From the NCBI RefSeq assembly GCF_003352915.1, contig NZ_CP022314.1, positions 1,595,737 through 1,659,736 on the forward strand: a DNA stretch of 64,000 nucleotides, in the 5' to 3' direction. Below are positions 1-64,000 of the stretch, in pieces. The notes under the pieces are model-generated. The model had not been told where the DNA came from. It searched no databases and saw nothing but the letters and a program-made list of their open reading frames with translations. Each line of letters opens with the position of its first letter. Positions within the stretch are counted from its first letter, which is position 1. The stretch comes from Arthrobacter sp. PM3 (GTDB lineage: Bacteria; Actinomycetota; Actinomycetes; Actinomycetales; Micrococcaceae). The position numbers and the translations under genes were made by a program.

Positions 1-1
1 A

Positions 2-700
2 GGCGGCGCCGGCACCGGAAACGCGGGAGTCGCCGGTGCGGGCGGGTGCGGGGGTGTTCCGTCGCCGCGGGCGCAGGTCCTGGTCACGGTCCCGGTGATG
101 GCTTTGCTCGGGGTCACGGAGGAACCGGCCATGCTGGACGGGTACGGGCCGGTCCCGCCCTCGATGGCCCGCCGGCTGGTCGCCGACGGCGCCAATTCGT
201 TCCACCGGGTCCTGGTCGACCCCCGCGACGGGGCGCCGCTGGAGATCGGGCGTACCAGTTACCGGGTCACGAAGGCGATGCGGCAGTGGCTGCGGCTGCG
301 CGACGGCAAGTGCCCGTTCCCGGGCTGTAATAACCCGTCGTTGGATAACGAGGCCGATCACCTGCTGGCCTGGGCCGACGGCGGCGGGACCGGGGTGGCG
401 AATCTGGCCCAGCCCTGCCCGAAACACCACCGGCTCAAACACAACTCCACCTGGACACCCGCCGCCGCCACCAGGGAGCACCCGCCGGGCTGGACCTCAC
501 CGGCCGGACGCCACTACGCCAGCGAACACCCCGACTGGGAACCACCCCGCTGGCCCGAAAATCTCCTGTGCGCAGATCCATTCCCGGACCCCGGCCCGGA
601 CCCCGACGCCGCCCTGCCCCCGGACCCCTTCCCCGAATGGCACCACTACCCTGCCGAGGCCCGCAGTGGCGGTGGTGGTTACTTGGCGCAGGCGTCCTGA
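2..700 (+). CDS. DUF222/HNH endonuclease domain protein, C-terminal part
   Basis: The frame is open from the window edge, so the N-terminus (where DUF222 would lie) is missing. The visible part carries a C-x4-C pair (CPFPGC), then EADHLLAWADGG and CPKHHRLKH. This is the zinc-stabilised HNH nuclease fold found at the end of DUF222 proteins, a family present in many copies in actinobacterial genomes. The preceding VLVTVPVMALLG stretch and the proline/aspartate-rich tail are also typical of these proteins. The biological role of the family is not settled. The last 22 bases overlap the convergent lipoprotein gene. Confidence 0.85.
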   Translation, partial: GGAGTGNAGVAGAGGCGGVPSPRAQVLVTVPVMALLGVTEEPAMLDGYGPVPPSMARRLVADGANSFHRVLVDPRDGAPLEIGRTSYRVTKAMRQWLRLRDGKCPFPGCNNPSLDNEADHLLAWADGGGTGVANLAQPCPKHHRLKHNSTWTPAAATREHPPGWTSPAGRHYASEHPDWEPPRWPENLLCADPFPDPGPDPDAALPPDPFPEWHHYPAEARSGGGGYLAQAS

Positions 701-1014
701 AGAGCCTTAATCGACTCAGCCGGAACCTGGTCGCCGGAGTTGGCGATCTGGCGCAGCGGGGTGGTGATTTCAGCCGGGGCGCCCGCAGTTTCCGCGCTGG
801 CGGCAAGACCGCCCAGCAGCTCCTTGTCCTTGGCGCTGACCAGGCCGTTCTTCACGATGGCGCATGCCTGCTTCTTCACCTCACTGACGGCCGCCGTGGC
901 AGCCTGTGACGCGCCGTCACTGACGGCCTTATTGGCTGCGTCCTGCACTTGGCCGCAGCCGGTCAGGGCGATCAGGAGGGCGGCAGGGGCAAAGGCGGCG
1001 AGGCGTCGTTTCAT
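679..1014 (-). CDS. small secreted lipoprotein, unknown function
   Basis: A 111-residue protein with an N-terminal Arg-Arg pair, a hydrophobic stretch and a lipobox LTGC with the lipidated cysteine at residue 20. It is therefore expected to be exported and anchored to the membrane. The mature part is Ala/Lys-rich, probably helical, and holds two further cysteines (CAI near the middle, DACAK at the end) that could form a disulfide. No enzymatic motif is visible. The gene converges on the HNH gene and overlaps its 3' end. Confidence 0.7.
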   Translation of the reverse strand: MKRRLAAFAPAALLIALTGCGQVQDAANKAVSDGASQAATAAVSEVKKQACAIVKNGLVSAKDKELLGGLAASAETAGAPAEITTPLRQIANSGDQVPAESIKALQDACAK

Positions 1015-1098
1015 CCATCCAGCCTAGAGCCTGCCCGCGGCCGGAGATTCGGCGAAAAAGGGGAAACGCGAGGCGTAGCCGTGCGGCGCCGCCGCGCA

Positions 1099-1104
1099 TA
1101 GGCT
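1099..1104 (+). promoter_or_regulatory. putative -10 box for a leaderless transcript
   Basis: TAGGCT fits the actinobacterial TAnnnT pattern and ends 6 nt before the GTG start of the next gene, which has no Shine-Dalgarno sequence. This spacing is what leaderless mRNAs show. Inferred from position only. Confidence 0.35.
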
Positions 1105-1110
1105 CGGTTA

Positions 1111-1431
1111 GTGGACATCGTCGAGTTTTTGACTGCTCGGATAAAGGAAGACGAAGCTGCCGCGCTGAAGCTGCTCGGCGACCCCACGCTGGCCGTGTCC
1201 GGCGAGTGGTACGAACGCCGCCTGCTTCGCGAATGCGAGGCTAAACGCCAGCTCATCGGCATCATCGAATCAGCCCGTCAGTCCGTCCTGGCCACGCTGG
1301 TCAGCCTGGAGCCTGCCGACGCCGGCTGGGTTCCGGATGTCATTGAGTGGACCACCCTGTCCTTGAACACCCTGGCCCTGCCGTATGCCGACCATCCTGA
1401 GTTCCAGGCCCGCTGGCGTCCGCCCGGGTAG
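1111..1431 (+). CDS. DUF6221 family protein
   Basis: A 106-residue protein starting with GTG. The order of features (MDIVEFLTARIKEDE, a central WYERRLLRECEAKRQLI helix, and the C-terminal LPYADHPEFQARWRP) matches the DUF6221 family of short actinobacterial proteins, often seen in accessory or phage-derived DNA. Function is unknown. It has no signal peptide or membrane segment. It stands alone between the lipoprotein and the urease operon. The family assignment is from recall of its conserved C-terminal motif. Confidence 0.65.
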   Translation: MDIVEFLTARIKEDEAAALKLLGDPTLAVSGEWYERRLLRECEAKRQLIGIIESARQSVLATLVSLEPADAGWVPDVIEWTTLSLNTLALPYADHPEFQARWRPPG

Positions 1432-1565
1432 GGCCGCCCGGCGCGCGTGCCCGGACGCAAGGACATATGACACCGGAAACCTGCAGGAAATCTGCCCGGC
1501 CTACGCTGGTCACACCGCAGCATCCGCAGTCCGCCAGCCGGTCCGGTCCTTGAAGGGATTCCGTC

Positions 1566-1868
1566 ATGCACTTATTGCCCCGTGAGCAGGAAAAGCTCAT
1601 GATCGTCGTCGCAGCGGACCTCGCCCGCCGCCGCCAGGCGCGCGGACTGAAGCTGAATTTCCCCGAGGCCGTGGCCGTGATCAGTTACGAACTGATTGAG
1701 GGCGCCCGGGACGGCCGGAGCGTGGCGGAGCTCATGAGCTACGGAACCACCCTCCTTGGCCGCGATGACGTCATGGAAGGCGTGCCGGAGATGATCCACG
1801 ACGTCCAGGTCGAGGCCACTTTCCCGGACGGCACCAAGCTCGTCACCGTCCACGATCCCATCCGCTAG
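1566..1868 (+). CDS. ureA: urease gamma subunit
   Basis: This 100-residue subunit has the standard length. It shows [34 protein letters not shown] and [27 protein letters not shown], all classic UreA signatures. It is the small structural subunit of the cytoplasmic nickel urease (UreABC)3, which hydrolyses urea to ammonia and carbamate. The ATG follows a GAAGGGA ribosome site with about 6 nt spacing. It is the first gene of the operon ureABCEFGD plus a nickel permease, and ureB follows after 11 nt. Confidence 0.97.
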
Positions 1869-1879
1869 GAGGAGCCCAC

Positions 1880-2242
1880 ATGATTCCGGGAGAATACGTC
1901 CTCAGCGCCGCGCCGCTGGTGATCAACGCCGGCCGCGAGGCGGTGGAAGTCGCCGTGACCAACACCGGCGACCGGCCCGTCCAGGTGGGCTCGCATTTCC
2001 ACTTCGCCGAGGCGAACGCCGCCCTGCGGTTCGACCGGCAGGCCGCCTACGGCCGGCGGCTGGATATTCCGGCCGGCACCGCGGCTCGGTTCGAACCGGG
2101 GGACAGCAGGACGGTCCGGCTGATCGAACTGACGGGAAACCGTGAGGTGTACGGCCTCAGCAATGCAGTGAACGGCAAACTCCGCGATGCGGGACGCCAC
2201 GATTCCGAACTCGACGCATCCGGACAGGCAGGGGATCAATAG
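1880..2242 (+). CDS. ureB: urease beta subunit
   Basis: This 120-residue protein starts MIPGEYVLS and contains the UreB core [44 protein letters not shown]. It packs against UreC in the urease trimer. The start is set by a strong AGGAGGAG site. The stop TAG ends on the G that begins the GTG start of ureC, so translation is probably coupled and keeps the subunits stoichiometric. The C-terminal tail (after about residue 100) is longer than in Klebsiella UreB and Asp/Gly-rich. Confidence 0.97.
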
Positions 2243-4014
2243 TGAGTTTCGAGCTCTCCCGACGGCAGTACGCAGACCTCTACGGCCCGACGACGGGCGA
2301 CGCCATCCGCCTCGCGGACACCGAACTGTTCCTCGAAATCGAAAAAGACCTCACCGTTTACGGCGAGGAGGTGGTGTTCGGCGGCGGCAAGGTCATCCGC
2401 GACGGCATGGGCCAGAACGGCCAGATGACCCGGGACGGGAGCGACTCCGCCGAAGACATCCCGGACACCGTAATCACCAACGTCGTGGTGCTGGACTACA
2501 CCGGCATCTACAAGGCCGACGTCGCACTCCGGGACGGGCACATCTTCCGGATCGGCAAGGCCGGCAACCCGCAAATCACCGACGGTGTCGACATCGTGAT
2601 CGGCGCCAGCACGGAGATCATTGCCGGTGAGCGGAAAATCCTGACCGCCGGCGGGGTGGATTCCCACATCCACTTCATTTCCCCGGACCAGGTGGCCACC
2701 GCCCTGTGCAGCGGCGTGACCACGCTGGTGGGCGGCGGCACCGGGCCGGCCGAGGGCACCAAGGCCACCACCGTCACGCCCGGGAAATGGCACATCCAGC
2801 GCATGCTGCAGGCCGCCGAAGGGTTCCCCATCAACATCGGCCTGTTCGGCAAGGGGCACGCGTCCGCCGTCGAACCCCTGGCCGAGCAGATCCGCGCCGG
2901 CGCGATCGGACTGAAAGTCCACGAAGACTGGGGTTCCACGACCTCCTCCATCGACACCTCGCTGCAGGTCGCGGACCAGTACGACGTCCAGGTGGCCATC
3001 CACACCGACACGCTGAACGAGTGCGGCTTCGTGGAGGACACTGTCCGGGCCATCAACGGCCGCGTGATCCACACCTTCCACACCGAGGGCGCCGGCGGCG
3101 GCCACGCCCCGGACATCATCAAGATCGCCGGGCTGCCCAACGTCCTGCCGGCCTCCACGAACCCGACACTGCCCTACACGCGCAACACCATCGAAGAGCA
3201 TCTGGACATGCTCATGGTGTGCCACCACCTGAACCCGGACATCCCGGAAGACGTGGCGTTCGCCGACTCCCGGATCCGCGCCGAAACCATCGCCGCCGAG
3301 GACGTCCTGCAGGACCTGGGGATCTTCGCCATCACGTCCTCGGATTCCCAGGCCATGGGCCGGGTGGGCGAGGTCATCACCCGCACCTGGCAGGTGGCGG
3401 ACAAGATGAAGAAGCAGCGCGGCGTGCTCAAGGACCCGCAGCTGGACAGCACCGGCGGCGCCGGCGGCGAGGCATCCGGCAAGGACGCGGAGAGCGACAA
3501 CTTCCGGCTAAAGCGCTACGTGGCGAAGTACACCATCAACCCGGCCATCGCCCAAGGCATGGCCGACTCCATCGGTTCGGTGGAGGTCGGCAAGTTCGCT
3601 GACCTGGTGCTGTGGGACCCGGCGTTCTTCGGGGTCAAGCCGGAGCTGGTGCTCAAGGGCGGCCAGATCGCCTACGCCCTGATGGGGGACGCCAACGCCT
3701 CCATCCCGACGCCGCAGCCGCGTACGATGCGGCCCATGTTCGCCGCGTACGGCAAGGCGGTGCAGCAGTCCTCGATCACGTTTCTGTCCCAGGCCGCCAT
3801 CGACGCCGGGGTCCCGGCCGAACTCGGGCTGCAGAAGGTCATCCGGCCGGTGTCCGGCATCCGCAACCTCACGAAGACGGACCTGAAGCACAACGGTGCC
3901 ACCCCGCAGATCGAGGTGGACCCGGAAACGTACCAGGTCACGGTCGACGGCGAGGACGTCACCTGCGAACCGTCGGACGTCCTGCCCATGGCGCAGCGCT
4001 ACTTCCTTTTCTGA
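2242..4014 (+). CDS. ureC: urease alpha subunit (catalytic)
   Basis: At 590 residues it is slightly longer than the usual 565-575. All active-site residues are present: nickel ligands H142 and H144 (SHIH), the bridging lysine K225 to be carbamylated (GLKVHEDWG), H254 (IHTDTLNE), H280 ([13 protein letters not shown]), D368 ([10 protein letters not shown]), plus flap cysteine C327 and catalytic H328 (VCHHLNPD). It hydrolyses urea once UreDEFG have inserted nickel. Oddity: a Gly/Asp/Glu-rich insertion at about residues 398-417, where other UreC proteins have a much shorter acidic linker before the [19 protein letters not shown] segment. The start is GTG, overlapping the ureB stop. Confidence 0.98.
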
Positions 4015-4032
4015 CCTCCGGAGGAGACCACC

Positions 4033-4515
4033 ATGATCATTGAAAAGGTCCTCGGCAACACCCACGACCTTCCCCCCGGACCGGACCCGTACGCCGGGCT
4101 GCACAAGGAAAAAGTCATCCTGCCCAGCGCCCAGCTGGTCAAACGCATCCAGCGCGTCACCACCGACCACGGCAAGGAACTCGGCATCCGGCTTCCCTCC
4201 GGTTCCGGGGACCTGCGCGACGGCGACATCCTGCACGTGGCCGGGAGCAACATGATCGTGGTGTCGGTGCTGCCCACCGACGTCCTGGTGATCGCCCCGC
4301 GCTCCATCTACGAGATGGGCGTGGCGGCGCACTCCCTGGGCAACCGCCACCTGCAGGCCCAGTTCTTCGACGCCTCATCCGAATACGGGGCCGAGGTGAT
4401 GGTTTGCCAGTACGACCACACCGTGGAGGACTACCTCAAACACGTCGGCGTGCCCTACGACCGCCAGGAACGCGTCATGCCTGTCCCCTTCCGCCATGCC
4501 GAACACAGCCACTAG
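4033..4515 (+). CDS. ureE: urease accessory protein UreE, nickel chaperone
   Basis: A 160-residue UreE homologue that delivers nickel to the UreDFG-apourease complex. The N-terminal domain carries LPSAQLVKRIQRVTTDHGKELGIRL, and the metal-binding domain includes AAHSLGNRHLQAQF. The C-terminus ends in a very short histidine cluster (HAEHSH), not the long His-rich tail of Klebsiella UreE. Nickel storage capacity is therefore probably low and the protein a delivery chaperone only. A GGAGGAGA site precedes the ATG. The 3' end overlaps ureF by 20 nt. Confidence 0.93.
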   Translation: MIIEKVLGNTHDLPPGPDPYAGLHKEKVILPSAQLVKRIQRVTTDHGKELGIRLPSGSGDLRDGDILHVAGSNMIVVSVLPTDVLVIAPRSIYEMGVAAHSLGNRHLQAQFFDASSEYGAEVMVCQYDHTVEDYLKHVGVPYDRQERVMPVPFRHAEHSH

Positions 4516-5185
4516 GTCCGCGTCCTACCAGCTCGCGCTGCAGCAGCTGTGCGACTCGGCGCTGCCCACCGGGGCGTTTGCCCACTCGCTGGGCTTTGAG
4601 ACCTACATTGAGCGCGGACTGGTGCGGGATGAGGAATCGTTCGGAGTGTGGCTGGCAGCCTTCATCTCACAGCAACTGACCTACTCGGATGCGCTGGCCA
4701 TCAGGTTCCTCTACGAGGACGTGCCGGCGGCCGAACTGGATGCGCTGCTGACCGCCCAGCTGCTCCCGCGGCAGGTGCGCGAGGCCAGCACCAAGATGGG
4801 CGGCCGGCTGCTGGAGATTGGGGCCGGGATTTTTCCGTCGCGCGAGCTGGACGAGTACCGGGAACTGGTGGGTTCCGGACGCGCCGCCGGGCACCAGCCG
4901 CTGGCGTTCGCGGTGATCGCCCGGTCCCTGGGCGTGCCGCTGGCCGAGGCCCTCGCCGCCTACCTGTTTGCCACGGTCACGTCGCTGACCCAGAACGCCG
5001 TCCGTGCCATCCCCCTGGGGCAGAACGCCGGCCAGCGGATCCTGCGGAAGGCGGCCGACGGCGTCGCTGCCGCCGCCGAACGGGCCGGCCGCCTGACGTC
5101 GGACGACTTCGGGGCCGTGAGCCCCGGACTCGAAGTCTCCCAGATGCGGCACGAACGCCAGCGCGCCCGCATGTTCATGAGCTAG
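4496..5185 (+). CDS. ureF: urease accessory protein UreF
   Basis: A 229-residue all-alpha UreF. Diagnostic segments are [26 protein letters not shown] near the N-terminus, the [18 protein letters not shown] region, and a C-terminal [14 protein letters not shown]. UreF bridges UreD and UreG and gates GTP hydrolysis during nickel insertion. The start lies inside ureE, consistent with translational coupling. ureG follows after 49 nt, the largest gap in the accessory part of the operon. Confidence 0.95.
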
Positions 5186-5234
5186 ACCTCTTGCCCGAGC
5201 CAACCGACAACACGAAATATGTCTGGAGAAGAAT

Positions 5235-5848
<614 letters not shown>

Positions 5849-5852
<4 letters not shown>

Positions 5853-6742
5853 GCACGACGGCGGCGCTCGGCTTCGCCGCCTCAGCGGTTAAGTCGCCGA
5901 TGGGGGAGCTCGAACTCGTCATCTCTGACCGTGCGGGAAAGTCGGTGGCGACGCACCAGTTCCATCGGGGGGCATTGCGGGTGTTGCGGCCGCATTATCT
6001 GGATGACTCGGGGCAGGTTTGTTATGTGCTCGTGAATCCGGGCGGCGCTTATCTGGGGGCTGACCTCTACCTGATTGACGTGGAGGTGGCGGACGGGGCG
6101 GAGTTGCTGCTGGCGACGCAGTCGGCCACCAAGATCTACCGGACTCCTGGGTCCTTCGCCGAGCAGCGGATGCGGCTGCGCCTGGGCGAGGGGGCGCGGC
6201 TGGAGCTCGCGCCGGACCAGGTGATCGCCTACCGGGAGGCCAGTTACCGGCAGAACACGCACGTGACGCTGCGGCCGTCGTCGAGCCTCGTCATGGCCGA
6301 AGTCGTCACCCCGGGGTGGTCCCCGGATGGGGCATCATTCCGGTATGAGGAACTGCGGCTGCGGACGGAGATCCGGGTGGAGTCCGGGGATTCCGGCGGG
6401 GGAGCGGGCGGGCTGCTGGGCCTGGACAACGTGCTCATCCGGCCGTCCCTGGACGATGTCACGGGCATGGGGTTCATGGAGGGTTTCAGCCATCTGGGGT
6501 CGCTGATCGTCGTCGACCAACGGGTGAACCAGGAGCTCGCCGACGACCTGCACGAGCTTACCCGTGGCTATGACGCGTACGCCGGTATTTCGCTGACCCC
6601 TTCTCTTGACGGGACCACCGGGCTTATCCTGCGGTCGTTGTCGAACAGCACCGAAGAACTGAATCATTTGTTGGGAGCCTGCGCCGGTGTCCTTCGCGAA
6701 CGCTGGTACGGGCAGGGGCCCCTGAACCTGAGGAAGTACTGA
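5849..6742 (+). CDS. ureD: urease accessory protein UreD (UreH)
   Basis: This 297-residue protein is the scaffold that binds apourease and, with UreF and UreG, channels nickel. The core [39 protein letters not shown] region and the [11 protein letters not shown] and [11 protein letters not shown] motifs are characteristic. The frame is open a further 39 nt upstream, but the ATG at 5849 overlaps the ureG stop as ATGA and is the better start. UreD at the end of the cluster (ABCEFGD) is usual in Actinobacteria. The 5' half has visibly more T-ending codons than its neighbours. Confidence 0.94.
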
Positions 6743-7809
6743 TGACGACACTGGCCGGGGTCGCCGGCATGTACCGGGCGCGGGAGACGCTGTCCCTGCG
6801 CACCCGGCTGCTGTTCACCTTCGGTGCGGTGGCCGCCTTGCACCTTGCCGCCGTCGTCCTCCTGGTTTCCGGCGCGGCCGGCGGAGGACAGCCGCTGGGG
6901 ATCGGACTGGTCCTGACGGCCTACCTGGCCGGGGTGAAACACAGCTACGACTGGGACCACCTCGCCGCGATCGACAACTCCACCCGGAAATTCGCCGCCG
7001 AGCACCGCCATCCCGTGAGCGTGGGCTTCGCGTTCAGCCTGGGGCACAGTTCCGTGGTGGTCCTTGCCGGGGTGCTCGTCGTGGCGGGAGCCTCGCTGGT
7101 GGGCAGCTTCATGGACGAGGGGACGTCCGGGAACCTGGTGCTGGGGCTGATCGGCAGCGGGGTGTCGGGGCTGTTCCTGCTGGCCATGGGCACCTTCAAC
7201 GGTTCGGCGTTCCTCCGGACCCTCAAGGCCTACCGCGGCGCCAGGAACGGCGCCGCGGTCGCTTCCGAGGACCTCGCCGCCGAGGGCTTCGTGGCCAAGC
7301 TGCTCACGCGTCCGCTGGCCCGGGTCCGGCATCCGCGGAACATCTACGTGATCGGTTTCCTCTTCGGCCTGGGATTCGACACCGCCACCACGATCGGGCT
7401 GCTGGTCATGGCGACAGCGGCGTCCATGGCCGGAGTTTCCCCGCTCGCCCTCGTGGCGCTTCCCCTGGCCTTCACCGCGGCCATGACCCTGTGCGACACC
7501 GTCAACGGCGTGGGCATGATGCGAATGTACCGCTCGGCCCTGACCGACCCGCGGCGCAAACTCTGCTTCAACGCGGCGATCACGGGAATCTCCGCGGTCT
7601 CCGCCCTCTTCATCGCGGTCATCACCCTCGCCGGAGCCGTCCACGAAGTGTTTGGCCTGAAGGACCCGCTGACCACCTGGTTCGCGTCCGTGGACCTGGG
7701 CGACGCCGGGCTGCTGCTGGTGGCGCTGCTGCTGTCGGTCTGGGCCGGTTTCTGGGCCGTGGCTGCGCTGCACGGGCGGGCCGCCGAGCGCGCGCGCCGC
7801 AGGCGCTGA
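6742..7809 (+). CDS. NiCoT-family nickel/cobalt permease
   Basis: A 355-residue multi-pass membrane protein with the NiCoT signature H-x4-D-H at H67...D72-H73 (KHSYDWDHLAAIDN). It also has LGHSSVV, GFLFGLGFDTAT and CDTVNGVGMM, the other conserved blocks of the family (TC 2.A.52). It starts on the last base of the ureD stop (TGATG), so it is co-translated with the urease genes. Its job is almost certainly Ni2+ uptake for urease maturation. About eight membrane segments are visible. The gene converges on galK. Confidence 0.93.
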   Translation: MTTLAGVAGMYRARETLSLRTRLLFTFGAVAALHLAAVVLLVSGAAGGGQPLGIGLVLTAYLAGVKHSYDWDHLAAIDNSTRKFAAEHRHPVSVGFAFSLGHSSVVVLAGVLVVAGASLVGSFMDEGTSGNLVLGLIGSGVSGLFLLAMGTFNGSAFLRTLKAYRGARNGAAVASEDLAAEGFVAKLLTRPLARVRHPRNIYVIGFLFGLGFDTATTIGLLVMATAASMAGVSPLALVALPLAFTAAMTLCDTVNGVGMMRMYRSALTDPRRKLCFNAAITGISAVSALFIAVITLAGAVHEVFGLKDPLTTWFASVDLGDAGLLLVALLLSVWAGFWAVAALHGRAAERARRRR

Positions 7810-7822
7810 TCCCAGGAGCTGA

Positions 7823-8979
7823 TCACAGCCGCCGGGCCCCCTTGGCCGGCAGCACCGTGAAGATGTCCGGTGCCCGTAGCCCTCGGGCAGCGAACGCGGC
7901 AAGCACCGCGGACCGGGCCCGGTCGACGTCGTCCGCCGGAACCAGGGCGATGGCCGAGCCGCCAAAGCCGCCGCCCGTCATCCGGGCGCCGATCGCCCCG
8001 CTGGCGCGGGCCGTGTCCACGGCCAGATTCAGTTCCGGGCAGGAGATCTCGAAGTCGTCCCGCATGGAGCGGTGGCTGGCGTCCAGCAGTTCCCCGATGG
8101 CCAGGGGCCCGTGCGTTCCGAGCAGTTCCGCGGTCCGGGCCACCCGCTCGTTTTCGGTGACGATGTGCCGGACCCGGCGGAAGGTCACGTCATCGAGGGC
8201 CCGCCTGGCCCGGGGGAGGTCTGCGGCCTCGAGGTCGCGCAGGGCTGCGACGCCCATGCCCTGCGCGCCCCGGACGCACGAGGCCCGGCGGTCGGCGTAG
8301 CCGCCGCTGGCGTGGGCGTGCGAGACCTTCGTGTCGATGACCAGGCAGCGGAGGCCGGAGTCCTCCAGCCCGAGCGGCACCGGGCGGGAGGTGAGGTCGC
8401 GGCAGTCCAGGTAGACGGCGCAGTCCCTGGTGCCCAGCATCGAGGCCGACTGGTCCATGATCCCGGTGGGCGCGCCGACCACATTGTTTTCGGCACGCCG
8501 GCCGATGTCCGCGAGGTCGGCGCGGCCCAGCCCGGCGCCGGTGAGATCGGACAGCGCCAGGGCGACAGCGCATTCCAAGGCAGCCGAGGACGACAGCCCG
8601 GCCCCGACCGGAACCTCGGAGGTCACGAACAGGTCAAAGCCCGGAACTGCAACGCCGGCGCGTTCCAGTTCCCAGGCCACGCCGGCCGGATACGCGGACC
8701 AGCCGGCCGCCTGCTCCGGCGCGAATGCGTCGAGGTCGAACCCGGCCGGTTCCGCGCCCGGAAACCCGGAGGCCATCCGGACCGTCCTGTCCGCCCGGGC
8801 CGCCACGGCCACGGTGGTGGCGCGGTCGATGGCGAACGGGAGGACAAGGCCGTCGTTGTAGTCCGTGTGCTCGCCGATCAGGTTGACGCGCCCCGGCGCC
8901 TGCCACACGCCGTCGGGGTCGCGGCCGAAATGCCCGGCAAAGGCACGGGCCAGCGCTGTCCCCACAGTGGCTGACGTGC

Positions 8980-8983
<4 letters not shown>
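7823..8983 (-). CDS. galK: galactokinase
   Basis: A 386-residue GHMP kinase that phosphorylates galactose at C1 with ATP (first committed Leloir step). It has the galactokinase signature GRVNLIGEHTDYNDG near residue 30, the ATP-binding PVGAGLSSSAALE and the C-terminal GGGFGGSAIAL. The start codon overlaps the galT stop by 4 nt (ATGA), so it is the last gene of the minus-strand galactoside operon and uses galactose released by the alpha-galactosidase. Confidence 0.96.
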
Positions 8984-10122
<1,139 letters not shown>

Positions 10123-10150
10123 GGGGTTCCTTCAGGGATCTGGGGGCCGG

Positions 10151-12316
10151 TCAGACGGCCTGGACGTGCAGCAGGAGGGCATGCTCCGGGTTCAGTGCCG
10201 GCAGGGGCAGCCCGACGTGTTCGAGGAAGGCGCCGGAGACAACGGCCCCGTCCTCCAGCCACGCCGGCGGTTTGATCTGAGTGAACGTGTGCGCGTAGTC
10301 GCCGTCGAGGGGTGTGGGCAGTTCGGCCCGGACCCGGTAGGTCCGCTTCGGGTCAAGGCCCGGGAGTGAGGCCTGCCCGGGGGCTTCCGCCGGTGCGGAT
10401 GCCAGTGACACGGCCGCGAACAGTCCCTCACCGGCGTCGTGCGCCACGACACCGTGGATGCTCAGGGAGGGCTCCGCGGTGTCAGCGTTCACGCGCTTGC
10501 CGGAGTGGAGCAGCGCGCGGTGGCGCTTGTACAACGCGATCGCGCGGCGCAGCGTGGCCTGCTCCGCGTCCGTGGCTGCGCGGATGTCCCATTCCATGCC
10601 GAAGTGGCCGAAGAGTGCCGTGATGGCGCGGAACGAGATGTCGTGGGTGCGGGCCGTCGTGTGCGAGGTGGTGGGGCCGATGTGCGCGCCGACGAGTTCC
10701 GGCGGCAGGACCGCCTGGGTCCACCGCTGGATGGTCTGGCGTTCCAGGGCGTCGTTGCAGTCCGAGGCCCAGACCCGGTCCGTGCGCTGCAGGATGCCCA
10801 GGTCCACGCGTCCCCCGCCGGAGGAGCAGCTTTCGATCTCCACGTCCGGGTGTGCCGCCTTGAGCGCGTCGAAGAGGCGGTAGGCGGCCAGCGTCTGTTC
10901 GTGCACGGACGGCCGGCCGCCGCTGCCGTGCTCGGTGAGGTCGCGGTTCTGGTCCCATTTCAGGTAGGCGATCTTGTTCTCGCGCAGCAGGGCGTCGAGC
11001 CGGCCGTAAATGTAGTCCCAGGCCTCCGGGTTGGCGAGGTCCAGGACATGCTGGTGGCGCCACGTGTGCGGAAGCCGGCCGCCGTCCTTGTGGGATACGG
11101 CTGAGGGGCCAACGATCCAATCCGGGTGCTCGCGGGCGACGTCGGAGTCCAAGTTGACCATCTCCGGCTCCACCCACAGGCCGAACTCCATGCCGTGGCC
11201 GGTGACCGCGTCGATCAGCGGGGTGAGGCCGTCGGGCCACACGGCCTCGTCGACGAACCAGTCGCCGAGGCCGGCGTGGTCGTCGCGGCGGCCGCGGAAC
11301 CAGCCGTCGTCCAGGACGAAGCGTTCGACGCCGATCCCGGCGGCAGCGTCGGCGAGTTCCAGCAGGGGTTCGAGGCGGTGGTCGAAATACACGGCCTCCC
11401 ACGTGTTGAGCACCACCGGGCGGAGCCGTCCTGAGGTGGTGTCCACGTGCTGCGGGCGGGCCCGGAACCAGTCGTAGAACGCCTCGGTGACGCCGTCCAG
11501 GCCGCGCGCGGAATAGGCGGCGAAGAGCGACGGCGTCCGGTAGCTGGCTCCGGGGGACAGCACCACTTCCCCGGAGCCGAGCAACTCCGCGGCGCCGAGC
11601 ATGCGCCGGCCGGTCGTGAGGGTGTCGAAGTACTGCTCGTGGTTGCCGCTCCAGCCGAAATGCGTGGCCCAGACCTGGCCCCGGCGGTTGGAGAAGCCTG
11701 CGGTGCCGGCGGCGACCAGCAGCGAGGAATCGTGGCCGGTGCGGCCGTGCCGGCCGGTCCGGACCCAGGTGCCCTGCCGGACCGCGTGCCGCTGCGGGTG
11801 GTTTTCACGGCACCAGCGCCCGGTGAGGTCCAGGAGTTCGGTGGCGTCCCGCGGCACCGGCAGCACCGCGGCCAGTTCCTCGTGCTGGTACGCGGCCGTG
11901 CCGGTGTTGGTGAGGGTGTGCGCGAGTTCCAGGAGGCCGCCGGGGTGCAGGGTGAGTTCGGAGCTCACCTCGAGTCCGGCGTCGGCATCCCGGTGGATCA
12001 CCAGGACCCCGCGGCCGCCGTCGAACACGTCGGCGGAGACCACCCGGAGGGCGGGCGAGAAGTCCCGGCCGGGGGCGCCGTCGGCGTTGCGGTGCCCGCG
12101 CAGGGCCGGCCGTCCGGCCCAGCCGGAGGAGGCCTGCGGCAGCAGCCCGGCGGGGACGGGGATGTCGAGGGCGGAGTTGGTGATCGGGCCGCGGAGGACC
12201 GCCAGCTCGGGGAGGTGCTCGCCGAGGTCGGCGCCCCAATGGACGATCTCGGCCTCGCCGGAGTCGAAGGCCAGCAGGAGGCTGGTGCCGGCAGAACGCA
12301 GGTGCACGGGGTGCAT
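10151..12316 (-). CDS. GH36 alpha-galactosidase
   Basis: A 721-residue glycoside hydrolase family 36 enzyme releasing galactose from melibiose, raffinose or stachyose. An N-terminal beta-sandwich precedes the (beta/alpha)8 barrel with WEAVYFDH, VLDDGWFRGRRDD and WVEPEMVN. The nucleophile is D455 in KWDQNRD, and the acid/base lies in WASDCNDALER. No signal peptide is seen, so it acts in the cytoplasm on imported sugar. The frame is open upstream through the binding-protein gene, which makes a false 1,054-codon reading. The start chosen is the MHPVHL ATG at 12316, 47 nt after the binding-protein stop. The ribosome site is weak. Confidence 0.93.
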   Translation of the reverse strand: MHPVHLRSAGTSLLLAFDSGEAEIVHWGADLGEHLPELAVLRGPITNSALDIPVPAGLLPQASSGWAGRPALRGHRNADGAPGRDFSPALRVVSADVFDGGRGVLVIHRDADAGLEVSSELTLHPGGLLELAHTLTNTGTAAYQHEELAAVLPVPRDATELLDLTGRWCRENHPQRHAVRQGTWVRTGRHGRTGHDSSLLVAAGTAGFSNRRGQVWATHFGWSGNHEQYFDTLTTGRRMLGAAELLGSGEVVLSPGASYRTPSLFAAYSARGLDGVTEAFYDWFRARPQHVDTTSGRLRPVVLNTWEAVYFDHRLEPLLELADAAAGIGVERFVLDDGWFRGRRDDHAGLGDWFVDEAVWPDGLTPLIDAVTGHGMEFGLWVEPEMVNLDSDVAREHPDWIVGPSAVSHKDGGRLPHTWRHQHVLDLANPEAWDYIYGRLDALLRENKIAYLKWDQNRDLTEHGSGGRPSVHEQTLAAYRLFDALKAAHPDVEIESCSSGGGRVDLGILQRTDRVWASDCNDALERQTIQRWTQAVLPPELVGAHIGPTTSHTTARTHDISFRAITALFGHFGMEWDIRAATDAEQATLRRAIALYKRHRALLHSGKRVNADTAEPSLSIHGVVAHDAGEGLFAAVSLASAPAEAPGQASLPGLDPKRTYRVRAELPTPLDGDYAHTFTQIKPPAWLEDGAVVSGAFLEHVGLPLPALNPEHALLLHVQAV

Positions 12317-12363
12317 GGGATTCGCTTTCGGTAGGGCTGTGGCGGCTTGCTTGGTGGACAGGC

Positions 12364-13758
12364 CTATTTGTTGAAGAGGGAGTTGACCTGGTCGTTGGCC
12401 TGCGAGAGGGAGCTGGCCGGCTGCTTGCCGGAGACGACGGCGTCCATGGCCGGCTTCATGATGCCGTCCACCTTGGCCGCCTTGTCGGCGATCGGGAACA
12501 GGAAGGTGGTGTCTTCCTTGACCTGCTGGGTGAAGGGAGTGACGTCCACGCCCTTGGCCTTGAAGGCGGCTTCGGCCTTGTCGGAGGAGGTCTTGATCGC
12601 GGGGAACACCACGGCCTTGGAGGCCACGACGTCCTGGCAGGCGGCGGAGCCCAGGTATTCGGCGAACTTCACGGCGGCAGCGGGCTTCTTGGTTCCGGCC
12701 CATACGGAGTCGGCCAGGCCGTTGAACATGGAGGACCGCTTGCCGTCGGGGCCGGTCGGGGTCGGGGCGATGCCGACGTCGACGCCCTTGTAGCCGGTGT
12801 ACTGGCCGATCATCCACGAGCCGTTGGCGTTGATGACGGACTTCCCGGCGGCGAAGGTGTCCGCCATGCTGGCTCCGACCGTGGTCTCCAGCTTGGGCAT
12901 GTAGCCCTTGTCCGCGAGGCCGGCGAACCAGGCGATGGAGTCCTGGAACTTGGGGTCGTCGTAGTTGAAGTGCGTGCCCCACGGGTTCTTGTCCGTGTGG
13001 GTCCAGCCGGTGGTGCCGGTCAGGTAGCTCCACTCGGTCTGGCCCTGGCCGGAACCGGAGCCGGTCAGGCCCAGGCCGTAGACCGCCACCTTGGTCTTGT
13101 CGAAGCCGGGCTCGTCGCCGCGCTTGCCGTTCTTGTCTACGGTGAGGTGCGCGATCGCCTTCTCGTAGGTGCCGCCGTCCTGCGGGTTCCAGCTCAGGGA
13201 CTTCATCTGGTCCTCGCTGACGCCGGCGTCGGCTGCGAGCTTCTTGTTGTAGAACAGGGAAATCGTGTCCCAGTCCTTGGGCAGGCCGTAGCGCTTGCCG
13301 TCCTCGCCGACCCACAGATCGGCCAGGCCCTTGTTGTACTGGGCGACGTCGACGTGGTCGTTCGCGACGGCGTCGTCCAAGGCCAGCAGCTGTCCGGTTT
13401 TGGCGAACTCGGGGTACTTGGCCAGGTGGTCGGTGAAGACGTCCGGGGCGGTGCCGGCGACAAAACCGTTGGTCAGCGTGCTCCAGTAGTCGTCCCAGCC
13501 GCGCTGGGTGATCTTGACCGTGATGTCCGGGTTGGCTTTGTGGAAGTCATCGGCGCACTGCTGGTAGGCCGGGAGCTGGTTGGCGTCCCAGAGCCAGTAG
13601 CTGATCTCGCCCTTGGCTTCTTCCGCCGAGGCGCCTCCGCCGCTTCCGCAGGCGGAGAGGGCGAGGACGGCGGCGGCTGCGGCGGCGATGGCGCCGGCTG
13701 CCTTCCTGCCGGTTGCTTTCGTGCTGGCTGCCGTGGTGCCGGTTGCTTTCATGTTCAC
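12364..13758 (-). CDS. ABC transporter sugar-binding lipoprotein
   Basis: A 464-residue CUT1-type solute-binding protein. Its signal peptide ends in an LSAC lipobox with cysteine 37, and the mature protein opens with EISYWLWDANQLPAYQQCADDF, typical of family 1 oligosaccharide binders. The GTG at 13758 has an AAAGGA site 5-8 nt upstream; an ATG two codons later is possible. It follows the two permease genes and precedes the alpha-galactosidase, so its ligand is probably an alpha-galactoside of the raffinose/melibiose type. The ligand is inferred from context. Confidence 0.92.
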   Translation of the reverse strand: MNMKATGTTAASTKATGRKAAGAIAAAAAAVLALSACGSGGGASAEEAKGEISYWLWDANQLPAYQQCADDFHKANPDITVKITQRGWDDYWSTLTNGFVAGTAPDVFTDHLAKYPEFAKTGQLLALDDAVANDHVDVAQYNKGLADLWVGEDGKRYGLPKDWDTISLFYNKKLAADAGVSEDQMKSLSWNPQDGGTYEKAIAHLTVDKNGKRGDEPGFDKTKVAVYGLGLTGSGSGQGQTEWSYLTGTTGWTHTDKNPWGTHFNYDDPKFQDSIAWFAGLADKGYMPKLETTVGASMADTFAAGKSVINANGSWMIGQYTGYKGVDVGIAPTPTGPDGKRSSMFNGLADSVWAGTKKPAAAVKFAEYLGSAACQDVVASKAVVFPAIKTSSDKAEAAFKAKGVDVTPFTQQVKEDTTFLFPIADKAAKVDGIMKPAMDAVVSGKQPASSLSQANDQVNSLFNK

Positions 13759-13807
13759 GGTGGTCCTTTCGGGACGGGTCTTTCGGGAGGGTGTTTTAGG
13801 GGTGGGG

Positions 13808-14749
13808 TTACTTGATGCCGGAGAAACCGATGGAGTTGACGATCTTCTTGCCGAACGCGATGAAGAGCAGCAGGACGGGCAGGGCGGAGACGAGGGTGGC
13901 GGCCATGAGGCCGGACCAGTCGGGTGCGCCCTGGGGTGACTGGGACTTGAAGACCCCCAGCCCGACCGTGAGCACCCGGACGTTTTCCTGGTTGCCGACC
14001 AGCAGGGGCCAGAAGTATTCGTTCCACTGCCCGATAAAGGTCAGCAGCGCGAGGGTGGCGATCGGCGCAGCGGCGTTGGGCAGGACAATTTGGAAGAAGA
14101 TGCGCAGGTGCCTGGCGCCGTCGAGCATGGCGGCCTCTTCCACTTCGCGGGACATGTTCAGGAAGAACTGCCGCAGGAAGAAGATCGCGAACGGTGTCAT
14201 GAAGAGGTAGGGGAGCACCATGCCGAGCAGGGTGTTCAGCAGGCCGAGGTTCTTGATGAGCAGGAAGTTCGGCAGCGCGGTGAAGATCGGCGGGACCATC
14301 ATGGTGGCCAGGAAGAGGCTGAACACGGCGTTCCGGCCGCGCCAGCGCAGGCGGGAGAAGGCATAGGCGGCCATGGCGCTGAAGAAGACGGCGCCGGCAG
14401 TGGTGATCCCGGCGAACAGGACGGTGTTGCGGAGGTAGATCCAGAAGTCGATCTTGGCCCCGGAACCGCCCTCCGCCATGGCTTCCTGGGCGGTCTGGAG
14501 GCCGAAGACCCGCTTGTAGGCGCCGAGGTTGAAGTCGGCCGGCAGCAGGTTGGAGGCGTTGGACGCCAGGGCGCTGTTGGAGGACAGCGACGTGCGCAGC
14601 ACCCAGTAGAAGGGCAGTACCGAGACCGCGACGGCGAGGATCACCAGGACCCAGGCTCCCGCGCGGCGCCAGTTGAAGGGGCGGCGGCGTTTGCTGCCGC
14701 CGGACGATTTGAAGCGGCTGCTCCGGGTGGCTGAAGTGGCAGTAGTCAT
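13808..14749 (-). CDS. CUT1 ABC sugar permease, MalG-like
   Basis: A 313-residue inner-membrane protein with about six transmembrane helices and the cytoplasmic EAA loop EEAAMLDGARHLRIFFQIVLPNA that contacts the ATPase. It ends in FGKKIVNSIGFSGIK, usual for MalG-type subunits. The N-terminus is Ser/Arg/Lys-rich. It starts 11 nt after the MalF-like gene. No ATP-binding subunit is encoded in this locus, so a shared MsiK-type ATPase elsewhere is probably used. Confidence 0.93.
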   Translation of the reverse strand: MTTATSATRSSRFKSSGGSKRRRPFNWRRAGAWVLVILAVAVSVLPFYWVLRTSLSSNSALASNASNLLPADFNLGAYKRVFGLQTAQEAMAEGGSGAKIDFWIYLRNTVLFAGITTAGAVFFSAMAAYAFSRLRWRGRNAVFSLFLATMMVPPIFTALPNFLLIKNLGLLNTLLGMVLPYLFMTPFAIFFLRQFFLNMSREVEEAAMLDGARHLRIFFQIVLPNAAAPIATLALLTFIGQWNEYFWPLLVGNQENVRVLTVGLGVFKSQSPQGAPDWSGLMAATLVSALPVLLLFIAFGKKIVNSIGFSGIK

Positions 14750-14760
14750 GCTGGGACTCC

Positions 14761-15717
14761 TTAGTCCAGGTCCGACTCGTTGCCCTTGAGGAACTTCATC
14801 TGGATGAAGGCGACCAGGGCGAGGATGACGAAGAGGATGACAGCGAGGGCGGAGCCGTAACCGAAGTCGGACTCCGTGAACGCACGCTGGTAGATGTAGA
14901 ACTGCAGGACGCGGCTGGCGTTGATGGGGCCACCCTGCGTGGTGACGGCGACGGTGTCGAAGACCTGGAACGAGCCGATGACGGTGACGATCAGGACCAG
15001 GACGATCACGGGCCGGAGCAGCGGCATGGTGATCTTCCGGAAGGTCTGGAAGGGTGAGGCGCCGTCCAGGTTGGCCACCTCATACACGTGCTGCGGGATG
15101 GCCTGGAGGCCGGCGAAAATCAGCAGGGCCGTGTAGCCCATGTGCCGCCACGTGTTGATCAGGGCCTGGGTGGGGATGGCCCATTCCTCGCTGCCGAAGA
15201 AGGCGACGCGGGGCAGGCCGAGGGCGTCGATGATGTTGTTCACGATGCCGATCTGGTAGTCCAGCAGCCAGAACCACAGGAGCGCGGCGATCACATTGGC
15301 CATCAGGTACGGCAGCAGCAGGCTGCCGCGGATGAAGGTCGACTTGGCGACCCGGTGCATCAGCAGGGCCAGACCGAGGGCCAGGACCGTCTGCAGCACG
15401 ATGTTGATCAGGACGTACTGGGTGGTGACGCCCAGCGCGTTCCAGAACAGCGGATCCTTGGCGATCGCCGCGTAGTTGGCGCCGCCGACCCACTTGGGTG
15501 TGCCGAGGATGTTGTATTCGGTGAAGCTCAGGTAGATGCCGCGGATGGTCGGCACCAGGTAGAACACCACGAGGCCGAGCATGGCCGGGGCGATGAAAAG
15601 CAGGGCGACCTTGAGGTCACTCCGGGGTCGGCGCCGCGGCCGGGGGGCAGCAGTGCCGTGTCCCGGGCCGGTCGCCTTGCGGGCCGGTGCGGCTCCGCGG
15701 GCAGTTGTGGTGGTCAT
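14761..15717 (-). CDS. CUT1 ABC sugar permease, MalF-like
   Basis: A 318-residue permease with a basic Pro/Arg-rich cytoplasmic N-terminus of about 35 residues and six predicted membrane segments beginning at VALLFIAPAMLGLVVFYLVP. The EAA loop reads YEVANLDGASPFQTFRKITMPLLRPV. It is the first gene of the minus-strand operon permease-permease-binding protein-alpha-galactosidase-galT-galK. It diverges from the oxidoreductase across a 170-nt AT-richer regulatory gap. Confidence 0.93.
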   Translation of the reverse strand: MTTTTARGAAPARKATGPGHGTAAPRPRRRPRSDLKVALLFIAPAMLGLVVFYLVPTIRGIYLSFTEYNILGTPKWVGGANYAAIAKDPLFWNALGVTTQYVLINIVLQTVLALGLALLMHRVAKSTFIRGSLLLPYLMANVIAALLWFWLLDYQIGIVNNIIDALGLPRVAFFGSEEWAIPTQALINTWRHMGYTALLIFAGLQAIPQHVYEVANLDGASPFQTFRKITMPLLRPVIVLVLIVTVIGSFQVFDTVAVTTQGGPINASRVLQFYIYQRAFTESDFGYGSALAVILFVILALVAFIQMKFLKGNESDLD

Positions 15718-15887
15718 TGGGGTTCCTCCGCAGTTACGTGGATGCTGTGACGTGGATTACAACTGGCTTAAGAATCTACACGAGTAACTTTTCAATGCGC
15801 AATAGTTTCTTTTGTGTTTCAGGGCTGGAACTTTTCGCTCACTCGCAGCTATTGACTCGAGTAGAAACTGATGTGAAACTTGCGTGC
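15718..15887. promoter_or_regulatory. divergent promoter/operator region of the galactoside locus
   Basis: This gap is visibly richer in A/T than its surroundings. On the plus strand TTGACT (15852-15857), 17 nt, then GAAACT (15875-15880) and 7 nt to the oxidoreductase ATG form a plausible leaderless promoter; no Shine-Dalgarno is present. The palindrome ACTCGAGT (15855-15862) overlaps the -35 and is a candidate LacI-type operator with a central CG. A second CGAGTA half-site is near 15780. The assignment to the LacI protein encoded at 17155 is inference. Confidence 0.45.
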
Positions 15888-17153
15888 ATGACATTCTCAC
15901 TAGGCATCGTCGGCGCCGGACAGTTCGCGGGCGCCTTCGCCAAGCTCTTTGACGCCCACCCCGCGATTTCAGAAGTCCACGTCACCGACGTCCTGCCGGA
16001 ACGGGCCGAGTCCCTCCGGGAACGGCTCGGCCTGGCGGGCACGTATCCCAGCTTCGAGGCCATGCTCGCCAGCGACCTCGACGCCGTCGCGATTTTCACC
16101 CAGCGCTGGACGCACGGCCCGCTGGTGCTGCAGGCGCTCAGGGCCGGCAAGCATGTCTATTCGGCGGTGCCGATGGCCATCAGCGAGGACGAGATCGCCC
16201 GGATCATCGAGGCGGTCCGGGAGACCGGCCTGACGTACATGATGGGTGAGACCAGCTACTACAACCCCGCCACCGTTTACGCCCGCAAGCGCCGGGCCGA
16301 AGGCGCATTCGGCCGCATCTTCTACGCAGAGGGTGACTACGTCCATGACATGGATCTCGGCTTTTACGAGGCCTACCAGTACAGCGGCGGGGATGACTGG
16401 AAGCGCACCGCCAGCTACCCGCCCATGCTCTACCCCACCCATTCCACCGGCGGGGTGCTGGGCGCCATCGGCGGCCACGCCGTCAGCGTCAGCTGCATCG
16501 GCGTCACCGACGACCGCGGCGACGGCGTCTTCGACAAGGACGTCAGCATGTTCGGCAACGATTTCTCCAACGCCACCGCGCTGTTCGAGCTTTCCACCGG
16601 CGGGTCCATGCGCATCAACGAGATGCGCCGCGTCGGCTACCCCTCCCACCTGCGCGAAAGCCGGTTCCGGTACTTCGGCACCGAAGCCAGCTTCGAGCAG
16701 CTGGCCCTGGTCAGTGTCTGGCAGGACAAGGACTCCGTGACCGACGTCAGTGCCGAACTGGCCACCCGTGCCACGCTCGACGCCGACGATCCGGCCCTGG
16801 CCGACGTCGCACCGGCCCTGCGGGACGCCTTTACCTCCGGCATGGCCCCCGTGCACGACGCCGGCCGGCTCCCCGCCGAGTTCCGCGGACTGCACAACGG
16901 CCACGAGGGCAGCCACCACTTCCTCGTGGACGACTTCGCCACCGCCGTCGACACCGGAACGCTGCCGCCCGTCAACGCCTGGGAAGCCGCCCGCTACACC
17001 CTGCCGGGCATCGTGGCGCACCGGTCCGCGCTCCGCGGCGGGGAACGGCTGCCGGTGCCGGACCACGGCGACGCCCCGGCCGCGCTGGCCGCCTCGGCTC
17101 CCGGCCTCGACGGAGCCGGTGGGGAGGGGTCCGCCGGGGAAACCCGGCGGTAG
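15888..17153 (+). CDS. Gfo/Idh/MocA-family NAD(P)-dependent oxidoreductase
   Basis: A 421-residue protein with an N-terminal Rossmann motif GIVGAGQFAGAFAKLF, a central GKHVYSAVPMAISEDE segment in place of the usual EKP, and a GFO_IDH_MocA C-terminal domain. The changed EKP region suggests an atypical catalytic lysine environment. The frame is open 201 nt further upstream across the promoter gap. The ATG at 15888 is chosen because the Rossmann strand begins there. It is followed after 1 nt by the LacI regulator. Its substrate is unknown; a 3-keto-glycoside or oxidised sugar would fit the locus. Confidence 0.85.
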   Translation: MTFSLGIVGAGQFAGAFAKLFDAHPAISEVHVTDVLPERAESLRERLGLAGTYPSFEAMLASDLDAVAIFTQRWTHGPLVLQALRAGKHVYSAVPMAISEDEIARIIEAVRETGLTYMMGETSYYNPATVYARKRRAEGAFGRIFYAEGDYVHDMDLGFYEAYQYSGGDDWKRTASYPPMLYPTHSTGGVLGAIGGHAVSVSCIGVTDDRGDGVFDKDVSMFGNDFSNATALFELSTGGSMRINEMRRVGYPSHLRESRFRYFGTEASFEQLALVSVWQDKDSVTDVSAELATRATLDADDPALADVAPALRDAFTSGMAPVHDAGRLPAEFRGLHNGHEGSHHFLVDDFATAVDTGTLPPVNAWEAARYTLPGIVAHRSALRGGERLPVPDHGDAPAALAASAPGLDGAGGEGSAGETRR

Positions 17154-17154
17154 C

Positions 17155-18204
17155 ATGGTCACTGTGCCGCACTCGCCAGCCCCCGCCAGGCCCACGATCA
17201 CCCGCAAGGACGTGGCCCGGCTGGCCGGCGTCAGCACCGCCGTCGTCAGCTATGTGGTGAACGACGGCCCCAAGCGGGTCTCCCCGGCAACGGCCGCGAA
17301 GGTGCGCGAGGCCATCAGTGCGCTCGGCTACCGGCCGAATGCCGCGGCGAGGGCGCTGAAGCTGGGGTCCAGTGAGATGCTCGGCATGGTGGTCCCGGAC
17401 ACCACCAACCCTTTCTTCGCCACCTTGGCCCGGGCCGTGGAGGAGGCAGCGGCCGCGCGCGGCTACGCGCTGCTGCTGGCCAACTCGGGCGGATCGGCGG
17501 CCAATGAGCGCCGCCAGATCAGGAACCTCGCGAGCCGCCGCGTGGACGGGGTCTTTCTCTCCAGCGTGCTGTTCGACCCCGACCTCACCGAGCTGGAGCA
17601 TTCGGAGATCCCCACCGTGCTGCTCAACCACAGCACCGAGGTGCCGGGGTTCAACTCGGTGGGCGTGGAGCTGCAGGAAGGCTCCCGGCGCGCCGTCGAG
17701 CACCTGGCGGGCCACCACGGCCACCGCAACATCGCACTGGTCATGGGCATGAACGCCGGCAATGATCTCGACGGCCGCGAGGTCGGGTGGCAGCAGGGCC
17801 TGGCGGACGCCGGGCTCCCGGAAGGGCCCATCCTCCGCTGTGACTTCGACCGGCAGGGCGGCTACCGGGCCGGGCAGCGGCTGCTCGCTGCGGCCGACCG
17901 GCCCACCGCCGCTTTCGTCAGCTCCGACCTGCAGGCCGTCGGCCTGCTGCGGGCAGTGCACGAGGCCGGCCTGCGGGTTCCCGAGGACCTGGCCGTGTTC
18001 TCCTTCGACGGCTCGGCCGAGGCGGAGTACAGCTGGCCGCCGCTGAGCACGGTTGCTCAGCCGGTCAAGGGCATGGCCGAGGCCGCCGTGGCGGCCCTTG
18101 TTGACTTCGACGGCGTGTCCCCGACCCGGAACCGGACGTTCCCCGTGGACCTGGTCCTCCGGGCGTCGTGCGGCTGCGCGCCCGTGCCGGTTTCTGCGGG
18201 CTAA
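17155..18204 (+). CDS. LacI-family transcriptional regulator of the galactoside/sucroside locus
   Basis: A 349-residue regulator. The N-terminal helix-turn-helix is ITRKDVARLAGVSTAVVSYV with the hinge region ARALKLGS, followed by a periplasmic-binding-protein-like effector domain (GMVVPDTTNPFFATLARAVEEAA). ATG 17155 sits 1 nt after the oxidoreductase stop, and a GTG three codons later is possible. It is sandwiched between the oxidoreductase and the GH32 gene, so it probably controls both arms of the locus, with a sugar as inducer. The C-terminus ends in a small cysteine cluster (ASCGCAP). Confidence 0.93.
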   Translation: MVTVPHSPAPARPTITRKDVARLAGVSTAVVSYVVNDGPKRVSPATAAKVREAISALGYRPNAAARALKLGSSEMLGMVVPDTTNPFFATLARAVEEAAAARGYALLLANSGGSAANERRQIRNLASRRVDGVFLSSVLFDPDLTELEHSEIPTVLLNHSTEVPGFNSVGVELQEGSRRAVEHLAGHHGHRNIALVMGMNAGNDLDGREVGWQQGLADAGLPEGPILRCDFDRQGGYRAGQRLLAAADRPTAAFVSSDLQAVGLLRAVHEAGLRVPEDLAVFSFDGSAEAEYSWPPLSTVAQPVKGMAEAAVAALVDFDGVSPTRNRTFPVDLVLRASCGCAPVPVSAG

Positions 18205-18241
18205 GGTCCCCCGCTTTTCTTATCGTTCCCTGTTCCACCCA

Positions 18242-18268
18242 CCGGGCGCGCTGGTCAGCCGCGCCCGG
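18242..18268 (+). other. hairpin just upstream of the GH32 gene
   Basis: CCGGGCGCG (18242-18250) pairs exactly with CGCGCCCGG (18260-18268), with a further CTG/CAG pairing in the loop. It ends 19 nt before the GH32 ATG and has no T-tract. It could be a weak terminator or an mRNA structure limiting translation of the next gene. Confidence 0.35.
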
Positions 18269-18287
18269 CCGAACCCCAGAGGTCCCC

Positions 18288-19910
18288 ATGAATGTCCCCA
18301 CCGCAACTGCTACTCATTCTGCTGCGCCCGAACCGGCCGTGTCCGCGCCGTCTGGGTCTGCGCCGTCTGGGTCTGCGCCGGCTGGCGCCGATCCCTTCCG
18401 GCCCGCGTGGCACTACTCGGCCCGGAAGAACTGGCTCAACGACCCCAACGGGCTGGTCCACCTGGACGGCACGTACCACCTCTTCTACCAGCACAATCCT
18501 TCCGGGGACGTCTGGGGGAACATGTCCTGGGGACACGCGACGTCCGCGGACCTCCTGCACTGGGAGGAGCAGCCGGTCGCCATTGCGTGCGACGCCAACG
18601 AGGCCATCTACTCGGGCTCCGTGGTGTTCGATCCCGACAACACCAGCGGTTTCGGCACCGCCGGGACGCCGCCGCTCGTGGCGATCTACACCAGCGCCTA
18701 CACCGACGCGTCGCCGCTGCGCGGGCGCCAGGCCCAGTCCCTGGCCTACAGCCTGGACCGGGGACAGACCTGGACCAAGTACGCCGGCAACCCCGTCCTG
18801 GACCGCGCCTCGGCAAACTTCCGCGACCCCAAGGTGTTTTGGTACGAGGGCCCGTCGGAAAGCTACTGGGTGATGGCCGCGGTGGAGGCCACGGACTGCC
18901 TGGTGGTCCTTTACCGGTCCGCGGACCTCAAGAACTGGGACTACCTGAGCAGCTTCGGCCCCGCGAACGCCACCGGCGGCGACTGGGAGTGCCCGGATCT
19001 CTTTCCCCTCGCGGTCGACGGCGACCCGGCCGACACCAGGTGGGTGCTGGTGGTCAACCTCAATCCGGGCGGCCTGACCGGCGGCTCGGGCGCGCAGTAC
19101 TTCGTGGGAACGTTCGACGGCGTGGAGTTCCGTTCCGGGACCACGGTCACCGAGGGCCTCCAGCGGGACAGCAGCCGGATGCGGGACTACGCCTGGCTCG
19201 ACTGGGGGCGCGACTACTACGCCGCTGTGTCCTTCAACGACGCCCCCGGCGGCCGCAGGATCATGATCGGCTGGATGAACAACTGGGACTACGCGGCCGC
19301 GACGCCCACCGGTGCGTGGCGCGGCGCCATGTCCCTGGCACGGGAGCTCACCCTGACCCGCCGCGACTCCGGCGTCGTCCTGCTGCAGACGGCGATCGAT
19401 CCCTTCGACGGCCCGGACCGCGGCCGCATCTCCCTGGCGCCGCGGGACCTGCACCCGGGAACCGTGGATCTGCTGCTGCCGGAACCGGCGGCCGCCGGGG
19501 CTGGGCCTGCGGCCGCACCTGCACCTGCACCGGCGGTTGCGGCGCGCATCGACGTCGACCTTGAGCCCGGAACCGCCGCACGCGTGGGACTCCTGCTGCG
19601 GACCGGCGGCACCGAGCGGACCGTCCTGGCCTACGACACCGCCACGTCCCGGCTCTCCCTGGACCGGCGCGACTCCGGCGCCGTGGCGTTCCACGAAGGC
19701 TTTGCCTCGGTGGAACACGTTCACGTGCCCCTCGAGGACGGGATTCTGCGGCTCCGGGTCTTCCTGGACGCCTGCTCGGTGGAGGTCTTCGCCCAGGACG
19801 GCCGGGCCGTCCTCACGGACCTCGTCTTCCCGGCGGAGTCCAGCACCGGACTGGCCTTGTTCGCCGAGGGTCACGGAGCGCGGGTGCGGTCGCTGGACAT
19901 CCGGAGGTAG
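18288..19910 (+). CDS. GH32 beta-fructosidase (sucrose hydrolase / invertase)
   Basis: A 540-residue family 32 enzyme. The nucleophile is D52 in WLNDPNG, the transition-state aspartate D180 in FRDPK, and the acid/base E234 in WECPDLF. A five-bladed propeller is followed by a C-terminal beta-sandwich ending in SLDIRR. No signal peptide is present. The first 30 residues are Ala/Ser/Pro-rich and contain a 15-nt tandem repeat coding APSGS twice. It hydrolyses sucrose or other beta-fructosides; with the GH36 enzyme it would finish raffinose breakdown. The frame is open 120 nt upstream; ATG 18288 follows AGAGGT. Confidence 0.93.
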   Translation: MNVPTATATHSAAPEPAVSAPSGSAPSGSAPAGADPFRPAWHYSARKNWLNDPNGLVHLDGTYHLFYQHNPSGDVWGNMSWGHATSADLLHWEEQPVAIACDANEAIYSGSVVFDPDNTSGFGTAGTPPLVAIYTSAYTDASPLRGRQAQSLAYSLDRGQTWTKYAGNPVLDRASANFRDPKVFWYEGPSESYWVMAAVEATDCLVVLYRSADLKNWDYLSSFGPANATGGDWECPDLFPLAVDGDPADTRWVLVVNLNPGGLTGGSGAQYFVGTFDGVEFRSGTTVTEGLQRDSSRMRDYAWLDWGRDYYAAVSFNDAPGGRRIMIGWMNNWDYAAATPTGAWRGAMSLARELTLTRRDSGVVLLQTAIDPFDGPDRGRISLAPRDLHPGTVDLLLPEPAAAGAGPAAAPAPAPAVAARIDVDLEPGTAARVGLLLRTGGTERTVLAYDTATSRLSLDRRDSGAVAFHEGFASVEHVHVPLEDGILRLRVFLDACSVEVFAQDGRAVLTDLVFPAESSTGLALFAEGHGARVRSLDIRR

Positions 19911-20154
19911 CGCCTCGCGGCCTTGGTGGTCCGGGCCGGGCGGCGGAGTTTCCCCACTTTCCATGGCGCAGCCGGCCGGCCGCCGGCGATTCGGCGCAAC
20001 ACGCCGGCCGGGACCGGCGAAGGCGGGGAAATCCCGACGCCGGTGCACCGCAACTACCGCCGTCGCCGGCCAACCGGAGAGGCCTACCCGCGGGAAGGTC
20101 CCGGGAGTACCCTGTGCCAATCTGCAAGACCGTAGTTGATGGAGGTGCGGCGCA

Positions 20155-20712
20155 ATGATGGACAAGCAGCCTATGGACAAGCAGCTCTGGCACAGGGGCC
20201 CGGTGGTGGGTGTCGGAGTCGGAGACCTGCAAAGCGCGGTGGCCCGGGAAACCGGGCGCATCATCCGGGAAGCCAACGGCGACCGCCTCAAAGCCACCAA
20301 AATCGTCCTCGACAAGCTCGTGGAAATGGGGCTCATCACCGAATCCGAGCTGCCGGTCCTCGCCGGGATCTGTGAGGAAGGATTCGCTGCCACATCCGGC
20401 AAGAAGGACGCCGCGGCCGCGTACCACGAGGTCCGGAAAGCCTACGACGAAATGCTCCTCAAACCCGGAGCCAGCCCCGTCGCGCTGGCCTTCGCGTCGG
20501 CGTCGGCCGGCTCCTACGTGGCCACCGACGGCGGCGAGGACGGCGGTGGCGGGACCACCGTGGTCTACAAGAAGTCCGGCGGCAACTGGCAGGAGACCCT
20601 CGCCGGGGCCGGGGCTGCAATCGGAGGCATCCTCGGCGGGGCGGCCGGGGCGGGACTGGGAACGGTGATCGGCGGCGTCGCCGGCAAGATCGTGGACGAG
20701 TGCCTGGACTGA
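20155..20712 (+). CDS. hypothetical protein with glycine-zipper C-terminus
   Basis: A 185-residue protein of unrecognised family. A helical, charged N-terminal two-thirds (SAVARETGRIIREANGDRLK onward) leads to an acidic Gly-rich linker near residue 125. The C-terminal segment AGAGAAIGGILGGAAGAGLG is followed by TVIGGVAGKIVDECLD, a glycine-zipper pattern often seen in membrane-inserting or self-associating proteins. The start is well supported by GGAGGTG 7 nt upstream. It stands alone, with 244 nt upstream in which no gene is seen, and converges on the GntR gene across a large hairpin. Confidence 0.6.
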   Translation: MMDKQPMDKQLWHRGPVVGVGVGDLQSAVARETGRIIREANGDRLKATKIVLDKLVEMGLITESELPVLAGICEEGFAATSGKKDAAAAYHEVRKAYDEMLLKPGASPVALAFASASAGSYVATDGGEDGGGGTTVVYKKSGGNWQETLAGAGAAIGGILGGAAGAGLGTVIGGVAGKIVDECLD

Positions 20713-20746
20713 CGCGGAAAAGGTTCGACGACACCGGAAGGCGCTG

Positions 20747-20807
20747 GCGACGCGCATGATGCCTGGCGCCCCCCGAATATGGGAGCGCCCGGTATTTTGC
20801 GCGTCGC
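20747..20807. terminator. large imperfect hairpin between convergent genes
   Basis: GCGACGCGCA (20747-20756) pairs perfectly with TGCGCGTCGC (20798-20807). Inside, GGCGCCCCC pairs with GGGAGCGCC with one mismatch around an AATAT loop. It lies between the 3' ends of the glycine-zipper gene and the GntR gene, so a shared terminator is the simplest reading. No clear T-tract follows. Confidence 0.5.
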
Positions 20808-20851
20808 GGGGCGGCCGACGCGTCGTCAGGTATGCCTGAAAACCGGCCGGA

Positions 20852-21613
20852 TCAGTCCCCGTGGACGGCGGCCTGGCGTTCCTCCGAGCGGTCCAGGTAG
20901 GCCAGCAGTAGGTCCCCGGCCCGGTCCAGGTCGCCGGATTCCAGGGCCGCGCAGATTTCTTCGTTGTCCGGCAGCCAGCCCTGGTAGAAGTGCGCATCGA
21001 GGGTGGCCTTGTGGAAGAAGAGGCGCATCTCGGCCAGCACCTGGGCCATGATCGTGTCCAGCCGCCGGCTTTCCGCCAGGGCCACGATTGCCCCATGGAA
21101 ATGCTGGTTGGCGGTGCCCAGGCCCTCTTCGTCGCCGGCGGCGGCGGCGGCTTTGCCCTCCTCGACGGCGGCCCGGACCGCCGCGACGCGCTCGGGGCTG
21201 CCGCCGCCGCGGATTGAACTCACTTCAATGGCCCGGCGCACCGCGTAGACGTCGTGGATGTCGCCTGCCTCCAGGCTGGCCACGAAGACGCCCCGGTTCG
21301 GGTGGCGGACCACCAGGCGTTCGGCGGCCAGCTCGGCGAAGGCCTCGCGGACGGTGTTGCGGGAGACGCCCAGGTCCTCGGCGATGGTCGATTCCGTGAG
21401 CCGGGCTCCCGGCAGGAGCAGCCCCTCGGCCAGCTGGAGGCGCAGTTCCGCCGCCACCCGATCCGCCACAGACGGCACCGCGACGCGCAGCCGGGCCGCC
21501 GCTCCCAGTGCAGCCCCCACCGCGGGGCTGCCCGCCGCCGCGCCAAGTCCGGTGCCCGTTCCGGTTCGCGGCTTGGCGGAAAGGACTCGGGAGCCTGCTT
21601 CGGAGCTGGTCAT
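20852..21613 (-). CDS. GntR-family (FadR/FCD) regulator
   Basis: A 253-residue regulator. The first 45 residues are an unstructured Ala/Gly extension. The winged helix is SVADRVAAELRLQLAEG through TESTIAEDLGVSRNTVREAFAELAAERLV, and the FCD domain contains VYAVRRAIEVSSIR and NQHFHGAIVALAESRRL, with histidines that normally bind a metal and carboxylate ligand. It is divergent from pxpA across 107 nt holding a clear inverted repeat, so it most likely represses the 5-oxoproline genes. The true start could lie later than 21613. Confidence 0.92.
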   Translation of the reverse strand: MTSSEAGSRVLSAKPRTGTGTGLGAAAGSPAVGAALGAAARLRVAVPSVADRVAAELRLQLAEGLLLPGARLTESTIAEDLGVSRNTVREAFAELAAERLVVRHPNRGVFVASLEAGDIHDVYAVRRAIEVSSIRGGGSPERVAAVRAAVEEGKAAAAAGDEEGLGTANQHFHGAIVALAESRRLDTIMAQVLAEMRLFFHKATLDAHFYQGWLPDNEEICAALESGDLDRAGDLLLAYLDRSEERQAAVHGD

Positions 21614-21643
21614 ACTCCAGAATTTACACGATCGCCAGATCGT

Positions 21644-21670
21644 CGGATTGAAGAATCGTTGAACAATCCG
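21644..21670. promoter_or_regulatory. candidate GntR operator
   Basis: A perfect 7-bp inverted repeat CGGATTG (21644-21650) / CAATCCG (21664-21670), 13 nt apart, sits in the middle of the GntR/pxpA divergent gap. The inner sequence TGAAGAAT/TTGAACAA adds partial symmetry. Its place between the two start codons makes it the obvious regulator site; binding is not shown. Confidence 0.5.
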
Positions 21671-21720
21671 AAGTTTTAGTGCATCCTAGATAGGGGCCCA
21701 ACCATGAGATGAGGATCACA

Positions 21721-22479
21721 ATGGCAACCATCGACCTGAACAGCGACGTCGGCGAGTCTTACGGCCGGTGGACGCTGGGCGACGATCTGGCGATGTTCCG
21801 CTCCGTTTCCAGCGCCAACGTGGCCTGCGGATTCCACGCCGGCGATCCCAGCGTGATCCGCCGGACCTGCCGCGAAGCCGTGGCCGCAGGCGTCATGATC
21901 GGCGCCCACGTCGGCTACCGCGACCTCGCCGGCTTCGGACGCCGCTTCCTGGACATCGACCCTTCCGAACTGGCGGACGACGTCGTCTACCAGATCGGCG
22001 CGCTGCAGGCGCTGGCCGCGGCCGAAGGCGGCAAGGTGGCCTACGTGAAGCCGCACGGCGGCCTCTACAACGCGATCGTGGCGCACACCGCCCAGGCGCG
22101 GGCCGTCGTCGACGCCGTGAAATCGGTGGACCCGAGCCTGCCGATCCTGGGCCTGCCCGGCTCGGAGGTGCTCCGCCTGGCCGAGGCCGCCGGGCTCCGG
22201 GCCGTCACCGAAGCCTTCGCGGACCGGGCGTACAACACGGACGGCACGCTCGTCTCCCGGACGCTCCCCGGAGCGGTCCTGCACGACCACAAGGAGGTCA
22301 CTGAGCATGTCCTCCGGATGGCCACCGATTCCGCCGTCCGCACGGTGGACGGCTCCATCCTGAAAATCCGGGCCGAGAGCATCTGCGTGCACGGCGACTC
22401 CCCGGGCGCCGTCACCATGGCCGCGGCCGTCCGCGAGGCCCTCAACGCCGCCGGAATCACCACCGCCGCGTTCGTCTAG
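21721..22479 (+). CDS. pxpA: 5-oxoprolinase subunit A (LamB/YcsF family)
   Basis: A 252-residue YcsF-type protein with [14 protein letters not shown], the metal/substrate motif [28 protein letters not shown] and [10 protein letters not shown]. PxpA works with PxpB and PxpC in ATP-dependent opening of 5-oxoproline (pyroglutamate) to glutamate. An in-frame ATG at 21709 exists, but GATGAGGA lies 6-8 nt before ATG 21721, which begins the conserved [11 protein letters not shown]. It leads the operon pxpA, MHS transporter, pxpBC fusion, biotin carboxylase. Confidence 0.95.
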
Positions 22480-22595
22480 GCCGGACCGCCGCCGGCGGCC
22501 GCCTTCATCCGGGCCTGCACCGCAGTCCCCGCACGACTCACGTCGACTTCAAACCCCAAGCATCAGGCAGCACCCCGCACACCTGGAGGAAAATC

Positions 22596-23933
22596 ATGAC
22601 CACACCGCAGCAGGCCACCCCGGCCGCCAGCAAGAAGAAGCTGCCGCCCGGCGCCGTCAAGGCCTACATCGCGAGCCTCACGGGCACCTCGCTCGAGTAT
22701 TACGACTTCGCGATCTACTCGGTGGCGTCGGCCTTGGTGTTCCCCAAGGTCTTCTTCCCCGGCAACGACGAATACGTCGGGCTGCTGCTGTCGTTCTCGA
22801 CCTTCGCGGTGGGCTACCTCGCCCGCCCGATCGGCGGCGTGATCTTCGGCCGGCTCGGCGACAAGATCGGCCGCAAGCACGTCCTCGTGACCACCCTGCT
22901 GCTGATCGGCATCGCCACCGTGCTGATCGGCGCGCTTCCGGGCTACGCCGCCATCGGCCTGGCCGCGCCCACCATTTTGGTGCTGCTGCGCCTGGCCCAG
23001 GGCATCGGCGTCGGCGGCGAATGGGGCGGGGCCGTGCTGCTCTCCAGCGAATTCGGCGATGCCCGCAAACGCGGCTTCTGGTCCTCGGCCGCCCAGATCG
23101 GCCCGCCGGCCGGCAACCTGATGGCCAACGGCGTCCTGGCCGTGCTCGCCGCGACGCTCAGCAACGAGGCGTTCCTCTCCTGGGGCTGGCGCGTGGCGTT
23201 CCTCGCCTCGGCCCTCCTGGTGGGCTTCGGCCTGCTGATCCGGCTGAAGCTGGAGGAAACCCCGGTCTTCAAGGCCATTCAGGCGCACGGCGAACAGCCC
23301 AAGGCCCCCATCAAGGAGGTCTTCACCAAGGAACCGCGCGCCCTCGTCTCAGCCGCCCTCAGCCGCATCGGCCCGGACGTGCTGTACTCCCTGCTCACCG
23401 TCTTCATGGCCGTCTACGCCACCAAGCAACTGGGCATGACCACCAGCAACGTCCTCACCGCTATCCTGATCGGCTCGGCTTTCCAGCTGGTCCTGATCCC
23501 CGTGGCGGGCGCCCTCACGGACCGCTTCAACCGCCGCCTCGTGTACGGCATCGCCGCCGCCGGAACCGCCGCGTTCATCCCGCTGTTCTTCCTCATGATC
23601 CAGGGCAAGTCGGTGCTCATGCTGACTGTCGGCATCGTGATCGGACTGGCGTTCCACGCGTTCATGTACGGCCCGCAGGCTGCCTTCATCACCGAGCAGT
23701 TCCCGGCCCGGCTGCGGTACGCCGGAAGCTCGCTGGCGTACACCCTGGCCGGCGTGGTCGGCGGCGCCATCGCACCCCTGGTCTTCACCGCCCTCTTCGC
23801 CGCCACCGGCAACTGGTTCCTGATCGCAGGCTACCTTGCGGTCGCCTCCATCGTGACGGTGATCGGCCTGGCCATCGGGCGCAACCCGCAGACCAAGGAA
23901 GAGGAACGCCTCCTGCAGGACGCCCACGCCTGA
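22596..23933 (+). CDS. MFS transporter, metabolite:H+ symporter type
   Basis: A 445-residue twelve-helix major facilitator of the MHS (ProP/ShiA-like) group. Marks are GTSLEYYDFAIY in helix 1, the loop 2-3 motif GRLGDKIGRKHVL, RLAQGIGVGGEWGGAVLL in helix 4 and RLKLEETPVF after helix 6. Its place between pxpA and the pxpBC fusion suggests uptake of 5-oxoproline or a related amide acid; this substrate is inferred. A strong CCTGGAGGAAAATC site precedes the ATG, 116 nt after pxpA. Confidence 0.9.
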   Translation: MTTPQQATPAASKKKLPPGAVKAYIASLTGTSLEYYDFAIYSVASALVFPKVFFPGNDEYVGLLLSFSTFAVGYLARPIGGVIFGRLGDKIGRKHVLVTTLLLIGIATVLIGALPGYAAIGLAAPTILVLLRLAQGIGVGGEWGGAVLLSSEFGDARKRGFWSSAAQIGPPAGNLMANGVLAVLAATLSNEAFLSWGWRVAFLASALLVGFGLLIRLKLEETPVFKAIQAHGEQPKAPIKEVFTKEPRALVSAALSRIGPDVLYSLLTVFMAVYATKQLGMTTSNVLTAILIGSAFQLVLIPVAGALTDRFNRRLVYGIAAAGTAAFIPLFFLMIQGKSVLMLTVGIVIGLAFHAFMYGPQAAFITEQFPARLRYAGSSLAYTLAGVVGGAIAPLVFTALFAATGNWFLIAGYLAVASIVTVIGLAIGRNPQTKEEERLLQDAHA

Positions 23934-23980
23934 GCGGCGCGGATCCTTCGAGCAACCCGGCGGCAATGATGGAGACAGCA

Positions 23981-25723
23981 ATGGAAACCCTGGCAGTTCA
24001 CAACGATGCTGCTCAAACCAGTGCAGGTCACGACGGTGCCGTTCACAAGGTCCGCTCCGTGCGGGCCGTGGGAACGCGCGCGGTCCTCGCCGAGCTCGCC
24101 GGCACCCAGGACGTACTGGCCCTGCAGGCCCTGCTCCTCGAGTCGCCGCTGCCGGGCCAGCAGGACGTCCTGGCCGCGGCCGAGACCGTCCTGGTCAGGG
24201 CAGACTCCCCGGCGTCGGCGCGGCGCATCGCCGCGCGGCTGCTGGAGCTCGACCTCACCGCGCCCGTGCAGCGCGACGGCGGGCTGGTGGTCATCGACAC
24301 CGTGTACGACGGCGAGGACCTCGCCGAAGTCGGCCGGCTCACCGGGCTGGGCGCCGACGGCGTGATCGCGGCCCACTCCGGCCAGGTCTGGACCGTGGCG
24401 TTCGCGGGGTTCGCGCCCGGTTTCGGGTACATGGTGGGGGAGAACCAACAGCTGGAAGTGCCCCGCCGCAGCTCGCCGCGCACCGCCGTCCCGGCCGGCT
24501 CCGTGGCGCTGGCCGGAAACTACTCGGCCGTCTACCCGCGCCGCTCCCCGGGCGGCTGGCAGCTGATCGGACGCACCGATGCCCGGATGTGGGACCTGGA
24601 CCGGGCGCAGCCGGCCCTGGCCGCGCCCGGGCACCGGGTGCAGTTCCGTCCCGTCCGGGATGCGGTCACGCTGTCCGCCGAGCCCACCACCGAATCCGCT
24701 GCGGAACCCGCCGCCGCGCCGCGCACTGCAGACGGGCAGCACACCGCCTCAGGGCTCCGGATCGTGTCCCCGGGGATGCAGAGCCTGGTCGAGGACCTCG
24801 GCCGGCACGGCCATTCCGGCCTCGGAGTGTCCGCCGCCGGCGCCCTGGACCGGGCGTCGCTGCGGCGGGCCAACCGCCTGGTCGGGAACCCGGCGTCGGC
24901 CGCCGTCATCGAGACCGTCGCCGGCGGGCTTACCGTCCAGGCCGTGGGGGACCAGGTCCTCGCGGTGGCGGGGGCGCCGTCGGACCTGGACATCGTGTCC
25001 AAGCCCGACGACGCCGGCGACACCTGGCACCGCACCGTCCCGGTGGCCACGCCCTTCGCGCTGCTCGACGGCGAAACCCTCACCCTCGGTGCCCCGCGCA
25101 GCGGCTTCCGCAGCTATCTCGCGGTCCGCGGCGGCGTGGATGCGGCTCCCGTGCTGGGCAGCCGCTCCACGGACACCATGTCCGGCATCGGCCCCGCGCC
25201 GCTGGCCGCCGGGCAGCTCGTTGCCGCGGGCGGCGAGGCCGAGTCCGGCGTCGTCGGGCATCCCGAACTGCAGCCGGACTATCCGGGCACCGGGGTGACC
25301 GTCCTCGACGTCGTCCCCGGCCCGCGCGCGGACTGGTTCGACCAGGCGGCGCTGGAATCCTTCACCGCCCAGGAGTGGGACGTGACGCCGCAGTCCAACC
25401 GGGTGGGCATGCGGCTGGACGGGACGCCGCTGCGGCGCACCCGGCAGGGCGAACTCCCCAGCGAGGGCACCGTGGCCGGCGCCCTCCAGGTCCCGCCGGA
25501 AGGCCTGCCCGTCCTCTTCCTGGCCGACCACCCCATCACCGGCGGCTACCCGGTGATCGCCGTGGTGGTCGACGCCCAGCTGGACCTCGCCGCGCAGGTC
25601 CCGATCGGCGGCAAAGTCCGCTTCCGCTGGACGCCGGACGAAACACGCGTGCCCGGCACCCCCGAATCCAACCCCCAGTCCGTCACCGAAGAATCCGCCA
25701 CCGAAAAAGAAGCGAGTAACTGA
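23981..25723 (+). CDS. pxpBC: fused 5-oxoprolinase subunits B and C
   Basis: A 580-residue fusion. Residues about 20-225 are PxpB/KipI-like (cyclophilin-like, with [10 protein letters not shown] and [19 protein letters not shown]). An Ala/Pro/Thr-rich linker follows, then about 255-555 is PxpC/KipA-like ([76 protein letters not shown]). The same reading frame is open far upstream inside the transporter gene; the start at 23981 is supported by GGAGA 6 nt before it. The stop TGA overlaps the ATG of the next gene. Confidence 0.93.
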
Positions 25724-27492
25724 TGCGCAAGGTCCTGATCGCCAACCGTGGGGAAATCGCGGTCCGCATAGCCCGGGCCTGCGACGACGCGCAGCTGGCG
25801 TCCGTCGCCGTCTACGCCGATATCGACGCCGACGCCCTGCACGTCTCCGCCGCGGACGAAGCCTTCAGCCTGAACGGCAACTCGCCCGCGGACACGTACC
25901 TGAACATCGCCAAGCTGCTCGCCGTGGCCGCCGAGTCCGGAGCGGACGCCGTCCACCCCGGCTACGGCTTCCTCTCCGAGAACGCCGACTTCGCCCAGGC
26001 CGTCCTGGATGCGGGACTGACGTGGATCGGCCCCAGCCCGGACGCCATCCGGCTGCTCGGCAACAAGATCACCGCCCGCGACGCGGCCGTCCGCGCCGGT
26101 GCGCCGCTGGTCGCCGGCAGCGACGGTCCCGTGGCGACAGCCGCCGAGGCCCGGGCGTTCGCCGAACAGCACGGCCTGCCGATTGCCATTAAGGCCGCCT
26201 TCGGCGGCGGCGGCCGCGGCCTGAAGGTGGTCCGCGTGCTCGACGAGGTGGAGGAAGCCTTTGATTCCGCCGTCCGCGAGGCTGTCGCCGCCTTCGGCCG
26301 CGGCGAGTGCTTCGTGGAGCGCTACCTGGACCGGCCCCGCCACGTCGAGGCGCAGGTCCTGGCGGACACGCACGGCAACGTCGTGGTGGTCGGAACCCGC
26401 GACTGCTCGCTGCAGCGCCGGCACCAGAAACTCGTCGAGGAGGCCCCCGCGCCGTTCCTCAGCGACGCCCAGCGGGAGCAGATCTACGACGCCGCCAAGG
26501 CCGTCTGCCGGGAAGCCGGCTATTCCGGCGCCGGCACGGTGGAGTTCCTCGTCGCCGCCGACGGCACCGTCGCCTTCCTCGAGGTCAACACGCGCCTGCA
26601 GGTGGAGCACCCGATCACCGAGGAGACCACGGGGATCGACCTCGTCCAGGAGCAGTTCCGGATCGCCGCCGGCGAGCCGCTGCGCCTCACCGAGAACCCG
26701 GCGCCGCGCGGGCACGCCTTCGAATTCCGGCTCAACGCCGAGGACGTGGGCCGCGGCTTCCTGCCTTCGCCCGGCACCATCGGCGAGTTCGCCGGCCCCA
26801 CCGGCCCGGGCATCCGGCTGGACACCGGGGTCCGGTCCGGCTCCTTCGTCGCGCCGCAGTTCGACTCCCTCCTTGCGAAGCTGATCGTCACCGGCGCGGA
26901 CCGCCAGCAGGCGCTGCGCCGCGCCCGCCGTGCCCTTGCCGAGATGCGCATCACCGGGGTGGCCACCGTGCTGCCGTTCCACCGGGCCGTCCTGGAATCC
27001 GCTGACTTCACCGCCGAGGACGCCCTGGGCGTCCACACCCGCTGGATCGAGACCGACTTCGCGGACAGCATCCCCGCCGACCCCGGCTACAGCACCACCG
27101 CGCCCGGCGGCGAACGCCGCACCATCACCGTCGAGGTCGACGGCCGGCGCCTCGCCGTCGGGCTCCCGGCGGATCTGCTGGACGGCTGGGCCCGCTCAGG
27201 CGCGCCGCTACCTGCCGGCGTCACCGTCCCCGGAACGTCCGACGGCGGTGCCGCCGCCGGCGGGTCGGCCGCCGTCGATCCCGGCGAGCTGCGCGCCGAC
27301 ATGGCCGGGACCGTGGTGAAGTGGCTGGTCGAGCCCGGCGCCGAGGTCGCGGCCGGCGACCCGGTGGTGGTCCTGGAAGCCATGAAGATGGAAACCCAGG
27401 TCTCCGCGCACCGCGCCGGGACCGTCACGGACGTCCGCACCGGCGCCGGGGGAGTGGTGGCCGCGGGCGCGGTGCTGGCGCTGATCGGCTAG
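25723..27492 (+). CDS. biotin carboxylase with C-terminal biotinyl domain
   Basis: A 589-residue acyl-CoA carboxylase alpha-type chain. The biotin carboxylase half runs from [19 protein letters not shown] through the ATP-grasp loop [11 protein letters not shown] and [15 protein letters not shown], to about residue 450. The C-terminal domain ends with the biotin attachment lysine in [11 protein letters not shown]. It overlaps the pxpBC stop by 1 nt. No carboxyltransferase gene is present nearby. Biotin carboxylases recur beside pxpABC genes in Actinobacteria; whether it serves 5-oxoproline breakdown or a distant carboxyltransferase is open. Confidence 0.93.
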
Positions 27493-27875
27493 CTCCCGGG
27501 CTGGTACGTGCCTGCACTCCATTCCTGGCCCTGCGGATCAAGGACCCTGCTGCGCCTGGAGCCCCACTCTGTGTCCTCAGGTTCGATCACGGAGATTCCA
27601 CCGGCTGCGACGGCCCTGCGGTGGAAATCGTCGACGTCACCGACCAGCAGATAGAGCCCCTGGCCCGTCGACTGGCCGACGAGTGGCGGCCGTTGGTAAC
27701 CGGCATCGCTGCTCGCGAGCATGACGACCGCTTCTCCCATCCGCGCCTCGGCGTGCACCACGGTGTCGTTGGGGCCGTCCTGCCTGCGGACAATTTCGAA
27801 CCCGACTTCCTGCAGCCATTCCAGGGCTGCAGGGGCGTCGGCGTAACTGAGATAGACGTAGAGCCGGGCTTCCAT
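27489..27875 (-). CDS. VOC/glyoxalase-like protein
   Basis: A 128-residue vicinal-oxygen-chelate fold protein: [25 protein letters not shown], a [21 protein letters not shown] strand pair and a C-terminal [16 protein letters not shown]. It resembles the 'VOC family / glyoxalase superfamily' regulators and resistance-type proteins with no fixed activity. The frame is open for 33 more codons upstream; ATG 27875 begins the first beta strand. It overlaps the carboxylase stop tail-to-tail at CTAG. Confidence 0.8.
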
Positions 27876-27954
27876 GCGGTGATGATAGTTCCCGGGCGCG
27901 TCGGCGGGAAGATCCGGTGCCGGTCTGCCCGGACGGGGCGGCGGTGTCAACCGC

Positions 27955-29019
27955 TCAGCTCCCGGGCTCGCCAACGGTGATGACGGCCTTACCCCTGATG
28001 CGTCCGTCCGCGAGGTCAGCCAGGGCCTTTCCGGCGTCGGCGAGTGCGTAGGTCATACTCACCATGGGGCGGAGGGTGCCGGTCTCCGCAGCCTGTGCCA
28101 GGGCAGCGAGGTCGCGGCCGGTTGTGCGGCCGAACATGCCGCCAAGGTGCTGGCTGATGAACGGCGTCAGCAGGCTGCCGCGCAGCTGGCGGCCGAGGCC
28201 GCCCAGCAGCGGGCCGCCGTTCTCGCCGCCGACAATGACCAGCCGCCCCCGCGCTGCCAGTACGCTCCGCAGCAGCCGCAGGGGCCGGTTGCCGGCGATG
28301 TCGATGACGACGTCGTAGCCGCCGCCGCGGGCATCGATTTCCTCCCGGGTGTAGTCGATGACGTCCTTGGCTCCCAGCCCGAGAACGAACTCGCGGTTGG
28401 TCCCGCGGGCCACGGCGGTGACCTCCGCGCCGGCGGAGGCCGCGAGCTGGACAGCGTAGGAGCCCACGCCGCCGGATGCCCCGATGATGAGGACCCGGTT
28501 GCCCGCCGCGACGCGGGCATGGTCACGGACCGCCTGCAGCGCGGTGCAGCCGGACACGGGAAGTGCGGCGGCCTCGACGGGACTGAGGTGCTGCGGGCGG
28601 CGAATGACGCGGCTTGCCGGGGCGGTGGCATAGCCTGCGTAGGCGCCGGTCCCGCTGCCGAAGACCGGGTCGCCGACAGCGTAGTCGCTCACGCCCTCAC
28701 CGACTGCGGCCACCGTCCCGGCAAAATCGAGCCCCGGGACCGGCTGCCTGGGTTTGGTGAGCCCGATGCCCAGCCGGGCCGCGTAGGGACGGCCGGTGGT
28801 CAGGTGCCAGACGCCGCGGTCGACGCCGGCCGCCTCCACCCGTACCAGCACCTGGCCCGGGCGAGGCCGTGGGACGGGCACCTGCCCTGGGGAGAGCACC
28901 GCAGCCGGGTCGTCCCCGTAGCGGGCCTGGACAATCGCCGTCATGAGCTCCGGCAGCGGCGGGTTCACGCCGCCCCCGTTTCCTGCAGATGCGGCGGGGC
29001 GGTGTGCGGGACTGTTCAT
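27955..29019 (-). CDS. zinc-independent medium-chain reductase (quinone oxidoreductase-like)
   Basis: A 354-residue MDR-superfamily NAD(P)H-dependent reductase. Visible are the GroES-like domain (VPRPRPGQVLVRVEAAGVDRGVWHLTTG), the Rossmann motif IIGASGGVGSYAVQLA, and a conserved PGLDFAGTV. The structural zinc cysteines are absent, as in the quinone oxidoreductase branch. The ATG at 29019 has a perfect GGAGG site 5 nt upstream. It is divergent from a TetR regulator over a 77-nt gap with two operators, so it is probably induced by an electrophile or quinone-like ligand. Confidence 0.9.
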   Translation of the reverse strand: MNSPAHRPAASAGNGGGVNPPLPELMTAIVQARYGDDPAAVLSPGQVPVPRPRPGQVLVRVEAAGVDRGVWHLTTGRPYAARLGIGLTKPRQPVPGLDFAGTVAAVGEGVSDYAVGDPVFGSGTGAYAGYATAPASRVIRRPQHLSPVEAAALPVSGCTALQAVRDHARVAAGNRVLIIGASGGVGSYAVQLAASAGAEVTAVARGTNREFVLGLGAKDVIDYTREEIDARGGGYDVVIDIAGNRPLRLLRSVLAARGRLVIVGGENGGPLLGGLGRQLRGSLLTPFISQHLGGMFGRTTGRDLAALAQAAETGTLRPMVSMTYALADAGKALADLADGRIRGKAVITVGEPGS

Positions 29020-29039
29020 GGCGACCTCCAAGCGGGTGA

Positions 29040-29074
29040 CTTACGGTGTAAGAAAAGATAGCCTTACGGTGTAA
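29040..29074. promoter_or_regulatory. tandem TetR operators
   Basis: The 12-mer CTTACGGTGTAA occurs twice, at 29040-29051 and 29063-29074, 23 bp apart (about two helical turns). Each holds the partial palindrome TTAC-N3-GTAA, a pattern known for TetR_C-type regulators. Both copies lie in the short gap between the MDR reductase and the TetR gene. Confidence 0.7.
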
Positions 29075-29096
29075 AAACGTCAAGGGAGTGATGCAG

Positions 29097-29762
29097 ATGG
29101 CAGGAACGCCACGGCGAGGTGCCGCCTTGGACCGCGCCGGAATTGTGGGCGCTGCGGTTGCCCTGGCCGATGAGCAGGGCATCGAGCGGCTGAGCATGCG
29201 GCGGCTCGGCGACGCCCTGGGGGTGGAGGCCATGTCCCTCTACCACCACGTGCCCGGCAAGGCGGTGCTGCTCGATGCCATGGTCGATTCGGTGTTCGGC
29301 GAGATCGCGCTGCCCGGGGATGGGGCCTGGGCCGACGGCATGCGGGACCGGGCCAGATCACAGCGAGCGGCGCTGCACCGCCACCCGTGGGCGCTGCGGC
29401 TGCTGGAGTCGCGCTCGGCCCCCGGAGTGGCCAATCTGCGTCACCACGACACCGTGCTGGGCTATCTGCGCGACGCCGGGTTCTCCATAAGGGCGGCCGG
29501 GCACGCATACGCCCTCCTCGATGCCTTTGTGTACGGCTTCGTGATGCAGGAGCAGGCCCTGCCGTTCGACGCCGGCAGCGCCCCGCAACTGGCGGCCACG
29601 ATGCTGGCCTCAACTCCCGGGGCGGACTTCCCGAACCTCACGGCGTTCATGCGGGACGTCGTTCTGCCGGGCGGATATGACTTTGCGGACGAATTCGAGG
29701 TGGGGCTCGCCCTTGTGCTCGACGCCGTCGCGAACCTGCAATCCGGCCCGCCCCGGCCTTAG
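29097..29762 (+). CDS. TetR-family transcriptional regulator
   Basis: A 221-residue repressor. The helix-turn-helix IERLSMRRLGDALGVEAMSLYHHVPGKAVLLDAMVD is of the tetracycline-repressor type with SLYHHV, and a TetR_C-like ligand domain with HPWALRLLESRSAPGV follows. GTG 29088 and ATG 29091 are possible starts, but AAGGGAG sits 8 nt before ATG 29097. It probably represses itself and the divergent reductase. It overlaps the LacI gene tail-to-tail by 4 nt. Confidence 0.9.
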   Translation: MAGTPRRGAALDRAGIVGAAVALADEQGIERLSMRRLGDALGVEAMSLYHHVPGKAVLLDAMVDSVFGEIALPGDGAWADGMRDRARSQRAALHRHPWALRLLESRSAPGVANLRHHDTVLGYLRDAGFSIRAAGHAYALLDAFVYGFVMQEQALPFDAGSAPQLAATMLASTPGADFPNLTAFMRDVVLPGGYDFADEFEVGLALVLDAVANLQSGPPRP

Positions 29763-30763
29763 CGCGCGACGGCGGGCGGCGGTGCAGTGCTCGATCTCAC
29801 CGTGAGCGACGGCGGAACGAGCGTATGGGTGCGCCGCCCCTCAAGCGCGGCCGCGGCCGCCGCCACCGCGGCGCCGGCGAGGGCGTCCGGATCCTGCCGG
29901 ACGCTCGTAAGCTGGACATGCGCAAGCGCCGCCAGGCGGGAGTCGTCGTATCCCACCACGGAAAGCTCCTCGGGAACGACGGTTCCTGCGGCGTCCAGCG
30001 CGTGGAGGAACCCCAGGGCCGCATCGTCATTGAAAACCACGACGGCGGTCGGCAGCTCCGCCGGTGCGCCCAGGCTCCGCAGTTCAAGCAGTGCCCGCGC
30101 AGCTGCCATGCCGTCTGTCTCGCCCGGGCCGCCGGCAATGACTAGCGGCGGGACGGCAGTGTCCGCCATGAGCTGTTCATACGCTACCTTCCGCGCCCGG
30201 GAGCCGGCCGCCGTGCCGCCGTCGACGTGCGCGATCCGCGTGTGGCCCAGCGCGCGCAGGTGCTCAACGGCCAAAGCGATCCCGGCGGCTTCGTCCGTCG
30301 CGGCGCTCGAGAGCCGCGGATCGCTGTGCGGCTCCAGGACGGACACCACGGGTGCCGGCTGGGCGGCGAGAATGTCGGAGGAGGACGCCGGGCCCAGGAC
30401 CAGCAGCGCCTCCGCGCCAAGATCCAGAAGGGAGCGGACGGCCTCGTCCTCGGCACGGCGATGCCCCCGCGCGCTCAGCGTGATGTCGAATCCGAGGGTG
30501 GCGGCCGCCGGATACAGGGCCTCGATGATCTCCGTGTGAAACGGCCCGTCGACGTCGAACACCACGCCGAGCAAGTGGCTGCGCGAGCTGCGCAGGAGAC
30601 GGGCCCGCGCATCCGGGCGGTAGCCGAGCTGGGCGGCGGCCGCGAGGACCCGCTCGCGGGTCGCGTCGCTCGCGCCAGGAGCGCCGCGGACGACGATCGA
30701 GACGAGCGCGCGCGAAACCCCCGCCGCTGCGGCGACGTCCGCCAGTGTGGGGCGCTTGGCCAT
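29759..30763 (-). CDS. LacI-family regulator of the IolG/Hyi-like module
   Basis: A 334-residue regulator. The helix-turn-helix PTLADVAAAAGVSRALVSIV is followed by the hinge RLLRSSRSHLLGVVFD and an effector domain with VVGYDDSRLAALAHVQLTSVRQDP. The C-terminus ends in PSLTVRSSTA. Two near-identical palindromes lie in the divergent gap to the oxidoreductase, so it very probably represses that module and itself. The inducer is unknown. Confidence 0.93.
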   Translation of the reverse strand: MAKRPTLADVAAAAGVSRALVSIVVRGAPGASDATRERVLAAAAQLGYRPDARARLLRSSRSHLLGVVFDVDGPFHTEIIEALYPAAATLGFDITLSARGHRRAEDEAVRSLLDLGAEALLVLGPASSSDILAAQPAPVVSVLEPHSDPRLSSAATDEAAGIALAVEHLRALGHTRIAHVDGGTAAGSRARKVAYEQLMADTAVPPLVIAGGPGETDGMAAARALLELRSLGAPAELPTAVVVFNDDAALGFLHALDAAGTVVPEELSVVGYDDSRLAALAHVQLTSVRQDPDALAGAAVAAAAAALEGRRTHTLVPPSLTVRSSTAPPPAVAR

Positions 30764-30793
30764 GGGTACTCCTTAGACTCTCCCTAAACTCTA

Positions 30794-30863
30794 CTGGAAC
30801 GTTCTAGACAGCGGGCCGTGTGCCGTGCGACACTCGTCAAATACTCCACTAGAACGTTCTAGT
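30794..30863. promoter_or_regulatory. pair of LacI operators
   Basis: ACTAGAACGTTCTAGT at 30848-30863 is a perfect 16-bp palindrome with the central CG typical of LacI-family operators. CTGGAACGTTCTAG at 30794-30807 is the same site with one base changed. Their centres are 55 bp apart, enough for looping. The downstream site lies about 22 nt before the oxidoreductase ATG. Confidence 0.8.
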
Positions 30864-30885
30864 GAATTCTTGAGAGGACTGTCCC

Positions 30886-31983
30886 ATGACTTACCTTCCC
30901 GTCGCGTCCGCCCGGCCCGCGCCGGTGCGCATCGGCCTCATCGGAGCGGGTTGGATGGGCGCGTATCACGCCCGCAGCCTGGCCCTGCGCATCCCGGGCG
31001 CTAGCCTCGCCGCGATCGCCGACCCCGCCGTCGCGGTCGCCGAAGAACTCGCCGCCGAACTCGGCGTGGCCCGCGTGACCCCGGACCCCGCAGACCTGTT
31101 CGCCGATCCCGGGATCGACGCCGTCGTAATCGCCGGGCCCGCACGCTTCCACGCGCAGCTCTCGATCGACGCCGCCCGCGCCGGCAAGCACGTCTTCTGC
31201 GAAAAGCCGGGCGCGCTGGACCTGGAGGAGCTGGCACGCGTCGAGGAGGCGGTCGCGGCCGCGGGCGTGCATTGGCAGATCGGCTTCAACCGGCGCTACG
31301 CGGCCGACTTCCTCGCCGCCCGCCGCGAAGTGGCGGCCGGCACGGTCGGAACGCCGCAGCTCCTGCGCTCCCTGACCCGCGATCCCGGCACGGGCAGCAT
31401 CGGGCACGCCGCGCGGATTCCCCAGTGGACGATCTTCCTCGAGACGCTGATCCACGACTTCGACGCGCTCAACTGGTTCAACCCGGGTGCCGAGCCCGTC
31501 AGTGTCCACGTCACCGCGGACGCCCTGGTGGAGCCGTCCTTCAAGGACGCCGGCTTCCTCGACACCGCCGTGGTGACGGTCCGCTACGCGAACGGCGCGA
31601 TTGCCGTTGCGGAGGCCAGCTTCTCCGCACTCTACGGCTACGACGTTCGCGGTGAGGTCTTCGGCTCAGCCGGCATGGTCCAGGCCGGCCGTGCCACCGA
31701 GACCGCCGCCGTGCGCTACGGCGCCGCCGGGCTGTCGGCTCAGACCCCGCGCCTGAACATCGAGCTCTTCCACGACGCCTACACCGATGAGCTCGCGGAC
31801 TTCGCCGAGCACGTCCGCTCCCGCCGCGACGGCGCCGCCGCGCCCGAACACGGCGTGCCCCTCACCCCGGGCCTCGGGGACGCGCGGCGCGCCCTCGCCA
31901 TCGCCCTGGCCTGCATCGAATCGGCCCGGACCGGCGCCACCGCCGCCGTCGCCGACGCCTCGGCTGCGGAGGCACGCGCGTGA
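30886..31983 (+). CDS. Gfo/Idh/MocA oxidoreductase, inositol-dehydrogenase-like
   Basis: A 365-residue NAD-dependent dehydrogenase. It has the Rossmann motif RIGLIGAGWMGAYHARSL, the catalytic lysine in GKHVFCEKPGALDLEE, and the IolG-like IHDFDALNWF histidine-aspartate pair. It probably oxidises a cyclic polyol or sugar. The gene is followed with a GTGA overlap by a hydroxypyruvate-isomerase-like protein, a pairing typical of small sugar or polyol catabolic modules. GAGAGGA precedes the ATG. Confidence 0.9.
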   Translation: MTYLPVASARPAPVRIGLIGAGWMGAYHARSLALRIPGASLAAIADPAVAVAEELAAELGVARVTPDPADLFADPGIDAVVIAGPARFHAQLSIDAARAGKHVFCEKPGALDLEELARVEEAVAAAGVHWQIGFNRRYAADFLAARREVAAGTVGTPQLLRSLTRDPGTGSIGHAARIPQWTIFLETLIHDFDALNWFNPGAEPVSVHVTADALVEPSFKDAGFLDTAVVTVRYANGAIAVAEASFSALYGYDVRGEVFGSAGMVQAGRATETAAVRYGAAGLSAQTPRLNIELFHDAYTDELADFAEHVRSRRDGAAAPEHGVPLTPGLGDARRALAIALACIESARTGATAAVADASAAEARA

Positions 31984-32747
31984 GGCTCGCTGTCTGTGCC
32001 GAGATGGTCTTCACGGACCTGCCGTTCGTCGAGCGGGTCCGCCGCGTCCACGAGGCCGGATTCGACGTCGAGATGTGGGACTCGCGCAACAAGGACCTCG
32101 CCGCGCTCAAGGCGACCGGCGCCCGGTTCTCGTCCATGACCGGCTATTCCGCCGGCTCGCTGGTCGAGCCCGACACCGCTGACCTCGTGCTGAGCACCGC
32201 CGAAGCCCTCATCCCGACGGCGCTCGAACTCGGCGTCGAACGCCTCGTCGTCCACCCGGCCGAGCTCATCGACGGGAAGGCCGCCCGACCGCACTGGCGC
32301 TCCGACGGCACCATGTGGCTCACCGCGGCGCGCACGCTTGAGCGCCTCGGCGAGCTCGGCGCGCGCCACGGGGTCACGTTCTGCCTCGAAAACCTCAACA
32401 CCGTCCTCGACCACCCGGGCATCCCGCTGGCCCGCGCGAAGGACACGCTCGCGCTCGTGCGCGCCGTCGACCACCCGAACGCGCGGCTCATGCTCGACCT
32501 CTACCACGCGCAGCTCGGCGAGGGGAACCTGATCGAACTGGTCCGCGAGGCCCGGCCGTGGATTGGCGAGATCCAGGTCGCGGACGTCCCCGGCCGCTGC
32601 GAGCCCGGAACCGGCGAGATCAACTACGCAGCGGTGTACCGGGCCCTCGCCGAGGCCGGTTACGCCGGGACGGTCGGGCTGGAGGCATATGCGTCCGGTG
32701 ATTCCGACGACGCGCTCAAGGCCTTCCGGACAGCATTCGAAGGCTAG
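31980..32747 (+). CDS. hydroxypyruvate isomerase-like TIM-barrel protein
   Basis: A 255-residue xylose-isomerase-like TIM barrel of the Hyi group. Metal-site motifs are FCLENLNTVLDHPG, MLDLYHAQLGEGNL, and the Hyi signature IQVADVPGRCEPGTGEINY, with the final LEAYASGDS. It would isomerise a keto-acid or ketose formed by the preceding dehydrogenase. The start GTG overlaps the upstream stop. The exact substrate cannot be read from sequence. Confidence 0.88.
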   Translation: MRLAVCAEMVFTDLPFVERVRRVHEAGFDVEMWDSRNKDLAALKATGARFSSMTGYSAGSLVEPDTADLVLSTAEALIPTALELGVERLVVHPAELIDGKAARPHWRSDGTMWLTAARTLERLGELGARHGVTFCLENLNTVLDHPGIPLARAKDTLALVRAVDHPNARLMLDLYHAQLGEGNLIELVREARPWIGEIQVADVPGRCEPGTGEINYAAVYRALAEAGYAGTVGLEAYASGDSDDALKAFRTAFEG

Positions 32748-32767
32748 AGAGCCGCCGGTACCCGAAC

Positions 32768-33760
32768 TCAGCTGTGGGTGGGTTCTTCCACCAGGGCGGT
32801 GGCGATGCTGTCCGCATCCTCCAGCGCGGCCAGGTAGCGTTCGGCATCCAGGGCGGCGGCGCAGCCGGTTCCGGCGGCGGTGATCGCCTGGCGGTAGCGG
32901 TGGTCCACCGCGTCCCCGCAGGCGAAGACGCCGGAGAGGTTGGTGACGGTGGTCGGGGAGTCGACCTTGATGTAGCCCTCCGCATCGAGGTCAACCTGCC
33001 CGGCCACGAGCTCGGTCCGCGGCACGTGGCCAATCGCGACGAAGATGCCCGTGGCGGCGTGTTCGCGGGTCTCGCCGGTGCGGGTGTCGGTCAGCGTGAC
33101 GCCGCTGACCTTGCCGTCGCCGTGGATCGCGGTGACGGCGGAGTGCCAGGCGAAGCTGATTTTGGGGTTGTCCTTGGCGCGCTGGGCCATGATCCGCGAG
33201 GCGCGGAGCTCGCCCTTGCGCACGACGACGGTCACGGACTTGCCGAACCGGGTCAGGAAGGTTGCTTCCTCCATGGCGGAGTCGCCGCCGCCGACCACGA
33301 TGATGTCCTGCTCGCGGAAGAAGAAGCCGTCGCAGGTGGCGCACCAGGAGACGCCGTGGCCGCTGAACTTCTTTTCCTCCGGCAGGCCGAGTTCCTTGTA
33401 CGCGGAGCCGGTGGCGAGGATGACGGCCGGGGCCTTGTGCGTCGCGCCGGTCCCGGTGACCACGCGCTTGAGGTGCCCGGTCAGCGTCACCCCGGTGACG
33501 TCGTCGAACACCACCTCCGCGCCGAACTTCTCGGCCTGCTGCTGGAGCCCGTCCATCAGTTCGGGGCCCTGGATGCCGGCGGGGAAGCCGGGGAAGTTCT
33601 CCACCTCGGTGGTGTTCATCAGCGCACCTCCCGCGGTGACGGCGCCGGCAAGGACGAGCGGCGCCAGGCCGGCGCGGGCTGCGTAGATCGCCGCGGTGTA
33701 GCCGGCGGGGCCGGAACCGATGATGATCAGCTGCCGGCTGTCGGTGGTCTCGGTGCTCAT
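32768..33760 (-). CDS. trxB: thioredoxin reductase
   Basis: A 330-residue flavoprotein that reduces thioredoxin with NADPH. It shows the N-terminal FAD-binding [18 protein letters not shown], the redox dithiol CATC in [13 protein letters not shown], the NADPH-binding [10 protein letters not shown] and the C-terminal [23 protein letters not shown]. Length is standard. No thioredoxin gene is adjacent. It converges on the Hyi-like gene with 20 nt between them. Confidence 0.97.
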
Positions 33761-33798
33761 GGTGGACTCCTGGATTCTCCTGCGGCCCCGGCCCCGGG

Positions 33799-34443
33799 CT
33801 ACGCGCTGGTGCTGGATGCGAGAACGCCCAGGCCGAGGGCTGCGATGATGCCGCTGCTGCCGCGTTCGAGCCAGCTGCTCACCTTGGGGCGCTGCAGCCA
33901 GGCCATAGCCTTGGCCGCCGCGATGGCGACGACTGCCAGGTAGAGGAAGCCGATGACGCTTTCAATGACGCCGAGGACCATGGCGGTCTCCAGGGTGTTG
34001 CCGCCGTGCGGGATGAACTGCGGGACGACGGCGAGGTAGAACAGGCCCACCTTGGGGTTGAGCAGCGTGGACAGCGCGCCGGCGCCGAACCCGGAACGCC
34101 GGCTGTAGCTTCGGCGCGGCGGGAGCCCGGCCGCCGCGGGGGTTGCCGCGCGGCGCGCCCGGATCAGCGACGAGATGCCCAGGTACAGCAGGTACAGGCC
34201 GCCGGCGACCTTCAGCCAGCGGAACACTTCCGCCGAGTCCTCCAGCACTGCGGCGAGCCCCACGCCCACGAGTGCGGCCCACACCAGCGCGGCCAGCGCG
34301 GAGCCGACCGCCGCCGCAATGCCGGCCCCGGCACTTTGCAACGAGATGCGCAGCACCAGGAAAGTGTCCGGTCCGGGAGTCACGGAGAGCAACAGGCACA
34401 GGCCCGCGAAGGCCAGCAGGGAGACGGCGGTCATGGGCACCAT
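33799..34443 (-). CDS. LysE/RhtB-family amino-acid exporter
   Basis: A six-helix membrane protein of about 214 residues with the LysE signature [18 protein letters not shown] near the N-terminus, GGLYLLYLG in the third segment and [25 protein letters not shown]. It exports amino acids or their analogues. The start is uncertain: ATG 34443 or ATG 34434 (MTAVSLLAF), the latter matching the family's usual N-terminus better, and neither has a good ribosome site. Confidence 0.9.
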
Positions 34444-34517
34444 TGTCCGGGTGCGGGCGTCCGGGTGCAATTGAGACAGTGCAGCGTGAGGTCAGTCGTC
34501 AACCTCAGCACTTGACC

Positions 34518-34985
34518 TCAGCACTTAACCTCGGCCCTGAGATCACTGATGGCGGCCTGGACGTTCGCGGCCTCGTCCTGGAGGGACGCGGCGGCCTGGG
34601 TCAGCGTGGCGTCGTTGGGTACCGCGCTGACGGCGGCGTTGAACTTGGCTTCGGCCGCCTTGACGGCGTCGGCCCGTTCCTGGGCGAGGTTCTTGTTGGC
34701 CGCGACGAGGTCGTCATAGGTCTTGGTGACCTGATCCTGGGCCTTGCGGACCTGCTCGATGGTGGCATCAGGCTTCAGTGTGTCCTTGAAATTTGTCAGC
34801 GCCGCGGCGTGAGCATCAATGGCGGCGCAGACCTCGGACGTGCTCGCCGGCGGACTGGACATGGACGCGGGCGCACTGGCTGAGGCGCTGGAGGTCGCAG
34901 CAGGGGTGCCGGCGGGGCTGCACCCGGTGAGCAGCGCGGCGGCGAGTGCGATCGCTCCCAAGAGAATCGGGTGGGGTTTCGGCAT
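34518..34985 (-). CDS. putative lipoprotein with coiled-coil
   Basis: A 155-residue protein with a lipobox LLTGC (lipidated C22), a Ser/Ala/Pro spacer of about 25 residues, then a long Ala/Asp/Lys-rich helical region (FKDTLKPDATIEQVRKAQDQ onward) likely to form a helical hairpin or coiled coil. Two cysteines (EVCAAI and the terminal KC) may form a disulfide. No enzymatic motif is seen. Between it and the LysE gene, CCTCAGCACTT occurs twice in a row. Confidence 0.7.
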   Translation of the reverse strand: MPKPHPILLGAIALAAALLTGCSPAGTPAATSSASASAPASMSSPPASTSEVCAAIDAHAAALTNFKDTLKPDATIEQVRKAQDQVTKTYDDLVAANKNLAQERADAVKAAEAKFNAAVSAVPNDATLTQAAASLQDEAANVQAAISDLRAEVKC

Positions 34986-35410
34986 TGGACGTTCCTCTCC
35001 CAGTTGGGTGTCGCCTCCGCGCGTCGAAGGCCATATTCATCCTCTGCCCGGACGGGGGAGCGGACCTCACCCGCCGGGGGTGAAATGGGAAATGTTGCCC
35101 TCACACTGCCGCCGCTCCGGGACGCAGGAGGCTATAGGCAAAACGGCTCTAGTGGGACCGGCCCGGCACGGGTAGAACGGATGGTGCCACGGCGGAAGGG
35201 GTCGTCCGCGACTGGTGTTGAAGCCGGGGCAGGCGGTCCAAGGCGGGACGTTTGAACTATCTGCCTTGGGCCGCCGCGGCGCATCTGTGTGTCGTTGGGA
35301 AGCGGATCTGAGGTGCCGGCGGATTTGATGGCGCCGCAGCCCCCGCGCGGACGTATGCTGTTTTCATCGGCTCAGCAATGAGCCGCGTGCCTTGACTTCG
35401 AGCGTGGAAC
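34986..35410. other. intergenic region with a leader hairpin
   Basis: No gene is supported in these 425 nt between the divergent lipoprotein and the GAF protein. Near the right end a TATGCT -10-like box (about 35354) is followed by the hairpin GGCTCA-GCAA-TGAGCC (35369-35384), which would lie in the 5' leader of the GAF-ANTAR-like gene. The rest is unremarkable GC-rich sequence. Confidence 0.4.
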
Positions 35411-36217
35411 ATGACCCAGGTAACGCCGGAAGGAAGCGGGCAGGATCCCCATGCCGCCTTCTGGGATGTGCATTTCAACGACCCCGCCGTCGGTGCGTTT
35501 CTCAGCGACGTCGTGAGTGAACTCCTTGACGACATCGGCGGGGCCGGCCGCGGGATCGACTGGGGGATTACACTTCTGCGGTCCGGGGAAACCATCACGC
35601 TCGCCGCCGGCAGCGTACCGTCGCGTGCAGCGGACGAAGCCCAGCGTGTCTTCGATGACGGCCCCGCCCGCGCCGCCGTGCGCAGCGGGGAGTTTGTCCT
35701 CGTGGGTGATACCTCCCTGGAGCGCCGCTGGCCCGGATACGCCAGTGCCGTCGCTGCCGAGGGAGCCCGATCGATCCTGACCGTGCCCCTGTTGCCCGCC
35801 GACGTGTTTCGTGCCGCGGTGAGCCTCTATGCGGCGCGGCCGCAGGTCTTCACCAGCGCGGACATCATGGCAGCGGTGCGGCTGGCCCACCAAGTGTCCC
35901 GTGCGTTGCTCCTGGTCCAGGAAGCGGCCCTCACGTACGGGGCGGCTGCCGATCTGTCCTCGGTCCAGCTCTCCCGGGTGCTGGCCGGCCTGGCACTGAG
36001 GACACTGGTGCGCGACTACGGCTTCAGCGAAGGCGAAGCCCTTGACTATCTCCGGAGCGCGGCGGCCGGTCCCGCCCGGGAACCGTCCGGCGGCGCGGTC
36101 CGTGTGCTGGTTCCCGGCCCGGGCCAGGACGAATCCCTGCCCGTTCCCTACGTCGCTGCGCCCCACGCTGAACCCCCGGTTCGCCGCAGGCGGCGAAAGG
36201 TGGAGAGCCCCGCGTAG
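35411..36217 (+). CDS. GAF domain protein with degenerate ANTAR-like tail
   Basis: A 268-residue protein. A GAF-like sensor domain spans about residues 15-165 (GIDWGITLLRSGETITLAAGS, GARSILTVPLLPADVFRAAVSLYA). A helical C-terminal part containing LRTLVRDYGFSEGEALDYLRSAA follows, resembling the end of the RNA-binding ANTAR domain, and the protein ends in a basic RRRRRKVESPA tail. GAF-ANTAR proteins act as transcription antiterminators; here the first ANTAR helix is hard to recognise, so RNA binding is uncertain. No ligand is evident. Confidence 0.7.
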   Translation: MTQVTPEGSGQDPHAAFWDVHFNDPAVGAFLSDVVSELLDDIGGAGRGIDWGITLLRSGETITLAAGSVPSRAADEAQRVFDDGPARAAVRSGEFVLVGDTSLERRWPGYASAVAAEGARSILTVPLLPADVFRAAVSLYAARPQVFTSADIMAAVRLAHQVSRALLLVQEAALTYGAAADLSSVQLSRVLAGLALRTLVRDYGFSEGEALDYLRSAAAGPAREPSGGAVRVLVPGPGQDESLPVPYVAAPHAEPPVRRRRRKVESPA

Positions 36218-36229
36218 AGCCCGGCTGAA

Positions 36230-37279
36230 TTAGTCGACGGCCGGGCGCAGCAGTCGGGCCGCGAAGTGGAGCTGGCGGACCCAGTGGTGTTCCTGCCCGC
36301 CCTCATGGTTGTTGAAACGGTAGACCTCAATGGCTGTCGCCGGGGCTGCCGTGCCGGCTTCCCCGGCGCCAGTGCCCCCTCCGGCGCCCGTGCCGTAGGC
36401 GTTGTAGGCGGCAAAGACCGTGGACGCCGGGCAGACGTCGTCCATGAGCGCCACGGAGAACAGCGCCGGCGCCGTGGCACGCCGGCCCAGATGCACGCCG
36501 TCGAAATAGTTCAGCACCGCCAGTGCGGGCTCGTAGCGGTCCCGGTGCCGGGCCAGGAAGCCGGCAATTTCCGGGTAGGGCCCGCGCGCGGCGATGTCGA
36601 TGGCGCGGGGAAAGTCCTGCAGGAACGGCACGTCGGCCATGGTGCCCGCAATCCCGTCCAGGCGCCCGCCCGCCAGCCCGGCGGCCGCGATGGCCAGGCC
36701 GCCGCCCTGGCTCAGGCCCGCCAGCAGCACCTGCCCGGCATCCACCTCGGGGTGGCTCTGCGCGGCTTCGATGGCCCGGAACGCGTCGACGAACACGCGG
36801 CGGTAGTAGTAGTCCTCCCGGGAGGACAGACCGCGTGTCATCAGCCCGGCGTAGGCCACCTCCCCTGCCGAGGCGTGCGTATCCGGCGTCTCACCCAGGG
36901 AGCCGCCGTAGCCCTGGCCGCGGGTGTCCATGATGAAGTGCGCGTAGCCCGCCTGCGCCCATTTCGTGTCCTGCTGGACCAGTCCCCGGCCGCCGGAATA
37001 GCCGACGTACTGCACCACCACGGGCAATGCCCGGCCGGGCTCCCGGTTTGCCGGCAGGTGCAGCCAGCCCTTGATCCGGGCGCCGCCGAAGCCGGAGAAG
37101 GACACATCAAAGCTGTCGATGACGCTCAGATGGTTCTCGACCTCGACAAAGACGGCGTCGAGCGGGAATTCCCTCGCTTCAACAATGGTCCGGTCCCAGA
37201 ACGCATCGAAATCGCAGGGTTCGACGGCGGACGAAGTGTAGGTGCGGAGCTGGTCCAACGGCAGATCAACGAGGGGCAT
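36230..37279 (-). CDS. CE7 acetyl xylan esterase / cephalosporin-C deacetylase family
   Basis: A 349-residue alpha/beta hydrolase. The family marks are the N-terminal MPLVDLPLDQLRTYTSSAVEP, the RGQGYGGS block, the nucleophile serine in GLSQGGGLAIA, the aspartate in ALMDDVCPAST and the histidine in NNHEGGQEHH. It removes acetyl groups from short xylo-oligosaccharides or other acetylated sugars in the cytoplasm. Oddity: a Gly/Thr/Ala-rich insertion of about 18 residues between the catalytic Asp and His (after AYNAYG). It precedes nagA on the same strand reading. Confidence 0.9.
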   Translation of the reverse strand: MPLVDLPLDQLRTYTSSAVEPCDFDAFWDRTIVEAREFPLDAVFVEVENHLSVIDSFDVSFSGFGGARIKGWLHLPANREPGRALPVVVQYVGYSGGRGLVQQDTKWAQAGYAHFIMDTRGQGYGGSLGETPDTHASAGEVAYAGLMTRGLSSREDYYYRRVFVDAFRAIEAAQSHPEVDAGQVLLAGLSQGGGLAIAAAGLAGGRLDGIAGTMADVPFLQDFPRAIDIAARGPYPEIAGFLARHRDRYEPALAVLNYFDGVHLGRRATAPALFSVALMDDVCPASTVFAAYNAYGTGAGGGTGAGEAGTAAPATAIEVYRFNNHEGGQEHHWVRQLHFAARLLRPAVD

Positions 37280-37366
37280 CGGGTCTCCAAGAGGTGAGGC
37301 ATGCGGTCCGTAAGCGATCCTATGTCCCGGGGGCGACTGTCCCGGGGGCGCCGCGTCCGGCGCGGC

Positions 37367-38623
37367 TCAGGCGGGGGCGGCCAGGATCCGGCCGCCGCGC
37401 AGGACCGCGACGCGCTCGAAGCCGGCATCGACGGCCAGGATATCGGCGCGCATCCCCGCCCTGAGGGCGCCAATCTCGTTGTCCAGGCCCAGGACACGGG
37501 CCGGCACCAGCGTCGCCGCCAGGACGGCGTCGACCGGACTCACGCCGGCGGCGATCGTGGTGCGGACAACGTCCAGCAGGGTCGCCGTGCTGCCGGCAAG
37601 GGCGCCGTCGCTCTTCAGGGTGGCCACGCCGTCGCGCACTACGACGTCGGAGGGGCCGAGCCCGTAGTCGCCGTCGGGCAGCCCGGTGGCCGCCATGGAG
37701 TCGGTCACCAGCGCGATGTTCGCGGCTCCGGCCAGGCCGAACACCATCCGGACCGTCTCCGGGTCCAGGTGGACGCCGTCGCCGATCAGCTCGACTACAA
37801 CCGTGCCGGCCGCCGCCAGCCGCAGGCACGCGCCGGCCGGTCCGGGACTGCGGTGGTGCAGCGGCGGCATGCCGTTGAACAGATGCGTCACCGTGGGCCG
37901 GGCGTGCGGACCGAAACGGCCGCCCGCGGCAGCGCCGCCGATGAGGTCCGCGACCTCGGTCAGTGATTCGGCCGTCAGGCGGGCATCGGCGTCGGTGTGG
38001 CCGAGCGACGGGGTGACGCCGTGGTCTGTGAGCATCCGGAGCAGGTCCGCGGCCCCCGGCAGTTCGGGAGCGTACGTCATGGTCCGCAGGGTCCCGCCGG
38101 CGGCGGCCAGCATGAGGCCGAGCAGTTCGGGATCCGGGTCCCGGAGCCAGCGCGGATTCTGCGCACCGCAGCGGGCGGCGGAGAGGAAAGGCCCCTCGGC
38201 GTGCACGCCGGCGATCAGTCCCTCGGAGGCCAGGACTCTGAGGATGCGCAGGGACTGCACGAGGTCGTCGCCGGAGGCCGTGACCAGGCTTGCCAGCAGG
38301 CTGGTGGTTCCGCTCCGGTGCAGGAACTGCACAGCCTCCCGGCAGGCCTGCTCATCTCCAGCGGGGAATCCGCCGCCGGCTGCGCCGTGGCAGTGCAGGT
38401 CGACCAGCCCGGGAAGAAGTGATGTGCCTGCCGGCAGCGGCAGCTCCTCCGCATCGGGGGTTTGTGAGGCGTCATAGCCGGCGGCGGGCCCCGCATAGGC
38501 GATCCGGCCGCCGGCCACCGCCACCACAGCTTCCCCGGTCCGGTCACCGTCGGTGAGGAGGGCGCCCCGCAGCACGTAGGCAGGCGCGGGGGCGGCGGCG
38601 CTGTCCCCGGGGGTTAGGGTCAT
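37367..38623 (-). CDS. nagA: N-acetylglucosamine-6-phosphate deacetylase
   Basis: A 418-residue amidohydrolase. Metal and substrate residues lie in LVDLHCHGAAGGGF, GVHAEGPFL, LGHTDADA, THLFNGMPPLHHR and VTDSMAATG. It converts GlcNAc-6-phosphate to glucosamine-6-phosphate and acetate in amino-sugar and wall recycling. An upstream GTG at 38671 is in frame; ATG 38623 (MTLTPGD) fits family N-termini better, though its ribosome site is weak. No nagB is adjacent. Confidence 0.93.
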   Translation of the reverse strand: MTLTPGDSAAAPAPAYVLRGALLTDGDRTGEAVVAVAGGRIAYAGPAAGYDASQTPDAEELPLPAGTSLLPGLVDLHCHGAAGGGFPAGDEQACREAVQFLHRSGTTSLLASLVTASGDDLVQSLRILRVLASEGLIAGVHAEGPFLSAARCGAQNPRWLRDPDPELLGLMLAAAGGTLRTMTYAPELPGAADLLRMLTDHGVTPSLGHTDADARLTAESLTEVADLIGGAAAGGRFGPHARPTVTHLFNGMPPLHHRSPGPAGACLRLAAAGTVVVELIGDGVHLDPETVRMVFGLAGAANIALVTDSMAATGLPDGDYGLGPSDVVVRDGVATLKSDGALAGSTATLLDVVRTTIAAGVSPVDAVLAATLVPARVLGLDNEIGALRAGMRADILAVDAGFERVAVLRGGRILAAPA

Positions 38624-38708
38624 GGTGTCCGGTTTCTGTACGGCCCGGCACTGCCGGGCGGGTACGGTCAAGCCTAGCGGTGCGGCCCCGGGCAGCGGCT
38701 GCGGAGTT

Positions 38709-38822
38709 TCAGCCGTTCTTCTTCCAGCGCTTGGGCCACCTGACGTTCATCAGCAAGAGCCCGAGCAGGAGCGAGTCGATCGTCATGATGGCTGCCAGGA
38801 GGTAGGCCCACCCGGCCATCAT
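38709..38822 (-). CDS. 37-residue single-pass membrane peptide
   Basis: This short ORF encodes two initiating Met, a hydrophobic helix AGWAYLLAAIMTIDSLLLGL followed by LLMN, and a basic tail VRWPKRWKKNG. That is the shape of a small membrane protein with a positively charged cytoplasmic end. Its ATG overlaps the stop of a 17-residue ORF as ATGA, so translation would depend on that leader. An alternative is one small protein broken by a single-base frameshift near 38846. Function unknown. Confidence 0.5.
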   Translation of the reverse strand: MMAGWAYLLAAIMTIDSLLLGLLLMNVRWPKRWKKNG

Positions 38823-38872
38823 GGCCGGGTCGCCCGGCTGCTGGAAACGAGCGTGTTGACCGGAATGCCCAT
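38819..38872 (-). CDS. 17-residue leader ORF coupled to the membrane peptide
   Basis: ATG 38872 follows a strong AGGAG site with 6 nt spacing and encodes MGIPVNTLVSSSRATRP, ending in a TGA that overlaps the ATG of the membrane peptide. The good ribosome site belongs to this frame, not to the downstream one. It may be a leader peptide or the detached N-terminus of a frameshifted gene. Confidence 0.4.
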   Translation of the reverse strand: MGIPVNTLVSSSRATRP

Positions 38873-39162
38873 GACGATCTCCTGACGTGGTTCCCCCCAG
38901 TCACTCGATAGTCCACCCAGTGTGCCAGCCCCCCGCCGGTGTGGGAACCGCGCTCCTTCCCAGCCCAAGGTTTTCACAAGGAATGCCACTCGACGTTGAG
39001 AAGCGCCCGGCGGGTCCGGTGTCATGCGTCAGAAGACGACGCGTCACATAAGCAACTCTGCTTCGGCTAGCGCAACTGCTGGAACGACGCCGTACAGCCG
39101 CCTTTAGCCGCGGAACTCGAGGCCCAGGGAGTTCAATCTGAGAATAACGGATGAAAAAACCA

Positions 39163-39219
39163 TTGACTGTGTTGCGCGTCACGCCTAATCTGATGCAACA
39201 GCGTTGCAATCAATGCAAC
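39163..39219 (+). promoter_or_regulatory. promoter and operator of the creatine module
   Basis: TTGACT (39163-39168), 17 nt, TAATCT (39186-39191) is a near-consensus housekeeping promoter. Directly downstream TGCAAC-AGC-GTTGCA (39194-39208) is a perfect inverted repeat, and a further TGCAAC half-site is at 39214-39219. The site overlaps the expected transcription start, so a repressor bound here would block initiation; the IclR protein encoded at 42132 is the likeliest candidate. From 38873 to 39162 nothing else is seen. Confidence 0.6.
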
Positions 39220-39243
39220 TCCAAAAATCGTTTTGGTGGACAC

Positions 39244-40668
39244 ATGAGTAACGAAACTTCCTCCCCTGCCACTCTTGCGGGGACGGACGGCCCGGAGTCC
39301 AATAGCGGGCATGGCAATACCCTCTCCGGAGAAGCGGCCGTGAGCGGCGGCGGGGTTCCGGCCGGCCAGGATGGACGCACTACCGGCGGCGCCGTCAGCC
39401 GGGACACCCGACGCCGGGTGGTCGCCGCCAGCTTCATCGGCAACTTCGTCGAATGGTTTGACTACGCCGTCTACGGGTACCTTGCCGCTACCATCGCCGC
39501 GGTCTTCTTCCCCGAATCCAACCCGCAGACCGCGCTTTTGCTGACATTCGCCCTGTTCGCCATCTCGTTCCTGGTGCGGCCGATGGGCGGTTTCGTCTGG
39601 GGACACATCGGCGACCGGGTCGGGCGCAAGACCGCCCTGTCCCTGTCGATCCTGATCATGTCCGGGGCGACGTTCTGCATCGCCCTCATTCCCGGCTACA
39701 GCGCCATCGGCATCTGGGCGCCGGTCCTGCTCCTGCTGGTGCGCGTGGTCCAGGGTTTCTCCGCCTCGGGCGAATACGCCGGCGCCTCCGCCTTCCTGGT
39801 CGAGTACGCCCCGGCTAACAAGCGCGGCCTCTACGCCGCGGTGGTTCCGGCCAGCACCGCTGCAGGCCTGCTGCTCGGCTCCCTGCTCGCCGGCCTGCTG
39901 ACCATCCTGCTCAGCTCCGAGGCGATGCACAGCTGGGGCTGGCGGCTGCCGTTCCTCCTGGCCGCCCCGATGGGCCTGATCGGACGGTACATCCGCACCA
40001 AGCTCGAGGACACCCCGGTGTTCCGCGAAATGGCACAGGAAGAGCACGCCGTCAAGGCGCCGGTATCCAGCCTGTTCCGCAACCACTGGAGGCTGCTGCT
40101 GAAGGCCGTCGGAGCCGTGCTGCTCAACGCCGTCGGTTTCTACGTGATCCTCAGCTACATGCCCACGTACCTGTCCGCGGAACTGGGCCTCGGCGCGGCT
40201 GAATCCTTCCTCGCCACCACCATCGCGCTGGTGACGTACATCGGGTTCATCTTCCTAACCGGAATGCTCTCGGACCGCTACGGCCGCAAGAAGGTCCTCA
40301 TCTCAGCATCCCTGAGCTTCATGGTCCTGACCGTGCCCGCCTTCGCCCTGCTGGACACCGGGAACTTCCTCGTGATCGTTCTGGTCCAGATCCTGCTGGG
40401 CGGCATGCTCACGCTCAACGACGGCACGCTCCCGAGCTTCCTTGCCGAAATGTTCCCCACCCGCGTCCGCTACAGCGGCTTCGCCGTCAGCTTCAATCTC
40501 TCCAACGCGCTCTTCGGCGGCACGGCGCCCTTCATGGCGACCCTCCTGATCGCCGCCACGGCCAACGACCTCGCCCCGGCCTGGTACCTGGCCGGCGCCG
40601 CCGCCGTCTCCCTGGTCGCCGTCGTGCTCTCCCGCGAAACCAGCCGGGAACCGCTGAGTCACGACTAA
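39244..40668 (+). CDS. MHS-family transporter, probably for creatine
   Basis: A 474-residue twelve-helix MFS protein of the metabolite:H+ symporter group. It has a polar Ser/Gly-rich N-terminus of about 55 residues, GNFVEWFDYAVYGYLAA in helix 1, GHIGDRVGRKTAL in loop 2-3, RVVQGFSASGEYAGASAF in helix 4 and RTKLEDTPVF. ATG 39244 is chosen over an upstream in-frame ATG at 39151, which lies before the promoter. Substrate creatine is inferred from the adjacent creatinase gene. Confidence 0.88.
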   Translation: MSNETSSPATLAGTDGPESNSGHGNTLSGEAAVSGGGVPAGQDGRTTGGAVSRDTRRRVVAASFIGNFVEWFDYAVYGYLAATIAAVFFPESNPQTALLLTFALFAISFLVRPMGGFVWGHIGDRVGRKTALSLSILIMSGATFCIALIPGYSAIGIWAPVLLLLVRVVQGFSASGEYAGASAFLVEYAPANKRGLYAAVVPASTAAGLLLGSLLAGLLTILLSSEAMHSWGWRLPFLLAAPMGLIGRYIRTKLEDTPVFREMAQEEHAVKAPVSSLFRNHWRLLLKAVGAVLLNAVGFYVILSYMPTYLSAELGLGAAESFLATTIALVTYIGFIFLTGMLSDRYGRKKVLISASLSFMVLTVPAFALLDTGNFLVIVLVQILLGGMLTLNDGTLPSFLAEMFPTRVRYSGFAVSFNLSNALFGGTAPFMATLLIAATANDLAPAWYLAGAAAVSLVAVVLSRETSREPLSHD

Positions 40669-40721
40669 CCCGGCGGCACGACTAGACGGCGCCACGACTA
40701 GACGGCGCCACGACTGACCGG
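40659..40721 (+). repeat. 16-bp tandem repeat between transporter and creatinase
   Basis: ACTAGACGGCGCCACG occurs back to back at 40681-40696 and 40697-40712, followed by a degenerate third copy. The word CACGACTA already appears at the transporter's stop codon, so the array seems to have grown from the gene end. Each unit contains the palindrome GGCGCC. Confidence 0.6.
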
Positions 40722-40777
40722 CGCCGGCCCCCCATCTTTCCCTCCACAGAACAACACTGCAGAAAGGCACCACCAGC

Positions 40778-42034
40778 ATGACCATCACCACTTCTGACAA
40801 CGCTTCCTCCGTCGCCGAACTGGAGCGCCTCAAGGTCCTCAACAACGGCCAGAAGGTCAGCCTGACCTTCTCCGACGCCGAATTTGAGCGCCGGCTCGCC
40901 GGGCTGCGCCGGATCATGGCAGAGAAGGACCTGGACGCCGTCGTCCTGACCAGCTACCACTCCATCAAGTACTACTCCGACTTCCTGTTCACCTACTTCG
41001 GCCGTTCCTACGGCATGGTGGTCACCAAGGACGACACCGTCACCATCACCGCCAACATCGACGCCGGCATGCCCTGGCGCCGCAGCTACGGCGACAACCT
41101 GGTGTACACCGACTGGCGCCGCGACAACTACATCCACGCCATCCAGGAGACCCTGCGCACCCGCGGCATCAACCCGCGCCGGCTCGGCGTCGAAGACGAT
41201 TCGCTGCCGCTGGACAACCGGAACAAGATCCAGGCGGCCTTCCCCTCCGCCACGCTCGTGGACGTGGCCCAGGCGGCCATGCGCCAGCGGATGATCAAGT
41301 CTGCCGAGGAAATCGAAGTCATCAAGCACGGCGCCCGGATCGGCGACCTCGGCGGCGAGGCCATCCGCAACGCCATCACCGCCGGCATCACCGAATACGA
41401 GGTCGCCCTGATCGGCACCGAGGCCATGGTGCACGAGATCGCCCGGACCTTCCCGGACTCGGAAATCCGTGACACGTGGGTCTGGTTCCAGTCCGGCATC
41501 AACACCGACGGCGCCCACAACTGGGCCACCACGCGGAAAATCCAGGAACACGACATCCTGTCCCTGAACTGCTTCCCGATGACCTCCGGCTACTACACCG
41601 CCCTGGAACGCACCCTGTTCTACGGCGAACCGGACGCCCGCTCCCTCGAGCTGTGGAACATCAACGTGGAGGTCCACAAGCGCGGCCTGGAACTCATCAA
41701 GCCGGGAGCGGTCTGCAAGGACATCGCCGCCGAGCTGAACGAGATCTACGTCAGCCACGGACTGCTCGCCAACCGGACCTTCGGCTACGGGCACTCCTTC
41801 GGCGTCCTGAGCCACTACTACGGCCGGGAAGCCGGGCTGGAACTCCGCGAGGACATCGACACCGTGCTGGAGCCGGGCATGGTGGTCTCCATGGAGCCCA
41901 TGATCACGGTCCTGGACGGCCAGCCCGGCGCCGGCGGCTACCGCGAGCACGACATCCTGGTGGTCGGTGAGGACGGCGCCGAGAACATCACCAAGTTCCC
42001 GTTCGGCCCGGAATACAACATCGTGGGCGCCTAA
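40778..42034 (+). CDS. creatinase (creatine amidinohydrolase)
   Basis: A 418-residue pita-bread-fold enzyme hydrolysing creatine to sarcosine and urea. It shows the creatinase-specific YHSIKYYSDFLFTYFGRSYG, VYTDWRRDNY, WFQSGINTDGAHN (H247, matching the catalytic histidine of the family), LSLNCFPMTSGYYTALERTLF and the near-invariant GYGHSFGVLSHYYGREAGLE. These distinguish it from metal-dependent Xaa-Pro peptidases. The N-terminal domain is 14 or so residues longer than in Pseudomonas creatinase. Urea produced here would feed the urease encoded at 1.6-6.7 kb. Confidence 0.93.
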   Translation: MTITTSDNASSVAELERLKVLNNGQKVSLTFSDAEFERRLAGLRRIMAEKDLDAVVLTSYHSIKYYSDFLFTYFGRSYGMVVTKDDTVTITANIDAGMPWRRSYGDNLVYTDWRRDNYIHAIQETLRTRGINPRRLGVEDDSLPLDNRNKIQAAFPSATLVDVAQAAMRQRMIKSAEEIEVIKHGARIGDLGGEAIRNAITAGITEYEVALIGTEAMVHEIARTFPDSEIRDTWVWFQSGINTDGAHNWATTRKIQEHDILSLNCFPMTSGYYTALERTLFYGEPDARSLELWNINVEVHKRGLELIKPGAVCKDIAAELNEIYVSHGLLANRTFGYGHSFGVLSHYYGREAGLELREDIDTVLEPGMVVSMEPMITVLDGQPGAGGYREHDILVVGEDGAENITKFPFGPEYNIVGA

Positions 42035-42068
42035 CCCTCCCGCGACCGGCTTCCCCGACCCCGCAAAG

Positions 42069-42101
42069 AAGCGGCGCCACGTCCACCGTGGCGCCGCTTT
42101 T
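42069..42101 (+). terminator. Rho-independent terminator after creatinase
   Basis: A perfect 13-bp stem (AAGCGGCGCCACG at 42069-42081 with its complement at 42087-42099) has a 5-nt TCCAC loop and runs into TTTT. It starts 35 nt after the creatinase stop and separates it from the IclR gene. Confidence 0.85.
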
Positions 42102-42131
42102 CGGTCCCCATGCAGCATGATGGAAGACACC

Positions 42132-42944
42132 ATGACCCCAGCAGAATCTCCCGAGACCACCGGAAACGGCGACACCAAGGGCGCCTCGGTGATCGTCAAC
42201 GCCATCGCAGTGCTGCGAACGTTCAGCGCCGACGAGCCGCTGCTCGGGGTCACCGAGATCGCGAACCGGGTGGGCCTGCACAAGAGCACCGTGTCGCGGA
42301 TCCTGGCCACCTTCGAACAGGAAAACCTGGTGGAACGGGACCCGGAAACGCGCCGCTTCCGGCTGGGGCTCGGGCTGATCGCCGTCGCCGGGCCGCTGCT
42401 GGCCGAACTCGAGGAACGGCGGGTGGCCTACCCGGTGCTGCGCGAACTCGCCGAACAGACCGGCGAAACGAGCGCCCTCATGGTGTGGAACGGCGGCGAG
42501 TCGATGTGCGTGGAGCAGATCGCCAGCCACCACCAGATCAAGCACAGCACCCCGCTGGGCGCCCGGTACACGGACGCCATGAGCGCCTCCGTGCAGGTCT
42601 TCCTTTCCGCCCAGCCTGCCGAACGGGTCCAGGCACTCCTGCGCAGCGGAGCGATCAGCTATCCGGGACTCGACGATGCCGGCCTGGAGGGATACCAGGT
42701 AAAGCTCACCGATGTGGCGGCCCGCGGCTGGGCCATCAACTACGGTGAATCCTCGATCGACGAAGTGGGCGTCGCCGCCCCCGTCTACGACCACCGCGGC
42801 GACATCGCGGCCGCGGTCCTGATCTCGGCCCCCCGGTTCCGCGTCTCGCGGGAACGGCTGCAGAGCCTGGGCGAAGCCTGCGCCGCGGCGGCGTACAAGG
42901 TCACCACACGCCTGGGCGGGCGCGCCGTCCCGGGCAAGGACTGA
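42132..42944 (+). CDS. IclR-family regulator
   Basis: A 270-residue regulator. The N-terminal winged helix is VIVNAIAVLRTFSADEPLLG with the recognition region VTEIANRVGLHKSTVSRILATFEQENLVERD. The effector domain has CVEQIASHHQIKHSTPLGARYTDAMSAS and ends with the RERLQSLGEAC helix. ATG 42132 is preferred because GGAAG lies 5 nt before it; ATGs at 42117 and 42120 are alternatives. It lies just behind the creatinase terminator and probably controls the creatine genes. Confidence 0.92.
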   Translation: MTPAESPETTGNGDTKGASVIVNAIAVLRTFSADEPLLGVTEIANRVGLHKSTVSRILATFEQENLVERDPETRRFRLGLGLIAVAGPLLAELEERRVAYPVLRELAEQTGETSALMVWNGGESMCVEQIASHHQIKHSTPLGARYTDAMSASVQVFLSAQPAERVQALLRSGAISYPGLDDAGLEGYQVKLTDVAARGWAINYGESSIDEVGVAAPVYDHRGDIAAAVLISAPRFRVSRERLQSLGEACAAAAYKVTTRLGGRAVPGKD

Positions 42945-43071
42945 CTCTCCGGGCAGACGCGCCCGGCGGGCAAACTTCCGGCTCAGTTTTCTGCGCCGGT
43001 GCGGCGTGCCGCCGGCCGGTGCCGTGCAAGACTGTTCAGAAGTCGTACACCCCGAGCCCGGAGGTTTATTG

Positions 43072-43293
43072 ATGTCGCTGTATCAGCCGGAACCTGTCGA
43101 GATCTCCACGCGGATGCGCCCGGGGGAGTGGACGGAACGCACTCTCGAGGCGTTGATCGCGAGCTACCGCGACAAACTGCAGGCCATGGGCGCCACCGCC
43201 GCCGAAATCGACGTCGTCACTCACCGCGACGATCGCGGCGGCGTCAGCGTGGTGGCCACCTGGATCAAGTCCGACGACGAGACCGCACCCTAG
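43072..43293 (+). CDS. small hypothetical protein (73 residues)
   Basis: ATG 43072 has a GGAGG site 7 nt upstream, which argues that this short ORF is real. The protein is soluble with a helix (WTERTLEALIASYRDKLQAMG) and a beta hairpin (EIDVVTHRDDRGGVSVVATWI). No family is recognised. It lies alone between the IclR gene and the convergent PucR gene. Confidence 0.55.
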   Translation: MSLYQPEPVEISTRMRPGEWTERTLEALIASYRDKLQAMGATAAEIDVVTHRDDRGGVSVVATWIKSDDETAP

Positions 43294-43324
43294 GCTTCAC
43301 AGCGCCCCTACCCGTCGCCGGCAT

Positions 43325-44872
43325 CTAACCGTCACTGAGCCGCGCCAGCCGGGTCGCCAGGTGCAGCGCCGCCAGCCTGCCTGTGCCCCGGGGATCGCCC
43401 CCGCACAGGTCGAAAATCCGCTGCAGCCGCTGATGCATCGACTGCCGCTCCACATGCAGCTCCCTGGCCGCCTGGGCGGTGTTGCAGCCGGAATCCAGCC
43501 ATGCCGCCAGGGTGCCGAGCAGCCGGGAACTGCGTTGCGCATCATGGTCCAGGAGGGCGCCCAGCTGCTGGCGCACGAAGTTGCGCCGCTGCCCGGCGTC
43601 GAGGCTTCCGACGGCGAGGCGTTCGACGGCGAACACCTCGGCATCGATCACCGAACCGTGCCGGCCGGCGGAGTCCGCCGGCGCGTATCCCGGCGCGTCC
43701 GCCAGATCCAGGGTGAGCCTGGCCTCGGACAGGGACCATGGCGCCTCCGGGATGCCGGCCGCCGGCGGGCCGACGGCAACCAGCGCGTCCGCCAGGGCCG
43801 GAAGCGCCCGCAATCCGGCCAGGAGCGCGTGCCGGCTTTCGCGGGAGCCCTCGGCGGGAAGGACAGCCAACGCGAGCAGCTCGGCGTTGTCCACATAGGT
43901 GGCACTGGGCTGCGCCCCCCGGGACAGGAGCTGCTCCACGGGTGTCCGGAGTTGCTGGAGCATGTCGGCCCGGACAATGACGGCCACGATCGGATTCCCC
44001 GGCGGAATCCCGGCGGCGGACGCCAGCTGCTGGAGCCGCCAGGCCTGGCTGCCGGAATCAACCGCGCGCAGCAGGGCCGCGCCGGCAACTTCCTTCAGAC
44101 CGGGCGACATCCGCTGCAGCAGGGCCAGCGCCAGGATGTCCACCGAGCGGTTTCCGGCCGTGCGGGCCAGGTTTTCGTCTTCCTCCACCGGCACCCGGAG
44201 CAATAGCTGCGCCGCAAGGATGCCGCGGATCGGTACGTCGATGCGGATCAGCCGCGCCTGCTCCTCGGGTCCCAAGGCTGAACCGGCGTCCGCCGCCCCG
44301 GCATTCCCCGGGGCTGCGCTGCCCAGAGTCACGCCTGCCACCGACGTTAGCGTCACCTCAGCATGGGTGATGCCGGCCAGCACGGCCAGGATCCGGTCCA
44401 GCCCGCCGCCGTGCGCCAGCTCGACGGCCATCGCGTGGCTGGCCTCGTCGGCCCGCCGCAACTGCGACACCGAATCGCTGACCAGCATCGAGTTGATGGC
44501 TTGTGTCACGCCGACGAACGGGACCACGCCGCGCAGTTCGATCAGCGGCAGCCCCGCGGCCTCGGCGGCCGCCACCATGGAGGACGGAAGCGACGGCAGT
44601 GCCGCCCCGGTTTCGACGGCGACAGCGGCCACGCCCCGCTCTGCCAGCTGGCGGATGTAACTGATCCGGCGCTCGTCCGAGGCGAGGGCGAGGGCTTCCC
44701 CGCCGGTCAGCAAGAGCTCCCCGCCGGCCAGCAGGGGAGCGATGTCGATGATCTCGCTGGAGTGGATCCACCGCAGCTGCGCGCGTGCGGCGGCCCGGGC
44801 TCCGGCCCGGATGATGGGATCGGCGGCCGCCAGGGTCGGATGCTTCAAGGCGTCCTCAAGATGAATGGACAT
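43325..44872 (-). CDS. PucR-family transcriptional regulator
   Basis: A 515-residue regulator. The N-terminal PucR (purine catabolism) domain spans about residues 5-125, with the typical SSEIIDIAPLLAGGELLLTGG. A CdaR GGDEF-like central region follows, and a C-terminal HTH_30 domain reads TAQAARELHVERQSMHQRLQRIF. Such proteins activate or repress purine, allantoin or related nitrogen genes. It is divergent from the NCS1 permease, its probable target. The frame is open 90 nt further upstream, but ATG 44872 begins the conserved domain. Confidence 0.93.
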   Translation of the reverse strand: MSIHLEDALKHPTLAAADPIIRAGARAAARAQLRWIHSSEIIDIAPLLAGGELLLTGGEALALASDERRISYIRQLAERGVAAVAVETGAALPSLPSSMVAAAEAAGLPLIELRGVVPFVGVTQAINSMLVSDSVSQLRRADEASHAMAVELAHGGGLDRILAVLAGITHAEVTLTSVAGVTLGSAAPGNAGAADAGSALGPEEQARLIRIDVPIRGILAAQLLLRVPVEEDENLARTAGNRSVDILALALLQRMSPGLKEVAGAALLRAVDSGSQAWRLQQLASAAGIPPGNPIVAVIVRADMLQQLRTPVEQLLSRGAQPSATYVDNAELLALAVLPAEGSRESRHALLAGLRALPALADALVAVGPPAAGIPEAPWSLSEARLTLDLADAPGYAPADSAGRHGSVIDAEVFAVERLAVGSLDAGQRRNFVRQQLGALLDHDAQRSSRLLGTLAAWLDSGCNTAQAARELHVERQSMHQRLQRIFDLCGGDPRGTGRLAALHLATRLARLSDG

Positions 44873-44982
44873 TACACTCCGTCGTCTCGAACTACTTTTG
44901 TTTAGACACATTGTATATAGTCGGATGTGGCGTGTGACACATAATCTTGAGGCATCCCACACACCCCCCTCGGAGGCTCCAA
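44873..44982. promoter_or_regulatory. divergent PucR / NCS1 permease promoter region
   Basis: This 110-nt gap is clearly AT-richer than the neighbouring genes in its left two-thirds. It holds TTTGTTTAGACACATTGTAT, a TATATAG box, and the short palindrome TGTG-A-CACA (44933-44941) next to a CATAAT -10-like sequence. The permease ribosome site GGAGG is at 44972-44976. Confidence 0.4.
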
Positions 44983-46515
44983 ATGCGTCAACAATCCTCA
45001 GCGGCCCCAGCCGGCACCGCGCCGGAGGCCGGCGAAGACCACGAAGCGTGGCTCCAGCCCATCCCCGAATCCCAGCGGACCCGCAAAGTCTCCGGGCAGT
45101 TCTGGATCTGGGCCGGCGCCAACCTCGCCCCGATCAACTGGGTGCTCGGCGCGCTCGGCATCCAGCTCGGCCTGGGATTCGCGGACACGGTGACGGTCCT
45201 GGTCCTTGGAAACCTGATCGGGATGCTGCTCTTCGGCTGCTTCGTCCTGCTGGGCCAGAAGACCGGGGCGACCGGCATGGTGCTGGCCCGGGCCGCCTTC
45301 GGCCGGCGCGGAAACTACCTGCCGGCGGCCATCCAGGCGCTGCTGGTGATCGGCTGGTGCGCGGTCAACACCTGGATCATCCTGGACCTGGTCATGGCCC
45401 TCTTCGGAACGCTGGGCTGGGTTGATCCGGAGGCCAAGAACTACGCCTGGAAAATTGGCATCGCCACCTTCATCATGGGTGTACAGGTAGCCATCGCCTG
45501 GTTCGGCTACAAGGCGATTGCGGCGTTCGAAAAGTGGACCGTCCCGCCCACCATCCTCATCCTCACCGTGATGTCCGCCGTGGCATGGTTCGGCATGAAG
45601 ATCAACTGGACCTACGCCGGCCCGGCCGGCCACATCCTGGAGGGCTCGGAACGCATCGCCGCGATGAGCGCCGTCATGACCGCTATCGGTATCGGCTGGG
45701 GCATCACGTGGTTCACCTACGCCGCCGACTACTCCCGCTTCGTCAGCACCTCCGTGCCCAAGCGCAAGGTGTACCTCGCCTCGGTGCTGGGCCAGTTCAT
45801 CCCCGTCGTCTGGCTGGGCATTCTGGGGGCAAGCCTGGCCACCAACACCGGTGAAATCGACCCCGGAAAACTTATCGTCCAGAACTTCGGCGCCCTGGCC
45901 CTTCCGGTGCTGCTGATGGTCCTGCACGGGCCGATCGCCACCAACATCCTGAACATCTACACTTTCTCCGTCGCCACCCAGGCACTGGACATCTCCATCA
46001 GCCGGCGCAAGCTGAACCTGTTCGTCGGCGTCTTCTCCCTGGCCGCGGTGATCTTCTTCATCTTCCAGGAGGACTTCGCCTCCGTGCTGGATGCGTGGCT
46101 GATCGGCCTGGTCGCCTGGGTGGCCGCCTGGGGCGGCGTCATGCTGGTCCACTACTTCTGGATCGAAAAGCGCTGGCCCGCGGACACCGCCCGGCTCTTC
46201 GACGCCGTCGGCACCAAGCGCCTGCCCGGCCTGAACCCGGCCGGCATTGCCTCCCTGCTCATCGGCATCTTCGCCACCTGGCTGTTCATGTACGGCCTCA
46301 TCCCTGTCATGCAGGGACCCATCGCCGTCGCGCTCGGCGGCTGGGATTTGTCCTGGCTCGCCGGGGGACTGTGCAGCGCGGCCGCCTACGCCGTCCTCGG
46401 GCCGCGGTTCCACCGCAAGTTCCTCGACGTCGTGCCGGCCACTGTGAGGGTCACGGACACAGCCCTCCCCGTGGCCGACGCGCCGGTCCCGTCCACCGCC
46501 CCCTCCACTCTTTAG
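44983..46515 (+). CDS. NCS1-family nucleobase/cation symporter
   Basis: A 510-residue permease with about twelve membrane helices. The NCS1 marks are FWIWAGANLAPINWVLGALG in helix 1, the ATGMVLARAAFGRRGNYLP substrate loop, WGITWFTYAADYSRFVS in the middle and a TFSVATQALDI segment. The family imports cytosine, purines, allantoin, hydantoins or related heterocycles with a cation. It is followed after 15 nt by the PuuE-type hydrolase. The exact substrate is not readable. Confidence 0.93.
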   Translation: MRQQSSAAPAGTAPEAGEDHEAWLQPIPESQRTRKVSGQFWIWAGANLAPINWVLGALGIQLGLGFADTVTVLVLGNLIGMLLFGCFVLLGQKTGATGMVLARAAFGRRGNYLPAAIQALLVIGWCAVNTWIILDLVMALFGTLGWVDPEAKNYAWKIGIATFIMGVQVAIAWFGYKAIAAFEKWTVPPTILILTVMSAVAWFGMKINWTYAGPAGHILEGSERIAAMSAVMTAIGIGWGITWFTYAADYSRFVSTSVPKRKVYLASVLGQFIPVVWLGILGASLATNTGEIDPGKLIVQNFGALALPVLLMVLHGPIATNILNIYTFSVATQALDISISRRKLNLFVGVFSLAAVIFFIFQEDFASVLDAWLIGLVAWVAAWGGVMLVHYFWIEKRWPADTARLFDAVGTKRLPGLNPAGIASLLIGIFATWLFMYGLIPVMQGPIAVALGGWDLSWLAGGLCSAAAYAVLGPRFHRKFLDVVPATVRVTDTALPVADAPVPSTAPSTL

Positions 46516-46530
46516 CCAGGAGTTTTCCCC

Positions 46531-47493
46531 GTGAACTTCCCCGCATTCGCTGACACCGCCCACCCCATCACCTGGCCAGACGGCCACCGTGCCGCCGCAT
46601 CCTTCACCTTCGACGTCGACGCCGAATCCTGCACGATCGCCCATGACCCGCAGAGCACCCGGCGCATGTCGCTCATGACGCACCAGTCCTACGGGCCCAA
46701 AGTGGCCGTCCCGCGGCTCCTGCAGATCCTGGCGCGCCAGGACATCCAGGCGACATTCTTTGTCCCCGGCTTCACCGCCGAGTGCTACCCGGACGCGGTG
46801 CGCCGGATCGCGGACGCCGGCCACGAGATCGCGCACCACGGCTACCTGCACGAACCGATGCAGGGCATCGACGCCGCCACGGAGGCGCGGTACCTGGACC
46901 GGGGGCTGGAGGCACTGGCCAAGGCGGCAGGCGTCCGGCCGACGGGCTACCGGGCACCCTGGTGGGAGCTCAACTGGCATTCCGCCTCGCTCCTCGCCGA
47001 CCGCGGCTTCCTGTATGACTCCAGCCTGCTCGACGGCGACGCCCCTTACCGCTTCAGTGTCGCCGAGTCGGACCCGCGGGACCTCGTGGAGATCCCGGTC
47101 GACTGGGCCCTGGATGACTGGGAGCAGTACGCCTTCTACCCCGGCGTCACCGGCAGCGGCGTGATTGAAAGCCCCGCCAAGGTCCTGGAAATGTGGACGC
47201 TGGAGGCCGAGGCACACCATGCGGCCGGAAGCTGCTTTGTCCTGACCAACCACCCGTTCATTTCCGGCCGGCCTTCCAAGGCCGTGGCCCTGGAACGGCT
47301 GATCGAGCGGGTCAAGTCCATGGAGGGCATGTGGGTCACCACCATGGAGAATATTGCGCAGCACACCCGCGATTCCGTCCGGGAAGTCCACAGCCACGCG
47401 CGGATTGACGTGCCGCAGTTCCCGGACACGGGCGCCCGGTTCACCCCGGCGGCGATCCGGCAGTCCGAGGTACTCGGGACACCGCTCCGCTGA
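46531..47493 (+). CDS. NodB/PuuE-type polysaccharide-deacetylase-fold hydrolase
   Basis: A 320-residue carbohydrate-esterase-4-like protein. Motif 1 is FTFDVDAES, motif 2 HHGYLHE, motif 3 GYRAPWWE, and the late block SSLLDGDAPYRF is present. Proteins of this length with these motifs include cofactor-independent allantoinase (PuuE), cyclic imidase and peptidoglycan deacetylase. The PucR and NCS1 neighbours favour an allantoin- or imide-type amide ring as substrate over a polysaccharide. No signal peptide is present. Start is GTG with AGGAG 7 nt upstream. Confidence 0.85.
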   Translation: MNFPAFADTAHPITWPDGHRAAASFTFDVDAESCTIAHDPQSTRRMSLMTHQSYGPKVAVPRLLQILARQDIQATFFVPGFTAECYPDAVRRIADAGHEIAHHGYLHEPMQGIDAATEARYLDRGLEALAKAAGVRPTGYRAPWWELNWHSASLLADRGFLYDSSLLDGDAPYRFSVAESDPRDLVEIPVDWALDDWEQYAFYPGVTGSGVIESPAKVLEMWTLEAEAHHAAGSCFVLTNHPFISGRPSKAVALERLIERVKSMEGMWVTTMENIAQHTRDSVREVHSHARIDVPQFPDTGARFTPAAIRQSEVLGTPLR

Positions 47494-47510
47494 TCTCTGT
47501 GCCCTCGGCC

Positions 47511-47559
47511 AAGTCCCTGGCCCGGCCGCCTCGCGATGAGGCGGCCGGGCCAGGGACTT
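47511..47559. terminator. 22-bp perfect hairpin between convergent genes
   Basis: Bases 47511-47532 pair without mismatch to 47538-47559 around a GCGAT loop. The stem begins AAGTCCCTGG. It sits 18 nt after the NodB-type gene and about 75 nt from the end of the M28 gene, so it can stop transcription from both sides; no long T-tract follows. Confidence 0.7.
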
Positions 47560-47633
47560 CTGTGTGTGGGCTCTGTGGTGCTGACGTTGTCGTGTCGGCC
47601 TTGTCGTGTTCGGGGGCGCTTCCGGCCGGGCGG

Positions 47634-48749
47634 TCAGCCCGTCTTCGCCATGGCGTAGGCCGCGGTGCCGTAGGCCAGGGCCGCGGACATGTCTTTGAGC
47701 AGGTCCTGGTTGATGTTCGAGGTCGTGTCGCAGGCCTCGTGGTAGCAGGGATCGAGATGCTTGCCGGCCTGGCCGCCGTACTCCTGCACCTGGGCCCGGG
47801 TCTTCTTCTTCTCATCGCCGGTGAACAGCCCGCCGCCCGGAATGCCCGCCGAGAGGAACGCGTCGTAGTCGGAGCCGCCGTCGAACGGCGTGGTCTCCGC
47901 CGGCAGCGAGTTCTCCTTGAAGAACTGGAAGAAGATGTCCTCGATCGCCTTCGACCCGGCCGGCCCGGCGTGCCCGAAGTCCGTGCCGTCGCCGTCATGC
48001 ACGGACCGGACCCCGTTGGGCGAGGCCACCATGTCCACGTTCAGGTTCGCCGCGGTCTGTTGTTTCTCGGTCTGGCTGAGCTCGTCGACGTAATGCTGGG
48101 AGCCGTAGAGCCCGTCTTCCTCCCCGCCCCAGAACGCGAACCGGACCCGGTTGGCCGGCGCGATCCCGGATTCCTTCAGCCACCGCGCGGTCTCGAGGAC
48201 GGCCGCGATCCCGCTGCCGTTGTCGTCAATGCCCGGGCCCTCCGGCACGGAGTCCAGGTGCGCGCCCACCACCACGGTGTGCTCCGCGCTGCCGCCGGTG
48301 TCGGCGAGGATATTGAAGGACTGCACCTGCTTCTTGTTCCGGCCGTCCCCCCGGAAGCTGAAGGTCTGCCGGACCGGCGTGTAGCCGGCCGCCCGCAGCT
48401 GCTCCTCGACGTAGCGGCCCGATTCCTCGTACCCGTTCGTGCCGGAGGCGCGGTTGCCGCCGTTGGCGTCGGCGATCCGCTGCAGTGCCTCCAGGTGGCT
48501 GCTCATGCCCCGGGTCTTGAAGTCCGCCAGCACCGTGCGCGCATCCACCGGGCTGACCGGATTCAGTTGCAGGGCGGCAGGACGGGACGAAGCGGGAGCG
48601 CTGGGGCTGGCGGACCTGGCTGACTTGGTGGATTTGCTGCTGGGGCTGCTGCTCGGGGATCCGGCCGCGGTTTCGGACGTGCAGGCCGACGTCGAGAGCA
48701 GGATCACGGCGAGGACGGAGGGGAGGATGTGTTTGCGTAAAGTGATCAT
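47634..48749 (-). CDS. M28-family zinc aminopeptidase lipoprotein
   Basis: A 371-residue exported peptidase. The signal peptide ends in the lipobox STSAC (C23), followed by a Ser/Lys/Pro spacer and a domain carrying the paired-zinc residues in VVGAHLDSV, GIDDNGSGI, FAFWGGEEDG, NLNVDM and CYHEACD. It resembles the Streptomyces griseus aminopeptidase group, which removes large hydrophobic N-terminal residues outside the cell. Between 48750 and 48920 no gene is seen; this gap should hold its promoter. Confidence 0.93.
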   Translation of the reverse strand: MITLRKHILPSVLAVILLSTSACTSETAAGSPSSSPSSKSTKSARSASPSAPASSRPAALQLNPVSPVDARTVLADFKTRGMSSHLEALQRIADANGGNRASGTNGYEESGRYVEEQLRAAGYTPVRQTFSFRGDGRNKKQVQSFNILADTGGSAEHTVVVGAHLDSVPEGPGIDDNGSGIAAVLETARWLKESGIAPANRVRFAFWGGEEDGLYGSQHYVDELSQTEKQQTAANLNVDMVASPNGVRSVHDGDGTDFGHAGPAGSKAIEDIFFQFFKENSLPAETTPFDGGSDYDAFLSAGIPGGGLFTGDEKKKTRAQVQEYGGQAGKHLDPCYHEACDTTSNINQDLLKDMSAALAYGTAAYAMAKTG

Positions 48750-49005
48750 GCCGAGGAGCCCCCATCAGTAGTGTGTACAAGTTCGCTTTCGTTCGGCTCG
48801 AATGGACAAGACGCCCGGCACTGACACACCAGTAGGTCGCGGCCACCATCGCCCGGCAAATACTCCTATCAGATCGAACTATTGTCGGCCCTCCGGCTGT
48901 GGGGTCAATAGGGCCTGGCTGTGAAACTGCTGTGCAAGTGGGGCTGGGCAAGTGGCCGCTGCCTCCGGGGGGACATGCCCAGCGGCCGCCTCCGGTGCCC
49001 GGGCG

Positions 49006-49078
49006 CATGCCCTCCCCTTGCGCCGAGGAATGGACATAGGCCCGCTATGCCCATTCCTCGGCGCGCCGGGGGAGCATG
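49006..49078. repeat. hairpin module A of the repeat field
   Basis: Between the CATG cores at 49006 and 49075, CGCCGAGGAATGG (49021-49033) pairs exactly with its complement at 49051-49063. After one mismatch, CATAG pairs with CTATG (49035-49039 / 49045-49049), giving 18 of 19 paired positions. Confidence 0.8.
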
Positions 49079-49149
49079 CTCAGCGGCTGGCTGGCTGGCT
49101 GGATCGTGGGTGGGTGGGCACGCTCGGTGGTGGGTTTGGGGAACGGCAG

Positions 49150-49252
49150 GAGCATGCTCAATGGTGGGCCGGGGCCGGGGGAGCATGCTCAATGGTGGGC
49201 CGGGGCCGGGGGAGCGTGCTCAATGGTGGGCCGGGGCCACGGGGACATGCTC
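49150..49252. repeat. 31-bp tandem repeat with GAGCATGCTC palindrome
   Basis: Units begin at 49150, 49181 and 49212, with a partial fourth at 49243. The first two are identical over 31 bp; the third carries GAGCGTGCTC, which breaks the palindrome. Each unit is GAGCATGCTCAATGGTGGGC followed by a CGGGGCC run. There are no unique spacers, so it is not a CRISPR array. Confidence 0.85.
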
Positions 49253-49277
49253 AGTGGTGCGCCCAGGAAAGAGGGCG

Positions 49278-49350
49278 CATGTCCACTCCGTAGGCCGAGG
49301 AGTGGACATAGGCCCACTGTGTCCACTCCTGCCGCACAGCGGGGCGCATG
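49278..49350. repeat. hairpin module B of the repeat field
   Basis: This is a diverged copy of module A, again 69 bp between CATG cores. AGGAGTGGACA (49298-49308) pairs with TGTCCACTCCT (49320-49330), and the same arm can instead pair upstream with ATGTCCACTCC (49279-49289). Relative to module A the stem has an A-T pair changed to G-C on both sides. Confidence 0.8.
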
Positions 49351-49486
49351 CCCATTCGTGGCGGGGAGCATGCTCAGTGTTACGGCGCAGGGGAGGGCAT
49401 GTCCGCCCCCGGGGACCCGCCGAACCGCCACGCGCAACCGCGGCCCAAAGTCCTGGCGCAACACGGCCGGGCCTAGAATGGTCACG

Positions 49487-49909
49487 ATGATGCCAGGACA
49501 AATAGCCGCAGCGGATGGGAAGAACGTGCTGAGCATCAGTGCGGGCATCATCTACTCGGTCTGGCTTCCCGGGTCCGTTGTTGACGTCCATTACGCCAAG
49601 GACGCCATGCGGGCCGTCGAGCAGATCAGCGGGGGCATTCCGATGCCCATGCTCTCGGAAATGACCGAAGTGGAGATCAGCGCCGCCGCCAGGTACGAGT
49701 TTGCGCAGACCGCCGGGGTCTTGGCGATTGCGGTGCTTGGATCCAGCACCGTGGACCGTGTCATTGCCGCGGCCATGAGCCGGCACACCCGGTATCCCCA
49801 CGAGTTCTTCACGTCCAGGGACAACGCCGTGGCCTGGCTGAACAGGTTCATCCCCGGCGGCAGCGGGCAGCCCGAAGGATTCGAGGACGGCATCTCCGCC
49901 CTGACCTGA
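49487..49909 (+). CDS. STAS-like hypothetical protein
   Basis: A 140-residue soluble protein with alternating beta strands and helices: SISAGIIYSVWLPGSVVDVHYAKDAMRAVEQIS, a TAGVLAIAVLGSSTVDRVIAAAM core and a terminal FFTSRDNAVAWLNRFIPG. The pattern resembles SpoIIAA/STAS-like (DUF7793-type) actinobacterial proteins in which a helix follows 'SRDNAVAWL'. Function is unknown. ATG 49487 has no ribosome site but lies 7 nt after TAGAAT (49474-49479), suggesting a leaderless transcript; ATG 49478 is an alternative start. Confidence 0.65.
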   Translation: MMPGQIAAADGKNVLSISAGIIYSVWLPGSVVDVHYAKDAMRAVEQISGGIPMPMLSEMTEVEISAAARYEFAQTAGVLAIAVLGSSTVDRVIAAAMSRHTRYPHEFFTSRDNAVAWLNRFIPGGSGQPEGFEDGISALT

Positions 49910-50168
49910 GAGACGGCGGCGGATCCGGCTGTCCGGGGCCGCTGTCCGGGAGAGGTCGAACAAGTGGTCCCGTTCGGCGTCGTCGAGCTGCAAGGAACTC
50001 GCGGATCGCGTCTCGATTGTCCATGCCCTCAGCGTTAGGGCTTGCGCCCCCGTAAGGGAGGCCCTGGCAATACCCCTATAAGCAGAGACTCCCTTGGCGC
50101 GCCGGGAACCGGTTTGATGGATGATGTTCCGTTGAACAACCCCCAACGACTAGCAAGCAGGAGATTCA

Positions 50169-51212
50169 TTGCTTACCGTCAATGCATATGCCGCACCGTC
50201 CGCCGCTGAAGACCTCGTCCCCACCACGATCGAACGCCGGAACGTGGGCCCGCACGACGTCCTGATCGAGGTCAAGTACGCCGGGATCTGCCATTCAGAC
50301 ATCCACACCGTCCGCGGCGACTGGGGCCCGCAGTCCTACCCGCTGGTCCCAGGCCACGAGATCGCCGGAATCGTCACCGAGGTCGGCACGGCCGTGACCA
50401 AGCACGCCGTCGGAGACCGCGTCGGCGTCGGCTGCATGGTCAACTCGTGCGGCGAATGCGCCAACTGCGCGGCCGGCGAGGAGCAGTACTGCCTGGCCGG
50501 CAACACCGGCACCTACGGCGCCGTGGACCGCGACGGCACCATCACCCAGGGCGGCTACTCCACCCACGTCGTGGTGACCGAAGACTTCGTGGTCACCATT
50601 CCGGAGGGCCTGGAGCTCGATGTCGCGGCGCCGCTGCTGTGCGCCGGGATCACCACCTACTCCCCGCTGCACCACTGGGGCGCCGGCCCCGGCAAGAAGG
50701 TCGCGGTGGTCGGCCTGGGCGGCCTGGGCCACATGGCCGTCAAGATCGCCCACGCCATGGGTGCCGAGGTCACCGTGCTGTCCCAGTCGCTGAAGAAGCA
50801 GGAAGACGGCCTGCGCCTCGGCGCGGACCACTACTTCGCCACCAGCGAGCCCGCCACCTTCGAACAGCTCGCCGGGACCTTTGACCTGATCATCAACACG
50901 GTCAGCGCCTCGATCGACATCAGCGCCTACCTCCAGCTGCTGAAGCTCGACGGCGCCCTGGTCAACGTCGGCGCCCCCGCAGAACCCCTCCCGGTGAACG
51001 CGTTCGCGCTCATCGGCGGCCGCCGCTCCTTCGCCGGCTCCATGATCGGCGGGATCCGCGAAACCCAGGAAATGCTCGACTTCTGCGCCAGCCACGGCAT
51101 CGGCGCCGAAATCGAGGTCATCCCGGCGGCCAAGATCAACGACGCCTACGAGCGCGTCCTCGCCTCCGACGTCCGGTACCGCTTCGTGATCGACACCGCC
51201 ACGCTGAGCTAA
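50169..51212 (+). CDS. zinc-dependent NAD(P)H alcohol dehydrogenase (YahK/cinnamyl-type)
   Basis: A 347-residue MDR enzyme starting with TTG 5 nt after AGGAG. Catalytic zinc residues lie in [16 protein letters not shown] and LVPGHEIAG; structural zinc cysteines in [15 protein letters not shown]; cofactor motif [15 protein letters not shown]. It belongs to the CAD-like branch that reduces a wide range of aldehydes with NADPH. It is alone, with a 259-nt upstream gap (promoter expected) and a strong terminator downstream. Confidence 0.94.
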
Positions 51213-51238
51213 CGACGCCGGACCAGGACTGCGGATGC

Positions 51239-51278
51239 ACGACGCCGGGCGGCCTGTTGGCAGGCCGCCCGGCGTCGT
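51239..51278. terminator. 18-bp perfect terminator hairpin
   Basis: ACGACGCCGGGCGGCCTG (51239-51256) pairs perfectly with 51261-51278 around a TTGG tetraloop. It lies 26 nt after the alcohol dehydrogenase stop and just before the end of the convergent lipoprotein pseudogene. Confidence 0.8.
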
Positions 51279-51293
51279 CAGTGCGAGGCGCCG

Positions 51294-51847
51294 CTACGGC
51301 CCGGCGGCGGGGACCAGCCAGAAGCCGGCGACTTCGCCGGCCCCGGGGTCGGTGCTGTAGCGGAATCCGTGGACCTGGACGGGCCCGGCCGACAGGTCGA
51401 CCTGCGTTACCGCGGGCGCGCCGCAGGTGAGGGTCATCTCCGCACTGCCCCCGCCCCGGAGGCCGTCCTGGGACAGGGCCAGGTACGCGCGGGGTGCGCC
51501 GATGCAAGCACCGGTGAGCGTGTAGGTTCCCTCCGGCACCGCCGCCACCGAGTGGCCGAACCCGCTGCCGCCAATCCCGCCCGCGCCGCCGAGGACGATC
51601 GCGTCCGGCCGCGGGCCGAGGACGGCCGTCAGCTCGTCCAGGTTGCGCGCTTCGGCCTCGGCGAGCCCCGGGTCTACCGGCGGGAGAGGCGGCGGTGCCG
51701 GCCGCGACGACACCGCCGGGGCCGCCGTCGAGACGTCATCCGCATACTCGCACCCGGACAGGCCCGCGGCCGCCCCGCCGCGGTCAGGAGCAGCACGGCG
51801 CCGCGCATCCACGCGCATCCCTTGACGGGTGACCTGCCCAGTGACAT
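51294..51847 (-). pseudogene. lipoprotein gene with a single-base frameshift in the signal peptide
   Basis: The downstream frame reads AAAGLSGCEYADDV, a lipobox with no hydrophobic helix before it. The adjacent frame, starting at ATG 51847, reads MSLGRSPVKG, then WMRGAVLLLTAAG, an ideal signal helix. One missing G in the run of four at 51773-51776 (CCCC on the plus strand) would join them into a perfect signal peptide and lipobox. The mature part has a Pro-rich linker and a beta-rich domain (TYTLTGACIGAPRAYLALSQ). It is either a true frameshift or a sequencing error in a homopolymer. Confidence 0.7.
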
Positions 51848-51910
51848 GCCCCGAGCCTACTGGGCACCGCCGCCCGCGCAAGTCACAGGCCGCGGGCCCG
51901 GGCTCGGCGC

Positions 51911-52774
51911 CTAGAGCAGCGACACGGCAGTCCGGACGGCGTCGGGCATTGCTGTGGTGGGCCTGCCGATCAGGCTGCTGAGGTGGGCGGTGGTGACGTG
52001 CAGATCGCCGCGGGCAATCCCCAGGTCCGAGTCCGCCAGGATGCCCGCGAAATCCCGGGGTACGCCGAAGCCTGCCAGCAGCTCGGCGTAGTCCGAGGCG
52101 GGGAGGTCCTGGTAGCTGACGGGCCGGCTTGCGGCGGCGCTGATGCTCCCGGCCAGGTCGGCCAGGGTGAACGCCTCGTCGCCGCCGAGTTCATAGACCT
52201 TGCCGGCCTGGTTATCGGCCGTGAGCACGGCGGCGGCCGCCTCGGCGTAGTCGGCCCGGGTGGCTGCGCTGACTTTGCCGTCGCCGGCGCTGCCGGCCAG
52301 GGCGCCCTGCGCCAGCGTGCCCGGCAGCTGGTCCGTGTAGTTCTCCAGGTACCAGCCGTTGCGCAGAAGGGCGAACGGGACGCCGGATTCCTTGAGGAGG
52401 GCCTCGGTGGCCAGGTGCTCGTCGGCCAGTTTCATGCCCGTGGTGTCCGCGTTGGCGATGCTCGTGTAGGCAAGCAGGTCCACGCCCTCGGCCTTCGCGG
52501 CCTCGATCACGGTCCGGTGCTGAGCCACCCGCCGGCCGACGGTGCTGGAGGAAATCAGCAGCACCTTGTCCGCGCCCTTCAGCGCCGCGGCAACCGATGC
52601 GGCGTCGTCGTAGTCCATGGCCCGGACCTGGACCCCGCGGGCGGCGAAGTCGGCCAGCTTCTCCGTGGAACGCCCCGCGGCCACGATCTGGTCCGCGGGG
52701 ACGTTGCGCTTCAGGAGGGCCTCGATGACGAGCCGGCCCAGCTGGCCGGTTGCTCCGGTGACGACGATGCTCAT
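51911..52774 (-). CDS. NmrA-like NAD(P)H quinone oxidoreductase, QorB type
   Basis: A 287-residue atypical short-chain dehydrogenase. The cofactor motif is VVTGATGQLGRLVIEAL, with the NmrA-type DYDDAASVAAALKGADKVLLIS and the QorB-typical LLRNGWYLENYTDQLPGTL. It probably reduces quinones with NADPH. It is divergent from a HxlR regulator with one cysteine, the same arrangement as qorB/ytfH-like pairs, so induction by diamide- or quinone-type stress is likely. Confidence 0.9.
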   Translation of the reverse strand: MSIVVTGATGQLGRLVIEALLKRNVPADQIVAAGRSTEKLADFAARGVQVRAMDYDDAASVAAALKGADKVLLISSSTVGRRVAQHRTVIEAAKAEGVDLLAYTSIANADTTGMKLADEHLATEALLKESGVPFALLRNGWYLENYTDQLPGTLAQGALAGSAGDGKVSAATRADYAEAAAAVLTADNQAGKVYELGGDEAFTLADLAGSISAAASRPVSYQDLPASDYAELLAGFGVPRDFAGILADSDLGIARGDLHVTTAHLSSLIGRPTTAMPDAVRTAVSLL

Positions 52775-52877
52775 GGGGAAGTCCTTTCAGGTTTCTTTGC
52801 TCTTCCTTTCTGGACAACCGGGCCACCGGCGCAGAACTTCCCTGTGGAGAGTACGCACTTTGAAGTAAGGTACTGAC
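52775..52877. promoter_or_regulatory. divergent QorB/HxlR control region
   Basis: Two related words, GAAGTAAGGTA (52862-52872) and GAAAGTAAGTAA (spanning the HxlR start codon), form a direct repeat and are candidate regulator half-sites. TAAGGT (52866-52871) ends 6 nt before the HxlR ATG and fits a leaderless -10 box. Confidence 0.4.
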
Positions 52878-53255
52878 ATGAAAGTAAGTAATGGGCGCCC
52901 GGGCGCCCCGGCCGCGACGGCCGGCGCCGTATTTCCGGCCGGATGCCCCAGCCGGGTGGTGCTGGACCACGTCACGAGCAAGTGGGGGATCCTGATCCTG
53001 GTTGCCCTCGACGACGGCGAGCAGCGCTGGAGTGATCTCCGGCGCCGGGCCGACGGCATCAGCGAAAAGATGCTGGCCCAGACCCTCAAGATCCTGGAAC
53101 GTGACGGCCTGGTCCACCGCGAGGCGCAACCGAGCATCCCGCCGCGCGTGGATTACAGCCTGACGCCGCGGGGACGGGAGCTGGCCGCGTACCTGCTGCC
53201 GCTCTTCGGCTGGGTTGTGGAGAACGCCGACGAGATCCTGGCCGGCCAGGGCTGA
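52878..53255 (+). CDS. HxlR-family redox regulator, QorR-like
   Basis: A 125-residue winged-helix protein. The domain runs from VVLDHVTSKWGILILVALDDG through RWSDLRRRADGISEKMLAQTLKILERDGLV to the YSLTPRGRELAAYLLPLFGW wing. Its only cysteine, C23 in FPAGCPSRVVL, is where the oxidation-sensing cysteine of Corynebacterium QorR lies. It probably represses itself and the divergent NmrA-type reductase until oxidised. Confidence 0.9.
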   Translation: MKVSNGRPGAPAATAGAVFPAGCPSRVVLDHVTSKWGILILVALDDGEQRWSDLRRRADGISEKMLAQTLKILERDGLVHREAQPSIPPRVDYSLTPRGRELAAYLLPLFGWVVENADEILAGQG

Positions 53256-53275
53256 AGTGGATCTGTCCTGTCGCC

Positions 53276-53596
53276 TTACTGTCCCGGGGCGCGGTACGAG
53301 GGCGTCTTCTTGGCTGCCTCGTCGAGGTCCTCCGGTGTCATGAGCGGCTTCAGGCGCAGGCTCACCGAACCGGTGGAATTGATCAGGAGGGACAATGCTG
53401 CGGCGTTGGCCTGATCCGGGATATCGAAGACCCCCACGACGTCGGTCTCGCCAAAGGCGTAGTAAAAGCACTCGAGTGAACCGCCCGCCGATTTGAGAGC
53501 TTCGACCACCGCATCGCGCCGCTTTGTCCCGCCCTCACGCATGAGGCCCTTGATGCCTTCGCCAACGTAGTTTGATTCAAACAGATATTTGCTCAT
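53276..53596 (-). CDS. GYD domain protein
   Basis: A 106-residue protein of the GYD family: YLFESNYVGEGIKGLMREGGTKRRDAVVEAL, a SLECFYYAFGETDVVGVFDIPDQANAAALSL core and the late SVSLRLKPLMTPEDLDEA. It is a ferredoxin-like dimeric fold of unknown role. The frame is open upstream; ATG 53596 starts the conserved domain. It is divergent from the ABM-domain gene; the 247-nt gap between them holds a run of seven T at about 53731 and nothing else recognised. Confidence 0.85.
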   Translation of the reverse strand: MSKYLFESNYVGEGIKGLMREGGTKRRDAVVEALKSAGGSLECFYYAFGETDVVGVFDIPDQANAAALSLLINSTGSVSLRLKPLMTPEDLDEAAKKTPSYRAPGQ

Positions 53597-53843
53597 GGCG
53601 TTTCCTATCCTGTGATGCCCAGGATGCAGGCCTTTCGAAAGGGTGCCAACTAACCCGCCGATAAACGGTCCTGGGCCGGCCCCAGAGCGGGGCTCTGCCC
53701 ACATGCCAGGCCTTGCCCTCCAGCCGTTCAACGTTTTTTTGGGGGCCCGAATGATGTCCCGGGCAGTCCGGCCCTACCCTCGGGCGGCGGCCGGGAAGAT
53801 AATCGGCCGTATCAACCCCGCACACACAATGGAGGTGGCCGAC

Positions 53844-54158
53844 GTGTCGGTTTATACGCTCGGAATCTGGCTGGTGCATCCCGGACGGGAGAACGATTTC
53901 ATCCAGGCCTGGCGGGACCTGGCCCGGAAGACGAGGGAAGATTTCCCTCACGCCAAGGCCGTGCTGATGCACGACCGGGACGTCAGGAACCGGTTCATCA
54001 GCACCGGGCCGTGGGAATCCCTTGAGCAGGTGGAGCAGTGGCGGGCGTCCGACGTGTTCACGCAGGGCGTGGCGAGCATGAAAGATCTGCTGGAACATTT
54101 CGAGTCGCGCACCCTTGACGAGGCCGCCAGCATCGGGTGGGACGCCACCGATATGTGA
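53844..54158 (+). CDS. ABM (antibiotic biosynthesis monooxygenase) domain protein
   Basis: A 104-residue dimeric alpha-beta barrel protein: VYTLGIWLVHPGRENDFIQAWRDLA, RFISTGPWESLEQVEQWRAS and a C-terminal LLEHFESRTLDEA. Members include heme-degrading and cofactor-free oxygenases as well as proteins of unknown role. GTG 53844 is chosen because GGAGGTGG lies 5 nt upstream; the upstream frame is open but unlike the family. Confidence 0.8.
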   Translation: MSVYTLGIWLVHPGRENDFIQAWRDLARKTREDFPHAKAVLMHDRDVRNRFISTGPWESLEQVEQWRASDVFTQGVASMKDLLEHFESRTLDEAASIGWDATDM

Positions 54159-54196
54159 GCCCGCCGCCCGGGACGGTCCGCTGGTTACCCCGCGGG

Positions 54197-54799
54197 TTAT
54201 TCCGCCTGCAGCGCCTCGAACACCGCGTCCAGCAGGACGTCGTTCCGGCCCCAGACGGGGTCGAAGATCTCCACGTACCAGGCATCGGCCAGAACGAGGG
54301 CCAGGGTCTCATTGGCCTCGGCCGTCCAGTCCCTGAGCTGGTCCTCGCCCACCGGTTCCTCGCTGCTTCCGAGCACGGTCACGACGGCGCCGTCCTGCAC
54401 GGTCACGGGAATGGAGGCGCTGCTCGCCTCGCCCGGGGCGTGGGCCACCGTCACGAGTTCGGTCCGGGTGGACAGCTCCAGCAGCGCCGACGCCGTCTCC
54501 GGGCTGCAGAACGCCGTCACGTACGCCCGCTGCGCGAGTCCTTCGACCTCAACGCCCGGCTGCGATTCCTTGGTGAACAGGCCGTTGCGGTTGAGCCGGG
54601 CGAGCTCCCCGGCGATGGCCGTGGTCTCGTCGTCGAACCCCGGTGAAAAGACGCCCGGCTGGTACTGGCTGTTGCCTTCCAGCCACCGGGCGGTCAGTTC
54701 GCCGGCCGCCGGAATAGTGGTGGCCTGCCGCCAGACCTCGCGGTCGGCGAGAAGCCGGCCGAAGCTGTCCCGTTCGGTGGTGAACCTGTCCTCTGACAT
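54197..54799 (-). CDS. DUF6919-type protein
   Basis: A 200-residue soluble protein. ELTARWLEGNSQYQPGVFSPGFDDET, LARLNRNGLFTKESQPGVE and AYVTAFCSPETASALLEL fit the actinobacterial DUF6919 pattern (RWLEG ... LNRxGFxTxxSQPG). Function unknown. ATG 54799 lies 1 nt after the stop of the SRPBCC gene, so the two form an operon. Confidence 0.7.
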   Translation of the reverse strand: MSEDRFTTERDSFGRLLADREVWRQATTIPAAGELTARWLEGNSQYQPGVFSPGFDDETTAIAGELARLNRNGLFTKESQPGVEVEGLAQRAYVTAFCSPETASALLELSTRTELVTVAHAPGEASSASIPVTVQDGAVVTVLGSSEEPVGEDQLRDWTAEANETLALVLADAWYVEIFDPVWGRNDVLLDAVFEALQAE

Positions 54800-54800
54800 C

Positions 54801-55346
54801 TCAGGCCTCCCGGGCCTCGGAGCGGGCTGCGGGCTGGGTAGCCGGCTGACCCTGCGGGGTGTGGTGCTGCAGGAGGATGGACAGGCGTTCGCAGCTGACC
54901 CGGAGTGCCTCGAGCTCGCGCAGCGCATAGTCCTCGATGATCCCGTTGATCCGCCCGGTGAGGTGCTCGTCGTCGACGTCGAACCCGTGGTTCAGGGTGA
55001 CCACCGAGAGGCCGTCCGCCGTGCTGACCTCCCAGTCGCCGACGAGCTGCCGGAGCGGCGGTTCCAGGTCCAGCTGCTGGAATTCCGCGCGGTGGCTGGC
55101 GGCGTCAAAGACGCGCCAGCAGTGGCTTGAACTCAGTGAACCGTTCGAGACCACCGACGTCCGGAGTTCGTGCGTGGCGTCGTCGCCGCTGACGCGCTCG
55201 GAATAGACCGTCAGGCCGTCAAGGTACGGCCAGTGCGAGGCGTCCCGCAGCATGCCGAAGACCAGGTCCGCCGGGGCGTTGATGCTGGTCCGGTGCGTGG
55301 TCCGGTGCAAGGTCTGGTCCGCATTGCGCGGCGTGCTCACTGACAA
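54801..55346 (-). CDS. SRPBCC/polyketide-cyclase-like protein
   Basis: A protein of about 181 residues with a START-like fold: TTHRTSINAPADLVFGMLRDASHWPYLDGLTVYSERV, a DHRAEF-type strand region and a long C-terminal helix RELEALRVSCERLSILLQHH. Such proteins bind or modify hydrophobic ligands or cyclise polyketides. The start is probably TTG 55346, 7 nt behind AGGAGG; a GTG 6 nt later is possible. The tail is Gln/Pro/Ala-rich. Confidence 0.75.
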   Translation of the reverse strand: MSVSTPRNADQTLHRTTHRTSINAPADLVFGMLRDASHWPYLDGLTVYSERVSGDDATHELRTSVVSNGSLSSSHCWRVFDAASHRAEFQQLDLEPPLRQLVGDWEVSTADGLSVVTLNHGFDVDDEHLTGRINGIIEDYALRELEALRVSCERLSILLQHHTPQGQPATQPAARSEAREA

Positions 55347-55551
55347 GTTCACCCCTCCTGTGTCGTGTTGGTGTCCTGCAGGTCTTCTATGCAGGCTAGG
55401 CGAGTTGAGGCCCGCCGTGAACAATTCCGACCCGCCGCGTCACGCAGTGCAATGTTCGGTAACACTCGGCCGCCGCAGGCCCTTCCGGCGGACGCCGGAT
55501 GAACCGGTGTTACCGCCTGTATCCCCGGGTTTCACCCGGTTGCACGGCGCT

Positions 55552-55580
55552 TTGACCGGTTTTCCGGCGCCCCGGATAGT
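55552..55580 (+). promoter_or_regulatory. promoter of the orphan binding-protein gene
   Basis: TTGACC (55552-55557), 17 nt, GATAGT (55575-55580), about 43 nt before the ATG. Spacing and -35 are close to consensus. Confidence 0.5.
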
Positions 55581-55623
55581 TGCTGGCACCAGCACCACCG
55601 ACAACTACTCTCAAGGGGAAATC

Positions 55624-56607
55624 ATGTCCAGTCTTGCGTTTAAATCAGGCGTCACGATCGCCCTCGCGGCGAGCACGCTCCTGGGTCTCGCGGCCTGCTC
55701 CGACCCGGGAGCCGCCGCTGCCGGCGGAACGAGCTTGGCGCCGTCGTCGTCCTCCAGTGCCAGGCAGTTCAACCTCTCGCCGCAGCAGGACCGCGTCAAG
55801 GTCACCGTCGACGACGCCGCCGCCAAGCTCGTCCCCGACGCCGTCAAGAAGGACGGCAAACTGACCGTGGCGGTGAGCCCGTTCGCGGCGCCGCTGGCCG
55901 TCTACGCCATCGACAACAAGACGCCGGTGGGCAACGAGGTGGATATCGCCGTCGCCCTGGCCCAGTCGCTGGGCCTGGAAGCGGAGATCGTTCCGACCGC
56001 CTGGGCTGACTGGCCGCTCGGCGTCGACTCCGGCAAGTACGAGGCCGCCATCTCCAACGTCACGGTCACGGAGGAGCGCAAGCTCAAGTTCGACTTCGCG
56101 ACCTACCGTGAGGACAAGCTGGGCTTCTACGCCAAGACTGACAGCGGCATCACCAAGGTGGAGTCGGCGCCCGACGTCGCCGGCAAACGCGTCATTGTCG
56201 GCTCCGGCACGAACCAGGAGGCCATCCTGCTGCGCTGGGACGAGGAGAACAAGAAGAACGGCCTCAAGCCGGTGGAGTTCCAGTATTACGACGACGACTC
56301 CGCCTCCCAGCTGGCCATCCAGTCCGGCCGGGCGGACCTGACGTTCGGGCCCAACGCCACGGCGGCCTACAAGGCTGCCACCGACGCCAAGACCAAGCTG
56401 GTGGGGCTTGTGGCCGGCGGCTGGCCGCTGAAGGCCAGCATCGCCGTCACCACCAAGAAGGACAACGGCTTGGCCGCCGCCGCCCAGGCCGGACTGAACC
56501 ACCTGATCCAGGACGGCAGCTACGCGAAGATCCTGGACCGCTGGGGCCTGTCCGAGGAAGCCGTCGCGACGTCGGAACTGAACCCGGCGGGCCTGCCCAA
56601 GAAGTAG
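55624..56607 (+). CDS. family 3 (amino-acid type) solute-binding lipoprotein, orphan
   Basis: A 327-residue binding protein. A signal peptide ends in lipobox GLAAC (C25), followed by a Ser/Ala/Gly linker and two lobes: GKLTVAVSPFAAPLAVYAIDN, NEVDIAVALAQSLGLEAEIVP, YEAAISNVTVTEERKLKFDF and GKRVIVGSGTNQEAILLRW. It binds a polar amino acid or opine-like solute. No permease or ATPase is next to it, so it either uses another transporter or acts as a sensor. AAGGGG precedes the ATG. Confidence 0.9.
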   Translation: MSSLAFKSGVTIALAASTLLGLAACSDPGAAAAGGTSLAPSSSSSARQFNLSPQQDRVKVTVDDAAAKLVPDAVKKDGKLTVAVSPFAAPLAVYAIDNKTPVGNEVDIAVALAQSLGLEAEIVPTAWADWPLGVDSGKYEAAISNVTVTEERKLKFDFATYREDKLGFYAKTDSGITKVESAPDVAGKRVIVGSGTNQEAILLRWDEENKKNGLKPVEFQYYDDDSASQLAIQSGRADLTFGPNATAAYKAATDAKTKLVGLVAGGWPLKASIAVTTKKDNGLAAAAQAGLNHLIQDGSYAKILDRWGLSEEAVATSELNPAGLPKK

Positions 56608-56636
56608 CCCCGCCCGTTAGTAACGCCTAGTAACGC

Positions 56637-56701
56637 CGGTTGCTCCGTAACTGCCCTTATTGGGGGTGAAAATGGCGGTTACGGAGCAACCGATGGGGAA
56701 G
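56637..56701. repeat. intergenic element 1 with 15-bp inverted repeat
   Basis: CGGTTGCTCCGTAAC (56637-56651) is complementary to 56678-56692. The loop contains GGGGGTGAAAATGGCG. GAAAATGGCGGTTACGG (56668-56684) and GGAGCAACCGATGGGG (56683-56698) recur in slightly changed form at 59274 and 59371. It probably also ends transcription of the binding-protein gene. The remainder to 56904 is promoter space for the DUF4397 gene. Confidence 0.65.
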
Positions 56702-56904
56702 ACAAGGGCGGGCATCCCCTGAGTGAACCCCACTGGCTGCGCCGCGGGCCGCGGAGCCAGGCCCTCCGCCGGGAAGCCAGTCCGCGGAGACCGAAGGCGT
56801 CGGAGAAAACTTCCGTGCGGGTGCATCCGGGTAGGGCCTTCGATCGGTAGTAAGGGTGTAAGCACAACCACAGACCCCATGTGGGCCTCAAAGAGGAGCT
56901 GGAA

Positions 56905-57621
56905 ATGCGCAAGACACTCTCTGCTGCCGCCGGAGCAATGACGTTGCTGGCAGCACTGGCACTGGCCGCCCCGGCCCAGGCCGGCGGCTGGCACCACCGC
57001 GATGAGGGAACGGCAAAACTATCGGTCCTCCACGGCGTCCCGGGCCTCACCGTGGACGTTTGGGTCGACGGCAAGCTCACCCTGGACAACTTCACTCCGG
57101 GCACCTTGGCCGGGCCGTTGAACGTTCCCGACGGTGACCACAAGCTAGCCATTACCGGTGCCGATGCCACGAGCGCCGACAACCCCGCGATCGGCCCGGT
57201 CACAGTCGACCTCGAAGCGGGCCGGAACTACACGGCGGTCGCTCATCTGGCCGCCGACGGCACTCCCACGGCGTCGCTGTTCACCAACGACACCTCGCCC
57301 AGCCCGGATGGCAAGGGCAAGCTGACCGTCCGCCACGTCGCCGCAGCCCCCGCCGTGGATGTCCTGGCCGGCGGGACCGCAGTCATTGAGGGACTCACCA
57401 ACCCGCATCAAAAGACACTTACCCTCAAGGCCGGAACCGTCTCCGCCTCGGTCGCAGCGGCCGGAACCACAGACCCGCTGATCGGCCCCGCCGACGTCAA
57501 GATCACCGAGGGGAAGAACACCATCGTCTACGCCTGGGGAAGCCTCGCCGACAACAACCTCGGAGTCGCCGTACAGGTCGTGGACTCCTCATCGCACGTA
57601 GACGGGAGCCACGGCGAGTAG
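56905..57621 (+). CDS. secreted DUF4397 protein
   Basis: A 238-residue exported protein. A signal peptide of about 27 residues ends at AQA-GG. Two DUF4397 repeats follow: TAKLSVLHGVPGLTVDVWVDG with NFTPG, and GKLTVRHVAAAPAVDVLAGGTAVI with a second half ending at VAVQVVDSSS. The family forms beta-sandwich surface proteins of unknown role, often beside ECF sigma/RskA genes as here. AGAGGAGC precedes the ATG. It is not lipidated and has no sortase motif. Confidence 0.88.
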   Translation: MRKTLSAAAGAMTLLAALALAAPAQAGGWHHRDEGTAKLSVLHGVPGLTVDVWVDGKLTLDNFTPGTLAGPLNVPDGDHKLAITGADATSADNPAIGPVTVDLEAGRNYTAVAHLAADGTPTASLFTNDTSPSPDGKGKLTVRHVAAAPAVDVLAGGTAVIEGLTNPHQKTLTLKAGTVSASVAAAGTTDPLIGPADVKITEGKNTIVYAWGSLADNNLGVAVQVVDSSSHVDGSHGE

Positions 57622-57798
57622 CCCTCAGAAGCTCCTGCAGCCACTCGGTTCTGCCGGTGGGGGCCCGCCGCTGGCGGCCCCACCGGCACTCATGCCGTTC
57701 CCTCCCGGAGGCTGACGCCGTTGGACGATGGCGGAGCCACCGGGAGGAGCGGCATAATGTGGTTCAACAAGGCCTGTGCCCGCTCAAAGGAGCACCCC

Positions 57799-58371
57799 AT
57801 GGAGTCTTCCGCCGCGCATGATTGGGACCCCAGCCTCGATCATGCGTTTGCGGGAGGCGATGAACGCGCCCTTGCCGAGGTCTACCGGAGGTTGGGTCCT
57901 CTGGTTTACACGCTGGCGCTGAGATCCCTGGGCGAGCGTGCCGCCGCCGACGATGTCACGCAGGAGGTCTTCATCCGGGCCTGGAAATCACGGACCAGTT
58001 TTCGTCCCGAGGCGGCGCGGCTGCCGGCTTGGCTGATCGGGATCACACGCAATGCCATCTCCGACGCGTTGTCGGTCCGCTTCCGCCAGCGTCGTCTGGA
58101 GGAAGCGGCCATTCACGTCGTTGCAGGTCCCGCCGCCGGCCCGGATGAAGGCGATGTCGAAGAGGTCGCTGACCGCCTGACCCTTGACGAGGAACTGGAG
58201 CACCTGGGAGATCCACAACAGACAATAATGCGGCTGGCCTTCTACGAAGACCTGACTCACGACCAGATCTCCTCGCGCCTCAATCTGCCGCTCGGCACCG
58301 TCAAAAGCCACATCCGGCGCAGCCTCATGCGATTGCGTACCCGCCTGGAGGTGGAACATGGAACACCTTGA
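57799..58371 (+). CDS. ECF sigma factor, SigK-like
   Basis: A 190-residue group IV sigma factor. Region 2 is LAEVYRRLGPLVYTLALRSLGERAAADDVTQEVFIRAW; region 4 is LAFYEDLTHDQISSRLNLPLGTVKSHIRRSLMRLRTRL. AAGGAG lies 5 nt before ATG 57799; the frame is open upstream but unrelated. It overlaps the anti-sigma gene by 14 nt. It probably transcribes the DUF4397 gene and its own operon when released from the anti-sigma factor. Confidence 0.93.
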   Translation: MESSAAHDWDPSLDHAFAGGDERALAEVYRRLGPLVYTLALRSLGERAAADDVTQEVFIRAWKSRTSFRPEAARLPAWLIGITRNAISDALSVRFRQRRLEEAAIHVVAGPAAGPDEGDVEEVADRLTLDEELEHLGDPQQTIMRLAFYEDLTHDQISSRLNLPLGTVKSHIRRSLMRLRTRLEVEHGTP

Positions 58372-59212
58372 CGCCGAACTACTCAGCCTGTTGGCCCTCG
58401 GCGAGCCCGCAGGCACAGATGCCGACGCGGACCATCTCGCCAACTGTGCGCAGTGCAGCGAAAGTCTCCAAGCCCTGCAATACACGGTGCACATAGCCAC
58501 CCTCGACCCCGCCGGCATAGAACTCGAGGAACCGGGCGGCCAGAACTGGACCGCCATCCATGAAGCCCTGGGGCTCTCCCCGGCCGTCGCGGCGGACCCC
58601 CTGACCCGGGGCACCATGCGCCCCGCCACGTCATCGGACACGGCCGCCGCCAAGCCGGCCGCGGGGGAGGGGACCACGAAACAGGCCGACGGGCCGGACC
58701 ATGTCCCGACTCCACTGCGGCCCGGCCGCAAGGACCGGCATGCCCGTCCGGGACTCTGGGTTGCAGCCGCTGCCGCCGGTATCGCCCTCGGTGCGGCTGT
58801 CGGCTGGGCCGGCGCCGGATTCCTGGGACAGACCGGTACCCCTGCCCCCGTCCCCAGCCAGTCGGTCCCCGCGTCCATCGTCTTGGCCCAAACGCCCCTG
58901 ACCCCGCTGCCCACGCACACGGGCAGCGGAGAAGCGCAGGTGCAACAACTGCCCGATGGGACGCGCCAACTCGCGATCCGGCTGTCCAACGACCACGTCT
59001 CCGGATTCCAGGGAGTGTGGATGGGCTCTGCCGACCTCACCAAGATGGTCAGCCTGGGCGTCCTCTCCAATGAATCCGGCGTCTTCACCCTCCCGTCCGG
59101 CATCGACCTGGCCCAATACCCCATCGTCGACATCTCGGACCAGCCCTACAACGGCAATCCTGCGCACTCGGCTGACAGCATCGCCCGAGGAACGCTCAAT
59201 CCGGGAAACTGA
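58358..59212 (+). CDS. RskA-type anti-sigma factor
   Basis: A 284-residue membrane protein. The cytoplasmic zinc anti-sigma domain holds H26-x3-C30-x2-C33 (HLANCAQC). A Pro/Thr/Ala linker leads to one transmembrane helix at about residues 132-157 (GLWVAAAAAGIALGAAVGWAG), then an extracellular RskA domain with SNDHVSGFQGVWMGSADLTKMVSLGVL. It should hold the ECF sigma at the membrane and release it after proteolysis. Confidence 0.92.
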   Translation: MEHLDAELLSLLALGEPAGTDADADHLANCAQCSESLQALQYTVHIATLDPAGIELEEPGGQNWTAIHEALGLSPAVAADPLTRGTMRPATSSDTAAAKPAAGEGTTKQADGPDHVPTPLRPGRKDRHARPGLWVAAAAAGIALGAAVGWAGAGFLGQTGTPAPVPSQSVPASIVLAQTPLTPLPTHTGSGEAQVQQLPDGTRQLAIRLSNDHVSGFQGVWMGSADLTKMVSLGVLSNESGVFTLPSGIDLAQYPIVDISDQPYNGNPAHSADSIARGTLNPGN

Positions 59213-59273
59213 CCTTCCAGGACACGGTGTTCCCCGCCGGCAATGGCCCCGGCCCAGAACCCCACGGTTTGAC

Positions 59274-59389
59274 GAAAATGGCCGCTATGGGAGGTCCCAT
59301 AGCGGCCATCTCTGACGAACCGGCGCGACCACAGCGGCCGTCTGCGGCGAACCGGCGGGCGAACCGGTGCGGAGCAATCGATGGGGGAG
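59274..59389. repeat. intergenic element 2 with 32-bp palindrome
   Basis: ATGGCCGCTATGGGA (59278-59292), two bases, then its exact complement (59295-59309). Read on the minus strand the stem ends in TTTTC, so it can terminate the monooxygenase operon. GAAAATGGCCGCTATGG (59274-59290) and GGAGCAATCGATGGGG (59371-59386) match element 1 at 56668 and 56683. CGAACCGG occurs three times at 59316, 59348 and 59360. Nothing coding is supported between 59213 and 59502. Confidence 0.65.
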
Positions 59390-59502
59390 GCCAGCCTCAG
59401 AGTTGCTGCTCCCAGACGGTCAGCTGCAGCCGGACAGTATCGGCGTCCGATCCGGCGCCGGAGTTCCAGTGGTCCGTGCCGGACACGCGCGCGCCCATCG
59501 CC

Positions 59503-60888
59503 TCAGACCCGCGCCGCCGCGGAGGCAGACTCAGCGCCGGTGACGTCCGCCGCCGGACGCACCGGTACCGCCAGCCCCAAATTCTCCCGCAGCGTGGTTC
59601 CGGCGTACTCGGTCGGGTAGATCCCGCGCTCCTGAAGTTCCGGGACGAGGTGGTTGACGATCTCGTCCAGGCCCGTGGGGATGAGCCACGGCGAGATGTT
59701 GAAGCCGTCAACAGCGCCGGTGCGGGCGTATTCTGCCAGCCGGTCGGCGACCTCGGTGTAGGAACCGGTGAAGGTGGAGTCGCCCCGGCTGGTCCGGGCC
59801 GACACGAACTGCCGGATGGACAGGCCCTTCTCCTTGGCTTCGGCGCGCCACTGGTCGGCGAGCTGGCGGGCCTTGGCGCCGTGGAAGCCGCTGCCGCGGG
59901 TCTCCGACGTTTCCTCCACCGCGGGGTCGATGTCCGGCAACGGGCCGTCGGGATCGTAGCCCTGCAGTTCCCGGCCCCAGAACTGTTCGAGGTAGGCGAT
60001 GGCCTGTTGCGGGCCGATCTGCAGGCTGCGGACCCAGGCTTTCTTCTCGAGGGCTTCCTGCGGGGTGGCAGCGAGAATGAATTCGCTGGCGGGCATGATC
60101 TTCACGTCGTTGGCCCCGCGGCCGGCCTTGAGCGTGCGCGCCACGATGTCGCGGCGGAAGTCCAGGGCGTCGTCCAGCTGCGGGTGGGCGGAGAAAATGA
60201 CGTCCGCCTGGCGGGCCGCGAAGTCCCGGCCCTCGGGTGAATCCCCGGCCTGGAACAGCACCGGGCGGTACTGGGCGCTGCGCGGCAGCCGCGGCGTGAC
60301 GTCCACGGAGTAGTGCTTGCCGGTGTGACGCACGCGGCGGACCGCACCGCTTTCGTCCCAGGCGTCCCAGATCCGTTTGGCGGTTTCCACGAAGGCCTCG
60401 GCGTGGGTGTACCGGTCGGCGTGGTCCAGGTAGCCGCCACGGCGGAAGTTGGCGCCGGTCCAGGCGTTGTCCGTGGTGACGATGTTCCAGGCCGCCCGGC
60501 CGCCGGAGAGCAGGTCCAGCGTGGAGAGCCGGTGCGCCAGGTCCGCAGGGTCGTTGTACGTGGTGTTCTGGGTGGCGACCAGGCCGACGTTGGTGGTTAC
60601 GGCGGCGAGGGCGGCGAGGGCCGTCTGCGCGTCGGGCCGGCCGGCGACGTCGAGCGCGTGCGGCCGGCCCAGGTGCTCGCGCAGCCGCAGGCCTTCGCCG
60701 AGGAAGAAAGCCGCGAAGAGGCCGCGTTCGGCGGTCTGGGCGATGCGCCGGAAAGATTCGAACTCCGTCTGGGAGCCGGAGTCGGCCGCCTTCCAGACGG
60801 TTCCGGAGTTGACACCCTGGAAGAAGACGCCCAGCTGCAGCTGCCCGGACGGGGTGAACTCGGTGGCGGGGTGGATGCTGTGGCTCAT
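59503..60888 (-). CDS. FMN-dependent monooxygenase of the NtaA/SnaA/DszA family
   Basis: A 461-residue luciferase-like flavin monooxygenase: LGVFFQGVNSGTVWK, FLGEGLRLREHLGRPHALD, NVGLVATQNTTYNDPADLAHRLSTLDLLSGGRAAWNIVTTDN and RPVLFQAGDSPEGRDFAARQADVIF are all typical of the NtaA/DszA branch. It oxidises a chelator, organosulfur or similar compound using FMNH2 from a separate reductase, none of which is encoded nearby. ATG 60888 begins the conserved N-terminus. Confidence 0.92.
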   Translation of the reverse strand: MSHSIHPATEFTPSGQLQLGVFFQGVNSGTVWKAADSGSQTEFESFRRIAQTAERGLFAAFFLGEGLRLREHLGRPHALDVAGRPDAQTALAALAAVTTNVGLVATQNTTYNDPADLAHRLSTLDLLSGGRAAWNIVTTDNAWTGANFRRGGYLDHADRYTHAEAFVETAKRIWDAWDESGAVRRVRHTGKHYSVDVTPRLPRSAQYRPVLFQAGDSPEGRDFAARQADVIFSAHPQLDDALDFRRDIVARTLKAGRGANDVKIMPASEFILAATPQEALEKKAWVRSLQIGPQQAIAYLEQFWGRELQGYDPDGPLPDIDPAVEETSETRGSGFHGAKARQLADQWRAEAKEKGLSIRQFVSARTSRGDSTFTGSYTEVADRLAEYARTGAVDGFNISPWLIPTGLDEIVNHLVPELQERGIYPTEYAGTTLRENLGLAVPVRPAADVTGAESASAAARV

Positions 60889-60898
60889 GACGGGTTCC

Positions 60899-62065
60899 TT
60901 AGTTGTCGGCGGCGGTTGCGGCGGCGTAGCGGCTGGCGGGCCGGGACAGTCCGAGCTGCTCACGGAGGGTCGTGTCCTGGCTGACGGGGGCCAGGAGTTG
61001 GCGGCGGCGCAGTTCCGGCAGGACCAGGCGTGAGAGCTCCTCGAGATCCGTCTCCAGCACGGCGGGGTGCAGGCGGACGCCGTCGGCCAGCGTCAGGACC
61101 CCGGCGAGCAGTTCGGTGAGCTCGGCCGCCGTGCCGACAAACCGGGCGCGCGGGCTCTGCCACGCGGCGAGGCTGTTCAGTGCATCCAGCCTCGCCACCG
61201 CGGTCTGCCCGCGGGAGTCCAGAACGACGTCGAGCTCGGCAATGAGCGCGGGCTCGCGTCCGATGCCGGCCAGGGCCGCCCGTGTCTCCGCGATTTCGGC
61301 GGCCAGGAGCTCCGGCGTCGGGGCCGAGACGAGAAGCGCGTCGGCCGCCCCGGCTGCGAGGGCCTCCCGGTCCAGGAGCCCGGCGGGGACGAGCACGGGC
61401 AGCTGGCCTTGCAGCGGCCGCGGAATGATGGACGGACCCTTGACCGAATAGTTTTCGCCCTCGAAATCCGCGTAGTGCAGCTTGTCGACGTCGAGGTAAC
61501 GGCCGGTGGCGACGTCGCGGATCACGGCGTCGTCCTCCCAAGAATCCCAGAGCCGGCGGCCCACCTCGATCGAATCGGCAGCCTCCCGGGAAAGACGCTG
61601 CCCGTGCACGGGTTCGCGTCCCACGGCGGCGGCATCGGCCGCGCTCGCCGACGCGGCAACGAGCCAGCCGGCGCGGCCGCCGGAGACGTAGTCCAGGCTG
61701 GCGAGCTGGGTCGCAATGTGGAACGGCTCGGTGTAGACGGTGTCCACTTCCGGGATCAGGGCCAGCGATCGTGTCACAGGACCGGCGAACGCGGCGCGTT
61801 GCAGCGCGTTCAGCCGGGGTGCCGCTGCCGGTTCGGCGGAGACCGGCGCAGAATAGTCCGGCAGGCCGGGATCGGCAAACGTCGCGGCGTGGAACCCGGC
61901 GGATTCGGCGGCCAGCACGGCGCCGCGCAGGCGGTCCGCGGACGGCGCCGCGGGGGGCGCCGTACGGGATGCCCGCGACGCGGCCGGGTGGCTGCCGGCG
62001 CCGTCGAGTTCCAGCAGCAGGAGGCCACGGCCGCGTGAAGCTGCAGGGAGGGGAAGGGTGCTCAT
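60899..62065 (-). CDS. luciferase-like monooxygenase family protein
   Basis: A 388-residue LLM protein, more divergent than its neighbours. AAESAGFHAATFADPGLPDYSAP, VDTVYTEPFHIATQLASLDYVSGGRAGWLVAASAS and LDVDKLHYADFEGENYSVKGPSIIPRPLQGQLPVLV show the fold. The C-terminal tail QDTTLREQLGLSRPASRY resembles that of NtaA-type enzymes. It lies 10 nt upstream of the NtaA-type gene and overlaps the DUF1684 stop, forming one operon. Confidence 0.87.
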   Translation of the reverse strand: MSTLPLPAASRGRGLLLLELDGAGSHPAASRASRTAPPAAPSADRLRGAVLAAESAGFHAATFADPGLPDYSAPVSAEPAAAPRLNALQRAAFAGPVTRSLALIPEVDTVYTEPFHIATQLASLDYVSGGRAGWLVAASASAADAAAVGREPVHGQRLSREAADSIEVGRRLWDSWEDDAVIRDVATGRYLDVDKLHYADFEGENYSVKGPSIIPRPLQGQLPVLVPAGLLDREALAAGAADALLVSAPTPELLAAEIAETRAALAGIGREPALIAELDVVLDSRGQTAVARLDALNSLAAWQSPRARFVGTAAELTELLAGVLTLADGVRLHPAVLETDLEELSRLVLPELRRRQLLAPVSQDTTLREQLGLSRPASRYAAATAADN

Positions 62066-62946
62066 GATGCGTCCTGACGTTCGTAGGGGATCTGTTCGCC
62101 GGCCTCGATAGCCACCGGCAGGCGGTTTTCTGCCGGCGGGAGCGGGCAAGTGGCGAGGTCGGTGTAGGCACACGGCAGGTTGACCGCCCGGTTGAAGTCG
62201 AGCAGGACCGTCCCGTCGGCGTCCGGTGCCGGCACGATGAGCGAGCGGTTGGCTGCGTAGGTGGTCTTGCCCGACGTCCCGTCCGTGAAGAGGACCGACA
62301 GCGTGCCCGGTGCGTGGCCGTTGAAGGCCGTGAGACTCAGGTCCTGGCCATGCAGCCGGAAGCGGATCTCCCCGGGTGCCTCATAGACGTGCTGGATGCC
62401 TTCGACCGCCGCACCCACCGTGGTGGCGCGTGGTTCGGCGAACGGAACGAATATTCCCGAAACGGAATATGCGGGGTCGGGGGAGTAGGCCGGCGTGCCG
62501 CGGTAGCCGGCGAGCAGCGGATTCAGCGGATGCCGCGGCCGCACCACATAGCGGCCGCCGCGCTTGGCGACCTCGATCACGGTGTGCCCGGCACCCGCGT
62601 CTTCCACGCGCAGGTCCAGGCCTTCGCGCTCGGCGATCGGGCCCAGGATCACGGCCGCTCCGGTGCCGTCCGGGTTCAGGTCCTGCCCGTCGCGCAGGAC
62701 GCGTTCGCCCGCCGCCAAAACCAGACGGACGGCGTCGTTCTCCACGCTCCACGTGCCCGGCGCACCGTCCAGGCGGGCGGGCGCGGCATCCAGCCAGTGC
62801 AGGTGGGTGACGGCGAGGAAGCCGTGGGGATCGGCGCGGTGACGTTCGTGCGCGGCGTGCCAGTCCGTCCAGGCGGCGCCGAACGCGGCGGAGTCCGTGC
62901 TGGTTTCGCGGCCCTCGTGGGCAGATGTTTCAGTGTGTGAAGGCAT
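62062..62946 (-). CDS. DUF1684 protein
   Basis: A 294-residue protein of the DUF1684 family: HRADPHGFLAVTHLHWLDAAPARLDGAPGTW, GGRYVVRPRHPLNPLLAGYRGTPAY, a central beta region with LTAFNGHAPGTLSVLFTDGTSGKTTYAANRSLIV and the family hallmark VLLDFNRAVNLPCAYTDLATCPLPPAENRLPVAIEAGE. The function is unknown; it recurs beside luciferase-like monooxygenases in Actinobacteria. Start ATG 62946 lies inside the end of the upstream monooxygenase gene. Confidence 0.9.
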   Translation of the reverse strand: MPSHTETSAHEGRETSTDSAAFGAAWTDWHAAHERHRADPHGFLAVTHLHWLDAAPARLDGAPGTWSVENDAVRLVLAAGERVLRDGQDLNPDGTGAAVILGPIAEREGLDLRVEDAGAGHTVIEVAKRGGRYVVRPRHPLNPLLAGYRGTPAYSPDPAYSVSGIFVPFAEPRATTVGAAVEGIQHVYEAPGEIRFRLHGQDLSLTAFNGHAPGTLSVLFTDGTSGKTTYAANRSLIVPAPDADGTVLLDFNRAVNLPCAYTDLATCPLPPAENRLPVAIEAGEQIPYERQDAS

Positions 62947-64000
62947 GGGAGCTCCTGTGGGTGTTGTGGTCTGCCTCCGGGCGCCCCGCAAAGGGGTCCC
63001 CGGCGGACCAGAGCGTGGTGGGCGCGGCGGCCCGGACGGCCGGGATGACCCCGAGGGCGAACCGTTCCAGGATGTCCAGCTGCTGGCTGAACGGCAGTGT
63101 GGTGGGCAGCGAGATCGACTGGAGATCGTGGCCGTAGAGCGCGTGGTAGCTGAGGATCTTGTCGATCACCTGCTCCGGGCTGCCCACCAGAGCCGGCCCC
63201 TCCGCGACGGCGTGGTCGATGTCCCGGTACGGGGAGTTGTTGCCGGGGACATTCCGGCCCGTCGTGAGGGCCTCATAGACCGGCCCGAACTGCCGCTTGG
63301 CCTCCTGCGTGGTGTCCGCGATGAACACCCCGCCCGCACCGGAACCCGAGCCCAGGTACTGCTGCCGGGGATCGTGGCCGTGGCGTTCGTATTCCTCGCG
63401 GTAGTGGTCGATCAGCACCTTGTAGTTCTCGCGCGGCTGGATCGCGTTGGCAGTGAACAGCGGATCGCCCCACTGTGCCGCCAGCGCCGCCGAGGTCAGT
63501 GAGGTCGCGGACCCGTGCCACACCCGCGGCGCGCCGGCGAAGGGCCGCGGCGTCGTAGTGACGGGCTCGGTCAGCGCCGGGCGGAACTTCCCGGACCACG
63601 TGACGTTCTCCTCGGTCCAGAGCCGGCGCAGCAGCCCGTACTTCTCGGCGAGGAGCTCCCACTGGTCCGCGAGGTCCAGGCCGAACAACGAGTACTGCAG
63701 CACCTCGTTGCCCTTGCCGATCACCAGTTCCAGCCGGCCACGGCTCAGCTGGTCGATCGTGGCGTAGTCCTCCGCGACCCGCACCGGGTCCAGAACGGAG
63801 AGTACGGTCACCCCGCTCTGCAGCCGGATGCTGGACGTCACCGCGGCGATCGCGGCCAGCACCGTGGTGGGGGAGGAGGAGATGAATTCCCCCGCGTGGC
63901 GTTCCCCGACCGAGAAGCTGTCGAAGCCGAGGTCCTCGGCCCGGCGGGCCGTCTCGACGACCTGGTTGAGCCGGTCCGCGGTGGACACGATCTCCCCGGT
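62930..64000 (-). CDS. luciferase-like monooxygenase, N-terminus beyond the window
   Basis: The frame is open to the window edge (..TGEIVSTADRLNQVVETA), so the start is missing. The visible 356 or so residues show SFSVGERHAGEFISSSPTTVLAAIAAVT, LQSGVTVLSVLDPVRVAEDYATIDQLSRGRLELVIGKGNEVLQY and the C-terminal LALVGSPEQVIDKILSYHALYGHDLQSISLPT. These belong to a bacterial luciferase-like group often clustered with sulfonate or organosulfur genes. A GTG at 63988 is unlikely to be the real start because conserved sequence precedes it. Confidence 0.9.
   Translation of the reverse strand, partial: TGEIVSTADRLNQVVETARRAEDLGFDSFSVGERHAGEFISSSPTTVLAAIAAVTSSIRLQSGVTVLSVLDPVRVAEDYATIDQLSRGRLELVIGKGNEVLQYSLFGLDLADQWELLAEKYGLLRRLWTEENVTWSGKFRPALTEPVTTTPRPFAGAPRVWHGSATSLTSAALAAQWGDPLFTANAIQPRENYKVLIDHYREEYERHGHDPRQQYLGSGSGAGGVFIADTTQEAKRQFGPVYEALTTGRNVPGNNSPYRDIDHAVAEGPALVGSPEQVIDKILSYHALYGHDLQSISLPTTLPFSQQLDILERFALGVIPAVRAAAPTTLWSAGDPFAGRPEADHNTHRSSHAFTH

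Follow-up and report, generated by a model that had tools for sequence, protein, structure and literature searches.

Arthrobacter sp. PM3 carries a lineage-limited family of intergenic arrays of rigidly spaced half-sites, with a putative protein partner, and one such array lies in the window analysed here (the whole stretch of 64,000 nucleotides of contig NZ_CP022314.1, positions 1,595,737 to 1,659,736). The members of the family share an exact geometry and an extragenic placement; the two arms of their modules do not covary in general, and covariation is seen at two loci. The explanation that we favour, and hold to be somewhat probable, is that of a dispersed element of rigidly spaced half-sites read by a dimeric DNA-binding protein, a minority of whose copies turned into hairpins for RNA 3' ends. 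On this view, the two modules of the window (A and B) belong to an intergenic element that is dispersed over the genome and has been inherited at its places. Its half-sites GRRCA and TGYYC would make a CATG box where they adjoin and a core where 11 bp, roughly one turn of the helix, separate them; most further boxes follow at intervals of 29 or 32 bp. The half-sites would probably be read by a dimeric protein that binds DNA sequence-specifically and covers each array, in a putative architectural or boundary role. At the window locus and following an FMN oxidoreductase gene, a minority of modules may in addition have become true hairpins, which would act in RNA at the 3' end of the gene upstream.

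The array in the window

The array (CATG boxes together with modules A and B; 48971..49404, it and its parts being given without strand) lies between divergent genes: a peptidase family M28 gene on the - strand (47634..48749), with a promoter-like site at 48908-48881 on the same strand, and a DUF7793 gene on the + strand (49487..49909), ahead of which TAGAAT at 49474-49479 looks, by its letters, like a -10 element. Module A (49003..49081, 79 nt) departs from the family pattern by one mismatch (at 49004) and has the core GGACA-N11-TGCCC at 49032..49052; module B (49275..49353, 79 nt) departs from it by two, has the core GGACA-N11-TGTCC at 49304..49324, and is matched by orthologous modules in eight other species. 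The two are 81% identical over 58 nt and lie 272 bp apart. The original prediction had both modules spanning exactly 69 bp between CATG cores, and reading of the sequence confirmed these coordinates (A: 49006-49009 and 49075-49078; B: 49278-49281 and 49347-49350), together with the letters on which its compensatory change was based (A49030/T49054 in A versus G49302/C49326 in B) and the mismatch A49034/C49050 in A, whose counterpart in B is the pair A49306/T49322. The same 69-bp layout recurs across the genome, beyond A and B.

Further boxes are GGACATGCCC (48971..48980), 32 bp ahead of the first box of A; two copies of GAGCATGCTC (49150..49159 and 49181..49190) within a 31-bp tandem repeat; GGACATGCTC (49243..49252), 32 bp ahead of the first box of B; another GAGCATGCTC (49366..49375), 22 bp past the last box of B; and GGGCATGTCC (49395..49404), 29 bp past the preceding one. 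The tandem repeat (49149-49263) sets its boxes 31 bp apart, one below the usual 32, and its unit next after the box at 49181..49190 has decayed, with CGTG replacing CATG.

Both modules fold into hairpins, as had been proposed, and do so better than shuffled sequence: RNA folding gave z-scores of -6.0 (+ strand) and -7.8 (- strand) for A, with 0 of 200 shuffles as good on either strand, and of -4.5 (+ strand) and -3.6 (- strand) for B, with 0 and 1 of 200 shuffles as good, respectively. No U-tract terminator (a stem followed by a T run) was found in 48700-49550, and a search of the whole window with Rfam (at gathering threshold) gave no match at the array. Its sole match, 5_ureB_sRNA (2413-2701, - strand, 92 bits), is antisense within a + strand open frame (2242-4014) read as the urease alpha subunit, and so may simply reflect conserved coding sequence.

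Pattern and geometry of the repeat family

The family follows the pattern GRRCATGYYC-N19-GRRCA-N11-TGYYC-N19-GRRCATGYYC, set in intergenic arrays of CATG boxes. At no more than one mismatch it occurs at 64 places in the PM3 genome (A being counted and B, with two mismatches, not), as against none for a reversed control pattern and none for a pattern with both arms one base longer. Other queries of the same genome gave 28 matches for the array sequence and, for the core pattern (three mismatches or fewer), 89 matches versus 44 for its reversed control. Exact matches of the box word GGACATGCTCATTNTT numbered 40, versus 0 for the control.

The geometry was read from 40 stretches of the PM3 genome, taken around matches of the core or the box word. 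Exactly the same layout, with 69 bp between CATG cores and symmetric about the core (CATG, 29 bp, left half-site, 11 bp, right half-site, 29 bp, CATG), is present in 52 of the 62 candidate cores, the other 10 having been dropped since they did not have the 28/20 spacing. Neighbouring boxes are spaced by 32 bp (62 times), 69 bp (56), 29 bp (37), 22-23 bp (20) and 61 bp (14), and more rarely by 31 bp (12), 33 bp (10) or 30 bp (5). The half-sites GRRCA and TGYYC adjoin (0 bp) 318 times and stand 11 bp apart 72 times; in the opposite order they are separated by 19 bp (171 times), 22 bp (68) or 12 bp (37). As the stretches were picked by core and box words, the 11 bp is preset for many cores, which does not hold for the 29, 32 and 69 bp. 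At three other loci of this genome (L086, L090 and L069) whole modules recur in tandem, with periods of 134 bp and 146 bp among others, which suggests that ordinary tandem duplication is how arrays grow.

Distribution across genomes

Among the genomes searched, the family is limited to part of one genus. The pattern (one mismatch at most) is present in 57 of 206 Arthrobacter genomes, at 1 to 67 places in each, and absent from the remaining 149; none of 318 genomes from 31 other genera of the family contains it, all 18 positives in a draw of 395 family genomes belong to Arthrobacter, and of 149 genomes drawn from the phylum only that of PM3 has it. On a tree of PcrA sequences from 70 genomes, of which 46 have arrays and 24 do not (a single-gene tree with weak forks), four changes are needed to account for the array, and there are two main array-bearing groups, inside one of which two genomes (G201 and G212) are devoid of arrays. 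Since presence is bimodal over the genus but clustered on the tree, common ancestry could by itself account for which genomes have arrays, a point against the favoured explanation. Three genomes (G067, G111 and G005) have just 5-9 modules each, and nearly all of the modules listed for them have the perfect box GGACATGTCC; these perhaps constitute a separate lineage of the element.

A search with the M28 protein returned 76 named loci, one of which has a module (at three mismatches or fewer), namely that of Arthrobacter sp. ok362, where the gene order (adh, DUF7793, array, M28) matches the window. Carriage by mobile DNA was considered and set aside: the exact pattern has 0 matches in viral contigs, and the window array found no match in plasmid and phage collections (distant blastn). 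A literature search over open-licence papers produced no description of such repeats in Arthrobacter; one line of a table in the RepRanger paper (PMC12306157) concerns an Arthrobacter genome, and the word GGACATGTCC also occurs in several p53 papers.

Placement relative to genes

With a simple gene caller, 316 of the 320 boxes of the PM3 genome fall outside called genes, in 41 arrays. The genes next to these are of ordinary kinds, Cpn10, alanine racemase, GARS and RecR being examples. Arrays are common to orthologous places in different species. At one of these, an inositol-phosphatase-like gene stands beside a helicase that we read, from its letters, as PcrA (hereafter hisN-pcrA), and the gap between the two genes (at loci where the stop of the first was found) measures 147-735 bp in module-bearing species versus 39-110 bp in six array-free species, which have the same promoter letters. 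The chosen module ends 49-50 bp ahead of the pcrA start in 23 of 33 species. The array at this place is an addition that spared the promoter and was inherited in place.

Transcription termination was considered as the purpose of the arrays and rejected: the flanks of the 41 arrays are convergent in 13 cases, in the same direction in 23 and divergent in 5, against a window baseline of 13, 37 and 12 (of 62), and the excess is not strong. Copies with long stems lie within 100 bp of a gene end in 4 of 9 cases, as compared to 27 of 94 for the others, a weak difference.

As for a protein partner, no candidate was found. A recurring gene beside the arrays was sought among the proteins that flank those of the PM3 genome, and those scanned (29 of about 78), together with others that were read, look ordinary, some being regulators. 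The DUF7793 protein was likewise dismissed as partner: it is encoded by 36 of the 206 genomes, is missing from all 9 tree rows of the second group with arrays, and also occurs in three array-free genomes (G068, G167 and G201).

Covariation between the module arms

If modules were selected for folding, the left arm should match its own right arm better than those of other modules. From 178 distinct modules of all loci we kept 103, the other 75 being at least 80% identical to a kept one. Over these, core pairs amount to 4.45 of 5 in cis versus 4.44 with partners swapped, the inner interior to 4.49 versus 4.31 of 10 (225 of 2000 swaps being as high), and the outer interior to 3.27 in cis versus 3.62, i.e. 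below the swapped value. At hisN-pcrA, across 33 species (one of 34 modules, with 6 mismatches, was dropped, and 12 of the 46 array-bearing genomes are without a module there), no covariation appears either (70.3% paired versus 69.9% shuffled, 170 of 500 as high), and the half-site positions hold 1.80 bits versus 1.07 elsewhere. Covariation of the structured-RNA kind is thus seen neither over the 103 modules nor at hisN-pcrA, and is confined to two loci. As the arms do not generally covary, the common 69-bp layout is not accounted for by folding. Its constancy suggests half-sites set out on double-stranded DNA, probably for a protein: the family rule is spacing plus half-sites.

A minority of copies stands apart. 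Nine modules, of which A and B are two, pair perfectly at 6 or more positions outside the core, versus 1.0 when partners are swapped (0 of 1000); with one mismatch and G-U pairs allowed, at least 8 pairs occur in 9 modules versus 4.9 expected (62 of 1000), a weak excess. The original prediction had taken A and B for two copies that changed under selection for a folded RNA or cruciform, and had looked to further copies with covarying pairs in relatives. Further copies do exist, at the 64 places given above; covarying ones are found among the orthologues of B, and not in the family at large, so that selection for a fold applies at most to a minority of copies, A and B included.

Two loci with covarying stems

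Of the ten closest DUF7793 loci, nine have a module (that of G081 does not). Over these nine species the 14-pair inner stem of B consists of standard pairs in 88.1% of cases versus a shuffled mean of 85.1 (24 of 500 as high), and slid out of register in 24.6-43.7%. Four pairs changed on both sides, a count that 10 of 500 shuffles also attain, and the number of pair types resembles that of shuffles (273 of 500). All nine transition mismatches among the B orthologues are A-C on the aligned strand, which is G-U on the + strand of the window, and none is the reverse. At the second locus, represented by seven sequences (the FMN oxidoreductase gene being found in 6 of the 7 stretches), 98.0% of cells are paired and 5 pairs changed on both sides, a result reached by 0 of 500 shuffles; the wobble has no strand bias there (one G-U, one A-C).

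These two-sided changes, together with the strong folding of A and B and the one-sided orientation of the nine mismatches, speak for a module whose folded structure, as RNA or cruciform, is under selection throughout, with A and B as a case of compensatory evolution. We nonetheless regard this as improbable: the 103 modules and the hisN-pcrA set do not covary, Rfam has no match at the array, the likely promoters of both neighbours point away from it, and four of the nine wobble cells sit at one pair, which makes the independent events few.

Compensatory changes might also be mutational rather than selective, arising from template switching between near-palindromic arms (quasi-palindrome correction), a process by which several bases are described to change in compensation in one event (PMC8794818). 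Adjacent stem pairs of B did change together (GGAGTGG/CCACTCC in B versus GGGATGG/CCATCCC in the orthologues) and no one-sided G-U change is found on the aligned strand; against it, nine G-U intermediate cells are present on the + strand, and the stems persist over nine (DUF7793) and seven (FMN) sequences. We consider template switching a rather doubtful account, and one that can coexist with the reading of the modules as DNA sites.

Intrinsic terminators offer a further likeness. Long-stem copies follow a gene end at the DUF7793 locus (in 6 of 9 species) and at the FMN locus; at those six, the module lies 48-133 bp past the end of a same-strand open frame of at least 990 nt, taken as an open frame and not as a scored gene (in one genome with three modules, G176, the pair count used the one most like B and this distance another). 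Unlike such terminators, the window array has no U-tract and both of its neighbours read away from it. We read the long-stem copies as reused as 3'-end hairpins of genes, or else as made by template switching. A 3'-end role misfits the PM3 genome as it now is, because its array is without a U-tract terminator and lies between divergent genes; with a divergent M28 gene upstream and likely promoters facing outward, A and B may be relics of such use.

Comparison with known repeat and site systems

Site arrays of operators or architectural proteins (parS-, matS- or Noc-like) are one point of comparison. The arrays described here resemble them in having inverted half-sites at a fixed helical spacing in tens of extragenic places per chromosome, and differ in being arrays of boxes with a split core, to which no known site was matched. 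Half-sites that are conserved and stand at fixed spacing, as expected of a site array for a DNA-binding protein, are found in this family. The arms GGRCATA-N7-TATGYCC resemble a tyrosine-recombinase core site, in which inverted arms flank an overlap that recombining copies have in identical form; their N7 differs between many loci. The 29/32 spacing recalls the repeat and spacer lengths of type I-E CRISPR, which was discarded since both the 29 and the 32 intervals vary in sequence.

A 71-residue piece of transposase occurs at five places in the PM3 genome (2800142 in L071, 2375097 in L068, 4033656 in L077, 988505 in L062 and 1696914 in L063), all of them in or right beside CATG arrays. Its element, presumably of IS3 type by its ends and transposase letters, sits among array boxes at four of the five; at the fifth, where one end was seen, a perfect core lies about 12 bp from that end. 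Of the four places with both ends seen, three have the element at about half length.

REP, BIME and REPIN sequences are repetitive extragenic palindromes with a GTAG or CGTC tag beside a stem of 5-13 bp (PMC3733652), and IS3-family elements are known to target REPs (PMC1525189). The arrays are akin to REP and BIME in being high-copy, extragenic, palindromic, clustered, uneven between species and the target of an IS3-type element, and unlike them in having half-sites at base-exact distances and no general pairing of the arms. Membership in these families was rejected, as neither tag appears in the column counts or the unit consensus, and the Y1_Tnp domain of the REP/RAYT system is absent from the PM3 genome and above the cut-off in only one (G032) of the 206. 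That the arrays are remnants of REP-like selfish repeats, once spread by a since-lost transposase, would suit their dispersed, clustered and patchy occurrence and the insertions of the IS3-type element; we find it unlikely, given the near-absence of Y1_Tnp from the genus and the base-exact spacing and conserved half-sites of orthologous arrays, which remnants would lose.

Implications

The favoured reading of the arrays, as half-sites for a dimeric protein, can be carried a step further. Tentatively, and with less confidence than that reading, we propose that the arrays, phased and numbering tens per chromosome, are the chromosomal docking platform of an undescribed, putative genome-organising or boundary protein of the array-bearing lineages only, and that some loci secondarily evolved RNA hairpins. 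For the study of non-coding elements the case carries a warning, namely that compensatory changes between two copies are no proof of a folded RNA: the family copies in general do not covary, and where covariation is present, it may be due to a position behind a gene or to template switching. For Arthrobacter, repeats that are exact to the base and occur in tens of copies in most positive genomes, with a profile of 57 genomes with versus 149 without them, constitute a ready-made screen for the partner gene, and this partner, if found, would open a new way of chromosome organisation or partition in these bacteria.
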